Shown here: positions 1-43,308 of the stretch, piece after piece
How the letters are laid out: every line of letters begins with the position of its first letter
Numbering within the stretch: position 1 is the stretch's first letter
Source: Clostridiales bacterium DTU089
GTDB lineage: Bacteria; Bacillota; Clostridia; Oscillospirales; Acutalibacteraceae
DNA: 43,308 nt
Direction of reading: 5' to 3'
Assembly (NCBI GenBank): GCA_001513045.1
Contig: LFSB01000019.1
Span: 1-43,308, forward strand
The notes under the pieces: model-generated
Database searches by the model: none
Told to the model about the DNA's origin: nothing
Seen by the model: the letters and a program-made list of their open reading frames with translations, nothing else
Position numbers and translations under genes: made by a program

Positions 1-196
1 ACTAAAAATAATCCATCCGTTTTTTATTTATTTTAATTGTCTACTTGACAGGGGGCGGTTCAGAGCATCCGGGCGGCTGTTTTTATAGCTTTTCGCTGAA
101 GTTGGAGGTACTCAGAACAAAGCAATAATCCGAACCCTTACCAACAGGTTCGGATTTATACTGCTTGCGTGAGCCGTTTGTACAGGAAAAAGAAAA
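1..196. other. Left-edge region without a recognisable gene
   Basis: I see no convincing coding sequence here. A hairpin at about 126-157 has arms AATCCGAACC and GGTTCGGATT separated by a 10-base loop. It could be a terminator of a gene beyond the window edge, but the T-run after it is poor on both strands. Confidence 0.4.
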
Positions 197-225
197 GTTC
201 GGATGCTCTGTATGAACATCCGAAC
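197..225 (-). terminator. Intrinsic terminator of tRNA-Leu(GAG)
   Basis: On the minus strand the hairpin arms GTTCGGATG and CATCCGAAC follow the CCA end directly, and the sequence then runs into TTTTCTTTTT. The same terminator, with one base pair changed in the stem, follows the second tRNA-Leu near 19388-19416. Confidence 0.85.
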
Positions 226-309
226 TGGTGCGAGAGACGGGACTTGAACCCGTACGGGATTACCACACGCCCCTCAAACGTGCGCGTCTGCCGATTCCGC
301 CACTCTCGC
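226..309 (-). tRNA. tRNA-Leu (anticodon GAG)
   Basis: This is a class II tRNA of 84 nt including an encoded CCA. The acceptor stem pairs GCGAGAG with CTCTCGC, with discriminator A. The anticodon stem CACGT/GCGTG encloses a TTGAGGG loop, which gives anticodon GAG. A long variable arm and the D-arm GGCGGAATCGGCAGACGC are typical of leucine tRNAs. It would read CUC and CUU codons. It stands alone between its own promoter and terminator. Confidence 0.95.
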
Positions 310-321
310 ACGACGCTGATT

Positions 322-350
322 ATTATAGCAGAGGTTTTTCGGAGTGTCAA
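322..350 (-). promoter_or_regulatory. Promoter of tRNA-Leu(GAG)
   Basis: Reading the minus strand, a consensus TTGACA (345-350) is followed after 17 bp by a consensus TATAAT (322-327). The -10 box lies 12 bp before the first base of the tRNA, so transcription would start at or just before the mature 5' end. Confidence 0.9.
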
Positions 351-428
351 TAGCTTTTTTAACTAAATAACCTAAAATTTTTAAAAAATCAGCGTGGGCA
401 TCGGGGCGTGTTGCCGAATAGAAAAATT

Positions 429-458
429 GCCGTAAGGCTATGGAATTCGCCTTGCGGT
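429..458 (-). terminator. Possible terminator left of the repeat array
   Basis: Arms CCGTAAGGC and GCCTTGCGG (one mismatch) flank a 10-base loop. On the minus strand the hairpin is followed by AATTTTTC. If real, it would end a minus-strand transcript that crosses the tandem repeat array at 511-1013. Confidence 0.35.
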
Positions 459-510
459 TTGGACAAGACATTAAACCTGCGCCTAAGAACAAATTGATTA
501 ACGGCACCGA

Positions 511-1013
511 TGCACCGTGCGTTCAGGCTCACTGTATATCCGGTATGTGCTTTTCATCGGGCAGTATCGGTTATACTCCGTCCGCCTTTAACGTCCCATC
601 GGCATAGACCAATGCACCGTGTGTTCAGGCTTACTGTATATCAAACATGTGTTTTATCGGGCGGTATCGGTATATACTCCGCCCATCTTTCGCGTCTTAT
701 CGGCATGAACCGATGCACCGTGCGTTCAGGCTCACTGTATATCCGGTATGTGCTTTTCATCGGGCAGTATCGGTTATGCTCCGTCCGCCTTTAACGTCCC
801 ATCGGCATAGACCAATGCACCGGGCGTTCGGGCTCACTGTATATCCGGCATGTGCTTTTTATCGGGCAGTATCGGTTATACTCCGTCCGCCTTTAACGTC
901 CCATCGGCATGAACCGATGCACCGTGCGTTCAAGCTTACTGTATATCCGGTATGTGCTTTTCATCGGGCAGTATCGGTATATACTCCGCCCATCTTTCGC
1001 GTCTTATCGGCAT
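511..1013. repeat. Five-copy tandem repeat, about 102 bp per unit
   Basis: Units begin with TGCACC at 511, 613, 714, 816 and 918, so the spacing is 102, 101, 102 and 102 bp. The first two thirds of each unit are nearly constant. The last third exists in two versions: one contains CTCCGTCCGCCTTTAACGTC (units 1, 3, 4), the other CTCCGCCCATCTTTCGCGTC (units 2, 5). Because 102 is divisible by 3, long open frames appear on the plus strand, but the 101-bp unit shifts the frame, none has a good ribosome site, and they look like by-products. Each unit can fold locally (CCGATG against CATCGG). I do not recognise the family. It may be a decayed selfish repeat or a non-coding RNA array. Confidence 0.85.
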
Positions 1014-1087
1014 GGCAGGATGCTTTACATCATCGAAAATCAGAACCAGCGCCGGGCATATCCCGTTGTAATCCGCTTTATAAAACC

Positions 1088-1128
1088 AACCGCAAAGCCT
1101 GCCCTCGGCAATAAGGCGCTTTGCGGTT
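1088..1128 (-). terminator. Terminator of the small two-gene operon
   Basis: The arms AACCGCAAAGC and GCTTTGCGGTT form an 11-bp stem. On the minus strand the stem is followed by GGTTTTAT. It lies 10 bp past the end of the small gene that stops at 1138. Confidence 0.6.
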
Positions 1129-1137
1129 GCGTGATAA

Positions 1138-1344
1138 TTAAAATACGTCGTTTTTTTCTCCGAGATTTTTTACAAGCGCCTGCATCTCCTGTGAGGAGCC
1201 TATGCTGTGCGCTTTATCGATTATCTGCTGCTGACGGGTCTTTGAAAGCGATGAAAAATATTCCATCGCATCGGTATTCTGCGCAAACGCCATGCCGAGT
1301 CCGAGAGGGATATCCGAGCCTGAGCCTTTGCTTTTTCCGCTCAT
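1138..1344 (-). CDS. Small uncharacterised protein (68 aa)
   Basis: A soluble 68-residue protein with a Gly/Ser-rich start, then a stretch GLGMAFAQNTDAMEYF and a helical segment with many Gln residues (KTRQQQIID). I have the impression of a small conserved clostridial family but cannot name it or give a function. Its ATG overlaps the stop codon of the upstream gene by 4 bp (ATGA), so the two are translationally coupled. A hairpin terminator follows. No membrane segment or signal peptide is visible. Confidence 0.7.
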   Translation of the reverse strand: MSGKSKGSGSDIPLGLGMAFAQNTDAMEYFSSLSKTRQQQIIDKAHSIGSSQEMQALVKNLGEKNDVF

Positions 1345-1565
1345 GCAAGTCTCACATCCTTTTCATAGCTCTGCAGAATCTTTAACAGCTCCGCAGCATG
1401 AACCGCCTCAGCCTCGGCGTACTCGGAAAAGAGCGTTGAAAGCTTCTCATTGTCCTTTAGCTCGCCGGCATATGCCCTGAAGTCCCGAACAAGCTCCATG
1501 GAGCATTCCCATGCCCGCATTACTCTGTCGCGCGCGGCTATCCTTATTCCGTGCTTATCGTCCAT
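1341..1565 (-). CDS. Small helical protein with ferritin-like ExxH pattern (74 aa)
   Basis: An ATG start is supported by AAGGAGG seven bases upstream. The protein is predicted to be almost entirely helical. Near the C-terminus it has EYAEAEAVHAAELLKIL, whose E-x3-E spacing followed by His and Glu recalls one helix of ferritin-like or rubrerythrin-like proteins. A single pair of helices is too short for a complete diiron site, so a dimer would be required. This resemblance is only suggestive. It is the first gene of a two-gene operon with the 68-residue protein downstream. Confidence 0.7.
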   Translation of the reverse strand: MDDKHGIRIAARDRVMRAWECSMELVRDFRAYAGELKDNEKLSTLFSEYAEAEAVHAAELLKILQSYEKDVRLA

Positions 1566-1649
1566 ACATAATCCTCCTTACGGATTTTATAAAAAGTATT
1601 GACAATTTTACGGAATTTATTCAAACACCAATCTTTTCGGAGGGCTGAA

Positions 1650-2639
1650 TTATTTCTCCTTTTTCATAAATGCTCCGCAAAGAGTCATCAGCGCTGCGAA
1701 AATCACACCCGCCACAGGCCAGATAATCCAGCTGTTATTCCAGCTTTCCGTATAAAAGCTGTAACCGAGGTAAGCGGCAACAATAACAAGCCAATATACC
1801 GTACCTATAGCGCCCGTGCGCTTGCTCTTATGTTTGGCCTCGCGTGAATATTCGCCCTCCTCAAGCAGCTTTTGCATGCTTGCGTGATTTATACCCGATA
1901 CAGTGAAGAGGAACGCTCCGATTCCCGCAAGTATTATTGTGATGCTAAGGGCAATCACAATGAAAAAGTCATTCTCTGTTATAAATGCGGACGTGATAAG
2001 GGGAATAGGGGACAGAATGCAAACACACGTGCCTATAATGCAATCGCGTGTATATGTTTCTTTATATCTTGCCATGCGCTCACGCACCATGCCGGATACG
2101 CCGTATTCGGTCTCTATTTCTTCCGTGTCGAGAAACTCAAAATGTCCTGTTTTTGCGCCGCAGGAGATAAATATTGCAACAGCTGCCGCAACAAGTATAA
2201 ATAATACTATCAATCCTATTCCGCCGGCAAGATTCTCGGAAATGTTAAACTGCGGCTGCTCGGAAGCGGCTCCGAGCAACAGAAGGCATATCGGAGAAAG
2301 CACGCACATGAAGACTCCAAGGGCAATCGGTTTTGCTGTTTTGCTTTTTGCTGCGAGAAATTCGTTCGCTTCCTCCATTGTTATGCGGCGCACTCCCTGT
2401 CTGTCGGGTTCATGCGCGTCCGCAACATATTCTTCCTCGCCCAGCTCGTCCTTGAGCAGATAGTCTGTGCTCACGCCGAAGATACGTGCAAGCTGAAGCA
2501 CCTTGTCAAGGTCGGGTACGGACTGCGCACCCTCCCATTTTGATACCGACTGACGGGATACATTCATTTTTTCCGCAAGCTCCTCCTGCGACCAAGCGTT
2601 TTTCTTTCTTAACTGAATAAGTTTGTCTGCAAATATCAC
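1650..2639 (-). CDS. XRE-family transcriptional regulator with six-helix membrane domain
   Basis: The N-terminus is a Cro/CI-type helix-turn-helix (about residues 5-60, with WSQEELAEKMNVSRQSVSKWE). After a charged linker come about six hydrophobic segments, so this is a DNA-binding protein tethered to the membrane, a layout common in Firmicutes. The start was chosen as GTG at 2639: AGGTG lies six bases upstream, while the GTG at 2648 sits inside that ribosome site. Membrane-bound XRE proteins often sense envelope signals or regulate neighbouring genes. Here the neighbours do not reveal the target. It may regulate itself. Confidence 0.85.
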   Translation of the reverse strand: MIFADKLIQLRKKNAWSQEELAEKMNVSRQSVSKWEGAQSVPDLDKVLQLARIFGVSTDYLLKDELGEEEYVADAHEPDRQGVRRITMEEANEFLAAKSKTAKPIALGVFMCVLSPICLLLLGAASEQPQFNISENLAGGIGLIVLFILVAAAVAIFISCGAKTGHFEFLDTEEIETEYGVSGMVRERMARYKETYTRDCIIGTCVCILSPIPLITSAFITENDFFIVIALSITIILAGIGAFLFTVSGINHASMQKLLEEGEYSREAKHKSKRTGAIGTVYWLVIVAAYLGYSFYTESWNNSWIIWPVAGVIFAALMTLCGAFMKKEK

Positions 2640-2877
2640 AAAAATCACCTCGTATTTTTTTCGCAGCGGAAGGCATTTGCTCCGCTGTGTTTGTGTCTTG
2701 AGAATACCATTTTCCCCGGTTGCGCACCACCAAGCGGGCTTGAAAATTTGTCAACCGGCGGTTGCGAAAGGCTTTTTTTCGTGTTTTTACCGTTTTACAC
2801 GCTTATTATACGCTGTTACGACTCACATGACAAGCCCGAATGCATATCTGATATTTTTTATTCATGCCATGTTTTGC

Positions 2878-2906
2878 TTGACTTTTTTTCATCTATGAAT
2901 TACAAT
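2878..2906 (+). promoter_or_regulatory. Promoter of the flavoprotein gene
   Basis: TTGACT (2878-2883), a 17-bp spacer and TACAAT (2901-2906) precede the start codon at 2939 by about 33 bp. Confidence 0.7.
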
Positions 2907-2938
2907 TTGCTTATAAAGTGCATATTGGGGGGATAGGC

Positions 2939-4246
2939 ATGAAAATAGTCATAATCGGAGCGGGGCAGGGAGGTTTGCAAGCGGCGCGAACCTTTGCTTC
3001 CGGAGGTGCGGATATTTCGCTCTTTGAGAAGGAGTCCCGTGAAAATCTTTGTTATGACTGGGCGGACGATGCGGCAATGTCCGTGTTCAGTGATTTAAAG
3101 ATTCCTCTGCCTGAGGGAAAGTACTGTCACGGAGAGTGTGCGGCGCTTGTCGCTCCGTTTTCTCACAAGCCCATGCAGGTTGAGGTTCCTGTTGAAGAAC
3201 GCGACTGGAGCATAGAGCGGCGTGCACTCTCGCAGGTGCTCGTCGGACTTGCCGAGGACGCGGGGGCGAAGCTTAATTTTTCAACGCCGGTGGATTCGCT
3301 TCTGATTGAGAACTGCAAGGTGCGCGGAATTATTGTCGGAGGCGAAAAGATTTATGCGGACCTTGTGGTCGACAGCAGCGGCGTTCTTTCGCCCTTCCGC
3401 GAATTTCTGCCCAAGGATTATAAAATCCAGGCAATGCCGGCACCGGACGAGGTCTTTCACGTCTACCGTGCAATATTTGAACCCGCTCCCGGAGTTGAAC
3501 CGCCCGTGGAATTCACAAAAAAGGTTTACCTGAAGCATCTGGGCGAGTCGGGAATATCCTGGTGCTTCCTTGAGCCGGACGGGAATGTAAACGTACTGAT
3601 AGGCAGAACCGTAAGGCTCGAAAAAGGAACTCTTGACAACGCGCTTAATAAGCTGCGTGAAGAAAATCCGATTATCGGAACTAAAATCGTCAGGGGAGAG
3701 ACAACAGCCACAATACCCATACGCTACACCCTGCCCCGCATGGTCGGAGAGGGCTACGCCGCTGTGGGCGACGCCGCATTTATGACGATACCCCTTATAG
3801 GCAGCGGAATTGCAAATTCGCTGCGCGCGGGAGACATGCTCGCAAGCATCGTTCTAAAGGAAAAATCCACGGGAATTACAACTCTCTGGAGATATCAGGC
3901 TGAGTACTACAAAAAAATCGCCGCAGGAAATGTATGCGTAGATATAATCAAGCGTATGCTGCTCGGCTCCGACCCGAATTTGCTAAGGCTTCTGTTCGAC
4001 AACGGAGTAATCGACAAGGAGGATATGCAGAGTATATCCTCGGGCAAGGCTCTCACGATGACGCCGAAAAAGATTCTGATGAAAATCATAAAGGGCTGGA
4101 GATGCCTCGGTCTGCTTATAAAGCTGAAAAACGCTGTTGCAACGGGAGAAAAGGCAGAGGCGTTCGCAAGGATGATTCCCGAATATTATGATGAGACTGC
4201 AATTAACGCCTGGCAAAAGACGCTTGACGGCTTTTTCGGAAGATAA
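2939..4246 (+). CDS. FAD-dependent oxidoreductase, geranylgeranyl-reductase-like
   Basis: A 435-residue flavoprotein. The N-terminal dinucleotide-binding motif is GAGQGGLQAA, followed by an acidic strand end (LFEKES). A second FAD motif, YAAVGDAAFMTIPLIGSG, lies near residues 275-292 and is typical of the group that includes geranylgeranyl reductases and aromatic hydroxylases. The substrate is unknown; reduction of an isoprenoid or lipid double bond is one possibility. The ATG at 2939 has GGGGGGAT just upstream, whereas the in-frame ATG at 2918 does not. The gene is monocistronic, between its own promoter and a strong terminator. No membrane segment is evident, though the C-terminal third is basic and helical. 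Confidence 0.8.
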   Translation: MKIVIIGAGQGGLQAARTFASGGADISLFEKESRENLCYDWADDAAMSVFSDLKIPLPEGKYCHGECAALVAPFSHKPMQVEVPVEERDWSIERRALSQVLVGLAEDAGAKLNFSTPVDSLLIENCKVRGIIVGGEKIYADLVVDSSGVLSPFREFLPKDYKIQAMPAPDEVFHVYRAIFEPAPGVEPPVEFTKKVYLKHLGESGISWCFLEPDGNVNVLIGRTVRLEKGTLDNALNKLREENPIIGTKIVRGETTATIPIRYTLPRMVGEGYAAVGDAAFMTIPLIGSGIANSLRAGDMLASIVLKEKSTGITTLWRYQAEYYKKIAAGNVCVDIIKRMLLGSDPNLLRLLFDNGVIDKEDMQSISSGKALTMTPKKILMKIIKGWRCLGLLIKLKNAVATGEKAEAFARMIPEYYDETAINAWQKTLDGFFGR

Positions 4247-4258
4247 CAACAAAACCCG

Positions 4259-4298
4259 CGCCCCTGAGGAGCTTATTCCTCAGGGGCGTTCTGTTTTG
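4259..4298. terminator. Strong terminator between convergent genes
   Basis: A perfect 12-bp stem (CGCCCCTGAGGA and its complement at 4277-4288) with a 6-base loop is followed on the plus strand by TTCTGTTTTG. On the minus strand the stem is followed by GGTTTTGTTG. It probably serves both the flavoprotein gene and the alpha-mannosidase operon. Confidence 0.9.
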
Positions 4299-4309
4299 TA
4301 TTGTAAAAG

Positions 4310-7300
4310 TTATGAAAGCCTGAGTCTGAACGTTTTAACCTCGTGCGGCTTTATTTCAAATGAGAAGGAGCTTTTACCGCATTCAAGCGGGCACTCGTCA
4401 ACCTCCATGAGATTGCATTCGGTCACACTTGAAATGTCAAAGCCGAGCCTTACCTCCACCTTGCCCCGGCAGGTCTCCGATTCATAGAAGCGTATAATAA
4501 GTCCGTCCCTGTCCTCGGCGGGCTTAAACGCATCGAGTATTACGTTGTCCCGGTCGGTTGAAATAAAGGATTTTTCGTATCCGTCACCGTCTTGTGCTTT
4601 CATAAATCCGGCAACCGGCGGAACGTTAAGCACGAACGCGCGCTTAACCGTCTTTGCCGCTCTCCAGTCCCCGCGATGAGGATAGAGGCTGTACACGAAG
4701 GTATTCACTCCGTGGTCCGCGGTTTTGTCCGGACAGTTCGGCGCCCGCATGAGGGAGATGCGCATAAGGTTATCCTTTATGTCATAGCCGTATTTACAGT
4801 CGTTGAGTATGCTTACACCGTAGTCTCCCTCCGAAAGGTCCGCCCATTTGTGAGCGCACACCTCAAACTTCGCAAGGTCATATGATGTATTCCAGTGGGT
4901 GGGGCGCGTTATTGAGCCGTGAGCTATTTCATAGGAGGCAAACGTGCTTCTGACTGTCACCGGAAATGCCGCTTTGAGAAGCTTTTCGGTTTCATGCCAG
5001 TCAACACGCGTATCGAAATTAAGCGTGTCGCCGTCATAATCGAGTGAAATCGTCTGCTCTATGACCGACTTGTTGAAGGTGCGAACTATTCTTACCGCGC
5101 CCCTCACAGGACTCGACTCAACAACCTCAATGCTGTCCGCCTTTATTAAATCCCAGCGCTTCATCTGATAATCAAGCTCAAGATTCCATGCGCTCTCATG
5201 AACCGGCTTGTCGGCAAATATTGTCAGCAGATTTCCCTTGCCGGCAAGCACCTCCCGGTCTGCGCGCTTGTCATATACGCTTTCAAGCAGTCCGTTTTCA
5301 TCAAAAAGCACCTTCAGTAAGGAGTTTTCAAGCCTTCCGGTATCGGCATAAACAACATCCTGTCTGACGGAAGCCGGCTTCACGCCGAAGGCTTTAAAGC
5401 CCACTGCGGGAAGCTCCTCGGCAATGAATGAAAGTATATTTTTACCCGAAGCCTTTTCAACAGTGCATTGAAGCACCTTTCCGGACGCGTCTGTAACCTC
5501 GGCGCAGTCAAAGGGTATTTCCGCACTCACACGGCAGGTCACGCTGAAATTCATCGGATTGAATACGGCGATGCCGTCGCCGTCAAGCCTCACGCCCGAA
5601 AAGATTTTACTCAGAGCCGTGCTTATTGCCTCGCCGCCCTCGGAATTCATTGTTGAATACTCATTACGCGTGTTTTCAAAGACCTCGTGTATAGAGGTTC
5701 CGGGAAGAATATCATGAAACTGGTTTACAAGCAACAGCTTCCATGCCTTATCAAGCTTTTCGTACGGGTACTGTGCGCCGTACAACAGCTCCGCGAGCAG
5801 GCTTGTAAGCTCCGCGTTTCTCATCAGATATTCGCCGCGGCGGTTGTTTTTCTTGACAAATGCCTGACTTGTAAAGGTTCCGCGATGGTTTTCGTAGTAC
5901 ATCTCGCCGTCCCATACGGGCAGCTGCTGCGTATGTGAGCCGAGAAGTTTGAAAAACTCATCGGTATGACCCTGCCTTGAAGCGGGAAGACCCGGTATCT
6001 CGCGGATGTATTTCCCGCGCTCTATCATGCCGTATGTGCAGCCTCCGCCGCCGTCACCGTAGCCGAACATGCCCAGCGCGGCAGGCACGGTCGCGTTCTG
6101 CTTGTTGCGCCCGAAGCATTCGCTGACATATCCGGGTGTATACTCCCCCTGATAATGCACCTTTTGCAGATATGCCACGATTTCATCCCCGCTGTGGGAG
6201 CGCCACCTGAACAGGGAAAGCGGAAATTCATTGGTATCGTTGTTGTTCAGCTTCGTGGTTATGAAATACTTCATTCCTGAGCGCTTTATTATCTGAGGCA
6301 GCGCCCATGTAAAGCCGAAGCAATCCGGCAGCCAATACGTATCGGAGCTGACGCCGAACTCGCGCATGAAAAAGCCTCTGCCGTAGAGCAGCTGGCGTAT
6401 GAGCGATTCGCCGGAGGCTATGTTGGTATCCGCCTCAACCCATGCGTTGCCGACGATTTCCCACTGCCCGTTTTTTACATACTGCTTGACGCGCTCATAT
6501 ATTTCGGGATAAAAGCGCTTCATATAATCATATACTATTGCCTGACTCTGCGTAAACTTGAATTCTCCGTACTGCTCCATGAGAGCAAGGTTGTTTGCAA
6601 ATGTACGCGCAGTCTTACGCACAAGCTCGCGGGTCGTCCACAGCCACGCAACATCGAGGTGACTGTGTCCCGCCATGATTACCTCCCCCTGCGGGGCGTT
6701 GGGTATTGCGGCGAGCTGTGCATGAAGATATTCGGCGGCTTGCGGCACACTGCGGAGAAAAGCCTCTCTGCCGAAATCGAAGTCAAGCATATGTATGGAT
6801 TCGTCAAGGGCGTTATACACCTTTGTTCTGACAACCTTGTCGGGGATGTGCTCAAGTGCGTCAAACACCGAGGAAACGAAAAAGTAATAGCCCTCGGCTT
6901 CCCTGTCAACAGTAAAAAGAGAAGCCCCCGATAAGGTATAGGTTATGCTGCTTCCGCCGGCGAGCACGACATCACACAGAGCTCCGCAGCAGACAGTGCT
7001 TTCCGCTTCGATTTTATATGTTCTTCCGCCCTGAGCATGGGCGCTCAAAAGTATTTCATCACGATGCACCCAGCCGGAGTTTGCCGCAGAGCTTACCGCA
7101 CCGGCTATTTGCCCGTCAAGACGCACAATTGCTTCTCCTCCGAAGTCGAGGTGAAGATATACCTTTTCTCCGTTCATGCTTTCCGGAACCGTGAACTCGG
7201 CGCAGAACCATACCGTATCGTCGTATCCAACGGTGTAACGATCCCCCGCCCTCATAACGCGGAAGCTGTCGTTGTTTACCGTGAACTCGTTCGGAGCGAC

Positions 7301-7411
7301 ATGCACTCCGGTATGCGTGTTCCACTCAGGTATACCGCAGCTTTCGCCCTGAATATATGAGGCTATGGTCTTGATGGTGTGTGCGAGAATCTTGGGATGC
7401 AGAGTGTTCAT
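4310..7411 (-). CDS. GH38 alpha-mannosidase
   Basis: A 1033-residue enzyme, the usual length for bacterial GH38. The N-terminal 230 residues form the beta-rich region. The catalytic domain starts at GHSHLDVAWLW (248-258), which supplies zinc ligands His and Asp. The region EADTNIASGES holds the probable nucleophile Asp328, and NQFHDILPGT holds another zinc-ligand His near 566. It would hydrolyse terminal alpha-mannosides. There is no signal peptide, so it probably acts in the cytoplasm on imported mannosides. The start has GGGGAGG seven bases upstream, and the gene lies 12 bp behind a GPH symporter gene, its likely supplier of substrate. It is the last gene of a four-gene operon ending at a strong terminator. 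Confidence 0.95.
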   Translation of the reverse strand: MNTLHPKILAHTIKTIASYIQGESCGIPEWNTHTGVHVAPNEFTVNNDSFRVMRAGDRYTVGYDDTVWFCAEFTVPESMNGEKVYLHLDFGGEAIVRLDGQIAGAVSSAANSGWVHRDEILLSAHAQGGRTYKIEAESTVCCGALCDVVLAGGSSITYTLSGASLFTVDREAEGYYFFVSSVFDALEHIPDKVVRTKVYNALDESIHMLDFDFGREAFLRSVPQAAEYLHAQLAAIPNAPQGEVIMAGHSHLDVAWLWTTRELVRKTARTFANNLALMEQYGEFKFTQSQAIVYDYMKRFYPEIYERVKQYVKNGQWEIVGNAWVEADTNIASGESLIRQLLYGRGFFMREFGVSSDTYWLPDCFGFTWALPQIIKRSGMKYFITTKLNNNDTNEFPLSLFRWRSHSGDEIVAYLQKVHYQGEYTPGYVSECFGRNKQNATVPAALGMFGYGDGGGGCTYGMIERGKYIREIPGLPASRQGHTDEFFKLLGSHTQQLPVWDGEMYYENHRGTFTSQAFVKKNNRRGEYLMRNAELTSLLAELLYGAQYPYEKLDKAWKLLLVNQFHDILPGTSIHEVFENTRNEYSTMNSEGGEAISTALSKIFSGVRLDGDGIAVFNPMNFSVTCRVSAEIPFDCAEVTDASGKVLQCTVEKASGKNILSFIAEELPAVGFKAFGVKPASVRQDVVYADTGRLENSLLKVLFDENGLLESVYDKRADREVLAGKGNLLTIFADKPVHESAWNLELDYQMKRWDLIKADSIEVVESSPVRGAVRIVRTFNKSVIEQTISLDYDGDTLNFDTRVDWHETEKLLKAAFPVTVRSTFASYEIAHGSITRPTHWNTSYDLAKFEVCAHKWADLSEGDYGVSILNDCKYGYDIKDNLMRISLMRAPNCPDKTADHGVNTFVYSLYPHRGDWRAAKTVKRAFVLNVPPVAGFMKAQDGDGYEKSFISTDRDNVILDAFKPAEDRDGLIIRFYESETCRGKVEVRLGFDISSVTECNLMEVDECPLECGKSSFSFEIKPHEVKTFRLRLS

Positions 7412-7423
7412 AATATCCTCCCC

Positions 7424-8947
7424 TTATTTGCCTATCCACATATCGGTAAAGCTGTGTCCGGATATATCCTCAAGCGTTTTTATTTCCTCTTCCGTAAGAC
7501 TTGCCTTGCCTGTCTCCTTCTTTTCCGCTATCGCCCGTTTCATGAGCGCATGCTCCTCGCGCCCCATCCTGTAACGGTATATTACGGCAACCGCCATTGC
7601 AAAAAAGACTATGGGAACAACCGAATACGATATACGCAGACCCTTCAGCGCCACGCCGGTTTGCTCAGCAGCGGAAAGCTGGGTGTCAAAGCCGAATGCC
7701 GAGAGCAGAAGACCTACTCCGAGGGACGCAAAGCCGTTTACAAACTTCTTGACAAAGGTGGAGAAGGTTGAGATTGTGCCCTCGCGCCTCTCGCCCGTTA
7801 TCATCTCGTCAACATCAGTGACATCCGGGAAAATATTGCTCTGGACGGATGCCATGCCTGCAAGACCCAGACCGTACAGGAAGTTAACTATAAACATGAA
7901 GAATTTCGGAGAGCCGGCATCTATAAACCATGTTAGCATGAGCGCCGCCGCCGCGACGGGAATAAAGACCTTTGCGGGCAGCTGCTTGCTCTTTTTTATG
8001 GAAAATATATACGCGGGGAAAAATCCCACCGCCTCGGCAATGCCGGACACGGTAGTTATCATATTGTAGCTGCCCTCCTGCCGCATTACATTTTCAAGAA
8101 AATAATACGAGGTTGTGGAAACGAAGCAGGAGGAAAGCATGGTGAAAAAGCCGAAGGCAAAATAGAGCCTGAATGCGCGGTTGCGGAAAATATTGCCGTA
8201 GCGTCCCGCAAATTCCCTTATGCTGAACGGCTCCCTCGGCTCTCCGAGCGAGCTTTTTTCTCTTGTGAATTTGTAAGTGAATATGAGCGGAAGACTTACC
8301 CACAGGCAGAGTATTGCACCCATCCAAGAAAATTTTGAGCGTGAGGCAGGCGAAAATTTCTCTGTTTCAAAGAATCCGAAAAATAAAGCGGAAATGATAA
8401 ACGAGGAATAGCTTGCCACCGCGTCCATGATGGTCTTTACGGCGTTGTACTGGGTACGCAGAGAGTATTCCGGTGCTATTTCCGGCAGCATCGCAGTATG
8501 CGGAACAATCACAAAGGTATACACCGTCTTGAACAGCATGTAAACGAGGATATAATACACCATCGTCATTGTGGTGTTCCCCTTTGAGGATATGCCGAAG
8601 GAGTTCCACATCATGAAATATGATATCATTGCAGGAATTACGCCCCATATTATGTACGGCCTGTGTCTGCCGTTGCGGTGGCGCGTTCTGTCCGTTATAA
8701 CGCCCATCACGGGGTCCGTAATTGCATCGCAGAGAGTTGCAAACAGCACAACCACGCTGTACTGCGCCGCCGAAAGACCCTCTACCTTTGTAAGGAAAGG
8801 CAGAAAGTAGCAGCCGATGATATAAAACGCGCCGCCGCTTAAAAATATGGCGGAGTTGTAGGATATCATCGGGAACAGCTTGGTTCCAGGCTCCACACCG
8901 ATAACCTTTTTGATTTTGTCAACGAAAACCGTCTTCTTTTCGGACAT
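7424..8947 (-). CDS. GPH-family sugar:cation symporter (MFS)
   Basis: About twelve hydrophobic segments place this in the glycoside-pentoside-hexuronide:cation symporter family. The conserved loop after helix 2, MGVITDRTRHRNGRHRPYI, is its hallmark (D-R-T then G-R-x-R-P). The start at 8947 (MSEKK) was preferred over upstream in-frame codons because GGAACGGAG precedes it and it avoids overlap with the gene ending at 8968. The C-terminal tail is charged and cytoplasmic. Its position 12 bp before the GH38 gene suggests it imports alpha-mannosides such as manno-oligosaccharides or N-glycan fragments. That specificity is inferred from context only. Confidence 0.9.
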   Translation of the reverse strand: MSEKKTVFVDKIKKVIGVEPGTKLFPMISYNSAIFLSGGAFYIIGCYFLPFLTKVEGLSAAQYSVVVLFATLCDAITDPVMGVITDRTRHRNGRHRPYIIWGVIPAMISYFMMWNSFGISSKGNTTMTMVYYILVYMLFKTVYTFVIVPHTAMLPEIAPEYSLRTQYNAVKTIMDAVASYSSFIISALFFGFFETEKFSPASRSKFSWMGAILCLWVSLPLIFTYKFTREKSSLGEPREPFSIREFAGRYGNIFRNRAFRLYFAFGFFTMLSSCFVSTTSYYFLENVMRQEGSYNMITTVSGIAEAVGFFPAYIFSIKKSKQLPAKVFIPVAAAALMLTWFIDAGSPKFFMFIVNFLYGLGLAGMASVQSNIFPDVTDVDEMITGERREGTISTFSTFVKKFVNGFASLGVGLLLSAFGFDTQLSAAEQTGVALKGLRISYSVVPIVFFAMAVAVIYRYRMGREEHALMKRAIAEKKETGKASLTEEEIKTLEDISGHSFTDMWIGK

Positions 8948-8967
8948 ACCCGTGTGCTCCGTTCCTT

Positions 8968-9504
8968 TTATTTTTTCAGGCAGTAGCCGCATATAAAACG
9001 GCATTTGTCAACGACCTCATCGGGCGTCTTGTACTCATAGGGGTAATCCTTGCTGTTGTATCTGTTGTAAACCCTTATTGCGTCACCGGTGTTTTCAACA
9101 CATACCGTATGTATGCCCTTGAGCGGGTTTTTGGCGTTCCAGAAGGTCAGAAAGCCGTATCTTGCAACGGCAAGTCTTTCAAAGAAATCGTCACGCTTCA
9201 TGAAGCGTTCAATGGGGATTCTGCGGGCATTGAAATATCGCGGCAGACGGAAGGTATCAGAGCCGAAAACACCGAACAGCACACCGCTTTTCGGATACAT
9301 TTCAAGGCAGATGTCGGCAAGATTCTGCTTGCCGTAGCCCTCAAGAAGCATAAAATTGTAAATGGCTATCATTTCACAGCCGTTGTAGGACATCGGAAAA
9401 AGTCCGTACCGCATTTTGCTGACCTCTCCGCAACCCTGCCCGTTGATTATGCCGTCACCGGGGTTGATTTTTGAGTTTACCTCGTAGTTCTTTTTTTCAA
9501 GCAT
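8968..9504 (-). CDS. C39-like cysteine-peptidase-fold protein
   Basis: A 178-residue protein starting at 9504 (MLEKK), with GGGAGG eight bases upstream. It resembles papain-fold C39-like proteins. The segment MSYNGCEMIAIYN would carry the catalytic Cys at a helix start, GIHTVCVENTGDAIRVYNRYN the His, and its Asn or Asp neighbours would complete the site. No signal peptide or double-glycine substrate is visible. Its first 8 bp overlap the end of the EamA gene, so translation is coupled. Why a peptidase-like protein sits between a DMT transporter and a mannoside operon is unknown. It might be a non-peptidase relative. Confidence 0.65.
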   Translation of the reverse strand: MLEKKNYEVNSKINPGDGIINGQGCGEVSKMRYGLFPMSYNGCEMIAIYNFMLLEGYGKQNLADICLEMYPKSGVLFGVFGSDTFRLPRYFNARRIPIERFMKRDDFFERLAVARYGFLTFWNAKNPLKGIHTVCVENTGDAIRVYNRYNSKDYPYEYKTPDEVVDKCRFICGYCLKK

Positions 9505-10426
9505 ATATATTGCCTCCCTTATATAGGTTCTTTTTCTTTTCAACAGACAGCAGCGCAATACTCGCGAATATCAGCACCATGCCTGCAATTTTCGCAGCAG
9601 TAAAAGGCTCACAATAGGCTATCGCGCCCGCAACGGTTGCCGTAAGAGGTTCAACGGTCACGATTATTGACGCCTTGCCCGTTTCAATATTTGAAAGCCC
9701 CTTTGTATAAAACAGGAAGGGCAGCAGACAGCTTACTATGCCTATTCCCAAGGATGCCAGAGCACTTGAGGGAATCAGAACTGAGGGGAAGGCGGCTCCC
9801 TCAAGCAAAACGAGGGGAAGCGCTCCGAGGGCGGAAAAAATGAAGGTATAAAGTGACACGGTTACGGGAGAGTATCCGCGGTTGAGCGCACAGCGCCCGA
9901 ATATACTGTAAAGCGCGTACGTTATCGCGGAGGCTATTCCGGAGAGTATTCCGGGCACACTTGCACAAACCGACGCACCGCCTGCGAGTCCGGTCACAAG
10001 CACACATCCGAGCACGGTAACCGGCAGGGCAACAAGCTTTTTTGCCGTAAGCTTTTCCTTAAAGAAAAGCGCCGACATAAGGGTGACGAATACAGGCGAG
10101 GTGTAAAGCAAAACAGCCGCAACCGAAAGCCCTGTGCTTTCAATAGCCCGGAAATAGAATATGTTCATCAGCAGCACGCTTACAAGACCGGTTCCCAGAA
10201 AGCACCAGAGGTCACGCAGCTTGATTTTAAACAGTTTTCTGTCCTTTGCAAAAGTATATACCGCAAGTCCCGCGGCCGCCGTTCCCATACGTATAAGCGT
10301 CACCTGCAGCCTCGTAAATCCGGCATCGAGCAGGATGTTCAGAAACAGCCCTATTACTCCCCAAAGCACTCCGGCAAGAATTATATATATGTATGCGCGC
10401 CTTTTGTTTTTCTGACTGTTTTCCAC
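9497..10426 (-). CDS. EamA/DMT-family transporter
   Basis: A 309-residue membrane protein with ten hydrophobic segments in two repeated EamA halves (first half begins YIIILAGVLWGVIGLFLN, second near SGIASAITYALYSIFGR). Members export metabolites such as amino acids or nucleotide precursors, or import small solutes; specificity cannot be read here. It starts with GTG at 10426, with GGAGG seven bases upstream. It overlaps the following C39-like gene by 8 bp and appears to head the operon leading to the symporter and alpha-mannosidase. Confidence 0.9.
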   Translation of the reverse strand: MENSQKNKRRAYIYIILAGVLWGVIGLFLNILLDAGFTRLQVTLIRMGTAAAGLAVYTFAKDRKLFKIKLRDLWCFLGTGLVSVLLMNIFYFRAIESTGLSVAAVLLYTSPVFVTLMSALFFKEKLTAKKLVALPVTVLGCVLVTGLAGGASVCASVPGILSGIASAITYALYSIFGRCALNRGYSPVTVSLYTFIFSALGALPLVLLEGAAFPSVLIPSSALASLGIGIVSCLLPFLFYTKGLSNIETGKASIIVTVEPLTATVAGAIAYCEPFTAAKIAGMVLIFASIALLSVEKKKNLYKGGNIYA

Positions 10427-10513
10427 GCCGAGTCCTCCGATTTTTCACAATAGATGCTTCATGTGCTTTTGCTGATTTTATCCTTTTCAGATGCGCTTTT
10501 TCGCCTTATGACA

Positions 10514-10939
10514 TTACACGGCGGAGCTTTCATTTTGGTTTGTACTTCCTATTTCAAGCAGATTGCCCTCCGGGTCGGCAACATAGAAATTCCGTATGCC
10601 GAAGGAAAATGTGGTAGGTGCTCCCGTCGGAAATTCCGCACCGAGACCTGCCAGCCTCTCATACTCCGCGTCCACATCGGCATAGCAGGGCAGCCACAAA
10701 GCGATTTCAAAGGTCTGGTTGATACCCTTAGGAGGCATATAGCCTTCGTTTATTGCTTTCACAAACTCTTTTCTGCTGTACATAAAAAACGACAGCTCGC
10801 CGCTTGCCGTCTCAAAATCAGCGAAATTTCCGCCATCCCACTGTGTATGAAAGCCAAGTGTATCCCTGTAAAACCTGACCATTGTATCCATGTCGCCCGC
10901 CAATATGCAGGCGCCTATCCTTGCTTTCTTCCCGTCCAA
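10514..10939 (-). CDS. VOC-family (glyoxalase/dioxygenase superfamily) protein
   Basis: A 141-residue protein with the two beta-alpha-beta-beta-beta halves of the VOC fold. The first half contains DTMVRFYRDTLGF, the second ends with YVADPEGNLLEIGS, a typical metal-site Glu region. The first half lacks an obvious His at the usual metal position, so catalysis is uncertain; such proteins are often resistance or small-molecule-binding proteins. No ATG fits; the start is TTG at 10939, seven bases after GGGGGGAT. An 87-bp gap separates it from the EamA gene downstream, so cotranscription is possible. Confidence 0.85.
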   Translation of the reverse strand: MDGKKARIGACILAGDMDTMVRFYRDTLGFHTQWDGGNFADFETASGELSFFMYSRKEFVKAINEGYMPPKGINQTFEIALWLPCYADVDAEYERLAGLGAEFPTGAPTTFSFGIRNFYVADPEGNLLEIGSTNQNESSAV

Positions 10940-10997
10940 GGCAATCCCCCCGTATCATAAAAGCATATTCATCCGAAAATCGCGCTAATATGACATA

Positions 10998-11026
10998 AGT
11001 ATAGCAAATACGGGGATTCAAGTCAA
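10998..11026 (-). promoter_or_regulatory. Promoter of the VOC gene
   Basis: On the minus strand TTGACT (11021-11026), 17 bp and TATACT (10998-11003). It may also drive the EamA-to-mannosidase genes downstream. Confidence 0.75.
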
Positions 11027-11079
11027 TGAAATCAATTATTCATTGAGAAAAGTCTCGGAGGATGTGACGAAAAGATAAA

Positions 11080-11112
11080 AAGCGACAAAGCTCGTGTTGA
11101 ACTTTGTCGCTT
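11080..11112 (-). terminator. Terminator of the lipoprotein gene
   Basis: The 11-bp arms AAGCGACAAAG and CTTTGTCGCTT enclose an 11-base loop. On the minus strand the stem runs into TTTTTATCTTTTC, giving a good intrinsic terminator 55 bp past the lipoprotein stop codon. Confidence 0.85.
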
Positions 11113-11167
11113 CACCCGGCTCATGCGTTAAAAATACGTTGCTGTATTTAAATAGAACGATATAGTT

Positions 11168-13072
11168 TTAAGCATCGGCCGTATAATGCTCATATCCGAT
11201 TTCTTTTGCCGAGGTCCAACGATATATCATAAGCATATACGGAACTTCACCCAATTCATCGTCGCTTTTGAATTCAAAGATTTTGTCAAAATGAGAGCCG
11301 TCGGATACCAAATAAGAAAACTCCTGCGCTTCTGTGAACTTATAACCTGAAAACGGTATCCACACGGGCGCTTTTACTTCCTCTCCGGGCCAGCCGTTGC
11401 GAACAAGGAAATCGGAGAAGAACCACGGGACCTGATTTTCCTTGTATTTACTGTTTGTGTGTCCTTGCATCGGTCCGCCGAGGGCGTCATAATCAAGAGC
11501 TTTCCAATCCGTTTTATCAGGGTTATCTTTGTTGTAATAGCCTCCGGGATTTGACTGTGCCAGCTCTTGCATTTCTTTTTGAATTTCATCCCGGTTTTTA
11601 TTCGGATAGCTATCTCCGATGTTATCATAGAGCATGGATTCATCAAACTCAATGTTTTCGGCATAGAACATCAAATCCCAGTCGGTGTCAATAACCATAT
11701 TCTCTTCAATCGGGTCACCGAGCAGCGCTTCCTGAGCGGCTATCTGCTCCATGTATTTGTCGGTCAGGGCAATTATTTCATCCGCATTATCGCCCGGATT
11801 GTTTTCGGTGGCGTGATAATATTCAACCTGAATCATCAGCAGGGCGTCCTGATATTGCCTGAAGAAATCATATTGAGCTTTCACAACCGCATAATCTTCG
11901 TAGTCCAAAAAACGATTTTCATATACAATTTCGCGCCACAGCGTTATCAGCGGAGTTGTGCCGCCCATGCCGACAAGTGCATTGTGGATTACGTCTTCGT
12001 TGCCGAGAATCTGATTAACTATGAGAGCTTTGATTTCAGTTATTCTGTTTTCCCTCGCGCTCTCTGAGGGCGGCGACTGGATAAACCGATTTATCTTTGA
12101 TTGCAAACTGCTGATGTTGGAGAGAAGCTGATTAAGGGCATCAATGCGCCCGTTGTATTCCGAAAATTTCTGCTGATGGATTATTTTCTTCAGCATAGCA
12201 TTCAGCTGCTTTTTAATACCGCTCATTTGAGCGCTGAGAGCATCGAGCTTTGTATTCATTTCGGATATTTCCGATTGCATCTCATCAATACCCTGCTGAA
12301 TTTTTTTCAACTCTTCCTCGGTACGGTTTTCGTCAAGGTCAAGCCCGACAAGCTCAAGGCCCCAGCCCATAGCTTCGCCGCCGAGGTAGCTCGCTGCGCC
12401 CTTGGCAAATTCCATAGCAAGCTCGGAGCCGATGCTTTGCATGGGCAGTTCATCGTGGAACGGATGCTCTTTTCCTGCTTCCATTTCAATTAAAAGTGCA
12501 TCAATAAACGGGTTCACGCCGCCTTTTTCATTGGCTTCACTTATAAACTGACCGATATTGAAATTCCTGCTTGTAAGCTGTGCGCCGCTCGCAAGGCTTA
12601 CGTAATCGGGAATATCCAGGAATTGCTTCACATCAGCCGAAGCCTCGTCGAAGCTTTTAGCGGTGTTTTTGTCAAGATAAGAGGCCACCAAGGTTGTTGC
12701 AAGATTGACATAAATCATATCTGTTTCGGCGTTGTAGTTGCGAACATCGGCAACAAGCTTTGCCGTGAAGCTGTCGCCGTATTGTGTTCCGCCTTCGGCA
12801 ACAATTCTGAATTCAGCGGGCAAAGTTTTGTCTGCATACAAAAGGATAGCCCCTTTTTCATTGGTGGTAAGGCTTTGCTTATTAAAAAGCTGCTTGCCGC
12901 CCTCGTCATATACGCTGATGGTCGCGCCGGAAATCGGGTCGCCGGCGTAAACCCAGCCGCTAAGCACCTTTGTGCTGTCGCGTTGAGTGCACCCCGCCAG
13001 CATAAGGCAGGATATTATTATGGCAATTGACAGGATACCTGCAAGAACTCGCTTTGTCGGTTTTAGTTTCAT
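11168..13072 (-). CDS. Large lipoprotein with Ig-like N-domain and long coiled coil
   Basis: A 634-residue protein with a lipoprotein signal: basic start, hydrophobic segment, then lipobox LAGC with Cys28. Residues 38-100 look like a carboxypeptidase-regulatory (Ig-like) domain (GWVYAGDPISGATISVYD). A helical region follows with a hydrophobic patch (FAKGAASYLGGEAMGWGLELVGL), then a coiled coil of roughly 70 residues rich in heptads (EEELKKIQQGIDEMQSEISEM). The C-terminal 250 residues are acidic and unrecognised. It would sit on the outer face of the membrane. A hydrophobic patch beside a long coiled coil resembles alpha-helical pore formers, but this is speculative. AAGGAG precedes the ATG by ten bases. 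It is divergent from a TetR gene and probably controlled by it. Confidence 0.85.
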   Translation of the reverse strand: MKLKPTKRVLAGILSIAIIISCLMLAGCTQRDSTKVLSGWVYAGDPISGATISVYDEGGKQLFNKQSLTTNEKGAILLYADKTLPAEFRIVAEGGTQYGDSFTAKLVADVRNYNAETDMIYVNLATTLVASYLDKNTAKSFDEASADVKQFLDIPDYVSLASGAQLTSRNFNIGQFISEANEKGGVNPFIDALLIEMEAGKEHPFHDELPMQSIGSELAMEFAKGAASYLGGEAMGWGLELVGLDLDENRTEEELKKIQQGIDEMQSEISEMNTKLDALSAQMSGIKKQLNAMLKKIIHQQKFSEYNGRIDALNQLLSNISSLQSKINRFIQSPPSESARENRITEIKALIVNQILGNEDVIHNALVGMGGTTPLITLWREIVYENRFLDYEDYAVVKAQYDFFRQYQDALLMIQVEYYHATENNPGDNADEIIALTDKYMEQIAAQEALLGDPIEENMVIDTDWDLMFYAENIEFDESMLYDNIGDSYPNKNRDEIQKEMQELAQSNPGGYYNKDNPDKTDWKALDYDALGGPMQGHTNSKYKENQVPWFFSDFLVRNGWPGEEVKAPVWIPFSGYKFTEAQEFSYLVSDGSHFDKIFEFKSDDELGEVPYMLMIYRWTSAKEIGYEHYTADA

Positions 13073-13147
13073 AGCTTCTTTTCTCCTTCAAATAAATTTA
13101 CAGATTATATGTAATGCAAACCGAAGCGGTATCACCTCCAGGGGCTG

Positions 13148-13176
13148 TTGCAAATTAAACCGAACCGTGTTATAAT
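13148..13176 (+). promoter_or_regulatory. Promoter of the TetR gene
   Basis: TTGCAA (13148-13153), 17 bp, TATAAT (13171-13176). The palindrome at 13193-13230 lies just downstream of the expected transcription start, a position suited to autorepression. Confidence 0.75.
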
Positions 13177-13178
13177 CA

Positions 13179-13205
13179 ATTATATTAACGAGTGACCGTG
13201 TTCAA
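13179..13205 (-). promoter_or_regulatory. Possible promoter of the lipoprotein gene
   Basis: On the minus strand TATAAT (13179-13184) is preceded by TTGAAC (13200-13205) at a short 15-bp spacing. The -35 box lies inside the left arm of the palindrome at 13193-13230, so a bound repressor would block it. Confidence 0.5.
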
Positions 13206-13230
13206 TGAACCAAGTCATTGAACACGGTCA
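13193..13230. promoter_or_regulatory. Palindromic operator between lipoprotein and TetR genes
   Basis: Two perfect 15-bp arms, TGACCGTGTTCAATG and CATTGAACACGGTCA, are separated by 8 bp. The site lies between divergent promoters, overlapping one -35 box and following the other start point. This is the expected layout for a TetR protein that represses itself and its neighbour. A transcribed hairpin in the tetR leader is the alternative. Confidence 0.7.
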
Positions 13231-13266
13231 TTATACCATGTTCTGAAATTAATCGCAAGAGGTGAA

Positions 13267-13899
13267 ATGATTTTGAATAAAAAGTCTCTCACGAGCCGTC
13301 AGATTCAGGCGGCAGAAACAAAAGAAAGAATATACAAAAGCGCCGAATATTTATTTAAAAAGATGGAGTATGACGATGTGAGCATTGACGACATCGTTAC
13401 CCATGCAAAGGTTTCAAAGGGAAGCTTTTATGTTTATTATAAATCAAAGGATGACCTGTTTATAAAGGTTTTAAGCGGCTCTATAAGCGGGGTTGACGCA
13501 GAGTATAAAAGCTTTTTTGAAACGCTTCCCGCCGAAATGCCCGTTGGTCAGGCGTTTTTAGAGGTTGTCGGCAAAATTGCCGATGTCTTGGCCGATTCAC
13601 TCGGACATGATGTGATGAAAAAACTTTATAAGGCGTTTTTGACAGACGGTATCGAAACAGCCACTGTAACGGAATACAGCAGAGGCTTATACCTGCTGTT
13701 CAGCAGCATAATAAAGAAGGGCGTAGAGCGGCAGGAGTTCCGTTGCGAATGCTCCCCTGAAGAAACCGCACGCAGCTTCGTTGCGGCATACAGAGGAGTA
13801 ACGCTCGAATGGTGTATACGCTTTCCGGATTATGATTTGAAGAAACAGGCGGTGCAGATGTTCAAAATAATGATTGAGGGAATAAAGACCGGAGCTTGA
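13267..13899 (+). CDS. TetR-family transcriptional regulator
   Basis: A 210-residue protein. The N-terminal TetR DNA-binding domain (about residues 15-65) contains YDDVSIDDIVTHAKVSKGSFYVYYKSKDDLF, ending in the family's KGSFYxYF-like recognition helix (here shown as one conserved run). The C-terminal helical domain would bind a ligand or dimerise. The ATG at 13267 lies only four bases after AGAGG; a TTG at 13273 has better spacing and is an alternative. The divergent lipoprotein gene and the palindrome between them are the evident targets. The inducing ligand is unknown. Confidence 0.9.
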   Translation: MILNKKSLTSRQIQAAETKERIYKSAEYLFKKMEYDDVSIDDIVTHAKVSKGSFYVYYKSKDDLFIKVLSGSISGVDAEYKSFFETLPAEMPVGQAFLEVVGKIADVLADSLGHDVMKKLYKAFLTDGIETATVTEYSRGLYLLFSSIIKKGVERQEFRCECSPEETARSFVAAYRGVTLEWCIRFPDYDLKKQAVQMFKIMIEGIKTGA

Positions 13900-14033
13900 A
13901 CTTGAGGCTCTCTGGTTGGTTCTGAGCAAGCGACAGCGAAGCGTACAGCGATGTCGCACGGATATTGCAATGTGAAACCTTCATCGGCGGGTTTTGCCTC
14001 AGGGCAAGAGTAATTACAGAGGCGTTCATGGGC

Positions 14034-14072
14034 AACGGCTGCTTTGACGAGATTTAATCGTCGGCAGCCGTT
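14034..14072 (+). terminator. Possible terminator after TetR gene
   Basis: The outer stem AACGGCTGC/GCAGCCGTT is extended by an inner stem GACGA/TCGTC. The U-tract is weak (ATTTG), so efficiency is doubtful. The rest of the 13900-14164 gap holds a small hairpin (GCGACA...TGTCGC) and no gene that I can see. Confidence 0.5.
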
Positions 14073-14097
14073 ATTTGACATCCGGCGTTCGGCGGTA

Positions 14098-14126
14098 TTG
14101 ATTATCGCATTTCAATCGGGTATAAT
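14098..14126 (+). promoter_or_regulatory. Promoter of the deacetylase-like gene
   Basis: TTGATT (14098-14103), 17 bp, TATAAT (14121-14126). The start point would lie near 14133. Confidence 0.8.
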
Positions 14127-14164
14127 CGAGATGCAGTTTGAAAAGAAACGAAGTGAATCACATT

Positions 14165-15709
14165 ATGAAGAACGCCGAAAATCAAATTGTCAACATTATA
14201 AATTTTATACGCGGGTGTGAGCCGCGGTGTGAGGTCGATTTGAAAAAGCCTGTGTTTGAGCAGCTCAAGCTTTTAAAAAAGCACGGCTTTCGCGGAACTT
14301 TCCTTATTCAATATGATGCGCTTGTCTCTGAGGATTTCGCCGATGTTCGTGAGGAGCTCAAAGCATCCGGTCACGAAATCGGAGTGTGGCTTGAAATTGT
14401 GAAGCCTCTTGCGGAAGAAGCGGCGCTTGAATGGCGCGGAAGATACCCGTGGGATTGGCACGCTGATGTCGGCTTTTCGGTGGGCTACACTCTCGAAGAA
14501 CGCGGAAGGCTCATTGACACACTGTTTCATAAATTTAAAGAGGTTTTCGGCTATTATCCGCGTGTTATGGGCTCGTGGATTATTGACGCGCACACGCTCA
14601 AATACGCGAGCGACAAATACGGCCTTGATGCCACCTGCAACTGCAAGGACCAATGGGGAACGGACGGCTATACGCTGTGGGGCGCCTATTACAATCAGGC
14701 ATATTATCCGAGTATCAACAATGTTTTTTGCCCGGCAGGCAGCAAGAAAACTCAGATTGATGTGCCGCTGTTTCGTATGCTCGGCTCCGACCCTGTTTAT
14801 CAATATGACGCGGGGCTTGACCTCAACGACGGTGCTGCAGATATTCAGGGTGTTGTAACGCTTGAGCCTGTTTATTGCGGGAACGGCGGCGGCGGAAACC
14901 CGGAATGGGTTGATTGGTATCTCGCTGAAAACTTCAACGGAAAATGCCTTGCGTTTTCCTACACTCAGGCAGGGCAGGAAAATTCCTTCGGTTGGGACGC
15001 CATGCGCGACGGGCTCATATATCAATTTGAATGCTTTGAACAGCTCAAAAAGGATAAAAAAATAACCGTTGAAACACTCGGCGAGAGCGGCAGAAAATAT
15101 AAAGCGAAATATCCGCTTACCGTTCCGACGGCGGTAACTGCCGAAAGCGACTGGCTGGAGAGCGGCAAAAAATCCGTCTGGTACAGCTGTAAAAATTACC
15201 GCATTAACATCTTCTGCGAAGATAACACATTTTTTATCCGCGACGCGCATGTGTTTGACGATGCCTACCGTGAAAGGTATTTTGATGAGATTTGCCGTGA
15301 CCCTGTGCTTAAATTCGACAATCTGCCCTTGGTTGACGGCAATCGCTGGAGCGGCAACGGAGTGCGAGCGGGACTTTTCTTTTTGAAGGACGGAGAGACG
15401 CTTACATACACCGATATGCTTTACGAAGAGCCGGACCTCGGCACGGCAAAACTCACATTCTGCGGGACAGAATGCGGAGATGTTATTTTAATTCTCAGCG
15501 AGGACAGCGTAAGAATTACGGTGAGCCGCCCTGAAGGCTTTTCGCTTGATTTCCGGCACGGCAAAAACGCCCTTTTGCCCGAAGTCATCAGTGATAACAA
15601 CAATTACTTCGTTTTCAGGCATAACGGGTATGAATACGGAATTGAACAGTTAGTCGAATGCAAAGAAAAAGTGCTGAATATCAGCTTTACACGGATATTC
15701 AGCCGTTGA
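14165..15709 (+). CDS. Polysaccharide-deacetylase-like (NodB-barrel) glycan protein
   Basis: About 514 residues. The first half reads like a NodB/glycoside hydrolase-deacetylase barrel: FEQLKLLKKHGFRGTFLIQYDAL followed by LKASGHEIGVWLE matches the way these barrels begin (shown in two pieces). Other notable segments are DATCNCKDQWGTDGYTLWG, with two close Cys, and VYCGNGGGGNPEWVDWY. The second half is beta-rich and may be a carbohydrate-binding or sandwich domain. I could not place all metal ligands, so activity is unproven; deacetylation or hydrolysis of a polysaccharide is likely. No signal peptide. ATG at 14165 was preferred over TTG at 14138, which is almost at the transcription start; the ribosome site is weak. 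Its 3' end overlaps convergently with the res fragment. Confidence 0.65.
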   Translation: MKNAENQIVNIINFIRGCEPRCEVDLKKPVFEQLKLLKKHGFRGTFLIQYDALVSEDFADVREELKASGHEIGVWLEIVKPLAEEAALEWRGRYPWDWHADVGFSVGYTLEERGRLIDTLFHKFKEVFGYYPRVMGSWIIDAHTLKYASDKYGLDATCNCKDQWGTDGYTLWGAYYNQAYYPSINNVFCPAGSKKTQIDVPLFRMLGSDPVYQYDAGLDLNDGAADIQGVVTLEPVYCGNGGGGNPEWVDWYLAENFNGKCLAFSYTQAGQENSFGWDAMRDGLIYQFECFEQLKKDKKITVETLGESGRKYKAKYPLTVPTAVTAESDWLESGKKSVWYSCKNYRINIFCEDNTFFIRDAHVFDDAYRERYFDEICRDPVLKFDNLPLVDGNRWSGNGVRAGLFFLKDGETLTYTDMLYEEPDLGTAKLTFCGTECGDVILILSEDSVRITVSRPEGFSLDFRHGKNALLPEVISDNNNYFVFRHNGYEYGIEQLVECKEKVLNISFTRIFSR

Positions 15710-16302
15710 AACGTTTCCGGTTATACGAAGTGAGAGATACGAACGGGACAGCTCCGGAAAACAGGCTGATTTCAAGCACACCGAATTTAACACCTGTATC
15801 GTTTTCTATTTCCTTCTGAAATGTGTCGGCAAATTCGGCAAAGCTCTCATTCGCCATCACATGCAGGATATTGATGTTCTTGTCCTCGATGCGCTCACCG
15901 TCCTGATTTAAGCAAAGACGCAGACCGCGCCCTACCTTCTGACGGCAGGTAAAGGTCGATTTCTGCTCAATAAGCGTACAAACCTGAAATACATTCGGAT
16001 TGTTCCAGCCCTCTTTGAGTGCGGAATGGGAAAAGATAAAAAGCAACGGACAATCAAAGGACAACAACCATTCCTTGTCCTTCATAATTGTGTTGTATGT
16101 ATCGTAGTCGTCCAGAGTATCGCCCTTGGTATTCTTGTAGTTCCCCTTTTTATCCTGTGAAAAATAGCCGTTGTGGATATTGCTTATATCTGACGGGAAC
16201 CTGTCCCGAATCTCCGCGTATTTCGGCCTGGCAAGCAGCTCAGCATAGCATTCCTCGAACATCTGTGCATAGATACCCTTGCCGCCGTCCTCGGTGCGAT
16301 AC
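15699..16302 (-). pseudogene. Fragment of type III restriction enzyme (Res), helicase C-half
   Basis: About 200 codons matching the second RecA-like domain of type III restriction subunits: HSALKEGWNNPNVFQVC resembles motif V and RQKVGRGLRLCLNQDG motif VI (the Q-x-x-GRG-x-R signature). The frame extends upstream of its first ATG to about 16302, where it runs into a stop codon exactly at a junction with the duplicated tail sequence. The N-terminal ATPase motifs and the C-terminal nuclease domain are missing. It cannot be a working enzyme; it is one of two pieces of a broken res gene. Confidence 0.85.
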
Positions 16303-16762
16303 CGTCAACCACATTGATTTTGTTAAATTGTTCGTTCTGTTACCTCTACTTCAGTTATAATATTACGCAAACGAACACCGTCAATCAGATATTCTAAAAC
16401 CTCATCTGCGCTCTTGCACAGTTTTTCAGTGTCCTGTCTGTACGCTTCAGAAATCCCAATCTCTCCTGATAAACGTTGCGTAATGCTGTAGCTTTTTTTA
16501 TTCCAAGCAAATTCAATTTCACCACCACGTATTACACAATCTTTAAATTCACTGATTGTTTTGAAACGGTTTTCTTCAGGTGAGTTCGCCTGTACGATTG
16601 TATACATATGCTTCAACTCCTTATAGTTTTTAAATTCAGGAATATTCCCGTCAGGATAATTTATTGGTTCTCCCATATCCGGATACACAATAGGATTGTT
16701 CCATAATACTTTATGATCATGCGGATTTGTGTGACCCGTATGAGCTCTGTTGTGATCGGTCA
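16294..16762. repeat. Duplicated tail segment, copy 1
   Basis: About 470 bp closely similar to 16987-17452. Similarity starts at GTGCGATAC-GTCAACCACATT and ends near the codons for TDH-x-RAHTGHTNPHDH. It encodes the tail of the DUF4417 protein and has replaced the middle of the res gene. Divergence of the protein copies (strong at both ends, weaker in the middle) shows the duplication is not recent. Confidence 0.85.
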
Positions 16763-16916
16763 GCAGAGCATTACCCACGCCGTATTCGTTTATCAGATTA
16801 AACTGATAACCCTCAAGCGAAAAGGTGCTTGAGGGTTTCTCCTGTCCGGCAAAGATATCGACAACGGCATTGACAGCGTCGGTCTGAAAGTCTTGGCTTT
16901 TGAATTTTGGCTTCAT
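16323..16916 (-). pseudogene. Res N-terminus fused to a copied HTNPHDH tail
   Basis: The first ~50 residues (MKPKFKSQDFQTDAVNAVVD..., ending near NEYGVGNALL) look like the start of a type III restriction subunit. They then switch abruptly to DHNRAHTGHTNPHDHKVLW and continue to the end in close similarity to the last ~145 residues of the DUF4417 protein next door. The result is an in-frame chimera of about 197 residues without ATPase motifs. It could be expressed as a small tail protein, but the join is best explained as recombination debris. ATG at 16916 fits the Res N-terminus; an in-frame ATG exists at 16931. Confidence 0.7.
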
Positions 16917-16986
16917 ATATAATTCCGCCATTCGTTTTAATCAATTCTGTCTATGTACGAGTAAGCCATAAATAGAAACAAAAACA

Positions 16987-17452
16987 GTGCGATACTGTCA
17001 ACCACATTATTTTTGTTAAATTGTTCGTTCTGTTACCTCTGCTTCAGTTATAATATCCCGTAAGCGAACACCGTCAATCAGATATTCCAGTACCTCGTCA
17101 GCTGTCTGATATTTGCACTCGGTCTCGCCCTTGTGTGCCTCGTATATTACTATTCCGTCCGGATCGTGAACAATGTTGTATATCTTATTATTCCAAACAA
17201 ATTCAACCTCACCATGATATTTCATACAGCATTTAAAATCACTGATTGTTTTGAAACGGTTTTCCTCCGGCGAGTTTGCCTGTACTCTGGTATACATACT
17301 CTTTAACCCCTTATAGTTTTTAAATTCAGGAATATTCCCGTCAGGATAATTTATTGATTCTCCCATATCCGGATGCACAACAGGATTATTCCATAATACT
17401 TTATGATCATGCGGATTTGTGTGACCTGTATGAGCTCTGTGGTGATCTGTCA
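16987..17452. repeat. Duplicated tail segment, copy 2
   Basis: The presumed parent copy, forming the 3' part of the DUF4417 gene; see copy 1 at 16294-16762. The two copies are in the same orientation, about 693 bp apart. Confidence 0.85.
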
Positions 17453-18386
17453 AATGTCGTTCCATTATTGCTCTGCCATCTATGCCGATTTTTGTTAAAT
17501 ATCTTTCGCCGTTTGGCTTAATATATTCTTTTATTTCTCCCGGCTTGCCTAAAAAGCGCTCATCTGCTGTTTTTTTCGGCTGCCACTTTCCTCCGTATGC
17601 GCTGCCCATACCTTTCCCGTCGCTGTATGGTGCAATCCATCCACTTTTAATTACAAGATTGCTGCCGGTTGGCAACGGCTGTTCTCCGCAAATGTATTTT
17701 GCAAACTTTGACGGAATATAGTCGTCATTCTGGTATTTCCACGATGACAGCTCGTAATCGACATACACAATGTTTCCTTCCATTTCGGGAAACGGATTGT
17801 TATAGCAAATAATCCGCTCAGGCTCAATTGCCTTGAGCATCTCATTGTACCCTTTAAGGAAAAAATCCTTCTGGTCGGCATGGTTGTTGTGTGCTGAAAC
17901 CATATAGGTAGATACCGCAACGGTACTGCCTTTCGGGATACCCGAAAAACAATAATCAAAGGTATTCTCATCACCCCAGCTAACCGTCGGTATAACTCTG
18001 ATACCCTTTGAAGCAAAATATGCCCCGCACCATCGGTTGCGAAAGGTATTGTATAACTGTATTGTGGGGTTCATTTCACGGTACATACTAAAATCCGGCG
18101 ACAAAACCGCTTTATAACGCTTTAATTTTTCAATATCAGTGTCGGGATTCTTCCACACCTTCTCAAATTTGTAGTCGTACAAAAAGAAGTGCACCATACG
18201 GTCGAGATGATTTGTGTTTTCAAGACTTGTTCGGTCAAATCCCAACAAAAGCAAATTATTAAATTCTTCAGCCGTGAATGTCGCCTTGGGAATATCCGGA
18301 ATTTTGAAGGGGTCTGCGCTTTTGCCGTCAAATTGATTGCGTAGCAGAAACGGACTTGTTCGGTAATTGTAGTTTTCTTCGGTCAT
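17016..18386 (-). CDS. DUF4417 protein with His-rich C-terminal tail
   Basis: About 456 residues. Residues 40-240 resemble DUF4417, a family seen mainly in prophages and integrative elements (GIRVIPTVSWGDENTFDYCF, then STYMVSAHNNHADQKDFFLKG). After a linker with GKPGEIKEY and NGERYLTKIGIDGRAIMERH comes HLTDHHRAHTGHTNPHDH, a motif reminiscent of tails on phage head and polymorphic-toxin proteins, possibly a nuclease or metal site. The last 120 residues are unrecognised and are duplicated in the neighbouring gene. Start at 18386 was chosen because GGGAG lies eight bases upstream. The region is visibly richer in A+T than its surroundings, a sign of transfer. Function unknown. Confidence 0.7.
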   Translation of the reverse strand: MTEENYNYRTSPFLLRNQFDGKSADPFKIPDIPKATFTAEEFNNLLLLGFDRTSLENTNHLDRMVHFFLYDYKFEKVWKNPDTDIEKLKRYKAVLSPDFSMYREMNPTIQLYNTFRNRWCGAYFASKGIRVIPTVSWGDENTFDYCFSGIPKGSTVAVSTYMVSAHNNHADQKDFFLKGYNEMLKAIEPERIICYNNPFPEMEGNIVYVDYELSSWKYQNDDYIPSKFAKYICGEQPLPTGSNLVIKSGWIAPYSDGKGMGSAYGGKWQPKKTADERFLGKPGEIKEYIKPNGERYLTKIGIDGRAIMERHLTDHHRAHTGHTNPHDHKVLWNNPVVHPDMGESINYPDGNIPEFKNYKGLKSMYTRVQANSPEENRFKTISDFKCCMKYHGEVEFVWNNKIYNIVHDPDGIVIYEAHKGETECKYQTADEVLEYLIDGVRLRDIITEAEVTERTI

Positions 18387-18504
18387 TTTTATTTCTCCCA
18401 TTATGATGATAAGGACAAAGTCCTCTCACTAATAGGGTAAAACAACAGCATTTGTTGCACAAAACGGGGCAACATAATTGCAGTGTTAACAGAAAATTTA
18501 CACC

Positions 18505-18924
18505 TCACACTAATTTCAGTTCAATCCGTCTGTCGCGCAGGATATAATGAGCGTTGCTCATGGCGGTATCGTCTGCGAGAGCACTTTCGGCAAGGATTAT
18601 TTTAGCAGGCGCATAATCTGCCATAGCTTCAATATTCTCAGTTGTGATATTTTCTGCAAGGCAAATCAGAAGCAGGCAATCCTCGCCTACTGAATAGGCT
18701 GTAACACCGTCAATATCAATCTTTTTAACCGTATATGTCAGCGGAACACCCCACTTGAGCATAATTTCACAGACTATATAGGTACGGTCGACTTTGACAT
18801 TATGTATCATAGAATTCATACGGTCATACAGTGACAGCATATTTTCCTCAGCGACTGGAGTACCATCCCATGCGTGGAGGTTTGAAGAATCCAGTTTGAA
18901 TACACGGAAGCCGTATACAATTTC
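18505..18924 (-). pseudogene. Fragment of type III DNA methyltransferase (Mod), C-terminus
   Basis: About 140 codons that read like the end of a site-specific adenine methyltransferase of type III systems: GFRVFKLDSSNLHAWDGTP, then KWGVPLTYTVKKIDIDG and ILAESALADDTAMSNAHYIL. The frame is open upstream of its first ATG (18840) to about 18924 and then joins unrelated sequence. The catalytic DPPY and FxG motifs are absent. In normal loci mod precedes res, and here the order mod remnant, DUF4417, res remnants on one strand preserves that. Confidence 0.7.
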
Positions 18925-19186
18925 CCTCCGAAGGAGGGGAATTTTTCGTTAGATTCATTAATAGGTTTATCAAGCTCGGAAGGCTTGATTTTCCACAGCT
19001 TGCCGAGCTTTAACGCAATTAAGCCTCTGTCCGATATATAATTCAGCACGGTATTTCTTGTTACTCCCGGATATCCGATTCTTCTTTGACGGATATAAAG
19101 TGCCCCGTAATATTATCTGAATTTTCAGCACATTGCATTTCGTTGTCGCTTGCAACAGCTATATTATATTTGTTATTATATAGCAT
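18925..19186 (-). pseudogene. Frameshifted helix-turn-helix (excisionase-like) gene
   Basis: Two frames together give one small DNA-binding protein. One frame starts at ATG 19186 and reaches ITGHFISVKEESDIRE before a stop near 19067. The next frame continues with VTRNTVLNYISDRGLIALKLG and KLWKIKPSELDKP. This matches the MerR/Xis-type helix-turn-helix seen in excisionase-like proteins of integrative elements. A one-base indel around GGGAGTAACA would restore the frame. It sits beside a tRNA gene and ahead of the R-M debris, as expected for remains of an integrated element. No ribosome site precedes the ATG. Confidence 0.55.
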
Positions 19187-19387
19187 ATTTGGTTTTATTT
19201 CAACTTGTTTCAGCATATTTTGCACAAATATCAAATTTCACAAATTGGTGTCTATCAAATGTCTGCTATTGTTTTTCAGAGCTTTTTAGGCATTTAAAAA
19301 CAAATTTTGAATATAAAAATCGCTCAAGCCCTTGATTCTAAAGACTTGAACGATGGTGCAAATGTTTATACAATAACCAAAAGAAAA

Positions 19388-19416
19388 GTCCGGATGCTCT
19401 GTATGAACATCCGGAC
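19388..19416 (-). terminator. Intrinsic terminator of tRNA-Leu(CAG)
   Basis: Arms GTCCGGATG and CATCCGGAC follow the CCA end, then CTTTTCTTTTGG on the minus strand. It is nearly identical to the terminator at 197-225, with a compensated base pair in the stem. Confidence 0.8.
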
Positions 19417-19503
19417 TGGTGCGGATAACAGGAATTGAACCTGCATGAGGGAATCCTCACTAGAACCTGAATCTAGCGCGTCTGCCAGTTCCGCCATATC
19501 CGC
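19417..19503 (-). tRNA. tRNA-Leu (anticodon CAG)
   Basis: A complete 87-nt class II tRNA with encoded CCA. The acceptor stem begins GCGGATA and pairs with the 3' TATCCGC. The anticodon stem CTAGA/TCTAG encloses TTCAGGT, giving anticodon CAG. The variable arm is GTGAGGATTCCCTCATG. Its 5' half (to the anticodon loop) is repeated at 19956-19993, and the S23 element lies between that copy and this gene. The usual promoter stands upstream of the distant copy, not directly before this gene, so expression may depend on a longer transcript. Confidence 0.95.
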
Positions 19504-19507
19504 ATAT
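19466..19507. repeat. 42-bp direct repeat, copy within intact tRNA-Leu
   Basis: This 42-bp sequence is identical to 19956-19997. It covers tRNA positions 1-38 (through the anticodon-loop CAGG) and four bases upstream. The two copies are 490 bp apart and bracket the S23 element. Confidence 0.95.
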
Positions 19508-19519
19508 AAATAATGCAGA

Positions 19520-19541
19520 ATGCAAAGTGCATAATGCAGAA
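19520..19541. repeat. Terminal inverted repeat of S23 element, left
   Basis: This 22-bp sequence, rich in TGCA/TGCAT, matches the reverse complement of 19908-19929 at 19 of 22 positions. It directly abuts the S23 stop codon. Confidence 0.65.
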
Positions 19542-19889
19542 TTATTTGTTTGAAGATTTACATATAGAAACGAGAAGTTTAATGATCTCGGTAATATCGG
19601 TTTCTAAGCTTAAAAACTGAAGTTCTGTTATATAGTCCGTTTTATAAAGAAGCTTTATCCAATAATAAGATTCATTTGCTTCTTTGAGCGCTATACTCAT
19701 TTTTGATATAAAATCAGCTTTGCTTTGTCCACGCTGAGCTTCTGAAACATTTGCACCGATACTCGTGCCGGAACGAAGCAACTGCTTTGAAAGAACATAC
19801 TCTTTCTTTTCGCTGTTCAGGTGTTTATACAAGTTAACGATTCTAACCGCAAAATCAAAGCTTTTATTTTCAATCTGATTTTCAGCCAT
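19542..19889 (-). CDS. S23/four-helix-bundle protein (IVS/Avd-like)
   Basis: A 115-residue, all-helical protein. The family signature is visible in FAVRIVNLYKHLN, then LLRSGTSIGANVSEAQRGQSKADFI (in part: GTSIGANVSEAQRG) and KEANESYYWIKLL. Such proteins are encoded in 23S rRNA intervening sequences and are related to the Avd accessory protein of diversity-generating retroelements; they bind nucleic acid. ATG 19889 is chosen because CGAGGAACGG precedes it, while the ATG at 19922 lies inside the inverted repeat. It is the only gene of the element within tRNA-Leu(CAG). No reverse transcriptase is nearby. Confidence 0.9.
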   Translation of the reverse strand: MAENQIENKSFDFAVRIVNLYKHLNSEKKEYVLSKQLLRSGTSIGANVSEAQRGQSKADFISKMSIALKEANESYYWIKLLYKTDYITELQFLSLETDITEIIKLLVSICKSSNK

Positions 19890-19907
19890 ACCGTTCCTCG
19901 TTTTGCA

Positions 19908-19929
19908 TTTTGCATTAAGCACTATGCAT
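19908..19929. repeat. Terminal inverted repeat of S23 element, right
   Basis: Partner of 19520-19541 in inverted orientation, with three mismatches. Confidence 0.65.
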
Positions 19930-19930
19930 T

Positions 19931-19952
19931 TGTATCCTCCGCAGAGGATACA
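19931..19952 (-). other. Perfect hairpin directly after the tRNA 5' half
   Basis: The 9-bp arms TGTATCCTC and GAGGATACA enclose a CGCA tetraloop. It lies four bases from the truncated tRNA half and before the S23 gene. It could cap or terminate the short tRNA-half transcript (no U-tract follows), or be a recognition site for the element. Confidence 0.8.
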
Positions 19953-19955
19953 CTC

Positions 19956-19993
19956 CCTGAATCTAGCGCGTCTGCCAGTTCCGCCATATCCGC
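19956..19993 (-). pseudogene. 5' half of tRNA-Leu(CAG), truncated at the anticodon loop
   Basis: Identical to the first 38 bases of the intact tRNA at 19503, ending with TTCAGG, and then replaced by GAGTG and the hairpin. It is the copy that sits behind the tRNA promoter. The 42-bp direct repeat containing it runs 19956-19997. Confidence 0.95.
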
Positions 19994-20011
19994 ATATTTA
20001 GTGCGAGAAAA

Positions 20012-20040
20012 AGGATATCAAAAAAAGCGGGAAATGTCAA
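20012..20040 (-). promoter_or_regulatory. Promoter upstream of the tRNA-Leu half
   Basis: On the minus strand TTGACA (20035-20040), 17 bp, TATCCT (20012-20017). It lies 18 bp before the truncated tRNA copy, as expected for the original tRNA promoter now separated from the intact gene by 490 bp. Confidence 0.75.
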
Positions 20041-20204
20041 GAGCCGGAGGAAAAATCTTTTGAACACAGGTATAAAATCTTTTGATACGGAGAAAAAGAT
20101 TTCGGACATCTTCTTAAATGCGGGGAAAAAGGTATTTTAGGCGATGGTGTTAGTGCTCGGTGCGCGCGCGAAGGAGAGAGAATTGCGGAATTTTTAAAAG
20201 GGAA

Positions 20205-20426
20205 TCAGCTTACCGGCTTGGTATCCGTTTTGCGCCTGACCTTTTCCTTGGTTCCGTCCGGACGCAGAATCGATGAATTGTCGAGCGTATTGCGCAAAGA
20301 GCGTGTATATGATTCTATATATTCGGCGCGCAGGGCCTGTTGTTCAAGCTTCTCCTCGTCCGTAAGTCCGGATTCTCGGGACTTGCGGGCGAGAGCATTT
20401 ATGCGGTCTATTTTTTTCTGTTCCAT
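20205..20426 (-). CDS. DUF896 (YnzC-type) family protein
   Basis: A 73-residue basic helical protein with the family pattern KIDRINALARKSRESGLTDEEKLEQQALR, quoted here only in part: INALARKSRESGLT. These small Firmicutes proteins form a helical hairpin; YnzC of Bacillus belongs to this family, and the cellular role is not established. ATG at 20426 matches the usual N-terminus. The upstream ribosome site AAAGGA lies 12 bases away and belongs to a leader element shared with two other genes. An ATG within that leader (codons MVINMEQ) could also be used. Confidence 0.85.
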   Translation of the reverse strand: MEQKKIDRINALARKSRESGLTDEEKLEQQALRAEYIESYTRSLRNTLDNSSILRPDGTKEKVRRKTDTKPVS

Positions 20427-20429
20427 ATT

Positions 20430-20562
20430 TATGACCATTCCTTTCCGCCAAGCCGCAAAGTTTGTGGCGGTATTCGGCAAACGAAGCCCTGCTTCGTTAT
20501 GAAATGACGGTCGTTGACCGTCAAGTCACAAATTTGCCGTTTGAAAGATTTATCTTTCAAAC
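20430..20562 (-). promoter_or_regulatory. Shared leader element, copy A (before DUF896 gene)
   Basis: The leader runs from a 24-base hairpin at 20539-20562 to the ribosome site. Its gene-proximal part has a stem 20445-20449/20466-20470 with loop containing TTTGCGGCT, then GGAAAGGAATGGTCATAA. The same gene-proximal sequence stands before the FAD-Rieske gene (41610-41748) and the large permease gene (32019-32060). Additional hairpins are CGAAGC/GCTTCG and GACGGTC/GACCGTC. It may be a regulatory RNA or a repeat that donates a ribosome site. Confidence 0.7.
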
Positions 20563-20590
20563 CTTTGTCCTCTTGCAGGAAGCTCTCCTG

Positions 20591-22258
20591 TCAACCTGCT
20601 GCTTTTATTTCGTAAAATATTACATTGCTGGCGCCCAGTGTTTCGGAGATTTTCAGTTTCCCATCAACGACCTGTGCGCTTTCGGTTACGGGAATAAGGC
20701 GCGATGCCTCAATATATTTGCTGCGCAGAGTGCTGTAGTACAATTCCCGTGCCGCTGCGTCCGACAGGGTCGTGGTGTTGTCTATGCACGGGTCGTCGGG
20801 CGACCAGGAAAAGCAGTCGTCGCCGATGTCGTATTCTTTTCTGTCCTGCTGCCACTCATCAAAATAATTACATTCGTCGCTGACGAGACTTCTTTTGATT
20901 GAGACATTTTTTCCGTCAAGCTGCGGTATATTCAATGCGAAATTCAGCTCGACGCTTCCGTCATAATCTATATCATTTTTAAAATTGTAGGCCATAACGT
21001 GAAGCGTGGCTGTATGCTCATCCCACACCGAAACGCAACCGACCTCTACGTCCTTTCCGAGGCGATTCGGTGTAAGCGAGGTGTGCGCAACGGCTCCGTC
21101 GGAGAATTCGGACAAATTTTTTGCAACATGATAACTTACGGTCGGATAACCGTCTGTCAGCCCGTTTGAAAGATAGCCCCAGGATGAAAAATAATCAAGT
21201 CCGCTGTCAATTCCCTGCTTGTAGATTCGTGCGTCGTATGCCGCCTGCCATGTGAAGCCCACAGTGCGGTTGAAAAGCTGGCTGTCATTTGCTCCGGAGG
21301 TATTGCCGCACAGAAGTCTGCCTTCGTCAATACCGTATATCAGATTGTTCAAGCCGAAGCTCTCTGCTGTATTACGCAGATAAGCAATTGTTTCCGGAAG
21401 AGTTTTGCCGAGAGTGAATTGTCCCGGTTGGGAATCGTAAAATGATGCCGAGAGGAAACATACCCGGGTGCCGGTGCCTCCGTTGGCGTAGTTTGTGCCT
21501 CGGGCAATGTGCTCTATAAACAGCGCTTCGTCCCAAAGTCCTTCGGTTACGCTCATGCTGTGTGCGCCTACAAAAACGTTGTCTCCGAGCACGTCAACAA
21601 GTGCCTGTACGGTGTAGTCATACAGCTTGCAGAAGGCCTCCGCCGAATCCTCCGGATTTTTGCTTTTTGCCATAAACCAGTCGGAGTTTTCATATTCTGT
21701 CATGCACCCGAAGCGCCAGGTCAGAACCTCGTCCGCTCCGAATTCATCTGAAAGCGCCTGTGCGATTGCTTTTATATAATCATAGTATAAATTGTAGTCA
21801 TCGGGGGGATACATATTCATTTCAAAGTTGCCGAGCTCGTAGCCTGAGGTGAATTTAAGCGGTACTCCTCCGAGCTTGAGGTGAGGCTTTGCACCGAGTG
21901 TCAGGATACCCCGGCAATTTTTTATAAGACGCGAAAAATCGTAATCCGTGTAAGTTGAGGTGTCATAGGGGTCAATAAACAAATCACGCTGAGCCGTTCC
22001 GCCGGTGCATTGCATAAGCTGAACATATTTGACAAACTCAAAAACATTGTTTTCCTGCTCCGGGTCAGGCTCAAAAAACGTTGTGCCCATGTCCCAGACA
22101 TTGACATTGCTTGCCATATTTGAGAGCGTTTTGCCCGTTGCCGAAGCGTCAATGTTTATATCCACGGTGTTCCTCCTTTTCAGAAGCTCGGCGTTTGATG
22201 AAATCAAAACGCACAGCAATGCAATTAATGCAATCAAATCTTTAATAACTGTTGCCAT
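20591..22258 (-). CDS. GH39-like glycoside hydrolase (beta-xylosidase type)
   Basis: A 555-residue protein. Residues 7-21 are a hydrophobic stretch that may be an uncleaved signal anchor or signal peptide. The catalytic barrel has WRFGCMTEYEN (181-191), where Glu188 fits the acid/base, and IYGIDEGRLL (308-316), where Glu312 fits the nucleophile. A beta-sandwich tail begins near residue 400. Clan GH-A enzymes of this type cleave beta-xylosides or similar linkages. AGGAGG lies seven bases before the ATG. It appears to be alone, divergent from the MFS-GH43 operon that starts at 22478, so the two units may be co-regulated. Confidence 0.8.
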   Translation of the reverse strand: MATVIKDLIALIALLCVLISSNAELLKRRNTVDINIDASATGKTLSNMASNVNVWDMGTTFFEPDPEQENNVFEFVKYVQLMQCTGGTAQRDLFIDPYDTSTYTDYDFSRLIKNCRGILTLGAKPHLKLGGVPLKFTSGYELGNFEMNMYPPDDYNLYYDYIKAIAQALSDEFGADEVLTWRFGCMTEYENSDWFMAKSKNPEDSAEAFCKLYDYTVQALVDVLGDNVFVGAHSMSVTEGLWDEALFIEHIARGTNYANGGTGTRVCFLSASFYDSQPGQFTLGKTLPETIAYLRNTAESFGLNNLIYGIDEGRLLCGNTSGANDSQLFNRTVGFTWQAAYDARIYKQGIDSGLDYFSSWGYLSNGLTDGYPTVSYHVAKNLSEFSDGAVAHTSLTPNRLGKDVEVGCVSVWDEHTATLHVMAYNFKNDIDYDGSVELNFALNIPQLDGKNVSIKRSLVSDECNYFDEWQQDRKEYDIGDDCFSWSPDDPCIDNTTTLSDAAARELYYSTLRSKYIEASRLIPVTESAQVVDGKLKISETLGASNVIFYEIKAAG

Positions 22259-22477
22259 CCCTCAGCCTCCTCAAAAAGATTTATGTGTTTATGATAACAT
22301 AAGGTGTCTTCAAAAACAAGAGCCGCCGCAACATATATATTCAGAATACGGCGTCTTCAGATGCCGCGCCGATAAAAATCGGTTGTTTTTGTGGATTTTT
22401 TGTTCGACATGTGTTAAAATGTCTTCATATGTATAAGTGCGCGGGTGCGTACGCATTGGGAAGGGGAGTCTGAGCTT
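22259..22477. other. Divergent intergenic region between GH39-like and MFS genes
   Basis: The 219-bp gap must hold both divergent promoters, but I see no box pair as clear as elsewhere in the window. A small hairpin CCGAT/ATCGG lies at about 22370-22383, and AACATATATATTC is A+T rich. No obvious operator palindrome. Confidence 0.4.
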
Positions 22478-23920
22478 ATGAAAAAAACTCCGGAGCAGAA
22501 ACGTGAAAAAGAGATAGCGCGGCTTACCAGAGAGAAGAATAAACCGAAATTTCCCGGATACCTCATCTATTTTGTAATGATTATTACGGTAATCTACATA
22601 GCTGACGAGGTTGCCACGCAAATAGGCACGCAGATGCAGTCGGTCATTGCCTCGCAGATATTTGCACCGGTGGTCGGCAAGGATGTAGCTGTTGCGCGAA
22701 TGAGCGCAATTTCAACGGTTTCCATGCTTTTTTCGGTTGTGGCCTTCATTTACAAGCCGCTTTCGGACCGCTACGGCAGACGCGTTTTCCTCGTTGTAAA
22801 CACTCTGGGAATGGGTGTGGGACTCACCTTTATATCGCTTGCGACAAACATCCCCGTATATCTGCTCGGCGCTGCGTTCATAGCGTTTTTCATTCCTCAT
22901 GACATGCAGGCGGTTTATATTCAGGAATGTGCGCCCGCCAAGCACAGGGGTAAGATGTATTTTATAATCAAATCCCTTTCCACTGTCGGCATGCTGCTTA
23001 TACCTCTGCTTCGTAAGGCGTTTATTCCCTCAACCGACCTTTCCGGCTGGAGATTTGTTTATATAATCCCCGCGTGTGTAGCCTTTATCTCGGTGGTTAT
23101 TGCGCTGTTCTGCATAAGGGAGTCCGATGTCTTTATTGACAACAGACTGAATTATCTGACCGGAGAACACACCGCCGATAAGAACAAGGATGCCCAGATA
23201 CAGGGCAGCCTCTTGAACGGTATAAAATTTGTATTCAGACACAGGCAGCTGAGGGTATTGTATATCGCCGGCGGCTTTTTGATGTTCGGGATGCTTATAA
23301 CCTCCTATTATGAGTCAATAATGACCTACGGCTTTGCACAGCAGTTTGTTGCTGCGGGACTTGACATTGAAAGCGCAAAGCTTGAGGCAAATGCCTATGT
23401 TACGCAGGCGCTGATGCTTTTCAGCATCGGAAGCGCCATCTTCCAAATGCTGCCGAGTTTAACAATCGACCGTCTCGGCAGAAAACCCACGGCTATTTTC
23501 ACATGCTGCACGATGCTCGTTGCGTATCTTGCGTTTTATTTCGGCTCGGGCAACGGTATTGCTCCGAGTATAGTCGGCTTCTGCTGCGGAGCTGCAGTGG
23601 GCAGCTACTGGGCGAACGGCGATATAATAGGTCTTATGGCTGCGGAATCCGCGCCCACAAATCTCCGCGTTTCGGTAACAACCTCGTATTCGATAATCAG
23701 CGGTGTAATATATGCCGTGGCCATGCTTACGGTTATGATACTTGCCAACATACTCGGTGATGCAAAAATCGGTTTGGTATGTCTTGTAACAATAGTACCC
23801 GGAATGACGCTCGGACTCGTGCTGCTCTGCCTGAAGGTCAAGGAGACAAAGGGTATGGATTTAACCAATGTCGATACGCAGGCGCTTGACGCTCCTCAGG
23901 AGCAAACCGTTAATTCATAA
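22478..23920 (+). CDS. MFS transporter, sugar-porter-like
   Basis: About 480 residues with twelve hydrophobic segments. MFS loop motifs are visible: DRYGRR after helix 2, PAKHRGKMY after helix 4 and DRLGRKP in the second half. The basic N-terminus (about 30 residues, rich in Lys/Arg/Glu) is cytoplasmic. ATG at 22478 has GGGGAG nine bases upstream. It is 15 bp ahead of the GH43 gene, so it probably imports the substrate of that enzyme, perhaps arabinosides or xylosides. Confidence 0.9.
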   Translation: MKKTPEQKREKEIARLTREKNKPKFPGYLIYFVMIITVIYIADEVATQIGTQMQSVIASQIFAPVVGKDVAVARMSAISTVSMLFSVVAFIYKPLSDRYGRRVFLVVNTLGMGVGLTFISLATNIPVYLLGAAFIAFFIPHDMQAVYIQECAPAKHRGKMYFIIKSLSTVGMLLIPLLRKAFIPSTDLSGWRFVYIIPACVAFISVVIALFCIRESDVFIDNRLNYLTGEHTADKNKDAQIQGSLLNGIKFVFRHRQLRVLYIAGGFLMFGMLITSYYESIMTYGFAQQFVAAGLDIESAKLEANAYVTQALMLFSIGSAIFQMLPSLTIDRLGRKPTAIFTCCTMLVAYLAFYFGSGNGIAPSIVGFCCGAAVGSYWANGDIIGLMAAESAPTNLRVSVTTSYSIISGVIYAVAMLTVMILANILGDAKIGLVCLVTIVPGMTLGLVLLCLKVKETKGMDLTNVDTQALDAPQEQTVNS

Positions 23921-23935
23921 GACGGGGGGAGCACA

Positions 23936-25369
23936 ATGAAAAATCAGGTTCTGAATCCGTATTTGCCGAGCTATGAATATGTTCCGGACGGCGAGCCCCA
24001 TGTTTTCGGCGACAGGCTGTATATTTTCGGCTCTCATGACCGCTACGGCGCCAAGGCCTTCTGCGAAAATGATTACGTTTGCTGGTCGGCTCCGCTCGAT
24101 GATTTGTCGGACTGGCGTTATGACGGGATAATTTACCGCAAAAGGCAGGACCCGAAAAACAAAATTCTCAACTCAACGATGTATGCGCCGGATGTGTGCT
24201 CAGGGGCAGACGGAAGGTATTACTTATATTACGGGCTGAATTTTCTGCCGGTATTCGGCGTTGCGGTATGCGATACTCCCGCCGGAACCTATGAATTTCT
24301 CGGACATGTAAGACATCCGGACGGCAAGCTGTACGGCAGAGGAAAAAACGATGCGTTTCCGTTTGACCCCGGTGTGCTCAACGATGACGGCAGAATTTAT
24401 CTTTGCTCCGGCTTCAGTCCCAAGGACGGCTTGATGAGAAGGGGAATTGATGCGCTGAGCCGTGTCAAGGGAGCCAACGGAAATCAGATTCTTGAGTTGT
24501 GCGGGGATATGCTTACCGTAAAAAGTGTCAAGCCGCTCATACCCGGAACGGATAACAGCAAAGGCACGGGCTTTGAGGGGCATGAGTTTTACGAAGCAAG
24601 CTCCCTGCGCAAATTCAACGGCAAATACTATTTTATATATTCAACGGTCGCCTCGCACGAGCTGGCATATGCCGTAAGCGAGCAGCCCGACAGGGGCTTT
24701 CGCTTCGGAGGAGTTCTTCACTCGAACTGCGACCTCGGCTTTAACGGCAACAGCCGTCCTCTTGCCTTCTGGGGCAACAATCACGGCTCAATCGAGTGCA
24801 TCGGCGGAAAATATTATGTTTTCGGGCACAGACATACAAATTATCGTGAATGCAACCGTCAGGGCGTTGCCGAGGAGCTTACAGGTGACGGAAACGGCGG
24901 CTTTGCAATGGCGGAAATGACCTCCTGCGGGCTGAACGGCAAACCGCTTGGTACCGGAAAATACGAGGCGGGAATAGCCTGCAATCTTTTCGCGGCGTCC
25001 GGAGCCGAAAAAAGTGTATTTTTCCGCGACAAAGCCAAAACCTCACTGTACCCCTGCATAATGCAGAAGGGGCCCGACCGCGAAGGAGCGCCGTGCCAGT
25101 ATATCCACAATATGCGCCGGGGCAGCGTTGCGGGATTTAAATATTTTGAATGTGATTGCACACAGATAACGGTTACCGCCCGCTCGGACGGCGGAACGCT
25201 TGAAATCCTTTTCTCTCCGGATGGGGAGCCTGTTGCAAAAATCCGGCTTGAAGACTCGCGGGATGAAGCGGAGTATACAACGCGCTTGAAAATTCCCGGC
25301 AAGCAGGCGCTTTATTTCAGATATGCAGGCGAAGGCTCAGCCGATATTATGAGCTTCCGGCTTGCTTGA
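23936..25369 (+). CDS. GH43-family glycoside hydrolase
   Basis: A 477-residue five-bladed propeller enzyme. Expected acidic residues are Asp18 (VPDGEPHVF, the base), an Asp in NDAFPFDPGV (139 or 144, pKa modulator) and Glu220 (HEFYEASS, the acid). The C-terminal 90 residues form a beta-sandwich that may be a CBM6-like carbohydrate-binding domain. Family members release arabinose or xylose from side chains. There is no signal peptide, so the action is intracellular. GGGGAG precedes the ATG. It is the second gene of an MFS-GH43-HAD operon with 15-bp gaps. Confidence 0.9.
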   Translation: MKNQVLNPYLPSYEYVPDGEPHVFGDRLYIFGSHDRYGAKAFCENDYVCWSAPLDDLSDWRYDGIIYRKRQDPKNKILNSTMYAPDVCSGADGRYYLYYGLNFLPVFGVAVCDTPAGTYEFLGHVRHPDGKLYGRGKNDAFPFDPGVLNDDGRIYLCSGFSPKDGLMRRGIDALSRVKGANGNQILELCGDMLTVKSVKPLIPGTDNSKGTGFEGHEFYEASSLRKFNGKYYFIYSTVASHELAYAVSEQPDRGFRFGGVLHSNCDLGFNGNSRPLAFWGNNHGSIECIGGKYYVFGHRHTNYRECNRQGVAEELTGDGNGGFAMAEMTSCGLNGKPLGTGKYEAGIACNLFAASGAEKSVFFRDKAKTSLYPCIMQKGPDREGAPCQYIHNMRRGSVAGFKYFECDCTQITVTARSDGGTLEILFSPDGEPVAKIRLEDSRDEAEYTTRLKIPGKQALYFRYAGEGSADIMSFRLA

Positions 25370-25384
25370 AGAGGGTGACCCGAT

Positions 25385-25987
25385 ATGTATAAAAATTATA
25401 TTTTCGATATGGGAGGAGTGCTTCTGAAATATGACACTGCTGCCATGTCGGCGGCTTTTGCCGAAAACGACGAGGATGCCGCGGTGCTTGAAAAAGCGCT
25501 CTTTGCCTCGAACGAATGGAGGCTTGCCGACCTCGGGGAGGTATCACAGGAGGAGCTGCTGCATTCGGCGCTCTCCCGTGTGCCGCAGCGGCTTTCTTCC
25601 GTCATGACCTCTCTTTTTGAGCATTGGCATGAGTATATGACACCGCTTGACGGAGCCGAGGAATGTCTGAAGACGTTGAAAGACGACGGAAAAAAGCTGT
25701 ATCTGCTTTCAAATGCTTCAGAGAGATTTGAGAGTATACGTGCATTGAACAGCGGGATTTTTTCATGGTTTGACGGTATGGTGGTGTCTGCGTACGAGCA
25801 TTCGGTGAAGCCGGACGAAAAAATATACAGGACACTGCTTGAAAGGTTTTCCCTCAAAGCGGGTGAATGTATCTTCTTTGATGATATGCCTAAAAACGTT
25901 GACGGAGCGAAAAAATGCTTGCTTGCGGCATCGGTTTTTGCCGGAGATTTCAAAAGCATACAGCAATTTTCTCGCAGAAACGCTTGA
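25385..25987 (+). CDS. HAD-superfamily hydrolase (HAD-IA variant)
   Basis: A 200-residue protein. Motif I is FDMGGVLL (nucleophile Asp present, but the usual second Asp is Gly, as in some HAD-IA members). Motif II is LLSNAS, motif III the Lys in SVKPDEKIY, and motif IV FFDDMPKNVDGA. It probably dephosphorylates a small phosphometabolite such as a sugar phosphate. It is the third gene of the operon with the MFS carrier and GH43, 15 bp behind the latter. The promoter of the ribosomal operon overlaps its last codons. Confidence 0.9.
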   Translation: MYKNYIFDMGGVLLKYDTAAMSAAFAENDEDAAVLEKALFASNEWRLADLGEVSQEELLHSALSRVPQRLSSVMTSLFEHWHEYMTPLDGAEECLKTLKDDGKKLYLLSNASERFESIRALNSGIFSWFDGMVVSAYEHSVKPDEKIYRTLLERFSLKAGECIFFDDMPKNVDGAKKCLLAASVFAGDFKSIQQFSRRNA

Positions 25988-26012
25988 CTTGAGGAAAAAA
26001 TACTGATATACT
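25984..26012 (+). promoter_or_regulatory. Promoter of the rpsF-ssb-rpsR operon
   Basis: TTGACT (25984-25989), 17 bp, TATACT (26007-26012). It overlaps the stop codon of the HAD gene. Confidence 0.8.
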
Positions 26013-26019
26013 TACATTC

Positions 26020-26090
26020 CGCCGTGAAATACACGGTGTTATATCCTTGCTCCGGACAAGATTCCGGGGCCAAAGACCAGAAGGAGGTGC
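26020..26090 (+). promoter_or_regulatory. rpsF leader, candidate S6:S18 autoregulatory RNA
   Basis: The leader folds into a stem CTCCGGA/TCCGGGG with loop CAAGA and includes unpaired CCG-rich stretches. In many bacteria the S6:S18 complex binds a leader hairpin with a CCG bulge to control this operon. I cannot confirm the exact consensus by eye. Confidence 0.35.
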
Positions 26091-26096
26091 AACGAT

Positions 26097-26378
26097 ATGT
26101 CAAACAAATACGAAGCCATGCTTGTTTTCTCCGTCGCAAACGGCGACGAGACCGCCGCGGAGCTTACCGCGAAGTTCAAGGCGATGGCGGAAACCAACGG
26201 TACTCTTGACAGCGTTGATGAATGGGGTAAGCGCAAGCTTGCGTATCCCATCAACGATGAGACCGACGGTTATTACGTGATTCTTGATTTCCAGAGCGAG
26301 CCTGAGTTCCCCGCGGAGCTTGACCGTGTTCTGAAAATTACGGACGGCGTTCTCCGTTCCATCATCATCAAGAAGTAA
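26097..26378 (+). CDS. rpsF: 30S ribosomal protein bS6
   Basis: A 93-residue protein with the bS6 start KYEAMLVFSVAN and the later WGKRKLAYPINDETDGYYV, quoted in part, typical of the family. It binds 16S rRNA with bS18 in the platform of the 30S subunit. AAGGAGGTG precedes the ATG by seven bases. It is the first gene of the conserved rpsF-ssb-rpsR cluster; the ssb start lies 13 bp downstream. Confidence 0.98.
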   Translation: MSNKYEAMLVFSVANGDETAAELTAKFKAMAETNGTLDSVDEWGKRKLAYPINDETDGYYVILDFQSEPEFPAELDRVLKITDGVLRSIIIKK

Positions 26379-26391
26379 AGGAGAGGAAATT

Positions 26392-26838
26392 ATGCTTAAC
26401 TGTGCAGTAATCATGGGAAGGCTTGTCGCCAATCCCGAGCTTCGTACCACAGGTACGGGCATTTCCGTAACATCCTTTACAGTCGCGATTGACCGCAAAT
26501 TTTCCAAGTCTCCTGAGGAGCGTCAGACCGATTTTATCGATGTCGTCGCGTGGAGACAGACCGCTGAGTTCGTCACAAAATATTTCCAGAAGGGCTCAAT
26601 GATAGCCGTTCAGGGCTCAATCCAGACCCGTAATTATGAAGATAAAAACGGCAACAAGAGAAAGAGCGTGGAGATAATAGCCGACAACGTCAGCTTCTGC
26701 GGTTCAAAATCCGAAGGCGGCACCGTCGGCGCCGGTTCGTCCTATGATGCGGGCGCAACTGCTCCCGCAGCGTCCTATGCGACTGCTTCGGCAGGCGATT
26801 TCGACAACGTTCAGGATGACGACGAGCTTCCGTTCTAA
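26392..26838 (+). CDS. ssb: Single-stranded DNA-binding protein
   Basis: A 148-residue SSB. The OB fold occupies residues 1-105 (MLNCAVIMGRLVANPELR at the start; DFIDVVAWRQTAEFV in the middle). A Gly/Ala-rich linker leads to the acidic tail DDDELPF, the docking peptide for replication and repair partners. AAAGGAGAGG precedes the ATG. Its place between rpsF and rpsR is the normal Firmicutes arrangement. Confidence 0.98.
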   Translation: MLNCAVIMGRLVANPELRTTGTGISVTSFTVAIDRKFSKSPEERQTDFIDVVAWRQTAEFVTKYFQKGSMIAVQGSIQTRNYEDKNGNKRKSVEIIADNVSFCGSKSEGGTVGAGSSYDAGATAPAASYATASAGDFDNVQDDDELPF

Positions 26839-26859
26839 TTAAAATAGGAGGAAATTCTT

Positions 26860-27117
26860 ATGGCATACGATAAGACCAATGACAGAGGCGACCATCGCAG
26901 AAACGGAAAAGGCAGAAAAAAAGTCTGCTCGTTCTGCGTCGAGAAGGTCGAGAGCATAGACTACAAGGATGCCGCAAAGCTTCGCCGCTTTACCTCGGAC
27001 AGAGCAAAAATTCTGCCCCGCAGAGTGACCGGCACCTGCGCATACCATCAGAGAGAGCTCACGACCGCTATCAAGCGTGCCCGTCAGGTTGCTCTTCTGC
27101 CCTACACGGCAGACTGA
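26860..27117 (+). CDS. rpsR: 30S ribosomal protein bS18
   Basis: An 85-residue basic protein with family segments [36 protein letters not shown] (quoted in part) and the end [13 protein letters not shown]. It retains the Cys residues CSFC...C seen in zinc-binding (C+) versions: Cys in VCSFC and GTC. It pairs with bS6 in the 30S platform. AGGAGG precedes the ATG. Last gene of the operon, followed 18 bp later by a terminator. Confidence 0.98.
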
Positions 27118-27135
27118 TTTGAGTTTAATTTTTTG

Positions 27136-27165
27136 AAAGGCTGCCGTGTCTTGCGGCGGCCTTTT
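27136..27165 (+). terminator. Terminator of the rpsF operon
   Basis: An 11-bp stem (AAAGGCTGCCG with CGGCGGCCTTT, one G-T pair) ends in TTTT. The DUF2461 start codon follows about 20 bp later. Confidence 0.8.
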
Positions 27166-27183
27166 GCTTTGGAGATGAATATT

Positions 27184-27867
27184 ATGTTTTCACCGAAAAC
27201 TCTCGATTTTCTTCTTGAAAACCGTATGCACGACAGCAAGGAGTGGTTTCTCGGAAACAAGCAGCAGTACAATGAATTTGTGCTTGAGCCGCTCGCGGAG
27301 CTTACGCGCTCGCTTTCTCCGTTTATGCTTTCGGTTGACCACAGAATCATTACCGACGCGAAAATCGGCAGGGTTATATCGCGCATATACCGCGATACAA
27401 GATTTTCAAAGGATAAGCGCATCTTCAGAGACAGCATGTGGCTGAGCTTTTCGAGAGATTCAAAAAGCTTTTCCTGCTGCCCCGAATTTTTCTTTGTGAT
27501 TGCGCAGGATTGCTTTTTGTACGGCACGGGATATTACTGTGCAGCATCGCAGACTATGGAAAACATGCGCAGCATGGTGCTTTCGGGCGATAAGGCATAT
27601 CTTGCCGCAAAAAAAGCCGTGGCATCACAAAATATCTTTACTATTGACGGCGAGATGTATAAGCGCAGCCGCTTTCCGGAGGCCTCACCTGAGGACAGAC
27701 AGTGGCTTGACCGCAAAAACATATCGCTTATACGCCGCAGTACGGATTTCGATTTGCTGTTTTCGGACACACTTGCCGATACGCTCGTTTCGGATTTTTC
27801 AAAGCTTATTCCTGTATATAATTTTTTCACCGACATGACGCTTTCCCGCGGGGAGAACGCAAGATAA
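27184..27867 (+). CDS. DUF2461 family protein
   Basis: About 227 residues. The family pattern is clear: FLLENRMHDSKEWFLGNKQQY near the N-terminus (quoted in part: HDSKEWFLGNK), then ISRIYRDTRFSKDKRIFRD (in part: RDTRFSKDKRIFRD). Proteins of this family are cytosolic and uncharacterised; no function is proposed. ATG 27184 has GGAG nine bases upstream; an ATG at 27175 is nearly as good. It may be reached by readthrough from the ribosomal operon. Confidence 0.9.
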   Translation: MFSPKTLDFLLENRMHDSKEWFLGNKQQYNEFVLEPLAELTRSLSPFMLSVDHRIITDAKIGRVISRIYRDTRFSKDKRIFRDSMWLSFSRDSKSFSCCPEFFFVIAQDCFLYGTGYYCAASQTMENMRSMVLSGDKAYLAAKKAVASQNIFTIDGEMYKRSRFPEASPEDRQWLDRKNISLIRRSTDFDLLFSDTLADTLVSDFSKLIPVYNFFTDMTLSRGENAR

Positions 27868-27930
27868 GTCTGTAATATCCAGTAGAGACGCAGACGGGGA
27901 GTTATTAACACTCCATTTACATTACCTGCA

Positions 27931-27959
27931 TTGATTATTCATAAAATGTGTGGTAAAAT
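27931..27959 (+). promoter_or_regulatory. Promoter of the CPBP protease gene
   Basis: TTGATT (27931-27936), 17 bp, TAAAAT (27954-27959). A weak hairpin GGAGT/ACTCC just upstream may end the DUF2461 transcript. Confidence 0.75.
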
Positions 27960-28042
27960 AAATATAGTGAATGTACGCCGGAAGTTTCGCAATGGCAGAA
28001 ATGCTGCCGTTACAGCAACAAATGCAGAAAGAGATTTTGTGT

Positions 28043-29083
28043 ATGTATAACGACTATCCTCCGTACGGAGGCTATCAGAACAACGCTCCGCAGGGAGGCT
28101 ATCCTTACGGCTTTGTGCCTGCGCCGGATGACGCGAGGCGGCGTCTTCGCACAGCGGAAAAGCGAAACATACGTCGGCTCGGCTGTGTTGCGGGCTGCTG
28201 TGTGCTGGGGTTTGTGGTAATCGGCTTTTTTATCGGAATGCTGCTTGACCGAGAAACCTATGAGCGCTATCTTTCCGACTTTTCATTTCAGTATGCCTTT
28301 GATGCGGTCTATTCGATTTTAGCTGTCGGCATACCGTTTTTCACCGCATGCCTTTTTCTCAGAAAAAAGACTCCCTCTGAGCTGCTGCCTCTCGGCGAAC
28401 CGAGAAACAAGCTGTATTTTATACTTATAATTCCGGCGGCGTGGCTTATGTGCATCCTCGGCAGCTATGCCACAACCGCAATTTCGGTGTTTTTTGAGCA
28501 GGGGCTCGGTGTGGTTTTTGAGCTGCCCGGGAGTGACTTGTCACCCGAAACCGTACCGCAGGTGCTGCTGATGATATTCCGCATCTCGGTAATACCCGCG
28601 ATTTTTGAAGAGGTGGCAATGCGCGGAGTTGTAATGCAGACTCTCAGACGCTACGGTGACTGGTTTGCCATTCTGATGTCCGCATCTGTTTTTGCGCTTA
28701 TGCACGGAAACATGGTTCAGATTCCCTTTGCATTTATTGCCGGCATTGCAATCGGCTACGCAGTAATTACCACGGGTACGCTGTGGACGGGAATAATAAT
28801 TCACTTTCTCAACAACTCGCTTTCGGTGGTGCAGACGGTTGCCTATAATGTTATGCCGGAAGAGACCTTCAATGTATTTTCGCGTGTGCTGATAATTTCA
28901 GTCGGAGTTCTCGGACTCATATGCGGAATTGTTCTCTATGAAAAGAAGATGTTTAAACGTCTGCACAGCGGCTCGCGCGCGCTGACAAACGCCGAAAAAA
29001 CCGGAGCGTTTTTTCTCAACGTTCCGATGCTGCTTGCAATAGCCTACCTCGTTTTTACAACGATGGAGTATATCAGCTTTTGA
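28043..29083 (+). CDS. CPBP-family intramembrane metalloprotease
   Basis: About 346 residues. A cytoplasmic N-terminus of about 25 residues is rich in Tyr, Gly and Pro (PPYGGYQNNAPQGGYPYGF). Eight or so membrane segments follow. The three CPBP (Abi/CAAX-protease-like) motifs are present: FEEVAMRGVVMQTLRR with EExxxR, FALMHGN with His, and HFLNNSLS with His and Asn. Members cleave prenylated or other membrane peptides, or protect against self-made peptides; the target here is unknown. The ATG at 28043 has a poor ribosome site (AAAGAG). Its stop codon overlaps the tadA start. Confidence 0.9.
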   Translation: MYNDYPPYGGYQNNAPQGGYPYGFVPAPDDARRRLRTAEKRNIRRLGCVAGCCVLGFVVIGFFIGMLLDRETYERYLSDFSFQYAFDAVYSILAVGIPFFTACLFLRKKTPSELLPLGEPRNKLYFILIIPAAWLMCILGSYATTAISVFFEQGLGVVFELPGSDLSPETVPQVLLMIFRISVIPAIFEEVAMRGVVMQTLRRYGDWFAILMSASVFALMHGNMVQIPFAFIAGIAIGYAVITTGTLWTGIIIHFLNNSLSVVQTVAYNVMPEETFNVFSRVLIISVGVLGLICGIVLYEKKMFKRLHSGSRALTNAEKTGAFFLNVPMLLAIAYLVFTTMEYISF

Positions 29084-29553
29084 TGCTTATGAATGATGAC
29101 GGATTTTTCATGCTGCAAGCAATAGAGCTTGCAAAAAAAGCCGCAGATGCCCATGAGGCTCCCGTCGGCGCGGTAATAACGAGAAACGGTGAAATTGTCG
29201 GAACGGGCTTCAATCGCCGGGAGAGCGGCAAAAACGCTCTTTATCATGCGGAAATCGAAGCCATAGATTCCGCCTGCCGCCGTCTCGGAGGCTGGAGACT
29301 GTGGGAGTGCGAGCTGTATGTTACGCTTGAGCCGTGCCCGATGTGTGCGGGTGCAATAATAAACTCAAGAATACGCCGTGTGGTATTCGGCGCGTATGAC
29401 CCCAAGAACGGCTCGTGCGGCTCTGTTGTGAATCTTTTCTCGCTGCCCTACAACCACCGTCCGGAGTTGGTTTCCGGGTTTATGGCTGATGAATGCGCCG
29501 TGCTGCTCACCGATTTTTTCAGGCAGCTGAGGGAGAAAAAGAACGATACATAA
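29083..29553 (+). CDS. tadA: tRNA-specific adenosine deaminase
   Basis: About 156 residues of cytidine-deaminase fold. Zinc site: HAEIEA (His and catalytic Glu) and PCPMCAGAI (two Cys). It converts A34 to inosine in tRNA-Arg(ACG). The ATG overlaps the stop of the CPBP gene (TGATG), so translation is probably coupled; a second ATG lies two codons on. Length and motifs are normal for bacterial TadA. Confidence 0.95.
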   Translation: MLMNDDGFFMLQAIELAKKAADAHEAPVGAVITRNGEIVGTGFNRRESGKNALYHAEIEAIDSACRRLGGWRLWECELYVTLEPCPMCAGAIINSRIRRVVFGAYDPKNGSCGSVVNLFSLPYNHRPELVSGFMADECAVLLTDFFRQLREKKNDT

Positions 29554-29570
29554 TAAACAATCAATAAAAA

Positions 29571-29603
29571 CCGGGGCTGCGCACTAAAATGCGACAGCCC
29601 CGG
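29571..29603. terminator. Bidirectional terminator between tadA and the permease gene
   Basis: A strong stem CCGGGGCTG/CAGCCCCGG extended by CGCA/TGCG, with U-tracts on both sides (CTTCTTTTGTTT on plus; TTTTTATTG on minus). It serves tadA and the convergent ABC operon. Confidence 0.9.
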
Positions 29604-29613
29604 CTTCTTTTGT

Positions 29614-32016
29614 TTATTTTGCGTCCGGCACGAAGAACAATCCGGCACTCTCATCCTCAAAGGTACACAGCGCAAGCTGTCCGGAGCCTTCGCCGAGATA
29701 GCAGCGGCTTAACATGCGTCCTCTGAGCTGCTCAAGCTCCTGCTTGTCGGTGACGGTAACTGCGTTGGCGAAGCCGGTGCCCGCGTTAGCGGAATTGGCT
29801 GAAAGAAGCAGCTCGCCGTACCTTGTCAGATTGCTTTCCGGGGAAACGTTCATTTCAGGCGTTTTCTTTGAAATAGCGTTCATCTGGAAAAAGGTCATAT
29901 AGCTTTTTATCGGGCAGAGCTTTATTGAGGCTATTTCACTCTTTTGGGTCATGTAATCATATACGCCTATCTGCTTTAGATATTCTATTGTGCGCGTCAT
30001 ATAGGAGAATATTGCATACCGGTCTTGACCCAGGGATGAGCCGTAATATGATTTTCTGATAATCTCTACGGAAATACATCCGATTTGCGGTTCGTTCGGA
30101 GAGAGCATCTCCTCAAACGGTGCCGCAGCAATATCCTGAGCCATGTATTCCGCAATTTGCTCAAGCGTCTGCTCGTCAACTATGTCGCTGATATCGGTCA
30201 GTGTGGTACAGGTTCCGCCCCAAATTTCCACATTGCCCAGAATTATAGTCTCTTCGATGTGGTCTCTCATATATTCTTCGTATATGCTTGTGTTGAGAAG
30301 GCTCGTTATTCCGGATTTTTCATGAATTTCCTCATAACGGTCGAAAATTTTCGAGCCGCTCGGCTTAATGCGCGTTTTTTCCGCGATTGCCTCGCGTACC
30401 GACGGTGTATCGTTGAGCTTGAGCAGCGCAGCGACGGCTTCCTCATTCGCGTTGCGGAACCAGCGAACCTTTACTGTTCCGTTTTTGAGGACATATACAA
30501 TCGGGATATCAAAAGAGGTTCCCTTAAATTCCTTGCTGTTTACGAGCACCTTGTGCGCGTCGGTAAGCTGTGAAATCTCCTCCTGTGAAAACAAGCAGAA
30601 TACAGAGGGATTATTGTTCCACGCAAAAACACTTTCTTCGGTCACCTCGCCCTCAAACGCGGAGGTGTACATTGAGGGAGATAATGCCGGAGAATAGCTT
30701 GTATACGGTATTCTGACCATTGCACTCTCGACCTGCGAGGCCTCCGGAACATATTCGGAGTAGCTTTTCAGTCCGAATATGCACATAAGCGGCGCAACCG
30801 CCACAAGCACAAGCTGTACGGCAAACGGCAGAAGAGCTTTTTTTAAAGCCGCTTTATTTCTCAGGCACAGGGCTGTGCATATAATGCCGGTCACAGCCGA
30901 AACGATTATTATCATTGCGAAATTTGCCGTCACGGAGTCCCTGAAGAGTAAATTAAGCGCGAGCGCGGACGCAGACAGCATAACCGTGGTGCTCAGCAAT
31001 ATGTTTATAGGCTTTGAGGCGCCTACAGCTCCCGTGCGTTCGGCCTTTCTTGTGCGGAAAAGCTTGTAGGAAAAACCGATGAGCAAAGCGGAAACTCCGA
31101 GCCACGCAAGGGTGCGTATGTAAAGCTGCGGAGAAATTTCAAGCTGTGTTAACGAGAATCTGTTGGAGGTTTCTAATATTTTCGCACCCTTTTCGGTAAT
31201 CATGTGCATACAGGTGCTGATAAGTGTGGAGTATAAGTCCGAGCCGGACGACCTGAAAAATGTAACGGGGGTTATTGCGTGCATCCATTCAAAGGCATCC
31301 CTCATAAAAATGCTGCCATCTATGACGGAGCCGAACGTGCTTATCCTTATTGCCGGATACCCGCGAAGGAAGGCGGCAAGTACATATTGTATAAATTGAA
31401 CCGCCGCAACCGGAAAAACGAGGCCGACACCGCCACAGAGCAGTCCCTCGATGAGATTTCCCATAAGCATACAAGAAAGCATTCCGACGGAGAAGCCGAC
31501 CGCCTCACAGGTGAACAACATCAGCAGAATCGCAAAATACGCTTCAAACGTCTGTGCGCTTGAGCCCAGGCGGACAACATTGACAATAAGCATCGCGCTC
31601 AGCGGAAGGAATACCGCGGCGAAAAGCAAGCCGAGCGACGAAAACGCTCTGTTTTTAAAAATCTGCGCACGTGAAAGTCCGAGGCTCATAATTACATTTG
31701 ATTTCTTTTTGTTGACCAGAAACGCAAACGCAAGAAACGCCGTAAGTGCTCCGCACACAACCAGAGCCGGTAAAAGCGCAAAAAGCACCTCTGCCTGTGT
31801 TTCGTCACAGAACACAAAACGCAGAATTTCACCGACGCTGCCGATATCCTTGAAGCCGCCGGAGCTTACCGTTCCGGCGATTGAATTAATTGCGCTGAGC
31901 GGACTTACGAAGAACACAATTGTTGACATGATAAAAACAAGCAAGGGTATATCTCCGCATTGCTTCATGCTCTGGATAACATCATTAAAATTGTCGCTGA
32001 ATCGTGATGTTTTCAT
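29614..32016 (-). CDS. Large ABC-exporter permease with long C-terminal extension
   Basis: About 800 residues. The N-terminal half has several membrane segments and the loop SNVIMSLGLSRAQIFKNRAF, which matches the loop of the neighbouring 387-residue permease, so the two are paralogues. After a second membrane group (around residues 330-430) a soluble region of roughly 370 residues follows, probably outside the cell, with no recognised fold. ATG at 32016 is supported by AAAGGG 12 bases upstream in a leader element shared with two unrelated genes. It is the last gene of the GntR-ATPase-permease-permease operon; two permeases would pair with the single ATPase. Confidence 0.8.
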   Translation of the reverse strand: MKTSRFSDNFNDVIQSMKQCGDIPLLVFIMSTIVFFVSPLSAINSIAGTVSSGGFKDIGSVGEILRFVFCDETQAEVLFALLPALVVCGALTAFLAFAFLVNKKKSNVIMSLGLSRAQIFKNRAFSSLGLLFAAVFLPLSAMLIVNVVRLGSSAQTFEAYFAILLMLFTCEAVGFSVGMLSCMLMGNLIEGLLCGGVGLVFPVAAVQFIQYVLAAFLRGYPAIRISTFGSVIDGSIFMRDAFEWMHAITPVTFFRSSGSDLYSTLISTCMHMITEKGAKILETSNRFSLTQLEISPQLYIRTLAWLGVSALLIGFSYKLFRTRKAERTGAVGASKPINILLSTTVMLSASALALNLLFRDSVTANFAMIIIVSAVTGIICTALCLRNKAALKKALLPFAVQLVLVAVAPLMCIFGLKSYSEYVPEASQVESAMVRIPYTSYSPALSPSMYTSAFEGEVTEESVFAWNNNPSVFCLFSQEEISQLTDAHKVLVNSKEFKGTSFDIPIVYVLKNGTVKVRWFRNANEEAVAALLKLNDTPSVREAIAEKTRIKPSGSKIFDRYEEIHEKSGITSLLNTSIYEEYMRDHIEETIILGNVEIWGGTCTTLTDISDIVDEQTLEQIAEYMAQDIAAAPFEEMLSPNEPQIGCISVEIIRKSYYGSSLGQDRYAIFSYMTRTIEYLKQIGVYDYMTQKSEIASIKLCPIKSYMTFFQMNAISKKTPEMNVSPESNLTRYGELLLSANSANAGTGFANAVTVTDKQELEQLRGRMLSRCYLGEGSGQLALCTFEDESAGLFFVPDAK

Positions 32017-32018
32017 TA

Positions 32019-32060
32019 GTGTGACCATCCCTTTCTGCCGAGCCGCAAATCCTATGGCAG
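32019..32060 (-). promoter_or_regulatory. Shared leader element, copy C (before large permease)
   Basis: Only the gene-proximal part is present: stem 32035-32039/32056-32060, loop with TTTGCGGCT, then AGAAAGGGATGGTCACA and the start codon. Compared with copy A, one stem pair changes from C-G to T-A while loop length (16) and loop sequence are kept. Confidence 0.6.
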
Positions 32061-32118
32061 CTTCGGCGCTAAACGCGATTTTATACGGAATTGCAGTTAC
32101 GTGCCGCAAAACACAAGC

Positions 32119-33282
32119 CTATTCGCCTTTAATAGCCTTCATTGAGAAGGAAATTTTTCGTTTTGATATTATTTTAGAAGCCGCAACGGAGAGTATTGTT
32201 TCCGCGGCAAGGAGCACCGGAAAAAGCCAATACAGCTTCGTGAACACACAGGTATACAAAAAGCACTCGGCAAATAACAAAAAGAAAAGCACCGCGCAAA
32301 CACGTTTTATTGCCTTGCCTGCGAGCATCGTGTCGGAAAGCTCCGCACGGCGTTTCGAAAACAGTCTTCGGGCAAAAAGCACCAGAAGTATTGAAACAAC
32401 AAGCCATGCAACTGTTACATCCCATGCCTCTGATGAGAGAGAGTCACCGAGGGTTTTATCGGCATACTCGTTGTAATACGGCTGCGTAAGATACTTTTCA
32501 GTGTATGACACTGCCGCCGCGTCAAACGAACCGTTACGATTGTTAAACAGCATGGTTATCGGGTCAATAAAGTAGAGCTTTTCCCTTAGATTAACCTTGG
32601 GCAGCAACTTGGTATCGGCGGAAATATACTTTACCGTAAAGCCGTACATAAATTCCCCGACAAGCTCGGCAAAATATATCGCGCCTACCGGAAAAAGCAC
32701 AGTCAGTCCGGATGCCGCAAACCACTCAAGCGGATTGCCCGAAAACGCAATTATCACGCTGCCCGCCGCAAAACCGACTACCTCAAGTGTAAAAAACGCA
32801 ATTGTTAAAAATGCAAACGATTTAACCATATCCCCGCAGACGTCCAATTGGGATATGTTTATTGCAAACGCTGCCGTGAGCGGCACAAGGACTCCGAGCA
32901 GCAACAGCAAAAGCGAGGCGTACGTGCGGTTCGCAAACAGCCGGCTTCTATTCAGGCCTAAGCTGAACAGCACATTTGATGAATCAGACCTTGTGAAAAA
33001 GCCGAACGCGCACAGTGCGGTAAAAAGTCCGGCAAAAACGAGGAAGAATCCCCAAATCAGGCTGTTGCCAGAGTATGAAAAGTTGTAAAACAAAAACCTG
33101 TATATATCTCCGGGCTTGAAATAGCTTTTTGCCGTATCCACAACCAGTGTATTGAAAATTTTCACCGGAAAGCTGAAGGTCATTACGGCAAATACGGCAA
33201 GAGGTACAGGCAGAGTGTCGCGCAGCGCGCGGATAAAATCATAAGAGTTGTCACTCAGTTTTGAAAAAGCCCTCGACCTCAC
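32119..33282 (-). CDS. ABC-exporter permease
   Basis: A 387-residue membrane protein with about seven hydrophobic segments. It has SNVLFSLGLNRSRLFANRTY, the same loop as the larger permease downstream. It starts with GTG at 33282, seven bases after GGAGGAG, and overlaps the 3' end of the ATPase gene by 32 bp. It would form the membrane path of a small exporter related to the YtrCD or bacitracin type. Substrate unknown; cell-envelope stress or an antimicrobial peptide is plausible. Confidence 0.8.
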   Translation of the reverse strand: MRSRAFSKLSDNSYDFIRALRDTLPVPLAVFAVMTFSFPVKIFNTLVVDTAKSYFKPGDIYRFLFYNFSYSGNSLIWGFFLVFAGLFTALCAFGFFTRSDSSNVLFSLGLNRSRLFANRTYASLLLLLLGVLVPLTAAFAINISQLDVCGDMVKSFAFLTIAFFTLEVVGFAAGSVIIAFSGNPLEWFAASGLTVLFPVGAIYFAELVGEFMYGFTVKYISADTKLLPKVNLREKLYFIDPITMLFNNRNGSFDAAAVSYTEKYLTQPYYNEYADKTLGDSLSSEAWDVTVAWLVVSILLVLFARRLFSKRRAELSDTMLAGKAIKRVCAVLFFLLFAECFLYTCVFTKLYWLFPVLLAAETILSVAASKIISKRKISFSMKAIKGE

Positions 33283-34156
33283 GGCTGCTCTCCTCCGTTT
33301 CGTTAAGGAATACCTCCTCGAGGCTGAGTTGTCTTGTGCTTACCGACGTGGGCGAAAGCGCGCGAAGCCTTTCTTCCTGAAGCGCAACGTCTCCCACAAG
33401 CAGCATGGATGCGCCCTTGCCGGATATTTTCAGCCTCTGATGGGCTATTCCGGCAAACATTTCCTCGTTTACGGCGTTTTCAAATATAGCGCTTACCATA
33501 AGTGTGTTTGCACTCACATCGCCTATATCGCAGCTCATGGCAACCCTTTTGCCGTTGAGCATGACTATGCGGTCACAAAGCTCGTTAAGCTCCGGCAGAT
33601 TATGTGAGGAGATTATCAGCGAACAGCCCGTCTCGGACATATACTCAAGCAGCAACTTCTTTACAAGCTCTCGCTTCTGCGGGTCAAGGCCGTCGAAGGT
33701 TTCATCGAGCAGCATGTATTTCGGCATCGTTGAAAGCCCGAGAATAATCTCCGCCTGACGCTGCATTCCCTTTGAGAAGCTGCGCACACGCTTTGACGGG
33801 TCAAGACCGAACGCCTTGACAAGCTTGTCGAAATTTTCAAAGCTGAAGCTTTTGTAGTAGCCCGCATAGTATGATGCCATGCTTTTCAGCGAGGCGGAGA
33901 GCGGAAAGAACAAATCATCCGGCACATAGAACAGGCGCTTCCTCTCGCAGTTGTTGTCATAGACATCTTCGCCGGATATGAGAACCTTGCCGGCATCCGC
34001 CTTGTACACACCGGCGGCGGTTTTCAAGAGCGTGGTTTTTCCGGCTCCGTTGTAACCGATAAGTCCGGTTACGGATGCCTCCTCGACCTTAAAGGAAATG
34101 TCCTCCACAGCGGTGAAATCACCGTATTTTTTGGTTACATTCTTTACCTCAATCAT
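33251..34156 (-). CDS. ABC transporter ATP-binding protein (YtrB-like)
   Basis: A 301-residue ATPase. Walker A is GYNGAGKTT, the signature is SFSKGMQRQ, Walker B is YMLLDETFDGLD, and the switch His is in SSHNL. The Q-loop region reads FYVPDDLFF without the usual Gln, as in some exporters of this class. The C-terminal 80 residues extend past the ATPase core. The ATG overlaps the stop of the GntR gene by 4 bp, and its 3' end overlaps the next permease gene. Confidence 0.95.
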   Translation of the reverse strand: MIEVKNVTKKYGDFTAVEDISFKVEEASVTGLIGYNGAGKTTLLKTAAGVYKADAGKVLISGEDVYDNNCERKRLFYVPDDLFFPLSASLKSMASYYAGYYKSFSFENFDKLVKAFGLDPSKRVRSFSKGMQRQAEIILGLSTMPKYMLLDETFDGLDPQKRELVKKLLLEYMSETGCSLIISSHNLPELNELCDRIVMLNGKRVAMSCDIGDVSANTLMVSAIFENAVNEEMFAGIAHQRLKISGKGASMLLVGDVALQEERLRALSPTSVSTRQLSLEEVFLNETEESSREVEGFFKTE

Positions 34157-34527
34157 TTAGTTTCTTCCTCCTCGTAAATATTATTTATAAGCTCGTATAT
34201 TTTTTCTTTTGAAACGCCCTTTGCCTTAGCGGTTCTCGCCGCACCCTCGACCGCCGAAAGTGCTCCGGAAAGCATGCGCTCGTTGTTGAATGCGCCGGAA
34301 TCGACATAAACTCCTTTTCCCGCCACAGAGTAGACCATGCCTTCGTTTTCAAGCTCATAGAATGCGCGTTTGACGGTGTTGAAATTGATTGAAAGCTCGC
34401 TTGCGAGGGCTCTTACAGAGGGCAGACGCTCATTGGGCGCGTATACCCCTTGTTGTATAAGAAAGATTATCTGCTCCTTTATCTGTTCATATATGGGAGC
34501 CTTTCCTTTTAGGTCAATGAAAATCAT
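34153..34527 (-). CDS. GntR-family regulator, YtrA type
   Basis: A 124-residue protein with a winged helix-turn-helix (PIYEQIKEQIIFLIQQGVY, then LPSVRALASELSINFNTVKRAF, each quoted in part) and a short C-terminal helical tail in place of a ligand domain, the YtrA pattern. These repressors sit at the head of ABC exporter operons and often respond to cell-wall-active compounds. A 16-bp palindrome at 34550-34565, just after the -10 box, is a good autoregulatory operator. Stop and next start overlap by 4 bp. Confidence 0.95.
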   Translation of the reverse strand: MIFIDLKGKAPIYEQIKEQIIFLIQQGVYAPNERLPSVRALASELSINFNTVKRAFYELENEGMVYSVAGKGVYVDSGAFNNERMLSGALSAVEGAARTAKAKGVSKEKIYELINNIYEEEETK

Positions 34528-34549
34528 TTTACTACAACCTTTCGCCGCA

Positions 34550-34565
34550 ACTGTGCTATCACAGT
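34550..34565. promoter_or_regulatory. Operator of the GntR-ABC operon
   Basis: ACTGTGCTATCACAGT: arms ACTGTG and CACAGT with a 4-bp centre. It lies directly downstream of the -10 box, where a YtrA-type repressor would block initiation. Confidence 0.7.
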
Positions 34566-34566
34566 A

Positions 34567-34595
34567 ATATTATCATTGTTATTTTGATTTGTCAA
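34567..34595 (-). promoter_or_regulatory. Promoter of the GntR-ABC operon
   Basis: On the minus strand TTGACA (34590-34595), 17 bp, TAATAT (34567-34572). Confidence 0.8.
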
Positions 34596-34690
34596 CACGT
34601 TGCAAAAAATATTTTGAGGCCTCCTGTTTCACGCGAAGCGCTTGTCATTGGTTTTTTCGCGGCTATGTGTCAAAAACGCCCTGCAAACAC

Positions 34691-34719
34691 TTGCATATTA
34701 CAAGAGTTAAATGTATACT
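34691..34719 (+). promoter_or_regulatory. Promoter of the metallophosphoesterase gene
   Basis: TTGCAT (34691-34696), 17 bp, TATACT (34714-34719), 26 bp before the start codon. Confidence 0.75.
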
Positions 34720-34744
34720 GAATAACCGAAAGAGGGTCTGTGTA

Positions 34745-35686
34745 ATGGGTAAAATCAAACCGCTTTACGAAAACATGCAGGCGTGTTTTGTAATTACAAG
34801 CGACAATCACATTGACAGCAAGCATCCGTTCCCGAGAATTCCCATGAGCTTTCTGCGACGCTCCCTGAAGGATGCAGAAAATGCCGAAATACCCGTGGAT
34901 GCGTATATTACCGTGGGGGATACCACCTCGAGAGGAAACGAAACGAACTGGGAAATGGCAAAAAAATGCTTTGCTGACTGTAAGCCCGCAAAGCAAATTA
35001 TGCTGACCATAGGCAACCACGACACATGGAACGATGACGGCTACGAGGCGGCAATTGAGCAGTATCTGAAAAGTGCTTGTGAAATCAGCGGCAGAAAGCA
35101 GGATAAAACTTATTTCTCCGCTGTGATAAACGGCTGCAAGCTGATATTTTTAGGTACAACCTCGGACTCCGGGTGCGCCGCCGTTCTGGGCGGGGAGCAG
35201 CTTTCATGGCTGGGGCGGGAGCTTGAACATGCACCTGAGGGAAAGCCTGTTTTTGTGTTTTGCCATCAAAGCCTCAACGGCAGACACGGTCTGCCCCGCA
35301 CATGGGATAAGCAGGAGAAGCCGGACAGGGCTCCGGATGAGGGCGGAATCGGCGACGAATCCGAACAGCTTGCTGACATTCTCAAGTCCCATAAAAATGT
35401 TTTTTATTTTTCCGGACACTCACATATGGGTCTGTGCGGAGAAAACATGAAAGAGAAGGAGGGCTACGCCTCATTTGAAAAAGAGGACGGTCTTGAGCTT
35501 ATCAACCTTCCGAGCCTTGCCTGCGGGAACCATCACGGAGAAACCGATAAGATGGGAATCGGAGTTGTTGTTGAGGTGTATGCCGGGCGTGTGGTCATAC
35601 GCCCTCGCTCATTCAGCCGCCGGCGCATGAATAAAAAGATTATTATTCGTGACCGCAAGCCTTATCTTGAGGTTAAGCTTATATAA
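34745..35686 (+). CDS. Metallophosphoesterase (calcineurin-like)
   Basis: A 313-residue enzyme with the full set of motifs: SDNHID (D-x-H), VGDTTSRG (GD-x), TIGNHDTW (GNHD), FCHQS and GHSHMG (GH-x-H). Two metal ions would activate water to cleave a phosphoester; the substrate is unknown. ATG at 34745 has AGAGGG eight bases upstream, while the open frame extends upstream without a ribosome site. No signal peptide, so cytosolic. Monocistronic, with its own promoter and terminator. Confidence 0.9.
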   Translation: MGKIKPLYENMQACFVITSDNHIDSKHPFPRIPMSFLRRSLKDAENAEIPVDAYITVGDTTSRGNETNWEMAKKCFADCKPAKQIMLTIGNHDTWNDDGYEAAIEQYLKSACEISGRKQDKTYFSAVINGCKLIFLGTTSDSGCAAVLGGEQLSWLGRELEHAPEGKPVFVFCHQSLNGRHGLPRTWDKQEKPDRAPDEGGIGDESEQLADILKSHKNVFYFSGHSHMGLCGENMKEKEGYASFEKEDGLELINLPSLACGNHHGETDKMGIGVVVEVYAGRVVIRPRSFSRRRMNKKIIIRDRKPYLEVKLI

Positions 35687-35713
35687 CGTGTCTTTGACTT
35701 TTCGCAATAATTT

Positions 35714-35750
35714 AAAGGTCTGTAATCTTATTCACGGATTACAGACCTTT
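35714..35750. terminator. Bidirectional terminator
   Basis: A perfect 14-bp stem (AAAGGTCTGTAATC and its complement) ends in TTTTTAAAT on the plus strand and AAATTATTG on the minus strand. It serves the metallophosphoesterase gene and probably the convergent GH43-like gene. Confidence 0.85.
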
Positions 35751-35767
35751 TTAAATGAAAATATCTT

Positions 35768-36694
35768 TCAGCACTCGCAGATTCCGTAATAATCTGTCAG
35801 CTTGTCCGCAAGCTCGTCGGGGATTGGAAGAATGCCGCCGTGCCTTTTCCTGCGTGTTCCCATATCGTAGGCATCGTCGGGAAGCTGAGTGAAAACGCCG
35901 GAGGACAGGTCATCGGTTACAAACGGAACATATCCGCCCTTGACCCGGTATCTGTCGGCAATCAGGCACCATTTTTTTAATGACTTGAGATAATACACCT
36001 GCGGACCTTCAAGCCCCTCATAACCCGAAAGAAGCTCCGAATGAATTCCTTCATATTGTTCCGCACCGCGGGGGAGAAGCTCGCGGCATCGCTCAACGGT
36101 GATGGTTTTGTCCGTGTCATCCTTGGAAAAGCGGTAATAATATTTCCCGTCCCAAACGATATCCGTATCAATAATATCCGCATCGGACTCAATATATTTA
36201 AACGCAGGTGAAAAGCTGATGAAATCCCGAGTGAAGGCTCCGTAGATGCGTTGCTTCGCCGTCTGCTCTCCGGGCTGCTTTACACAGGATGCCCAAAACA
36301 CAAACCATGCCTTTTCCCGCTCGCAATATATGGCCTCCGGAGCCCATACGCATCCGGCACCGGGAATGCCGACCTCGACGAGCCTTTCGTCGGACCAATG
36401 AAGCAAGTCGACGGACTCCCATATCAGAATCGAACGGCTGCCTTTTGAGGCTGCATTATCCCAGCCGCAGCCGTTTGCAGTGAGCAAATCGGTGACTATT
36501 ATGAAATATTTTTTTTGCTCTCCGTCATACACGATAAAAGGGTCCCGAACTCCCTTGGTGCCGAGCCGCGAGCGAAGCACAGGCTCATCAGTGCCGAGAT
36601 CTTTCCAGTGAAGGCCGTCCCTGCTGACGGAAAACCATATACTTTCTTTATCCTCATTGCCGTCCATGGTGAAATACACAAACAGATAAGACAT
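35768..36694 (-). CDS. GH43-like glycosyl hydrolase
   Basis: A 308-residue five-bladed propeller protein. Candidate catalytic residues are Asp51 (GVRDPFIVYD), Asp in DTDIVWDG (near 177-179) and Glu229 (YEGLEGPQVYY); WAPEAIY (117-123) is also typical of arabinosidase-type members. Unlike many family members it lacks the usual N-terminal DPxxxx strand near residue 10-15, so Asp51 would be the base and the family placement is less firm. AAGGAG precedes the ATG by 11 bases. It lies 20 bp behind the GNAT gene. Confidence 0.8.
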   Translation of the reverse strand: MSYLFVYFTMDGNEDKESIWFSVSRDGLHWKDLGTDEPVLRSRLGTKGVRDPFIVYDGEQKKYFIIVTDLLTANGCGWDNAASKGSRSILIWESVDLLHWSDERLVEVGIPGAGCVWAPEAIYCEREKAWFVFWASCVKQPGEQTAKQRIYGAFTRDFISFSPAFKYIESDADIIDTDIVWDGKYYYRFSKDDTDKTITVERCRELLPRGAEQYEGIHSELLSGYEGLEGPQVYYLKSLKKWCLIADRYRVKGGYVPFVTDDLSSGVFTQLPDDAYDMGTRRKRHGGILPIPDELADKLTDYYGICEC

Positions 36695-36714
36695 GCTTAT
36701 ATTTGCTCCTTTTT

Positions 36715-37170
36715 TCAGCCGCGCGGGCGCAGAATATACATTCGTGACGGCTCGTTTTCACCGTCACAATGCACCGGACACAAAAATTCCCAGCCGTATC
36801 TCTCATAGAACGAGGTGTGACCGGTTACAAGGTAAAGCGTGTCGATTCCCAAGCTTTTCATATCCTCGCAAGCATAATTCAGCAATTCGCCCGCGATACC
36901 CTTACAACGGTACTCCTTTTCGACATATACGGCACAGACATTCGGAGTTAAATCCTTTCGCTCATGAAAGTCATTTTCTATGACACCCAGTCCTCCGGCA
37001 ATTTCACAGTCAACAACAGCTGTATACCATTGCGGAACGGCGCTCTCTCCGTTAAGACATTCGCTGATGCTTTCACGGTATGCCTCAAGAGGTATATTCC
37101 ACTTGGAATGAAACCATTCGGCGGCTTTGTCGGCAAGCTCTGCGTGTTCCCTGATTTTCAGAATCTCCAC
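36715..37170 (-). CDS. GNAT-family N-acetyltransferase
   Basis: A 151-residue acetyltransferase. The acetyl-CoA loop appears in VEKEYRCKGIAGELLNYACE (in part: YRCKGIAGELL), followed by LYLVTGHTSFYERYGWEF, typical of motif B. The start is GTG at 37170, eight bases after AAGGAG; the in-frame ATG at 37218 has no ribosome site. The substrate is unknown. It forms a pair with the GH43-like gene 20 bp downstream. Confidence 0.85.
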   Translation of the reverse strand: MEILKIREHAELADKAAEWFHSKWNIPLEAYRESISECLNGESAVPQWYTAVVDCEIAGGLGVIENDFHERKDLTPNVCAVYVEKEYRCKGIAGELLNYACEDMKSLGIDTLYLVTGHTSFYERYGWEFLCPVHCDGENEPSRMYILRPRG

Positions 37171-37328
37171 AGGCAATTTCTCCTTTGTGGGATAAATATA
37201 TCTTATATATTTTATCACATCCGTATATCGCAGCGCAACAAATATTCTTGCAGATTGTTTCTGAAAAAACGTTTCACTTCTTTCGCAAGAGCAGCTTCGT
37301 TTGCGTCAAAAACGCTTGTATTCAGATA

Positions 37329-37357
37329 TTGCAATACATTATAATTTGCAGTATAAT
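37329..37357 (+). promoter_or_regulatory. Promoter of the second GPH symporter
   Basis: TTGCAA (37329-37334), 17 bp, TATAAT (37352-37357). Confidence 0.8.
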
Positions 37358-37403
37358 AAATCAATAATTTTTCCTTTGCAATTAAACGAAAGGACGGATA
37401 TAC

Positions 37404-38846
37404 GTGAAAAAGAACAACGCGGTCGGCTTCCTTGACAAGGTTCAGGTAAACGGAGGAGTCATCAAAAACCGGGAATATCTTTCATATGCGCTCGGTGGCT
37501 TCGGCGAGAACCTGATATACTGGTATATCAGCGGATATCTGATGATTTTTTACACGGATGTTCTCCTTGTTCCGTCGGCGTCGGTCGGAGTGATGTTTTT
37601 AATTACGCGCCTTTTTGATGCTCTGAATGATTTCGGTATGGGCGCAATCGTTGACCGCACACGCACAAAGCGGGGAAAAATGCGCCCGTATTTGTTTATA
37701 GCTCCCGTGCCGCTTGCGCTGACAACAACCTTGCTGTTTACCGCCCCCGAGCTCTCGGTGACCGGCAGAGTCGTTTATATGTATGCTTCCTATATAATAT
37801 GGAGTATTTTTTATACAATAAGCGATGTGCCGTATACGAGCCTGGTTTCCGTTCTCAGTTCAAGAATAGAGGAGCGCACTAAGCTCATTTCCTACTCGAA
37901 GCTGTTCGCATCATTCTGCGCCGCCTTGCCGCCGGTTCTGATTTCTTTGCTCGCGGCTTTGCAATCTCGCGGCATGGCAAGCCTTATCGCAAAGGATAAC
38001 GCGAGAATATATTTTACTATCGGTGCGTTCTTTGCTTTGATTATGGCGTGCTGTATCTTCACCTGCTATAAAGGCACCACCGAAAGAATTCAGCAAAATG
38101 AGATTAAGCCCTCTTTTAAGGACTGTATTACATATTTGTTTTCAAACAAGCCTCTGCTGCTTGTAATGCTTGCAAATCTTCTTATGTTTCCGCGTTCGAT
38201 TCAGTCAACGGTTCAGGTATATGTTGCAACCTACATAATGGGCGGAGCCGAAAACGTATTCAGGCTCGGTATACCGATGGTAATTGCCACACTCACGACT
38301 ATGCTGCTTACTCCTAAATTTGTCGAAAAATTCGGAGCGTGGAAAACCTATCTCTGGTCGATGGTGTTTTATATGATTCCCTTTACCGTTATGTATTTTA
38401 TAGGCTTTAACAGCTATCCGCTGATTTTTATCTTTTCCTTCCTTTATGTTGTAACCACGGGGCCGCAGAACATCGTTCCGCCGCTGCTTATTGCGGACAG
38501 TGTGGACTATATGGAGCTGAAAACAGGGCAGCGTTCCGAGGACATGTCCTTTGCGGTGCAGACCTTTATGAACAAGGCCATTGCTGCGTTTCAGTCCCTC
38601 GCAACCGGACTTCTGCTCTCTCGCTTCGGCTATGTTGAGCCGCAAAATATCGGCGGAGTGCTTGTGGAGCAGGCACAAAGCGCCTCCACACAGCAGGGTA
38701 TATGGGCGCTTTATACCATCATTCCGTCCCTCGGCTGTGCACTTTGTATCGTACCGCTCCTGTTTTACACTCTCAGAGGTAAAAAGCTTGACGATATGAG
38801 AGCCGAGCTTGATAAAAAAAGAAAATCAGCAGCGCAGAAGGTATAG
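37404..38846 (+). CDS. GPH-family sugar:cation symporter (MFS)
   Basis: A 480-residue membrane protein with twelve hydrophobic segments. The family loop is GAIVDRTRTKRGKMRPYL; a second conserved patch is ADSVDYMELKTGQRSEDM. It starts with GTG at 37404, nine bases after AAAGGA. It imports glycosides with Na+ or H+; specificity is unknown. No hydrolase is directly adjacent, so it may feed the GH43-like enzymes nearby. It is a paralogue of the symporter at 7424-8947 but not a close copy. Confidence 0.9.
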   Translation: MKKNNAVGFLDKVQVNGGVIKNREYLSYALGGFGENLIYWYISGYLMIFYTDVLLVPSASVGVMFLITRLFDALNDFGMGAIVDRTRTKRGKMRPYLFIAPVPLALTTTLLFTAPELSVTGRVVYMYASYIIWSIFYTISDVPYTSLVSVLSSRIEERTKLISYSKLFASFCAALPPVLISLLAALQSRGMASLIAKDNARIYFTIGAFFALIMACCIFTCYKGTTERIQQNEIKPSFKDCITYLFSNKPLLLVMLANLLMFPRSIQSTVQVYVATYIMGGAENVFRLGIPMVIATLTTMLLTPKFVEKFGAWKTYLWSMVFYMIPFTVMYFIGFNSYPLIFIFSFLYVVTTGPQNIVPPLLIADSVDYMELKTGQRSEDMSFAVQTFMNKAIAAFQSLATGLLLSRFGYVEPQNIGGVLVEQAQSASTQQGIWALYTIIPSLGCALCIVPLLFYTLRGKKLDDMRAELDKKRKSAAQKV

Positions 38847-38892
38847 GAAGTCGATATTGCGCAAATCAGAAAATATAAAAATTCATTTTGCG

Positions 38893-38921
38893 TTGAAATC
38901 ACAAATTAAATGTGATATTAT
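38893..38921 (+). promoter_or_regulatory. Promoter of the LRR protein gene with embedded palindrome
   Basis: TTGAAA (38893-38898), 17 bp, TATTAT (38916-38921). The spacer carries TCACA-N7-TGTGA (38899-38915), an inverted repeat that a repressor could occupy. About 190 bp of leader follow, with C/G-poor hairpins and no clear short ORF. Confidence 0.65.
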
Positions 38922-39107
38922 AACTATGAGAAGCGAAAAACACAATATGCTGCGGTTTCCTCGGAAAGCACTGAGCGTTTTTTCGTTGCGATGCTTGCGC
39001 CTTGTGTAATAAGTCGCGTCTGTAAAAAGAGAGGGTGATGTATAAAAAATTCGGTCGGTATTCTTGGGTTGATACCTCATATTAAAAATTTTTGAATAGG
39101 GGATTTT

Positions 39108-40124
39108 ATGAGAAAGATTATCAGCGTTTGCATGGCAATGTTTATGATGTTGCTCGTTGCAATACCGGTATTAGCGGTAGACACAGATTATTCATGCAGC
39201 CCGAACTCAACCGGAATAACCATTGAAAAGTATTTGGGTTCAGAAGAAAATGTTGTAATTCCGGACACCATTTTCGGTAATACCGTTACCGAAATTAACA
39301 GCAGAGCGTTTTTTGAAAATACAACCATAAAAAGTGTGAAAATACCTGCGACGGTTACATTTATCGGAGAGCTTGTTTTCGCCGGCGACACATCGTTGAC
39401 GTCAATTTCTGTAGACCCTTCAAATCCGAATTTCGCATCTGACGGGACTCTCTTATACAGAAAGGAAAATAAACGCGCAATAAGCTACGCATGCGGCAGC
39501 CCTGCCAAGTCATACACCGTGCCGTCTTCAATAAAAATTATTGCACCGAATTGCTTTTGGGGCAGTCAGAATCTTGTAACTGTTACAACCAATAAGGGAC
39601 TTTCCGGAATAGGTTACTACAGCTTCGCGAAGTGCGACAATTTAAAATCACTTTATGTGTCTGACCCTTCAACATTTATAGATCCCGATTTGTTTTTTGA
39701 AATGAATCCCGCAACAACGATTTATTACGACGGAGAGATAGATTTAAGTTCATATCCGGCATATTCTTTGAAAATTTTGCCGTATCCCACAGAAACAACA
39801 GTTCCGCCAACGAAGCCGGTAGTTGCTCCTAAGGAAACGGATGCTTCTCAACCGAGCTCAACCGGCAAAGCCGACACTTCCACCTCTGCGGTTTCCGAAA
39901 ATTCCGAAACCACTGTTGTGACTGATGAAAGCACAACCGTCGGAGAACCCTCAAGCGAAACGGTGACCGAAGCGCTCGCTACAGCACCGGTTGTTGAAAA
40001 AAACAACGCCACCTTAATAAAATGTCTTGTTGCGGCGGGCGTTTTACTTTTGGCTGCCGGAGTCTTTACATATTTTTATATGAAAAAGCGAAAGACTTCT
40101 CTGCCCGGCAGTGAGAAAAAGTAA
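39108..40124 (+). CDS. BspA-type leucine-rich-repeat surface protein
   Basis: A 338-residue exported protein. A signal peptide (about residues 1-22, ending VLAVD) precedes LRR_5/BspA-type repeats up to about residue 215 (VVIPDTIFGNTVTEINSRAF and SVKIPATVTFIGELVFAG are repeat units). A Thr/Ser/Pro-rich stalk of about 70 residues follows, then a membrane segment (CLVAAGVLLLAAGVFTYFY) and a short basic tail. The repeats would stand outside the membrane on the stalk and may bind host or food polymers. It has GGGGAT upstream of the ATG and is monocistronic. Confidence 0.9.
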   Translation: MRKIISVCMAMFMMLLVAIPVLAVDTDYSCSPNSTGITIEKYLGSEENVVIPDTIFGNTVTEINSRAFFENTTIKSVKIPATVTFIGELVFAGDTSLTSISVDPSNPNFASDGTLLYRKENKRAISYACGSPAKSYTVPSSIKIIAPNCFWGSQNLVTVTTNKGLSGIGYYSFAKCDNLKSLYVSDPSTFIDPDLFFEMNPATTIYYDGEIDLSSYPAYSLKILPYPTETTVPPTKPVVAPKETDASQPSSTGKADTSTSAVSENSETTVVTDESTTVGEPSSETVTEALATAPVVEKNNATLIKCLVAAGVLLLAAGVFTYFYMKKRKTSLPGSEKK

Positions 40125-40170
40125 GAAGATATAATGGGTGCTACACCCGAAATGACTCAAAAACAACACC

Positions 40171-40208
40171 AAGCACAGGGAAGGCAAACGGCCTTTCCTG
40201 TGCTTTTT
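40171..40208 (+). terminator. Terminator of the LRR protein gene
   Basis: An imperfect long stem (AAGCACAGGGAAGGC with GCCTTTCCTGTGCTT) is followed by TTTTTTT. Confidence 0.9.
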
Positions 40209-40309
40209 TTGCCCTTTGTCCAATACACGTTATACTCCTGAATTATACCGGTTAAGGCATGTTTTAAAAGATGCGGCTGTTTTGCCCGTGTAGCTGATTA
40301 CTCATATTT

Positions 40310-41608
40310 TCAGTTTTTTAGATTCCCGGTTGCGGGGTTGTCTATAACTCTGCCGTCCTGCGTGAACCTTGAACCGTGGCACGGACAATCCCAAGTGTGC
40401 TCAACGCAGTTCCATTTCAGAGCACATCCGAGATGCGGACAGCGCCTTGCGGTCGGAATCAGCAGATTGACAGCCGACTCAAACGCGTTTACGGCAAGCT
40501 GCGGTTTTAAAATACTCCGTGAGGGCGAGAACACCTCCGAATAGGCGGAAGAGCGTTCCTGTACCAGGTCACACAGTATCATTGCCGCAGCCATGGAGGA
40601 GCTCATTCCCCACTTGTTGAAGCCGGTTGCAACATAAAGTCCGTCGGTGTTAGCAGAGTATTGACCTATATACGGAACCTTATCCAAGGACATGCAATCC
40701 TGAGTTGCCCAATGGTATTTTTCTGTTGCTTCCGGATAGCAGCGTAAGGCAAAGTTTCTCAGCTCCTGCCAGCCGCCGCCGTTTTTGCCGGTTCGGTGGT
40801 CTCCTCCGCCTATCAGTAAAAGATTATTGTAATTGCGAAAGGACATGCCTTTTTCAGCTTCGTCCACAAGCATGCAGTTTACATTTGCCGCGTTTTCAAG
40901 CGCTATAACATAGGAGCGGTGCTGATACAATTTCAGAAAATAGCAGCCATGCTTGTTTAAGAACGGAAAATGTGTGGTTATAATGATTTTTTTGGCCGTA
41001 ATTGTGCCTGTGTCGGTGATTGCCGTAAGTCCTTCAAGCTCTCGCACGTTTGTCTGTTCATATATATGCAGACCCGGAGTTATAGCAAAAACAAATTTCA
41101 AGGGATTAAATTGTGCCTGATTTTTAAATCTTACCGCACCCGCAACAGGAAACGGAAGCGGCAGGTTTTCTTTAAGCTCGGCGGAAAAGTTAAGCTTTTT
41201 CAGCGCAGCAACTTCTTTTTCAAGCTTTTTTCTGTCATGAATCGAATACACATACGCATCTTTTGTCTCAAAATCGCAGTCAATGCCTTGACAAAGCTCA
41301 CGATATTTTTGCAGTGCCGTTTCGTTTGCGTTTAAATATTGACCGGCTTTCTCAAGTCCGAACCGTTGAATAAGCTTGTCATAGACAAGTCCGTGCTGGG
41401 AGGTAATTTTCGCTGTTGTATTTTTGGTGACGCCGTTACAAACTGTTTTCGCTTCTGCGAGCACATAGTCAACATCAGCCTGATGCAGCATATATGCACA
41501 CAAAACGCCTGCCATTCCGCCGCCGATAATCAATACATCGGTTTTTATGTTTGAAGCAAGCTTAGGAAAATCTGTATGCTTTGCTGTTTGCTCCCATAAT
41601 GAATTCAT
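40310..41608 (-). CDS. FAD-dependent oxidoreductase with C-terminal Rieske domain
   Basis: A 432-residue protein. The N-terminal FAD motif is IGGGMAGVLCAYML. The C-terminal 45 residues form a Rieske [2Fe-2S] domain with both ligand pairs: CPHLGC (C-x-H) and CPCHGSRF (C-x-x-H). Glycine-oxidase-like FAD-Rieske fusions of this kind are common and uncharacterised; they probably pass electrons from an amine or alcohol to the iron-sulfur centre. ATG 41608 lies within a shared leader element whose ribosome site is GAAAGGA. The gene seems to be monocistronic. Confidence 0.9.
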   Translation of the reverse strand: MNSLWEQTAKHTDFPKLASNIKTDVLIIGGGMAGVLCAYMLHQADVDYVLAEAKTVCNGVTKNTTAKITSQHGLVYDKLIQRFGLEKAGQYLNANETALQKYRELCQGIDCDFETKDAYVYSIHDRKKLEKEVAALKKLNFSAELKENLPLPFPVAGAVRFKNQAQFNPLKFVFAITPGLHIYEQTNVRELEGLTAITDTGTITAKKIIITTHFPFLNKHGCYFLKLYQHRSYVIALENAANVNCMLVDEAEKGMSFRNYNNLLLIGGGDHRTGKNGGGWQELRNFALRCYPEATEKYHWATQDCMSLDKVPYIGQYSANTDGLYVATGFNKWGMSSSMAAAMILCDLVQERSSAYSEVFSPSRSILKPQLAVNAFESAVNLLIPTARRCPHLGCALKWNCVEHTWDCPCHGSRFTQDGRVIDNPATGNLKN

Positions 41609-41609
41609 G

Positions 41610-41748
41610 TTATGACCATTCCTTTCGCAGAGGCCGCAAACCTTGTGACGGTTTTTCGCAAACGAAGCAAGGTTTTGATTTAAAATTTGTGCTGAGCTTC
41701 AGGCATGAAAGACATAAATTTACCGTTTGAAAGATGCATCTTTCAAAC
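41610..41748 (-). promoter_or_regulatory. Shared leader element, copy B (before FAD-Rieske gene)
   Basis: The upstream end is a perfect 24-base palindrome at 41725-41748, matching 20539-20562 except for the two central bases. GGTAAATTTATG follows, and the gene-proximal end has TTTGCGG and GAAAGGAATGGTCATAA. The small stem of copies A and C is not conserved here. The middle differs from copy A. Confidence 0.7.
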
Positions 41749-41813
41749 TTTCCTTCAAATCAACACTATGTGAATATTATCTCCGCACAGCTTGATACTA
41801 TTCAGATAAAATT

Positions 41814-41843
41814 GCCGGGCAGAAGCGAAAACTTCTGCCCGGC
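41814..41843 (-). terminator. Terminator of the Gfo/Idh/MocA gene
   Basis: A perfect 12-bp stem (GCCGGGCAGAAG and its complement) with a 6-base loop is followed on the minus strand by AATTTTATC. Confidence 0.85.
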
Positions 41844-41867
41844 GTGTGTTAAAAGCACATAATACGC

Positions 41868-43157
41868 TTATTTTTCAGCCGCTCCTTGTGTGAACGCGGC
41901 GTTCATATATCCGCTTTTGCTTTCAAGCTCGCGCTCCCAGAGCGCCTTCATCTGCGCATATACGCTCTCGGGTATGTCAAGCTCCCCCTGTGAGAACGGC
42001 GGAACGTACATTTCTCCACCCACTTTTTTATCGGTGCAGAAGGTGTCGTTCCTCCATTTGTTGCGCTCCTCGGGATTGCGCAGGTTCGGAATCGCCATTG
42101 TCATGCCGCCGTTCAATACGGAACGATATGCGAACATACCGGGCAGAAACATATCAAGTGCCTCGTAAACATCAATGGTATCCGCCCCGGCATTGCCCTT
42201 CAGTTTCTCTATAAAATTGTACATTGAGTAATAGTCCGAGCCGCCGTGCCCGAAGGGTACGGTTTTGTCAAGCTTTTCGGCGTTCATATCATAATCGCGG
42301 CGGTCATCGGGCCGGTACTGCCCCGAAAACTCGTCCGAGTGTGTGTACAGCATATGTATGCCTTCACCATCCTCGCGTCCGGTTTCCATGCGTCCCTTTG
42401 AGCCGTATACCGAATACCAGATGGAATTGTTGTAAAGACCGCCATGTATGCTCTTGATTATGCCGCCGTTTTCGAGCGTTATCATTTCTATGCCGAAGCT
42501 GCCACCCTTCTGACCGGTACGTAGTCCGCGCGCTATATTCGTCCCCTCAAGCCCGATGACCGAAACCGGACGCAGTCCGGTGATGTGGATGAGCGGACCT
42601 ATCGAGTGGGTGCAGTAAAAGGTCGCATATTTATTGTTGCGCCAATGCTCGGATTCTCCGTAGGTAATGCTCGGCCAGATTGACTCGCAGTTGTGCACAT
42701 ACTCGCCCTCGCCGTACTCAAACTCTCCGATGAGCCCTTCACGATATAAGGTGCGCATCTTGTAGCAGGACGGGATATAGCAGTAGTTTTCACCGTAGGC
42801 GTAGACCTTTCCGGAGCGTTCGACTGCTTCAATCAATTCTACAGCTTCCTTCATGGTCTGAACCGGCAGCACCTCGCTGAAAACATGCATACCCGCATTA
42901 AGGCAACGGATGGCGAACGGAGCATGCTCGTTTGCATAGTTGGCGAGTACCACAGCGTCCATATCGTGCTTGATGAATTCATCGAATGTCAGATAAAAAG
43001 CCACGGATGGGTCATCGATATGCGTCTTCTGCTCCGCGAGAGTTGCTTCGCATTTGTCGCATATAGCTACGACCTGCGCATCTTCGGAGCTTTTACAGTA
43101 GTTAATCATGCTTGTTCCACGGTAAGCACCGAGGACGCCGATTCTGATTTTTTTCAT
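41868..43157 (-). CDS. Gfo/Idh/MocA-family oxidoreductase
   Basis: A 429-residue enzyme. The NAD(P)-binding start IRIGVLGAYRG replaces the usual G-x-G-x-x-G with an atypical G-A-Y-R-G. EVLPVQTMKEAVEL corresponds to the conserved E-K-P region but the Lys is replaced by Leu, so the catalytic Lys may be lost; ATFYCTHSIGPLIHITG holds the His of the second domain. It would oxidise or reduce a sugar or inositol derivative, as in retaining glycosidases of the GH109 kind or in sugar catabolism. GGGAGG lies five bases before ATG 43157. It is monocistronic. Confidence 0.9.
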   Translation of the reverse strand: MKKIRIGVLGAYRGTSMINYCKSSEDAQVVAICDKCEATLAEQKTHIDDPSVAFYLTFDEFIKHDMDAVVLANYANEHAPFAIRCLNAGMHVFSEVLPVQTMKEAVELIEAVERSGKVYAYGENYCYIPSCYKMRTLYREGLIGEFEYGEGEYVHNCESIWPSITYGESEHWRNNKYATFYCTHSIGPLIHITGLRPVSVIGLEGTNIARGLRTGQKGGSFGIEMITLENGGIIKSIHGGLYNNSIWYSVYGSKGRMETGREDGEGIHMLYTHSDEFSGQYRPDDRRDYDMNAEKLDKTVPFGHGGSDYYSMYNFIEKLKGNAGADTIDVYEALDMFLPGMFAYRSVLNGGMTMAIPNLRNPEERNKWRNDTFCTDKKVGGEMYVPPFSQGELDIPESVYAQMKALWERELESKSGYMNAAFTQGAAEK

Positions 43158-43188
43158 AATATCCTCCCAACGACATATTTCATAAATC

Positions 43189-43217
43189 AGTCTATCACAA
43201 ACAAAAGCATCGGACAA
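43189..43217 (-). promoter_or_regulatory. Promoter of the Gfo/Idh/MocA gene
   Basis: On the minus strand TTGTCC (43212-43217), 17 bp, TAGACT (43189-43194). The remaining bases to 43308 are A+T rich and show no gene. Confidence 0.6.
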
Positions 43218-43308
43218 TAACAGTTAAAAATAAATGTGAAAACAACCTGTAGGATTACAATAGATGTGTTACAAAAATTAAAAAAAGAGTAGCGAATAGG
43301 AAAAACCT

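Follow-up and report, generated by a model that had tools for sequence, protein, structure and literature searches.

S23 proteins are encoded by intervening sequences (IVS) in 23S rRNA, with cases in Leptospira and Coxiella described in a paper on the Coxiella IVS (PMC4990558). There the IVS has inverted repeats, sits inside a stable-RNA transcript and is thought to be horizontally acquired; its function, its origin, its mode of spread and the role of S23 are called unclear, and the text nowhere uses the term tRNA. tRNA genes are targets of insertion in other systems. In tRNA-dependent lysogeny (PMC10865867), an element integrates in a tRNA gene at a short common core from which the tRNA is not restored, and brings a tRNA of the same kind; the enzymes described there are tyrosine integrases from phages of actinobacteria. 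Genomic islands that sit in tRNA genes (Islander, PMC4383910) split their target, with the displaced fragment at one end and the regenerated target at the other.

Here we analyse a locus where an S23 gene lies between a half tRNA gene and an intact one. The window, that is, the whole stretch of DNA analysed, comprises 43,308 nucleotides of Clostridiales bacterium DTU089 (contig LFSB01000019.1; genome G000 below).

Results

Layout of the locus

All features of the locus lie on the minus strand. An intact tRNA-Leu(CAG) gene occupies 19417..19503 (Rfam tRNA match, 53.8 bits), and its first 38 nt, together with four leader bases, are present twice as a 42-nt direct repeat. The right copy (19466..19507) runs on into the intact tRNA, while the left copy (19956..19997), in which no tRNA was called, holds the 5′ half of a tRNA-Leu (nt 1–38, 19956..19993). 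The copies are 100% identical and their starts are 490 apart. Between them lie 448 bp (19508–19955), whose gene content is a single S23 / 23S rRNA intervening-sequence protein gene of 115 aa at 19542..19889 (PF05635, 102.3 bits against a curated cut-off of 33.8, E 2e-29). The initial annotation, made from the letters of the window, had reported the identical repeats, their make-up of 38 tRNA bases plus four upstream, the intact tRNA on one side and the half on the other, and a 448-bp unit encoding S23 only, and was exact on each of these points. It had also stated that no recombinase is present, in agreement with our search of the window, which found none by eye among ORFs of at least 130 aa and none matching two serine recombinase queries.

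Read in the tRNA sense, the order is a promoter-like sequence (20040–20012), four leader bases and the tRNA-Leu 5′ half, a perfect 9-bp hairpin (TGTATCCTC-loop-GAGGATACA, 19931..19952), the left inverted-repeat arm of the S23 unit (19904..19931, limits by eye), the S23 gene, the right arm (19508..19547, of TGCATTATGC-type short repeats, overlapping the S23 stop; outer limits by eye), four leader bases and the intact tRNA-Leu. The sequence just past the anticodon-loop junction of the half (19937..19955) is attachment-arm-like (P′), a weak match to the family motif TAACGCCACCTCGGTGTAA described below. The predicted promoter upstream of the half (TTGACA-17-TATCCT, 20012..20040) is sigma-70-like with two mismatches to consensus, a match equalled by 8% of shuffles. 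A promoter with at most two mismatches was found in the 220 nt before S23 at 7 of the 15 loci where S23 precedes tRNA-Leu, compared with 7% of shuffles and 12 of 75 S23 loci not at tRNAs. At the gathering threshold the RNA families of the window are two tRNAs only, with no rRNA, placing the S23 unit in the tRNA-Leu leader and not in a 23S or 16S rRNA gene; this result also rules out a known RNA family spanning the unit.

A solved relative of the S23 protein is an uncharacterized protein (2rld_A, E 5e-41). Substitution rates were estimated by the NG86 method for five pairs, one of which gave no defined dS. The window protein and its nearest relative, L140, differ with dN 0.095 and dS 2.7 (saturated), and the pair L141/L142 with dN 0.041 and dS 0.76. 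With dN far below dS, the frame looks functional.

On the other side of the tRNA, downstream, lies a DUF4417 gene (17016–18401, minus strand), a partial copy of whose C-terminal part is found at 16323–16931. The surrounding region, 15699–18840 (minus strand), contains pieces that we take to resemble type III restriction-modification genes, which suggests a decayed mobile or defence region. Homologues of its ORF 18505–18840 (59–68% identity) lie near non-tRNA S23 genes in L177, L206 and L211.

S23 genes recur at tRNA genes

S23 relatives were detected in 20 of the 22 genomes of the genus (E 1e-4), with up to 11 matches per genome. Our sample consists of 164 distinct loci after de-duplication, chosen by similarity to the window protein from the part of the matches that was fetched, so that the proportions given here are those of the sample and not of the family. 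Two settings involve tRNA genes. In setting A, S23 lies 35–64 nt upstream of a tRNA-Leu gene on the same strand; this is the case at 15 of the 164 loci (6 CAG, 9 TAG). The initial annotation had proposed such a search for S23 genes close to tRNA genes in other genomes. Every one of the 15 belongs to the 92 loci that score 120 bits or more against the window protein; the other 72 contain none. In setting B, the S23 gene follows a tRNA gene of the same orientation at a distance of up to 420 nt (about 145–420), and the tRNAs are of many isotypes; 38 of the 39 such loci fall among the 72 lower-scoring ones. Neither setting applies to 109 loci, and 149 of the 164 lie elsewhere than before tRNA-Leu. 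The orientation is nearly invariant, 70 of the 71 tRNAs within 600 nt of an S23 gene being on the S23 strand. Apart from tRNA-Leu, only one tRNA, for Ala, follows an S23 gene in the same orientation at up to 600 nt (L043, a setting B locus).

The S23 protein tree was built from 128 of the 164 proteins (at least 95 bits and 100 aa, no internal stop), with 14 of the 15 tRNA-Leu loci included. The tRNA-Leu label requires eight changes on this tree, of which starred branches force five or more; shuffles need 13.5 on average. The label is thus clustered, yet the seat has been gained or lost several times. The association between S23 and tRNA-Leu is real and no accident, and involves several S23 lineages. 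That S23 genes lie at random sites only is ruled out by the recurrent same-strand seat at tRNA-Leu(CAG/TAG).

Setting B has features of its own. Its S23 genes (for example G000:C50:90005–90313, locus L002; also L019, L042, L060, L065, L068, L071, L110 and L128) stand behind a terminator-like hairpin and often also an array of short hairpins that includes Gut-1, an sRNA family. The Rfam Gut-1 RNA (RF01706) matched in 5 of 37 scanned loci, in all five between the tRNA and S23 by position (L002:1969–2042, L065:1966–2039, L068:1967–2039, L071:1909–1981 and L128:585–660, all on the minus strand), and L071 has a second match behind S23 (699–769, also minus). L065 and L071, from different genomes, are almost alike in their terminator, their hairpin array and the start of S23, after tRNA-Arg(CCG) and tRNA-Leu(CAA) respectively, and by eye the common sequence starts directly behind the CCA end. 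At L047, L050, L053, L065 and L070 a further reading frame begins at the S23 stop, again by eye.

S23 units have complementary arms

Imperfect inverted repeats enclose the S23 gene in setting A. They are composed of short repeats, whose sequence varies by locus while complementarity is kept within each locus. The arms were assessed at 163 of the 164 loci. For 16 loci, including the setting B locus L043, the median duplex energy of the arms was −60 kcal/mol, compared with −34 for arms mispaired across loci and −41 for shuffled arms, and 75% of the 16 lay below the 5% line of either control. The window is typical, its S23 gene being flanked by complementary terminal repeats with a duplex energy of −59.4 kcal/mol. 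The arms are less uniform at the 76 loci of at least 120 bits that are in neither setting (median −50, half of them below the 5% line of the shuffles). The upstream neighbour of these loci has the same direction in 62 of the 73 cases where it was called, a raw count with no background rate. The single-strand fold of the whole window unit is stable (z −4.65), but in the minimum-energy structure the left arm folds back on itself, so that this fold does not prove a long stem.

Half tRNA-Leu genes occur without S23

Halves of tRNA-Leu with the same anticodon-loop cut are also found without S23, both in the genus of the window (G007, G010, G013, G016 and G018) and in other genera. In G007, G010 and G013 the 5′ half stands before an intact tRNA-Leu, and in G018 it forms a tandem array that runs to the contig end, with no S23 between; the halves of these four genomes are joined to a common sequence of about 78 nt. 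Of the 22 tRNA-Leu(CAG/TAG) genes scanned in the genus, 21 are without S23. Six of these 21 are preceded by a 5′ fragment 10 nt or longer (38, 38, 22, 22, 14 and 10 nt), while a seventh (L095) has a diverged half. Fragments starting from tRNA position 1 are rare by chance, those of at least 10 nt arising in 0 of 440 shuffled upstream regions and those of at least 9 nt in 1.6%. Fragments accompany 6 of the 15 S23-bearing tRNA-Leu loci (6 of the 14 measurable by a similar measure), so that the rate is about equal with S23, in a wide sample, and without it, in the window's own genus. The S23-side fragments, leader included, measure 45, 42, 39, 23, 19 and 14 nt. The initial annotation had suggested looking for the duplication at other copies: the fragments are of graded length, and nine of the 15 loci have no clear fragment.

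These observations separate two parts of the original proposal of a tRNA-targeting S23 element. The association with tRNA-Leu stands, being found at 15 of 164 loci; that S23 makes the duplication is unsupported in view of the halves without S23. Target-site duplication by S23 as the sole cause is ruled out by such halves in genus and family, and left fragments that vary from 45 to 0 nt rule out a fixed 42-bp recombination core belonging to the S23 unit itself. The initial annotation had named half tRNAs lacking S23 in relatives as the finding that would speak against it; they exist in related species, although not at the window's own locus.

In another explanation the S23 unit moved by itself, or through a host enzyme, and its insertion produced a long and variable target-site duplication from near the tRNA 5′ end, in the style of target-primed reverse transcription. 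The geometry of the six fragment loci agrees with this, their right edge falling close to the start of the tRNA (+1 to −7) and their left edge 9 to 39 nt into the tRNA. Avd, a relative of S23, works with reverse transcriptases in diversity-generating retroelements, a role that also fits. However, the longest duplications end at a position common to S23-less insertions, and no reverse transcriptase (PF00078) match was found in G000 (95.6% complete). We consider this mode of insertion improbable.

The empty site that the initial annotation suggested seeking in relatives was not recovered: no S23-free allele of the window locus was present among the fetched loci, in which no homologue of the window's DUF896 gene, and nothing resembling the 600 bases upstream of the half, occurs outside the window's contig. 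In G001, of the same genus, a tRNA-Leu(CAG) 99% identical over 91 nt has no S23 and is directly preceded by a right-arm-like sequence and a TTGACT-17-TATAAT box, with flanks otherwise unlike those of the window. On this resemblance we read the G001 locus as a putative site that lost its S23. Upstream of tRNA-Leu in L077, L083 and L092 there is a different insert, a 12–22 nt tRNA-Leu fragment followed by a common sequence that ends near CCGCAAGAGTCCTTCCC and is perhaps a structured RNA.

The halves adjoin a conserved arm

The halves end in the anticodon loop, mostly at TTYAGG, and are followed by a conserved arm of about 19 nt with consensus TAACGCCACCTCGGTGTAA (P′). When 398 genomes of the family were scanned for the half plus this arm, the pattern gave 29 matches in 21 genomes, and the reversed pattern none. 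After five matches that look like intact tRNAs by their letters were dropped, 24 junctions in 16 genomes of 11 genera were kept, one of which is the S23 locus of G255; the pattern misses diverged junctions (the window at 3 mismatches, G007, G010 and G016), so the count is not exhaustive. The scan shows that the half with its arm recurs without S23.

An opposite arm (P), such as CAGGTGGTGTTACC-GTTAGG, precedes 3′ halves of tRNA-Leu in G013 (two), G017, G020 and G171. The P arm of G171 and that genome's own P′ arm, GGTAACGTCACCT, are exact reverse complements. A scan for the P arm gave six matches against three for the reversed control; four of the six are of the tRNA-Leu 3′-half kind, and those in G083 and G217 were set aside as lying inside ORFs. 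Together the two arms have the anatomy of an attachment site, and a palindromic site split by integration at TTAGG accounts for both the P′ and the P arms. In the window's own genome a partner attR (P arm plus tRNA 3′ half) was not found at up to 3 mismatches (95.6% complete, 59 contigs).

At the window junction, GGGAGTGTATCCTCTGCGGAG, the arm profile scores 6.16, a value reached by 0.09% of the window's GG-anchored 21-mers and a weak P′ match. For comparison, L104 scores 5.9, L141, from Ruminococcus sp. zg-924, scores 18.3 (a clear match), and S23-less junctions of the window's own genus, left out of the profile, score 4.4–7.3. The shorter S23-side fragments of L140, L142 and L207 have no P′ arm.

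Recombinase genes were seen as neighbours at four loci only. Full-length serine recombinases with Resolvase, Recombinase and zinc-ribbon domains adjoin tRNA-Leu in G204 and G029; G007 has a recombinase remnant, a frame running to the contig end (L134:4849–4397) that is 46% identical to residues 378–528 of the G204 enzyme and whose 124-aa ORF has no Pfam match; and in G010 a recombinase lies about 3.7 kb from the tRNA-Leu locus. The window's own genome has 11 matches to the Recombinase domain (PF07508), none of them on the window contig; at the six loci fetched, identity to the G204 enzyme reaches at most 32%. Serine recombinase genes are also found near a tRNA-Leu(CAA) in G000 (L297, C3 near 122618).

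S23 as possible cargo of the integrated unit

A full half is present at 3 of the 15 S23–tRNA-Leu loci (the window, L104 and L141), compared with a junction in 16 of the 398 family genomes. The full junction being rarer family-wide than in S23 loci, some link between S23 and the half is possible, and this lowered our estimate for separate origins of the two and raised that for a common one. In the latter case a cassette lacking a recombinase would integrate in the anticodon loop of tRNA-Leu with the S23 unit as its cargo, the cassette's own tRNA 5′ half would rebuild the target, and the left half would later decay. The three full halves end at nt 38/39 and pass into a P′-like arm, which by eye the S23 arm abuts directly, and each is identical to the intact tRNA through nt 38. 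Such identity and abutting arms suit S23 as cargo of an integrated unit. Left fragments graded from 45 nt down to none would be the expected trace of decay, and other cargoes occupy the same position in other genomes, as described below. Against this explanation, a clear half is absent from nine of the 15 loci, many non-tRNA sites carry S23 genes of the same similarity class, fragments are about equally frequent at S23-less leaders of the genus, and three shorter S23-side fragments are without the P′ arm. We regard it as possible, at a confidence well short of even.

No distinct element-borne tRNA is present in the window, where the half agrees with the intact tRNA at every position up to nt 38. 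Of 18 S23-less loci, 16 have one or more halves with 2–15 differences from the last copy, a comparison in which L284 (G098) differs only by a truncated half and L255 (G018) has no intact copy in its contig. Halves that differ from the last copy are expected if the element often brings its own tRNA-Leu.

Halves form cassette-like arrays

The halves also flank other genes. A gene that we take from its sequence to be flavodoxin-like lies between halves in G051 and G316 and behind a degenerate half in G365 and G405, and other cargo between halves includes a 220-aa ORF (G098, G381) and a 236-aa ORF (G356), neither with a Pfam match where scanned (G098, G356). Gene-less units between halves measure 122, about 160, and 204 nt. 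The arrays end before an intact tRNA-Leu or at a contig end, and comprise tandem halves with units of about 160–180 nt in L236 (G255 C34) and 122 nt in L255 (G018), as well as gene-bearing units in L284 (G098) and L253 (G381). In G098 a 204-nt unit is followed by the 220-aa-ORF unit, and in G381, another species, the order is reversed; the common units are 95.5% (247 nt) and 96.2% (862 nt) identical, respectively.

Unequal recombination or simple tandem duplication at the tRNA gene, without any site-specific step, could in principle produce repeated units of this kind and catch S23 between them. The half-tRNA arrays of G018 and G255 are of the form that such events would produce, and in L142 the arm and tRNA start are duplicated together. 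Conservation of the junction position and of the arm that follows it over 11 genera with different contents, together with the existence of a complementary P arm, argues the other way, and we think this origin very improbable.

The opposite unit order in G098 and G381 most invites a reading in terms of tRNA-Leu cassettes. According to it, the 5′ half of tRNA-Leu(CAG/TAG) and the palindromic arm of about 19 nt would together be the recombination site of small recombinase-free units in the window's family, carrying S23, flavodoxin-like genes, genes of unknown family or no gene. The units would insert serially in the anticodon loop, with a functional tRNA present after every insertion, and their order could change, with a serine recombinase acting in trans; the window S23 unit would be one such cassette, driven by the tRNA promoter. 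We put this general system forward tentatively and, taken as a whole, think it unlikely.

Discussion

The link between S23 and tRNA genes is real and was not met with in the literature searched, while the causal reading first given to it is partly wrong. Among the listed titles and abstract beginnings from the open-licence literature there was no description of S23 at tRNA genes, which is weak evidence of novelty.

The explanation that we prefer, with about even confidence, has two layers: an IVS-like S23 unit fills the leader of tRNA-Leu(CAG), and next to it is an attL-like scar that was left by a different element and is not a product of S23. On this explanation, S23 between its imperfect inverted-repeat arms would occupy the 5′ leader, and transcription would proceed from the tRNA promoter, probably in the order promoter, half tRNA, S23, tRNA, with RNase P presumably freeing the finished tRNA from the precursor. 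The tRNA-Leu leader may then be a harmless seat, like that of the S23-bearing intervening sequences in 23S rRNA. The half tRNA would be the left junction of a site-specific integration into the tRNA-Leu anticodon loop by the other element, whose enzyme was probably a large serine recombinase or similar. The order of these events in the window is our reconstruction.

Multicopy S23 units with two tRNA-linked seats in one genus, before tRNA-Leu(CAG/TAG) and behind many other tRNAs, offer a testable system for movement, for expression from tRNA promoters and for processing. The half-tRNA arrays represent repeated integration at the anticodon loop of one tRNA whose function is kept or replaced. A more general caution is that a duplicated tRNA end beside a gene need not be that gene's product.

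How does the locus compare with known systems? With the rRNA IVS, the window unit shares a PF05635 protein, inverted repeats and a seat in a stable-RNA transcript; it differs in that the host RNA is a tRNA-Leu leader with a tRNA duplication beside it, although 9 of the 15 such loci have no clear duplication. The S23-less half loci, where in 16 of 18 a half differs from the last copy, recall tRNA-dependent lysogeny as described above. Here, however, the neighbouring enzymes seen are serine recombinases, the hosts come from the same family and order as Ruminococcus sp. zg-924 (G255), and the window half and intact tRNA are identical.

Cis-mobilizable elements are recombinase-free passengers flanked by attachment sites. 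With these, and with islands in tRNA genes, the locus shares a split target with a fragment at one end and a regenerated tRNA at the other; it differs in that the window unit is only 448 bp long, its fragment is a 5′ half and it has no recombinase inside. Integron gene cassettes are single-gene or gene-less units between repeated sites. The different order of units in G098 and G381 resembles them in layout, but the repeated site here is the 5′ half of a tRNA gene. If the units truly reorder, they would constitute a tRNA-based relative of gene cassettes.
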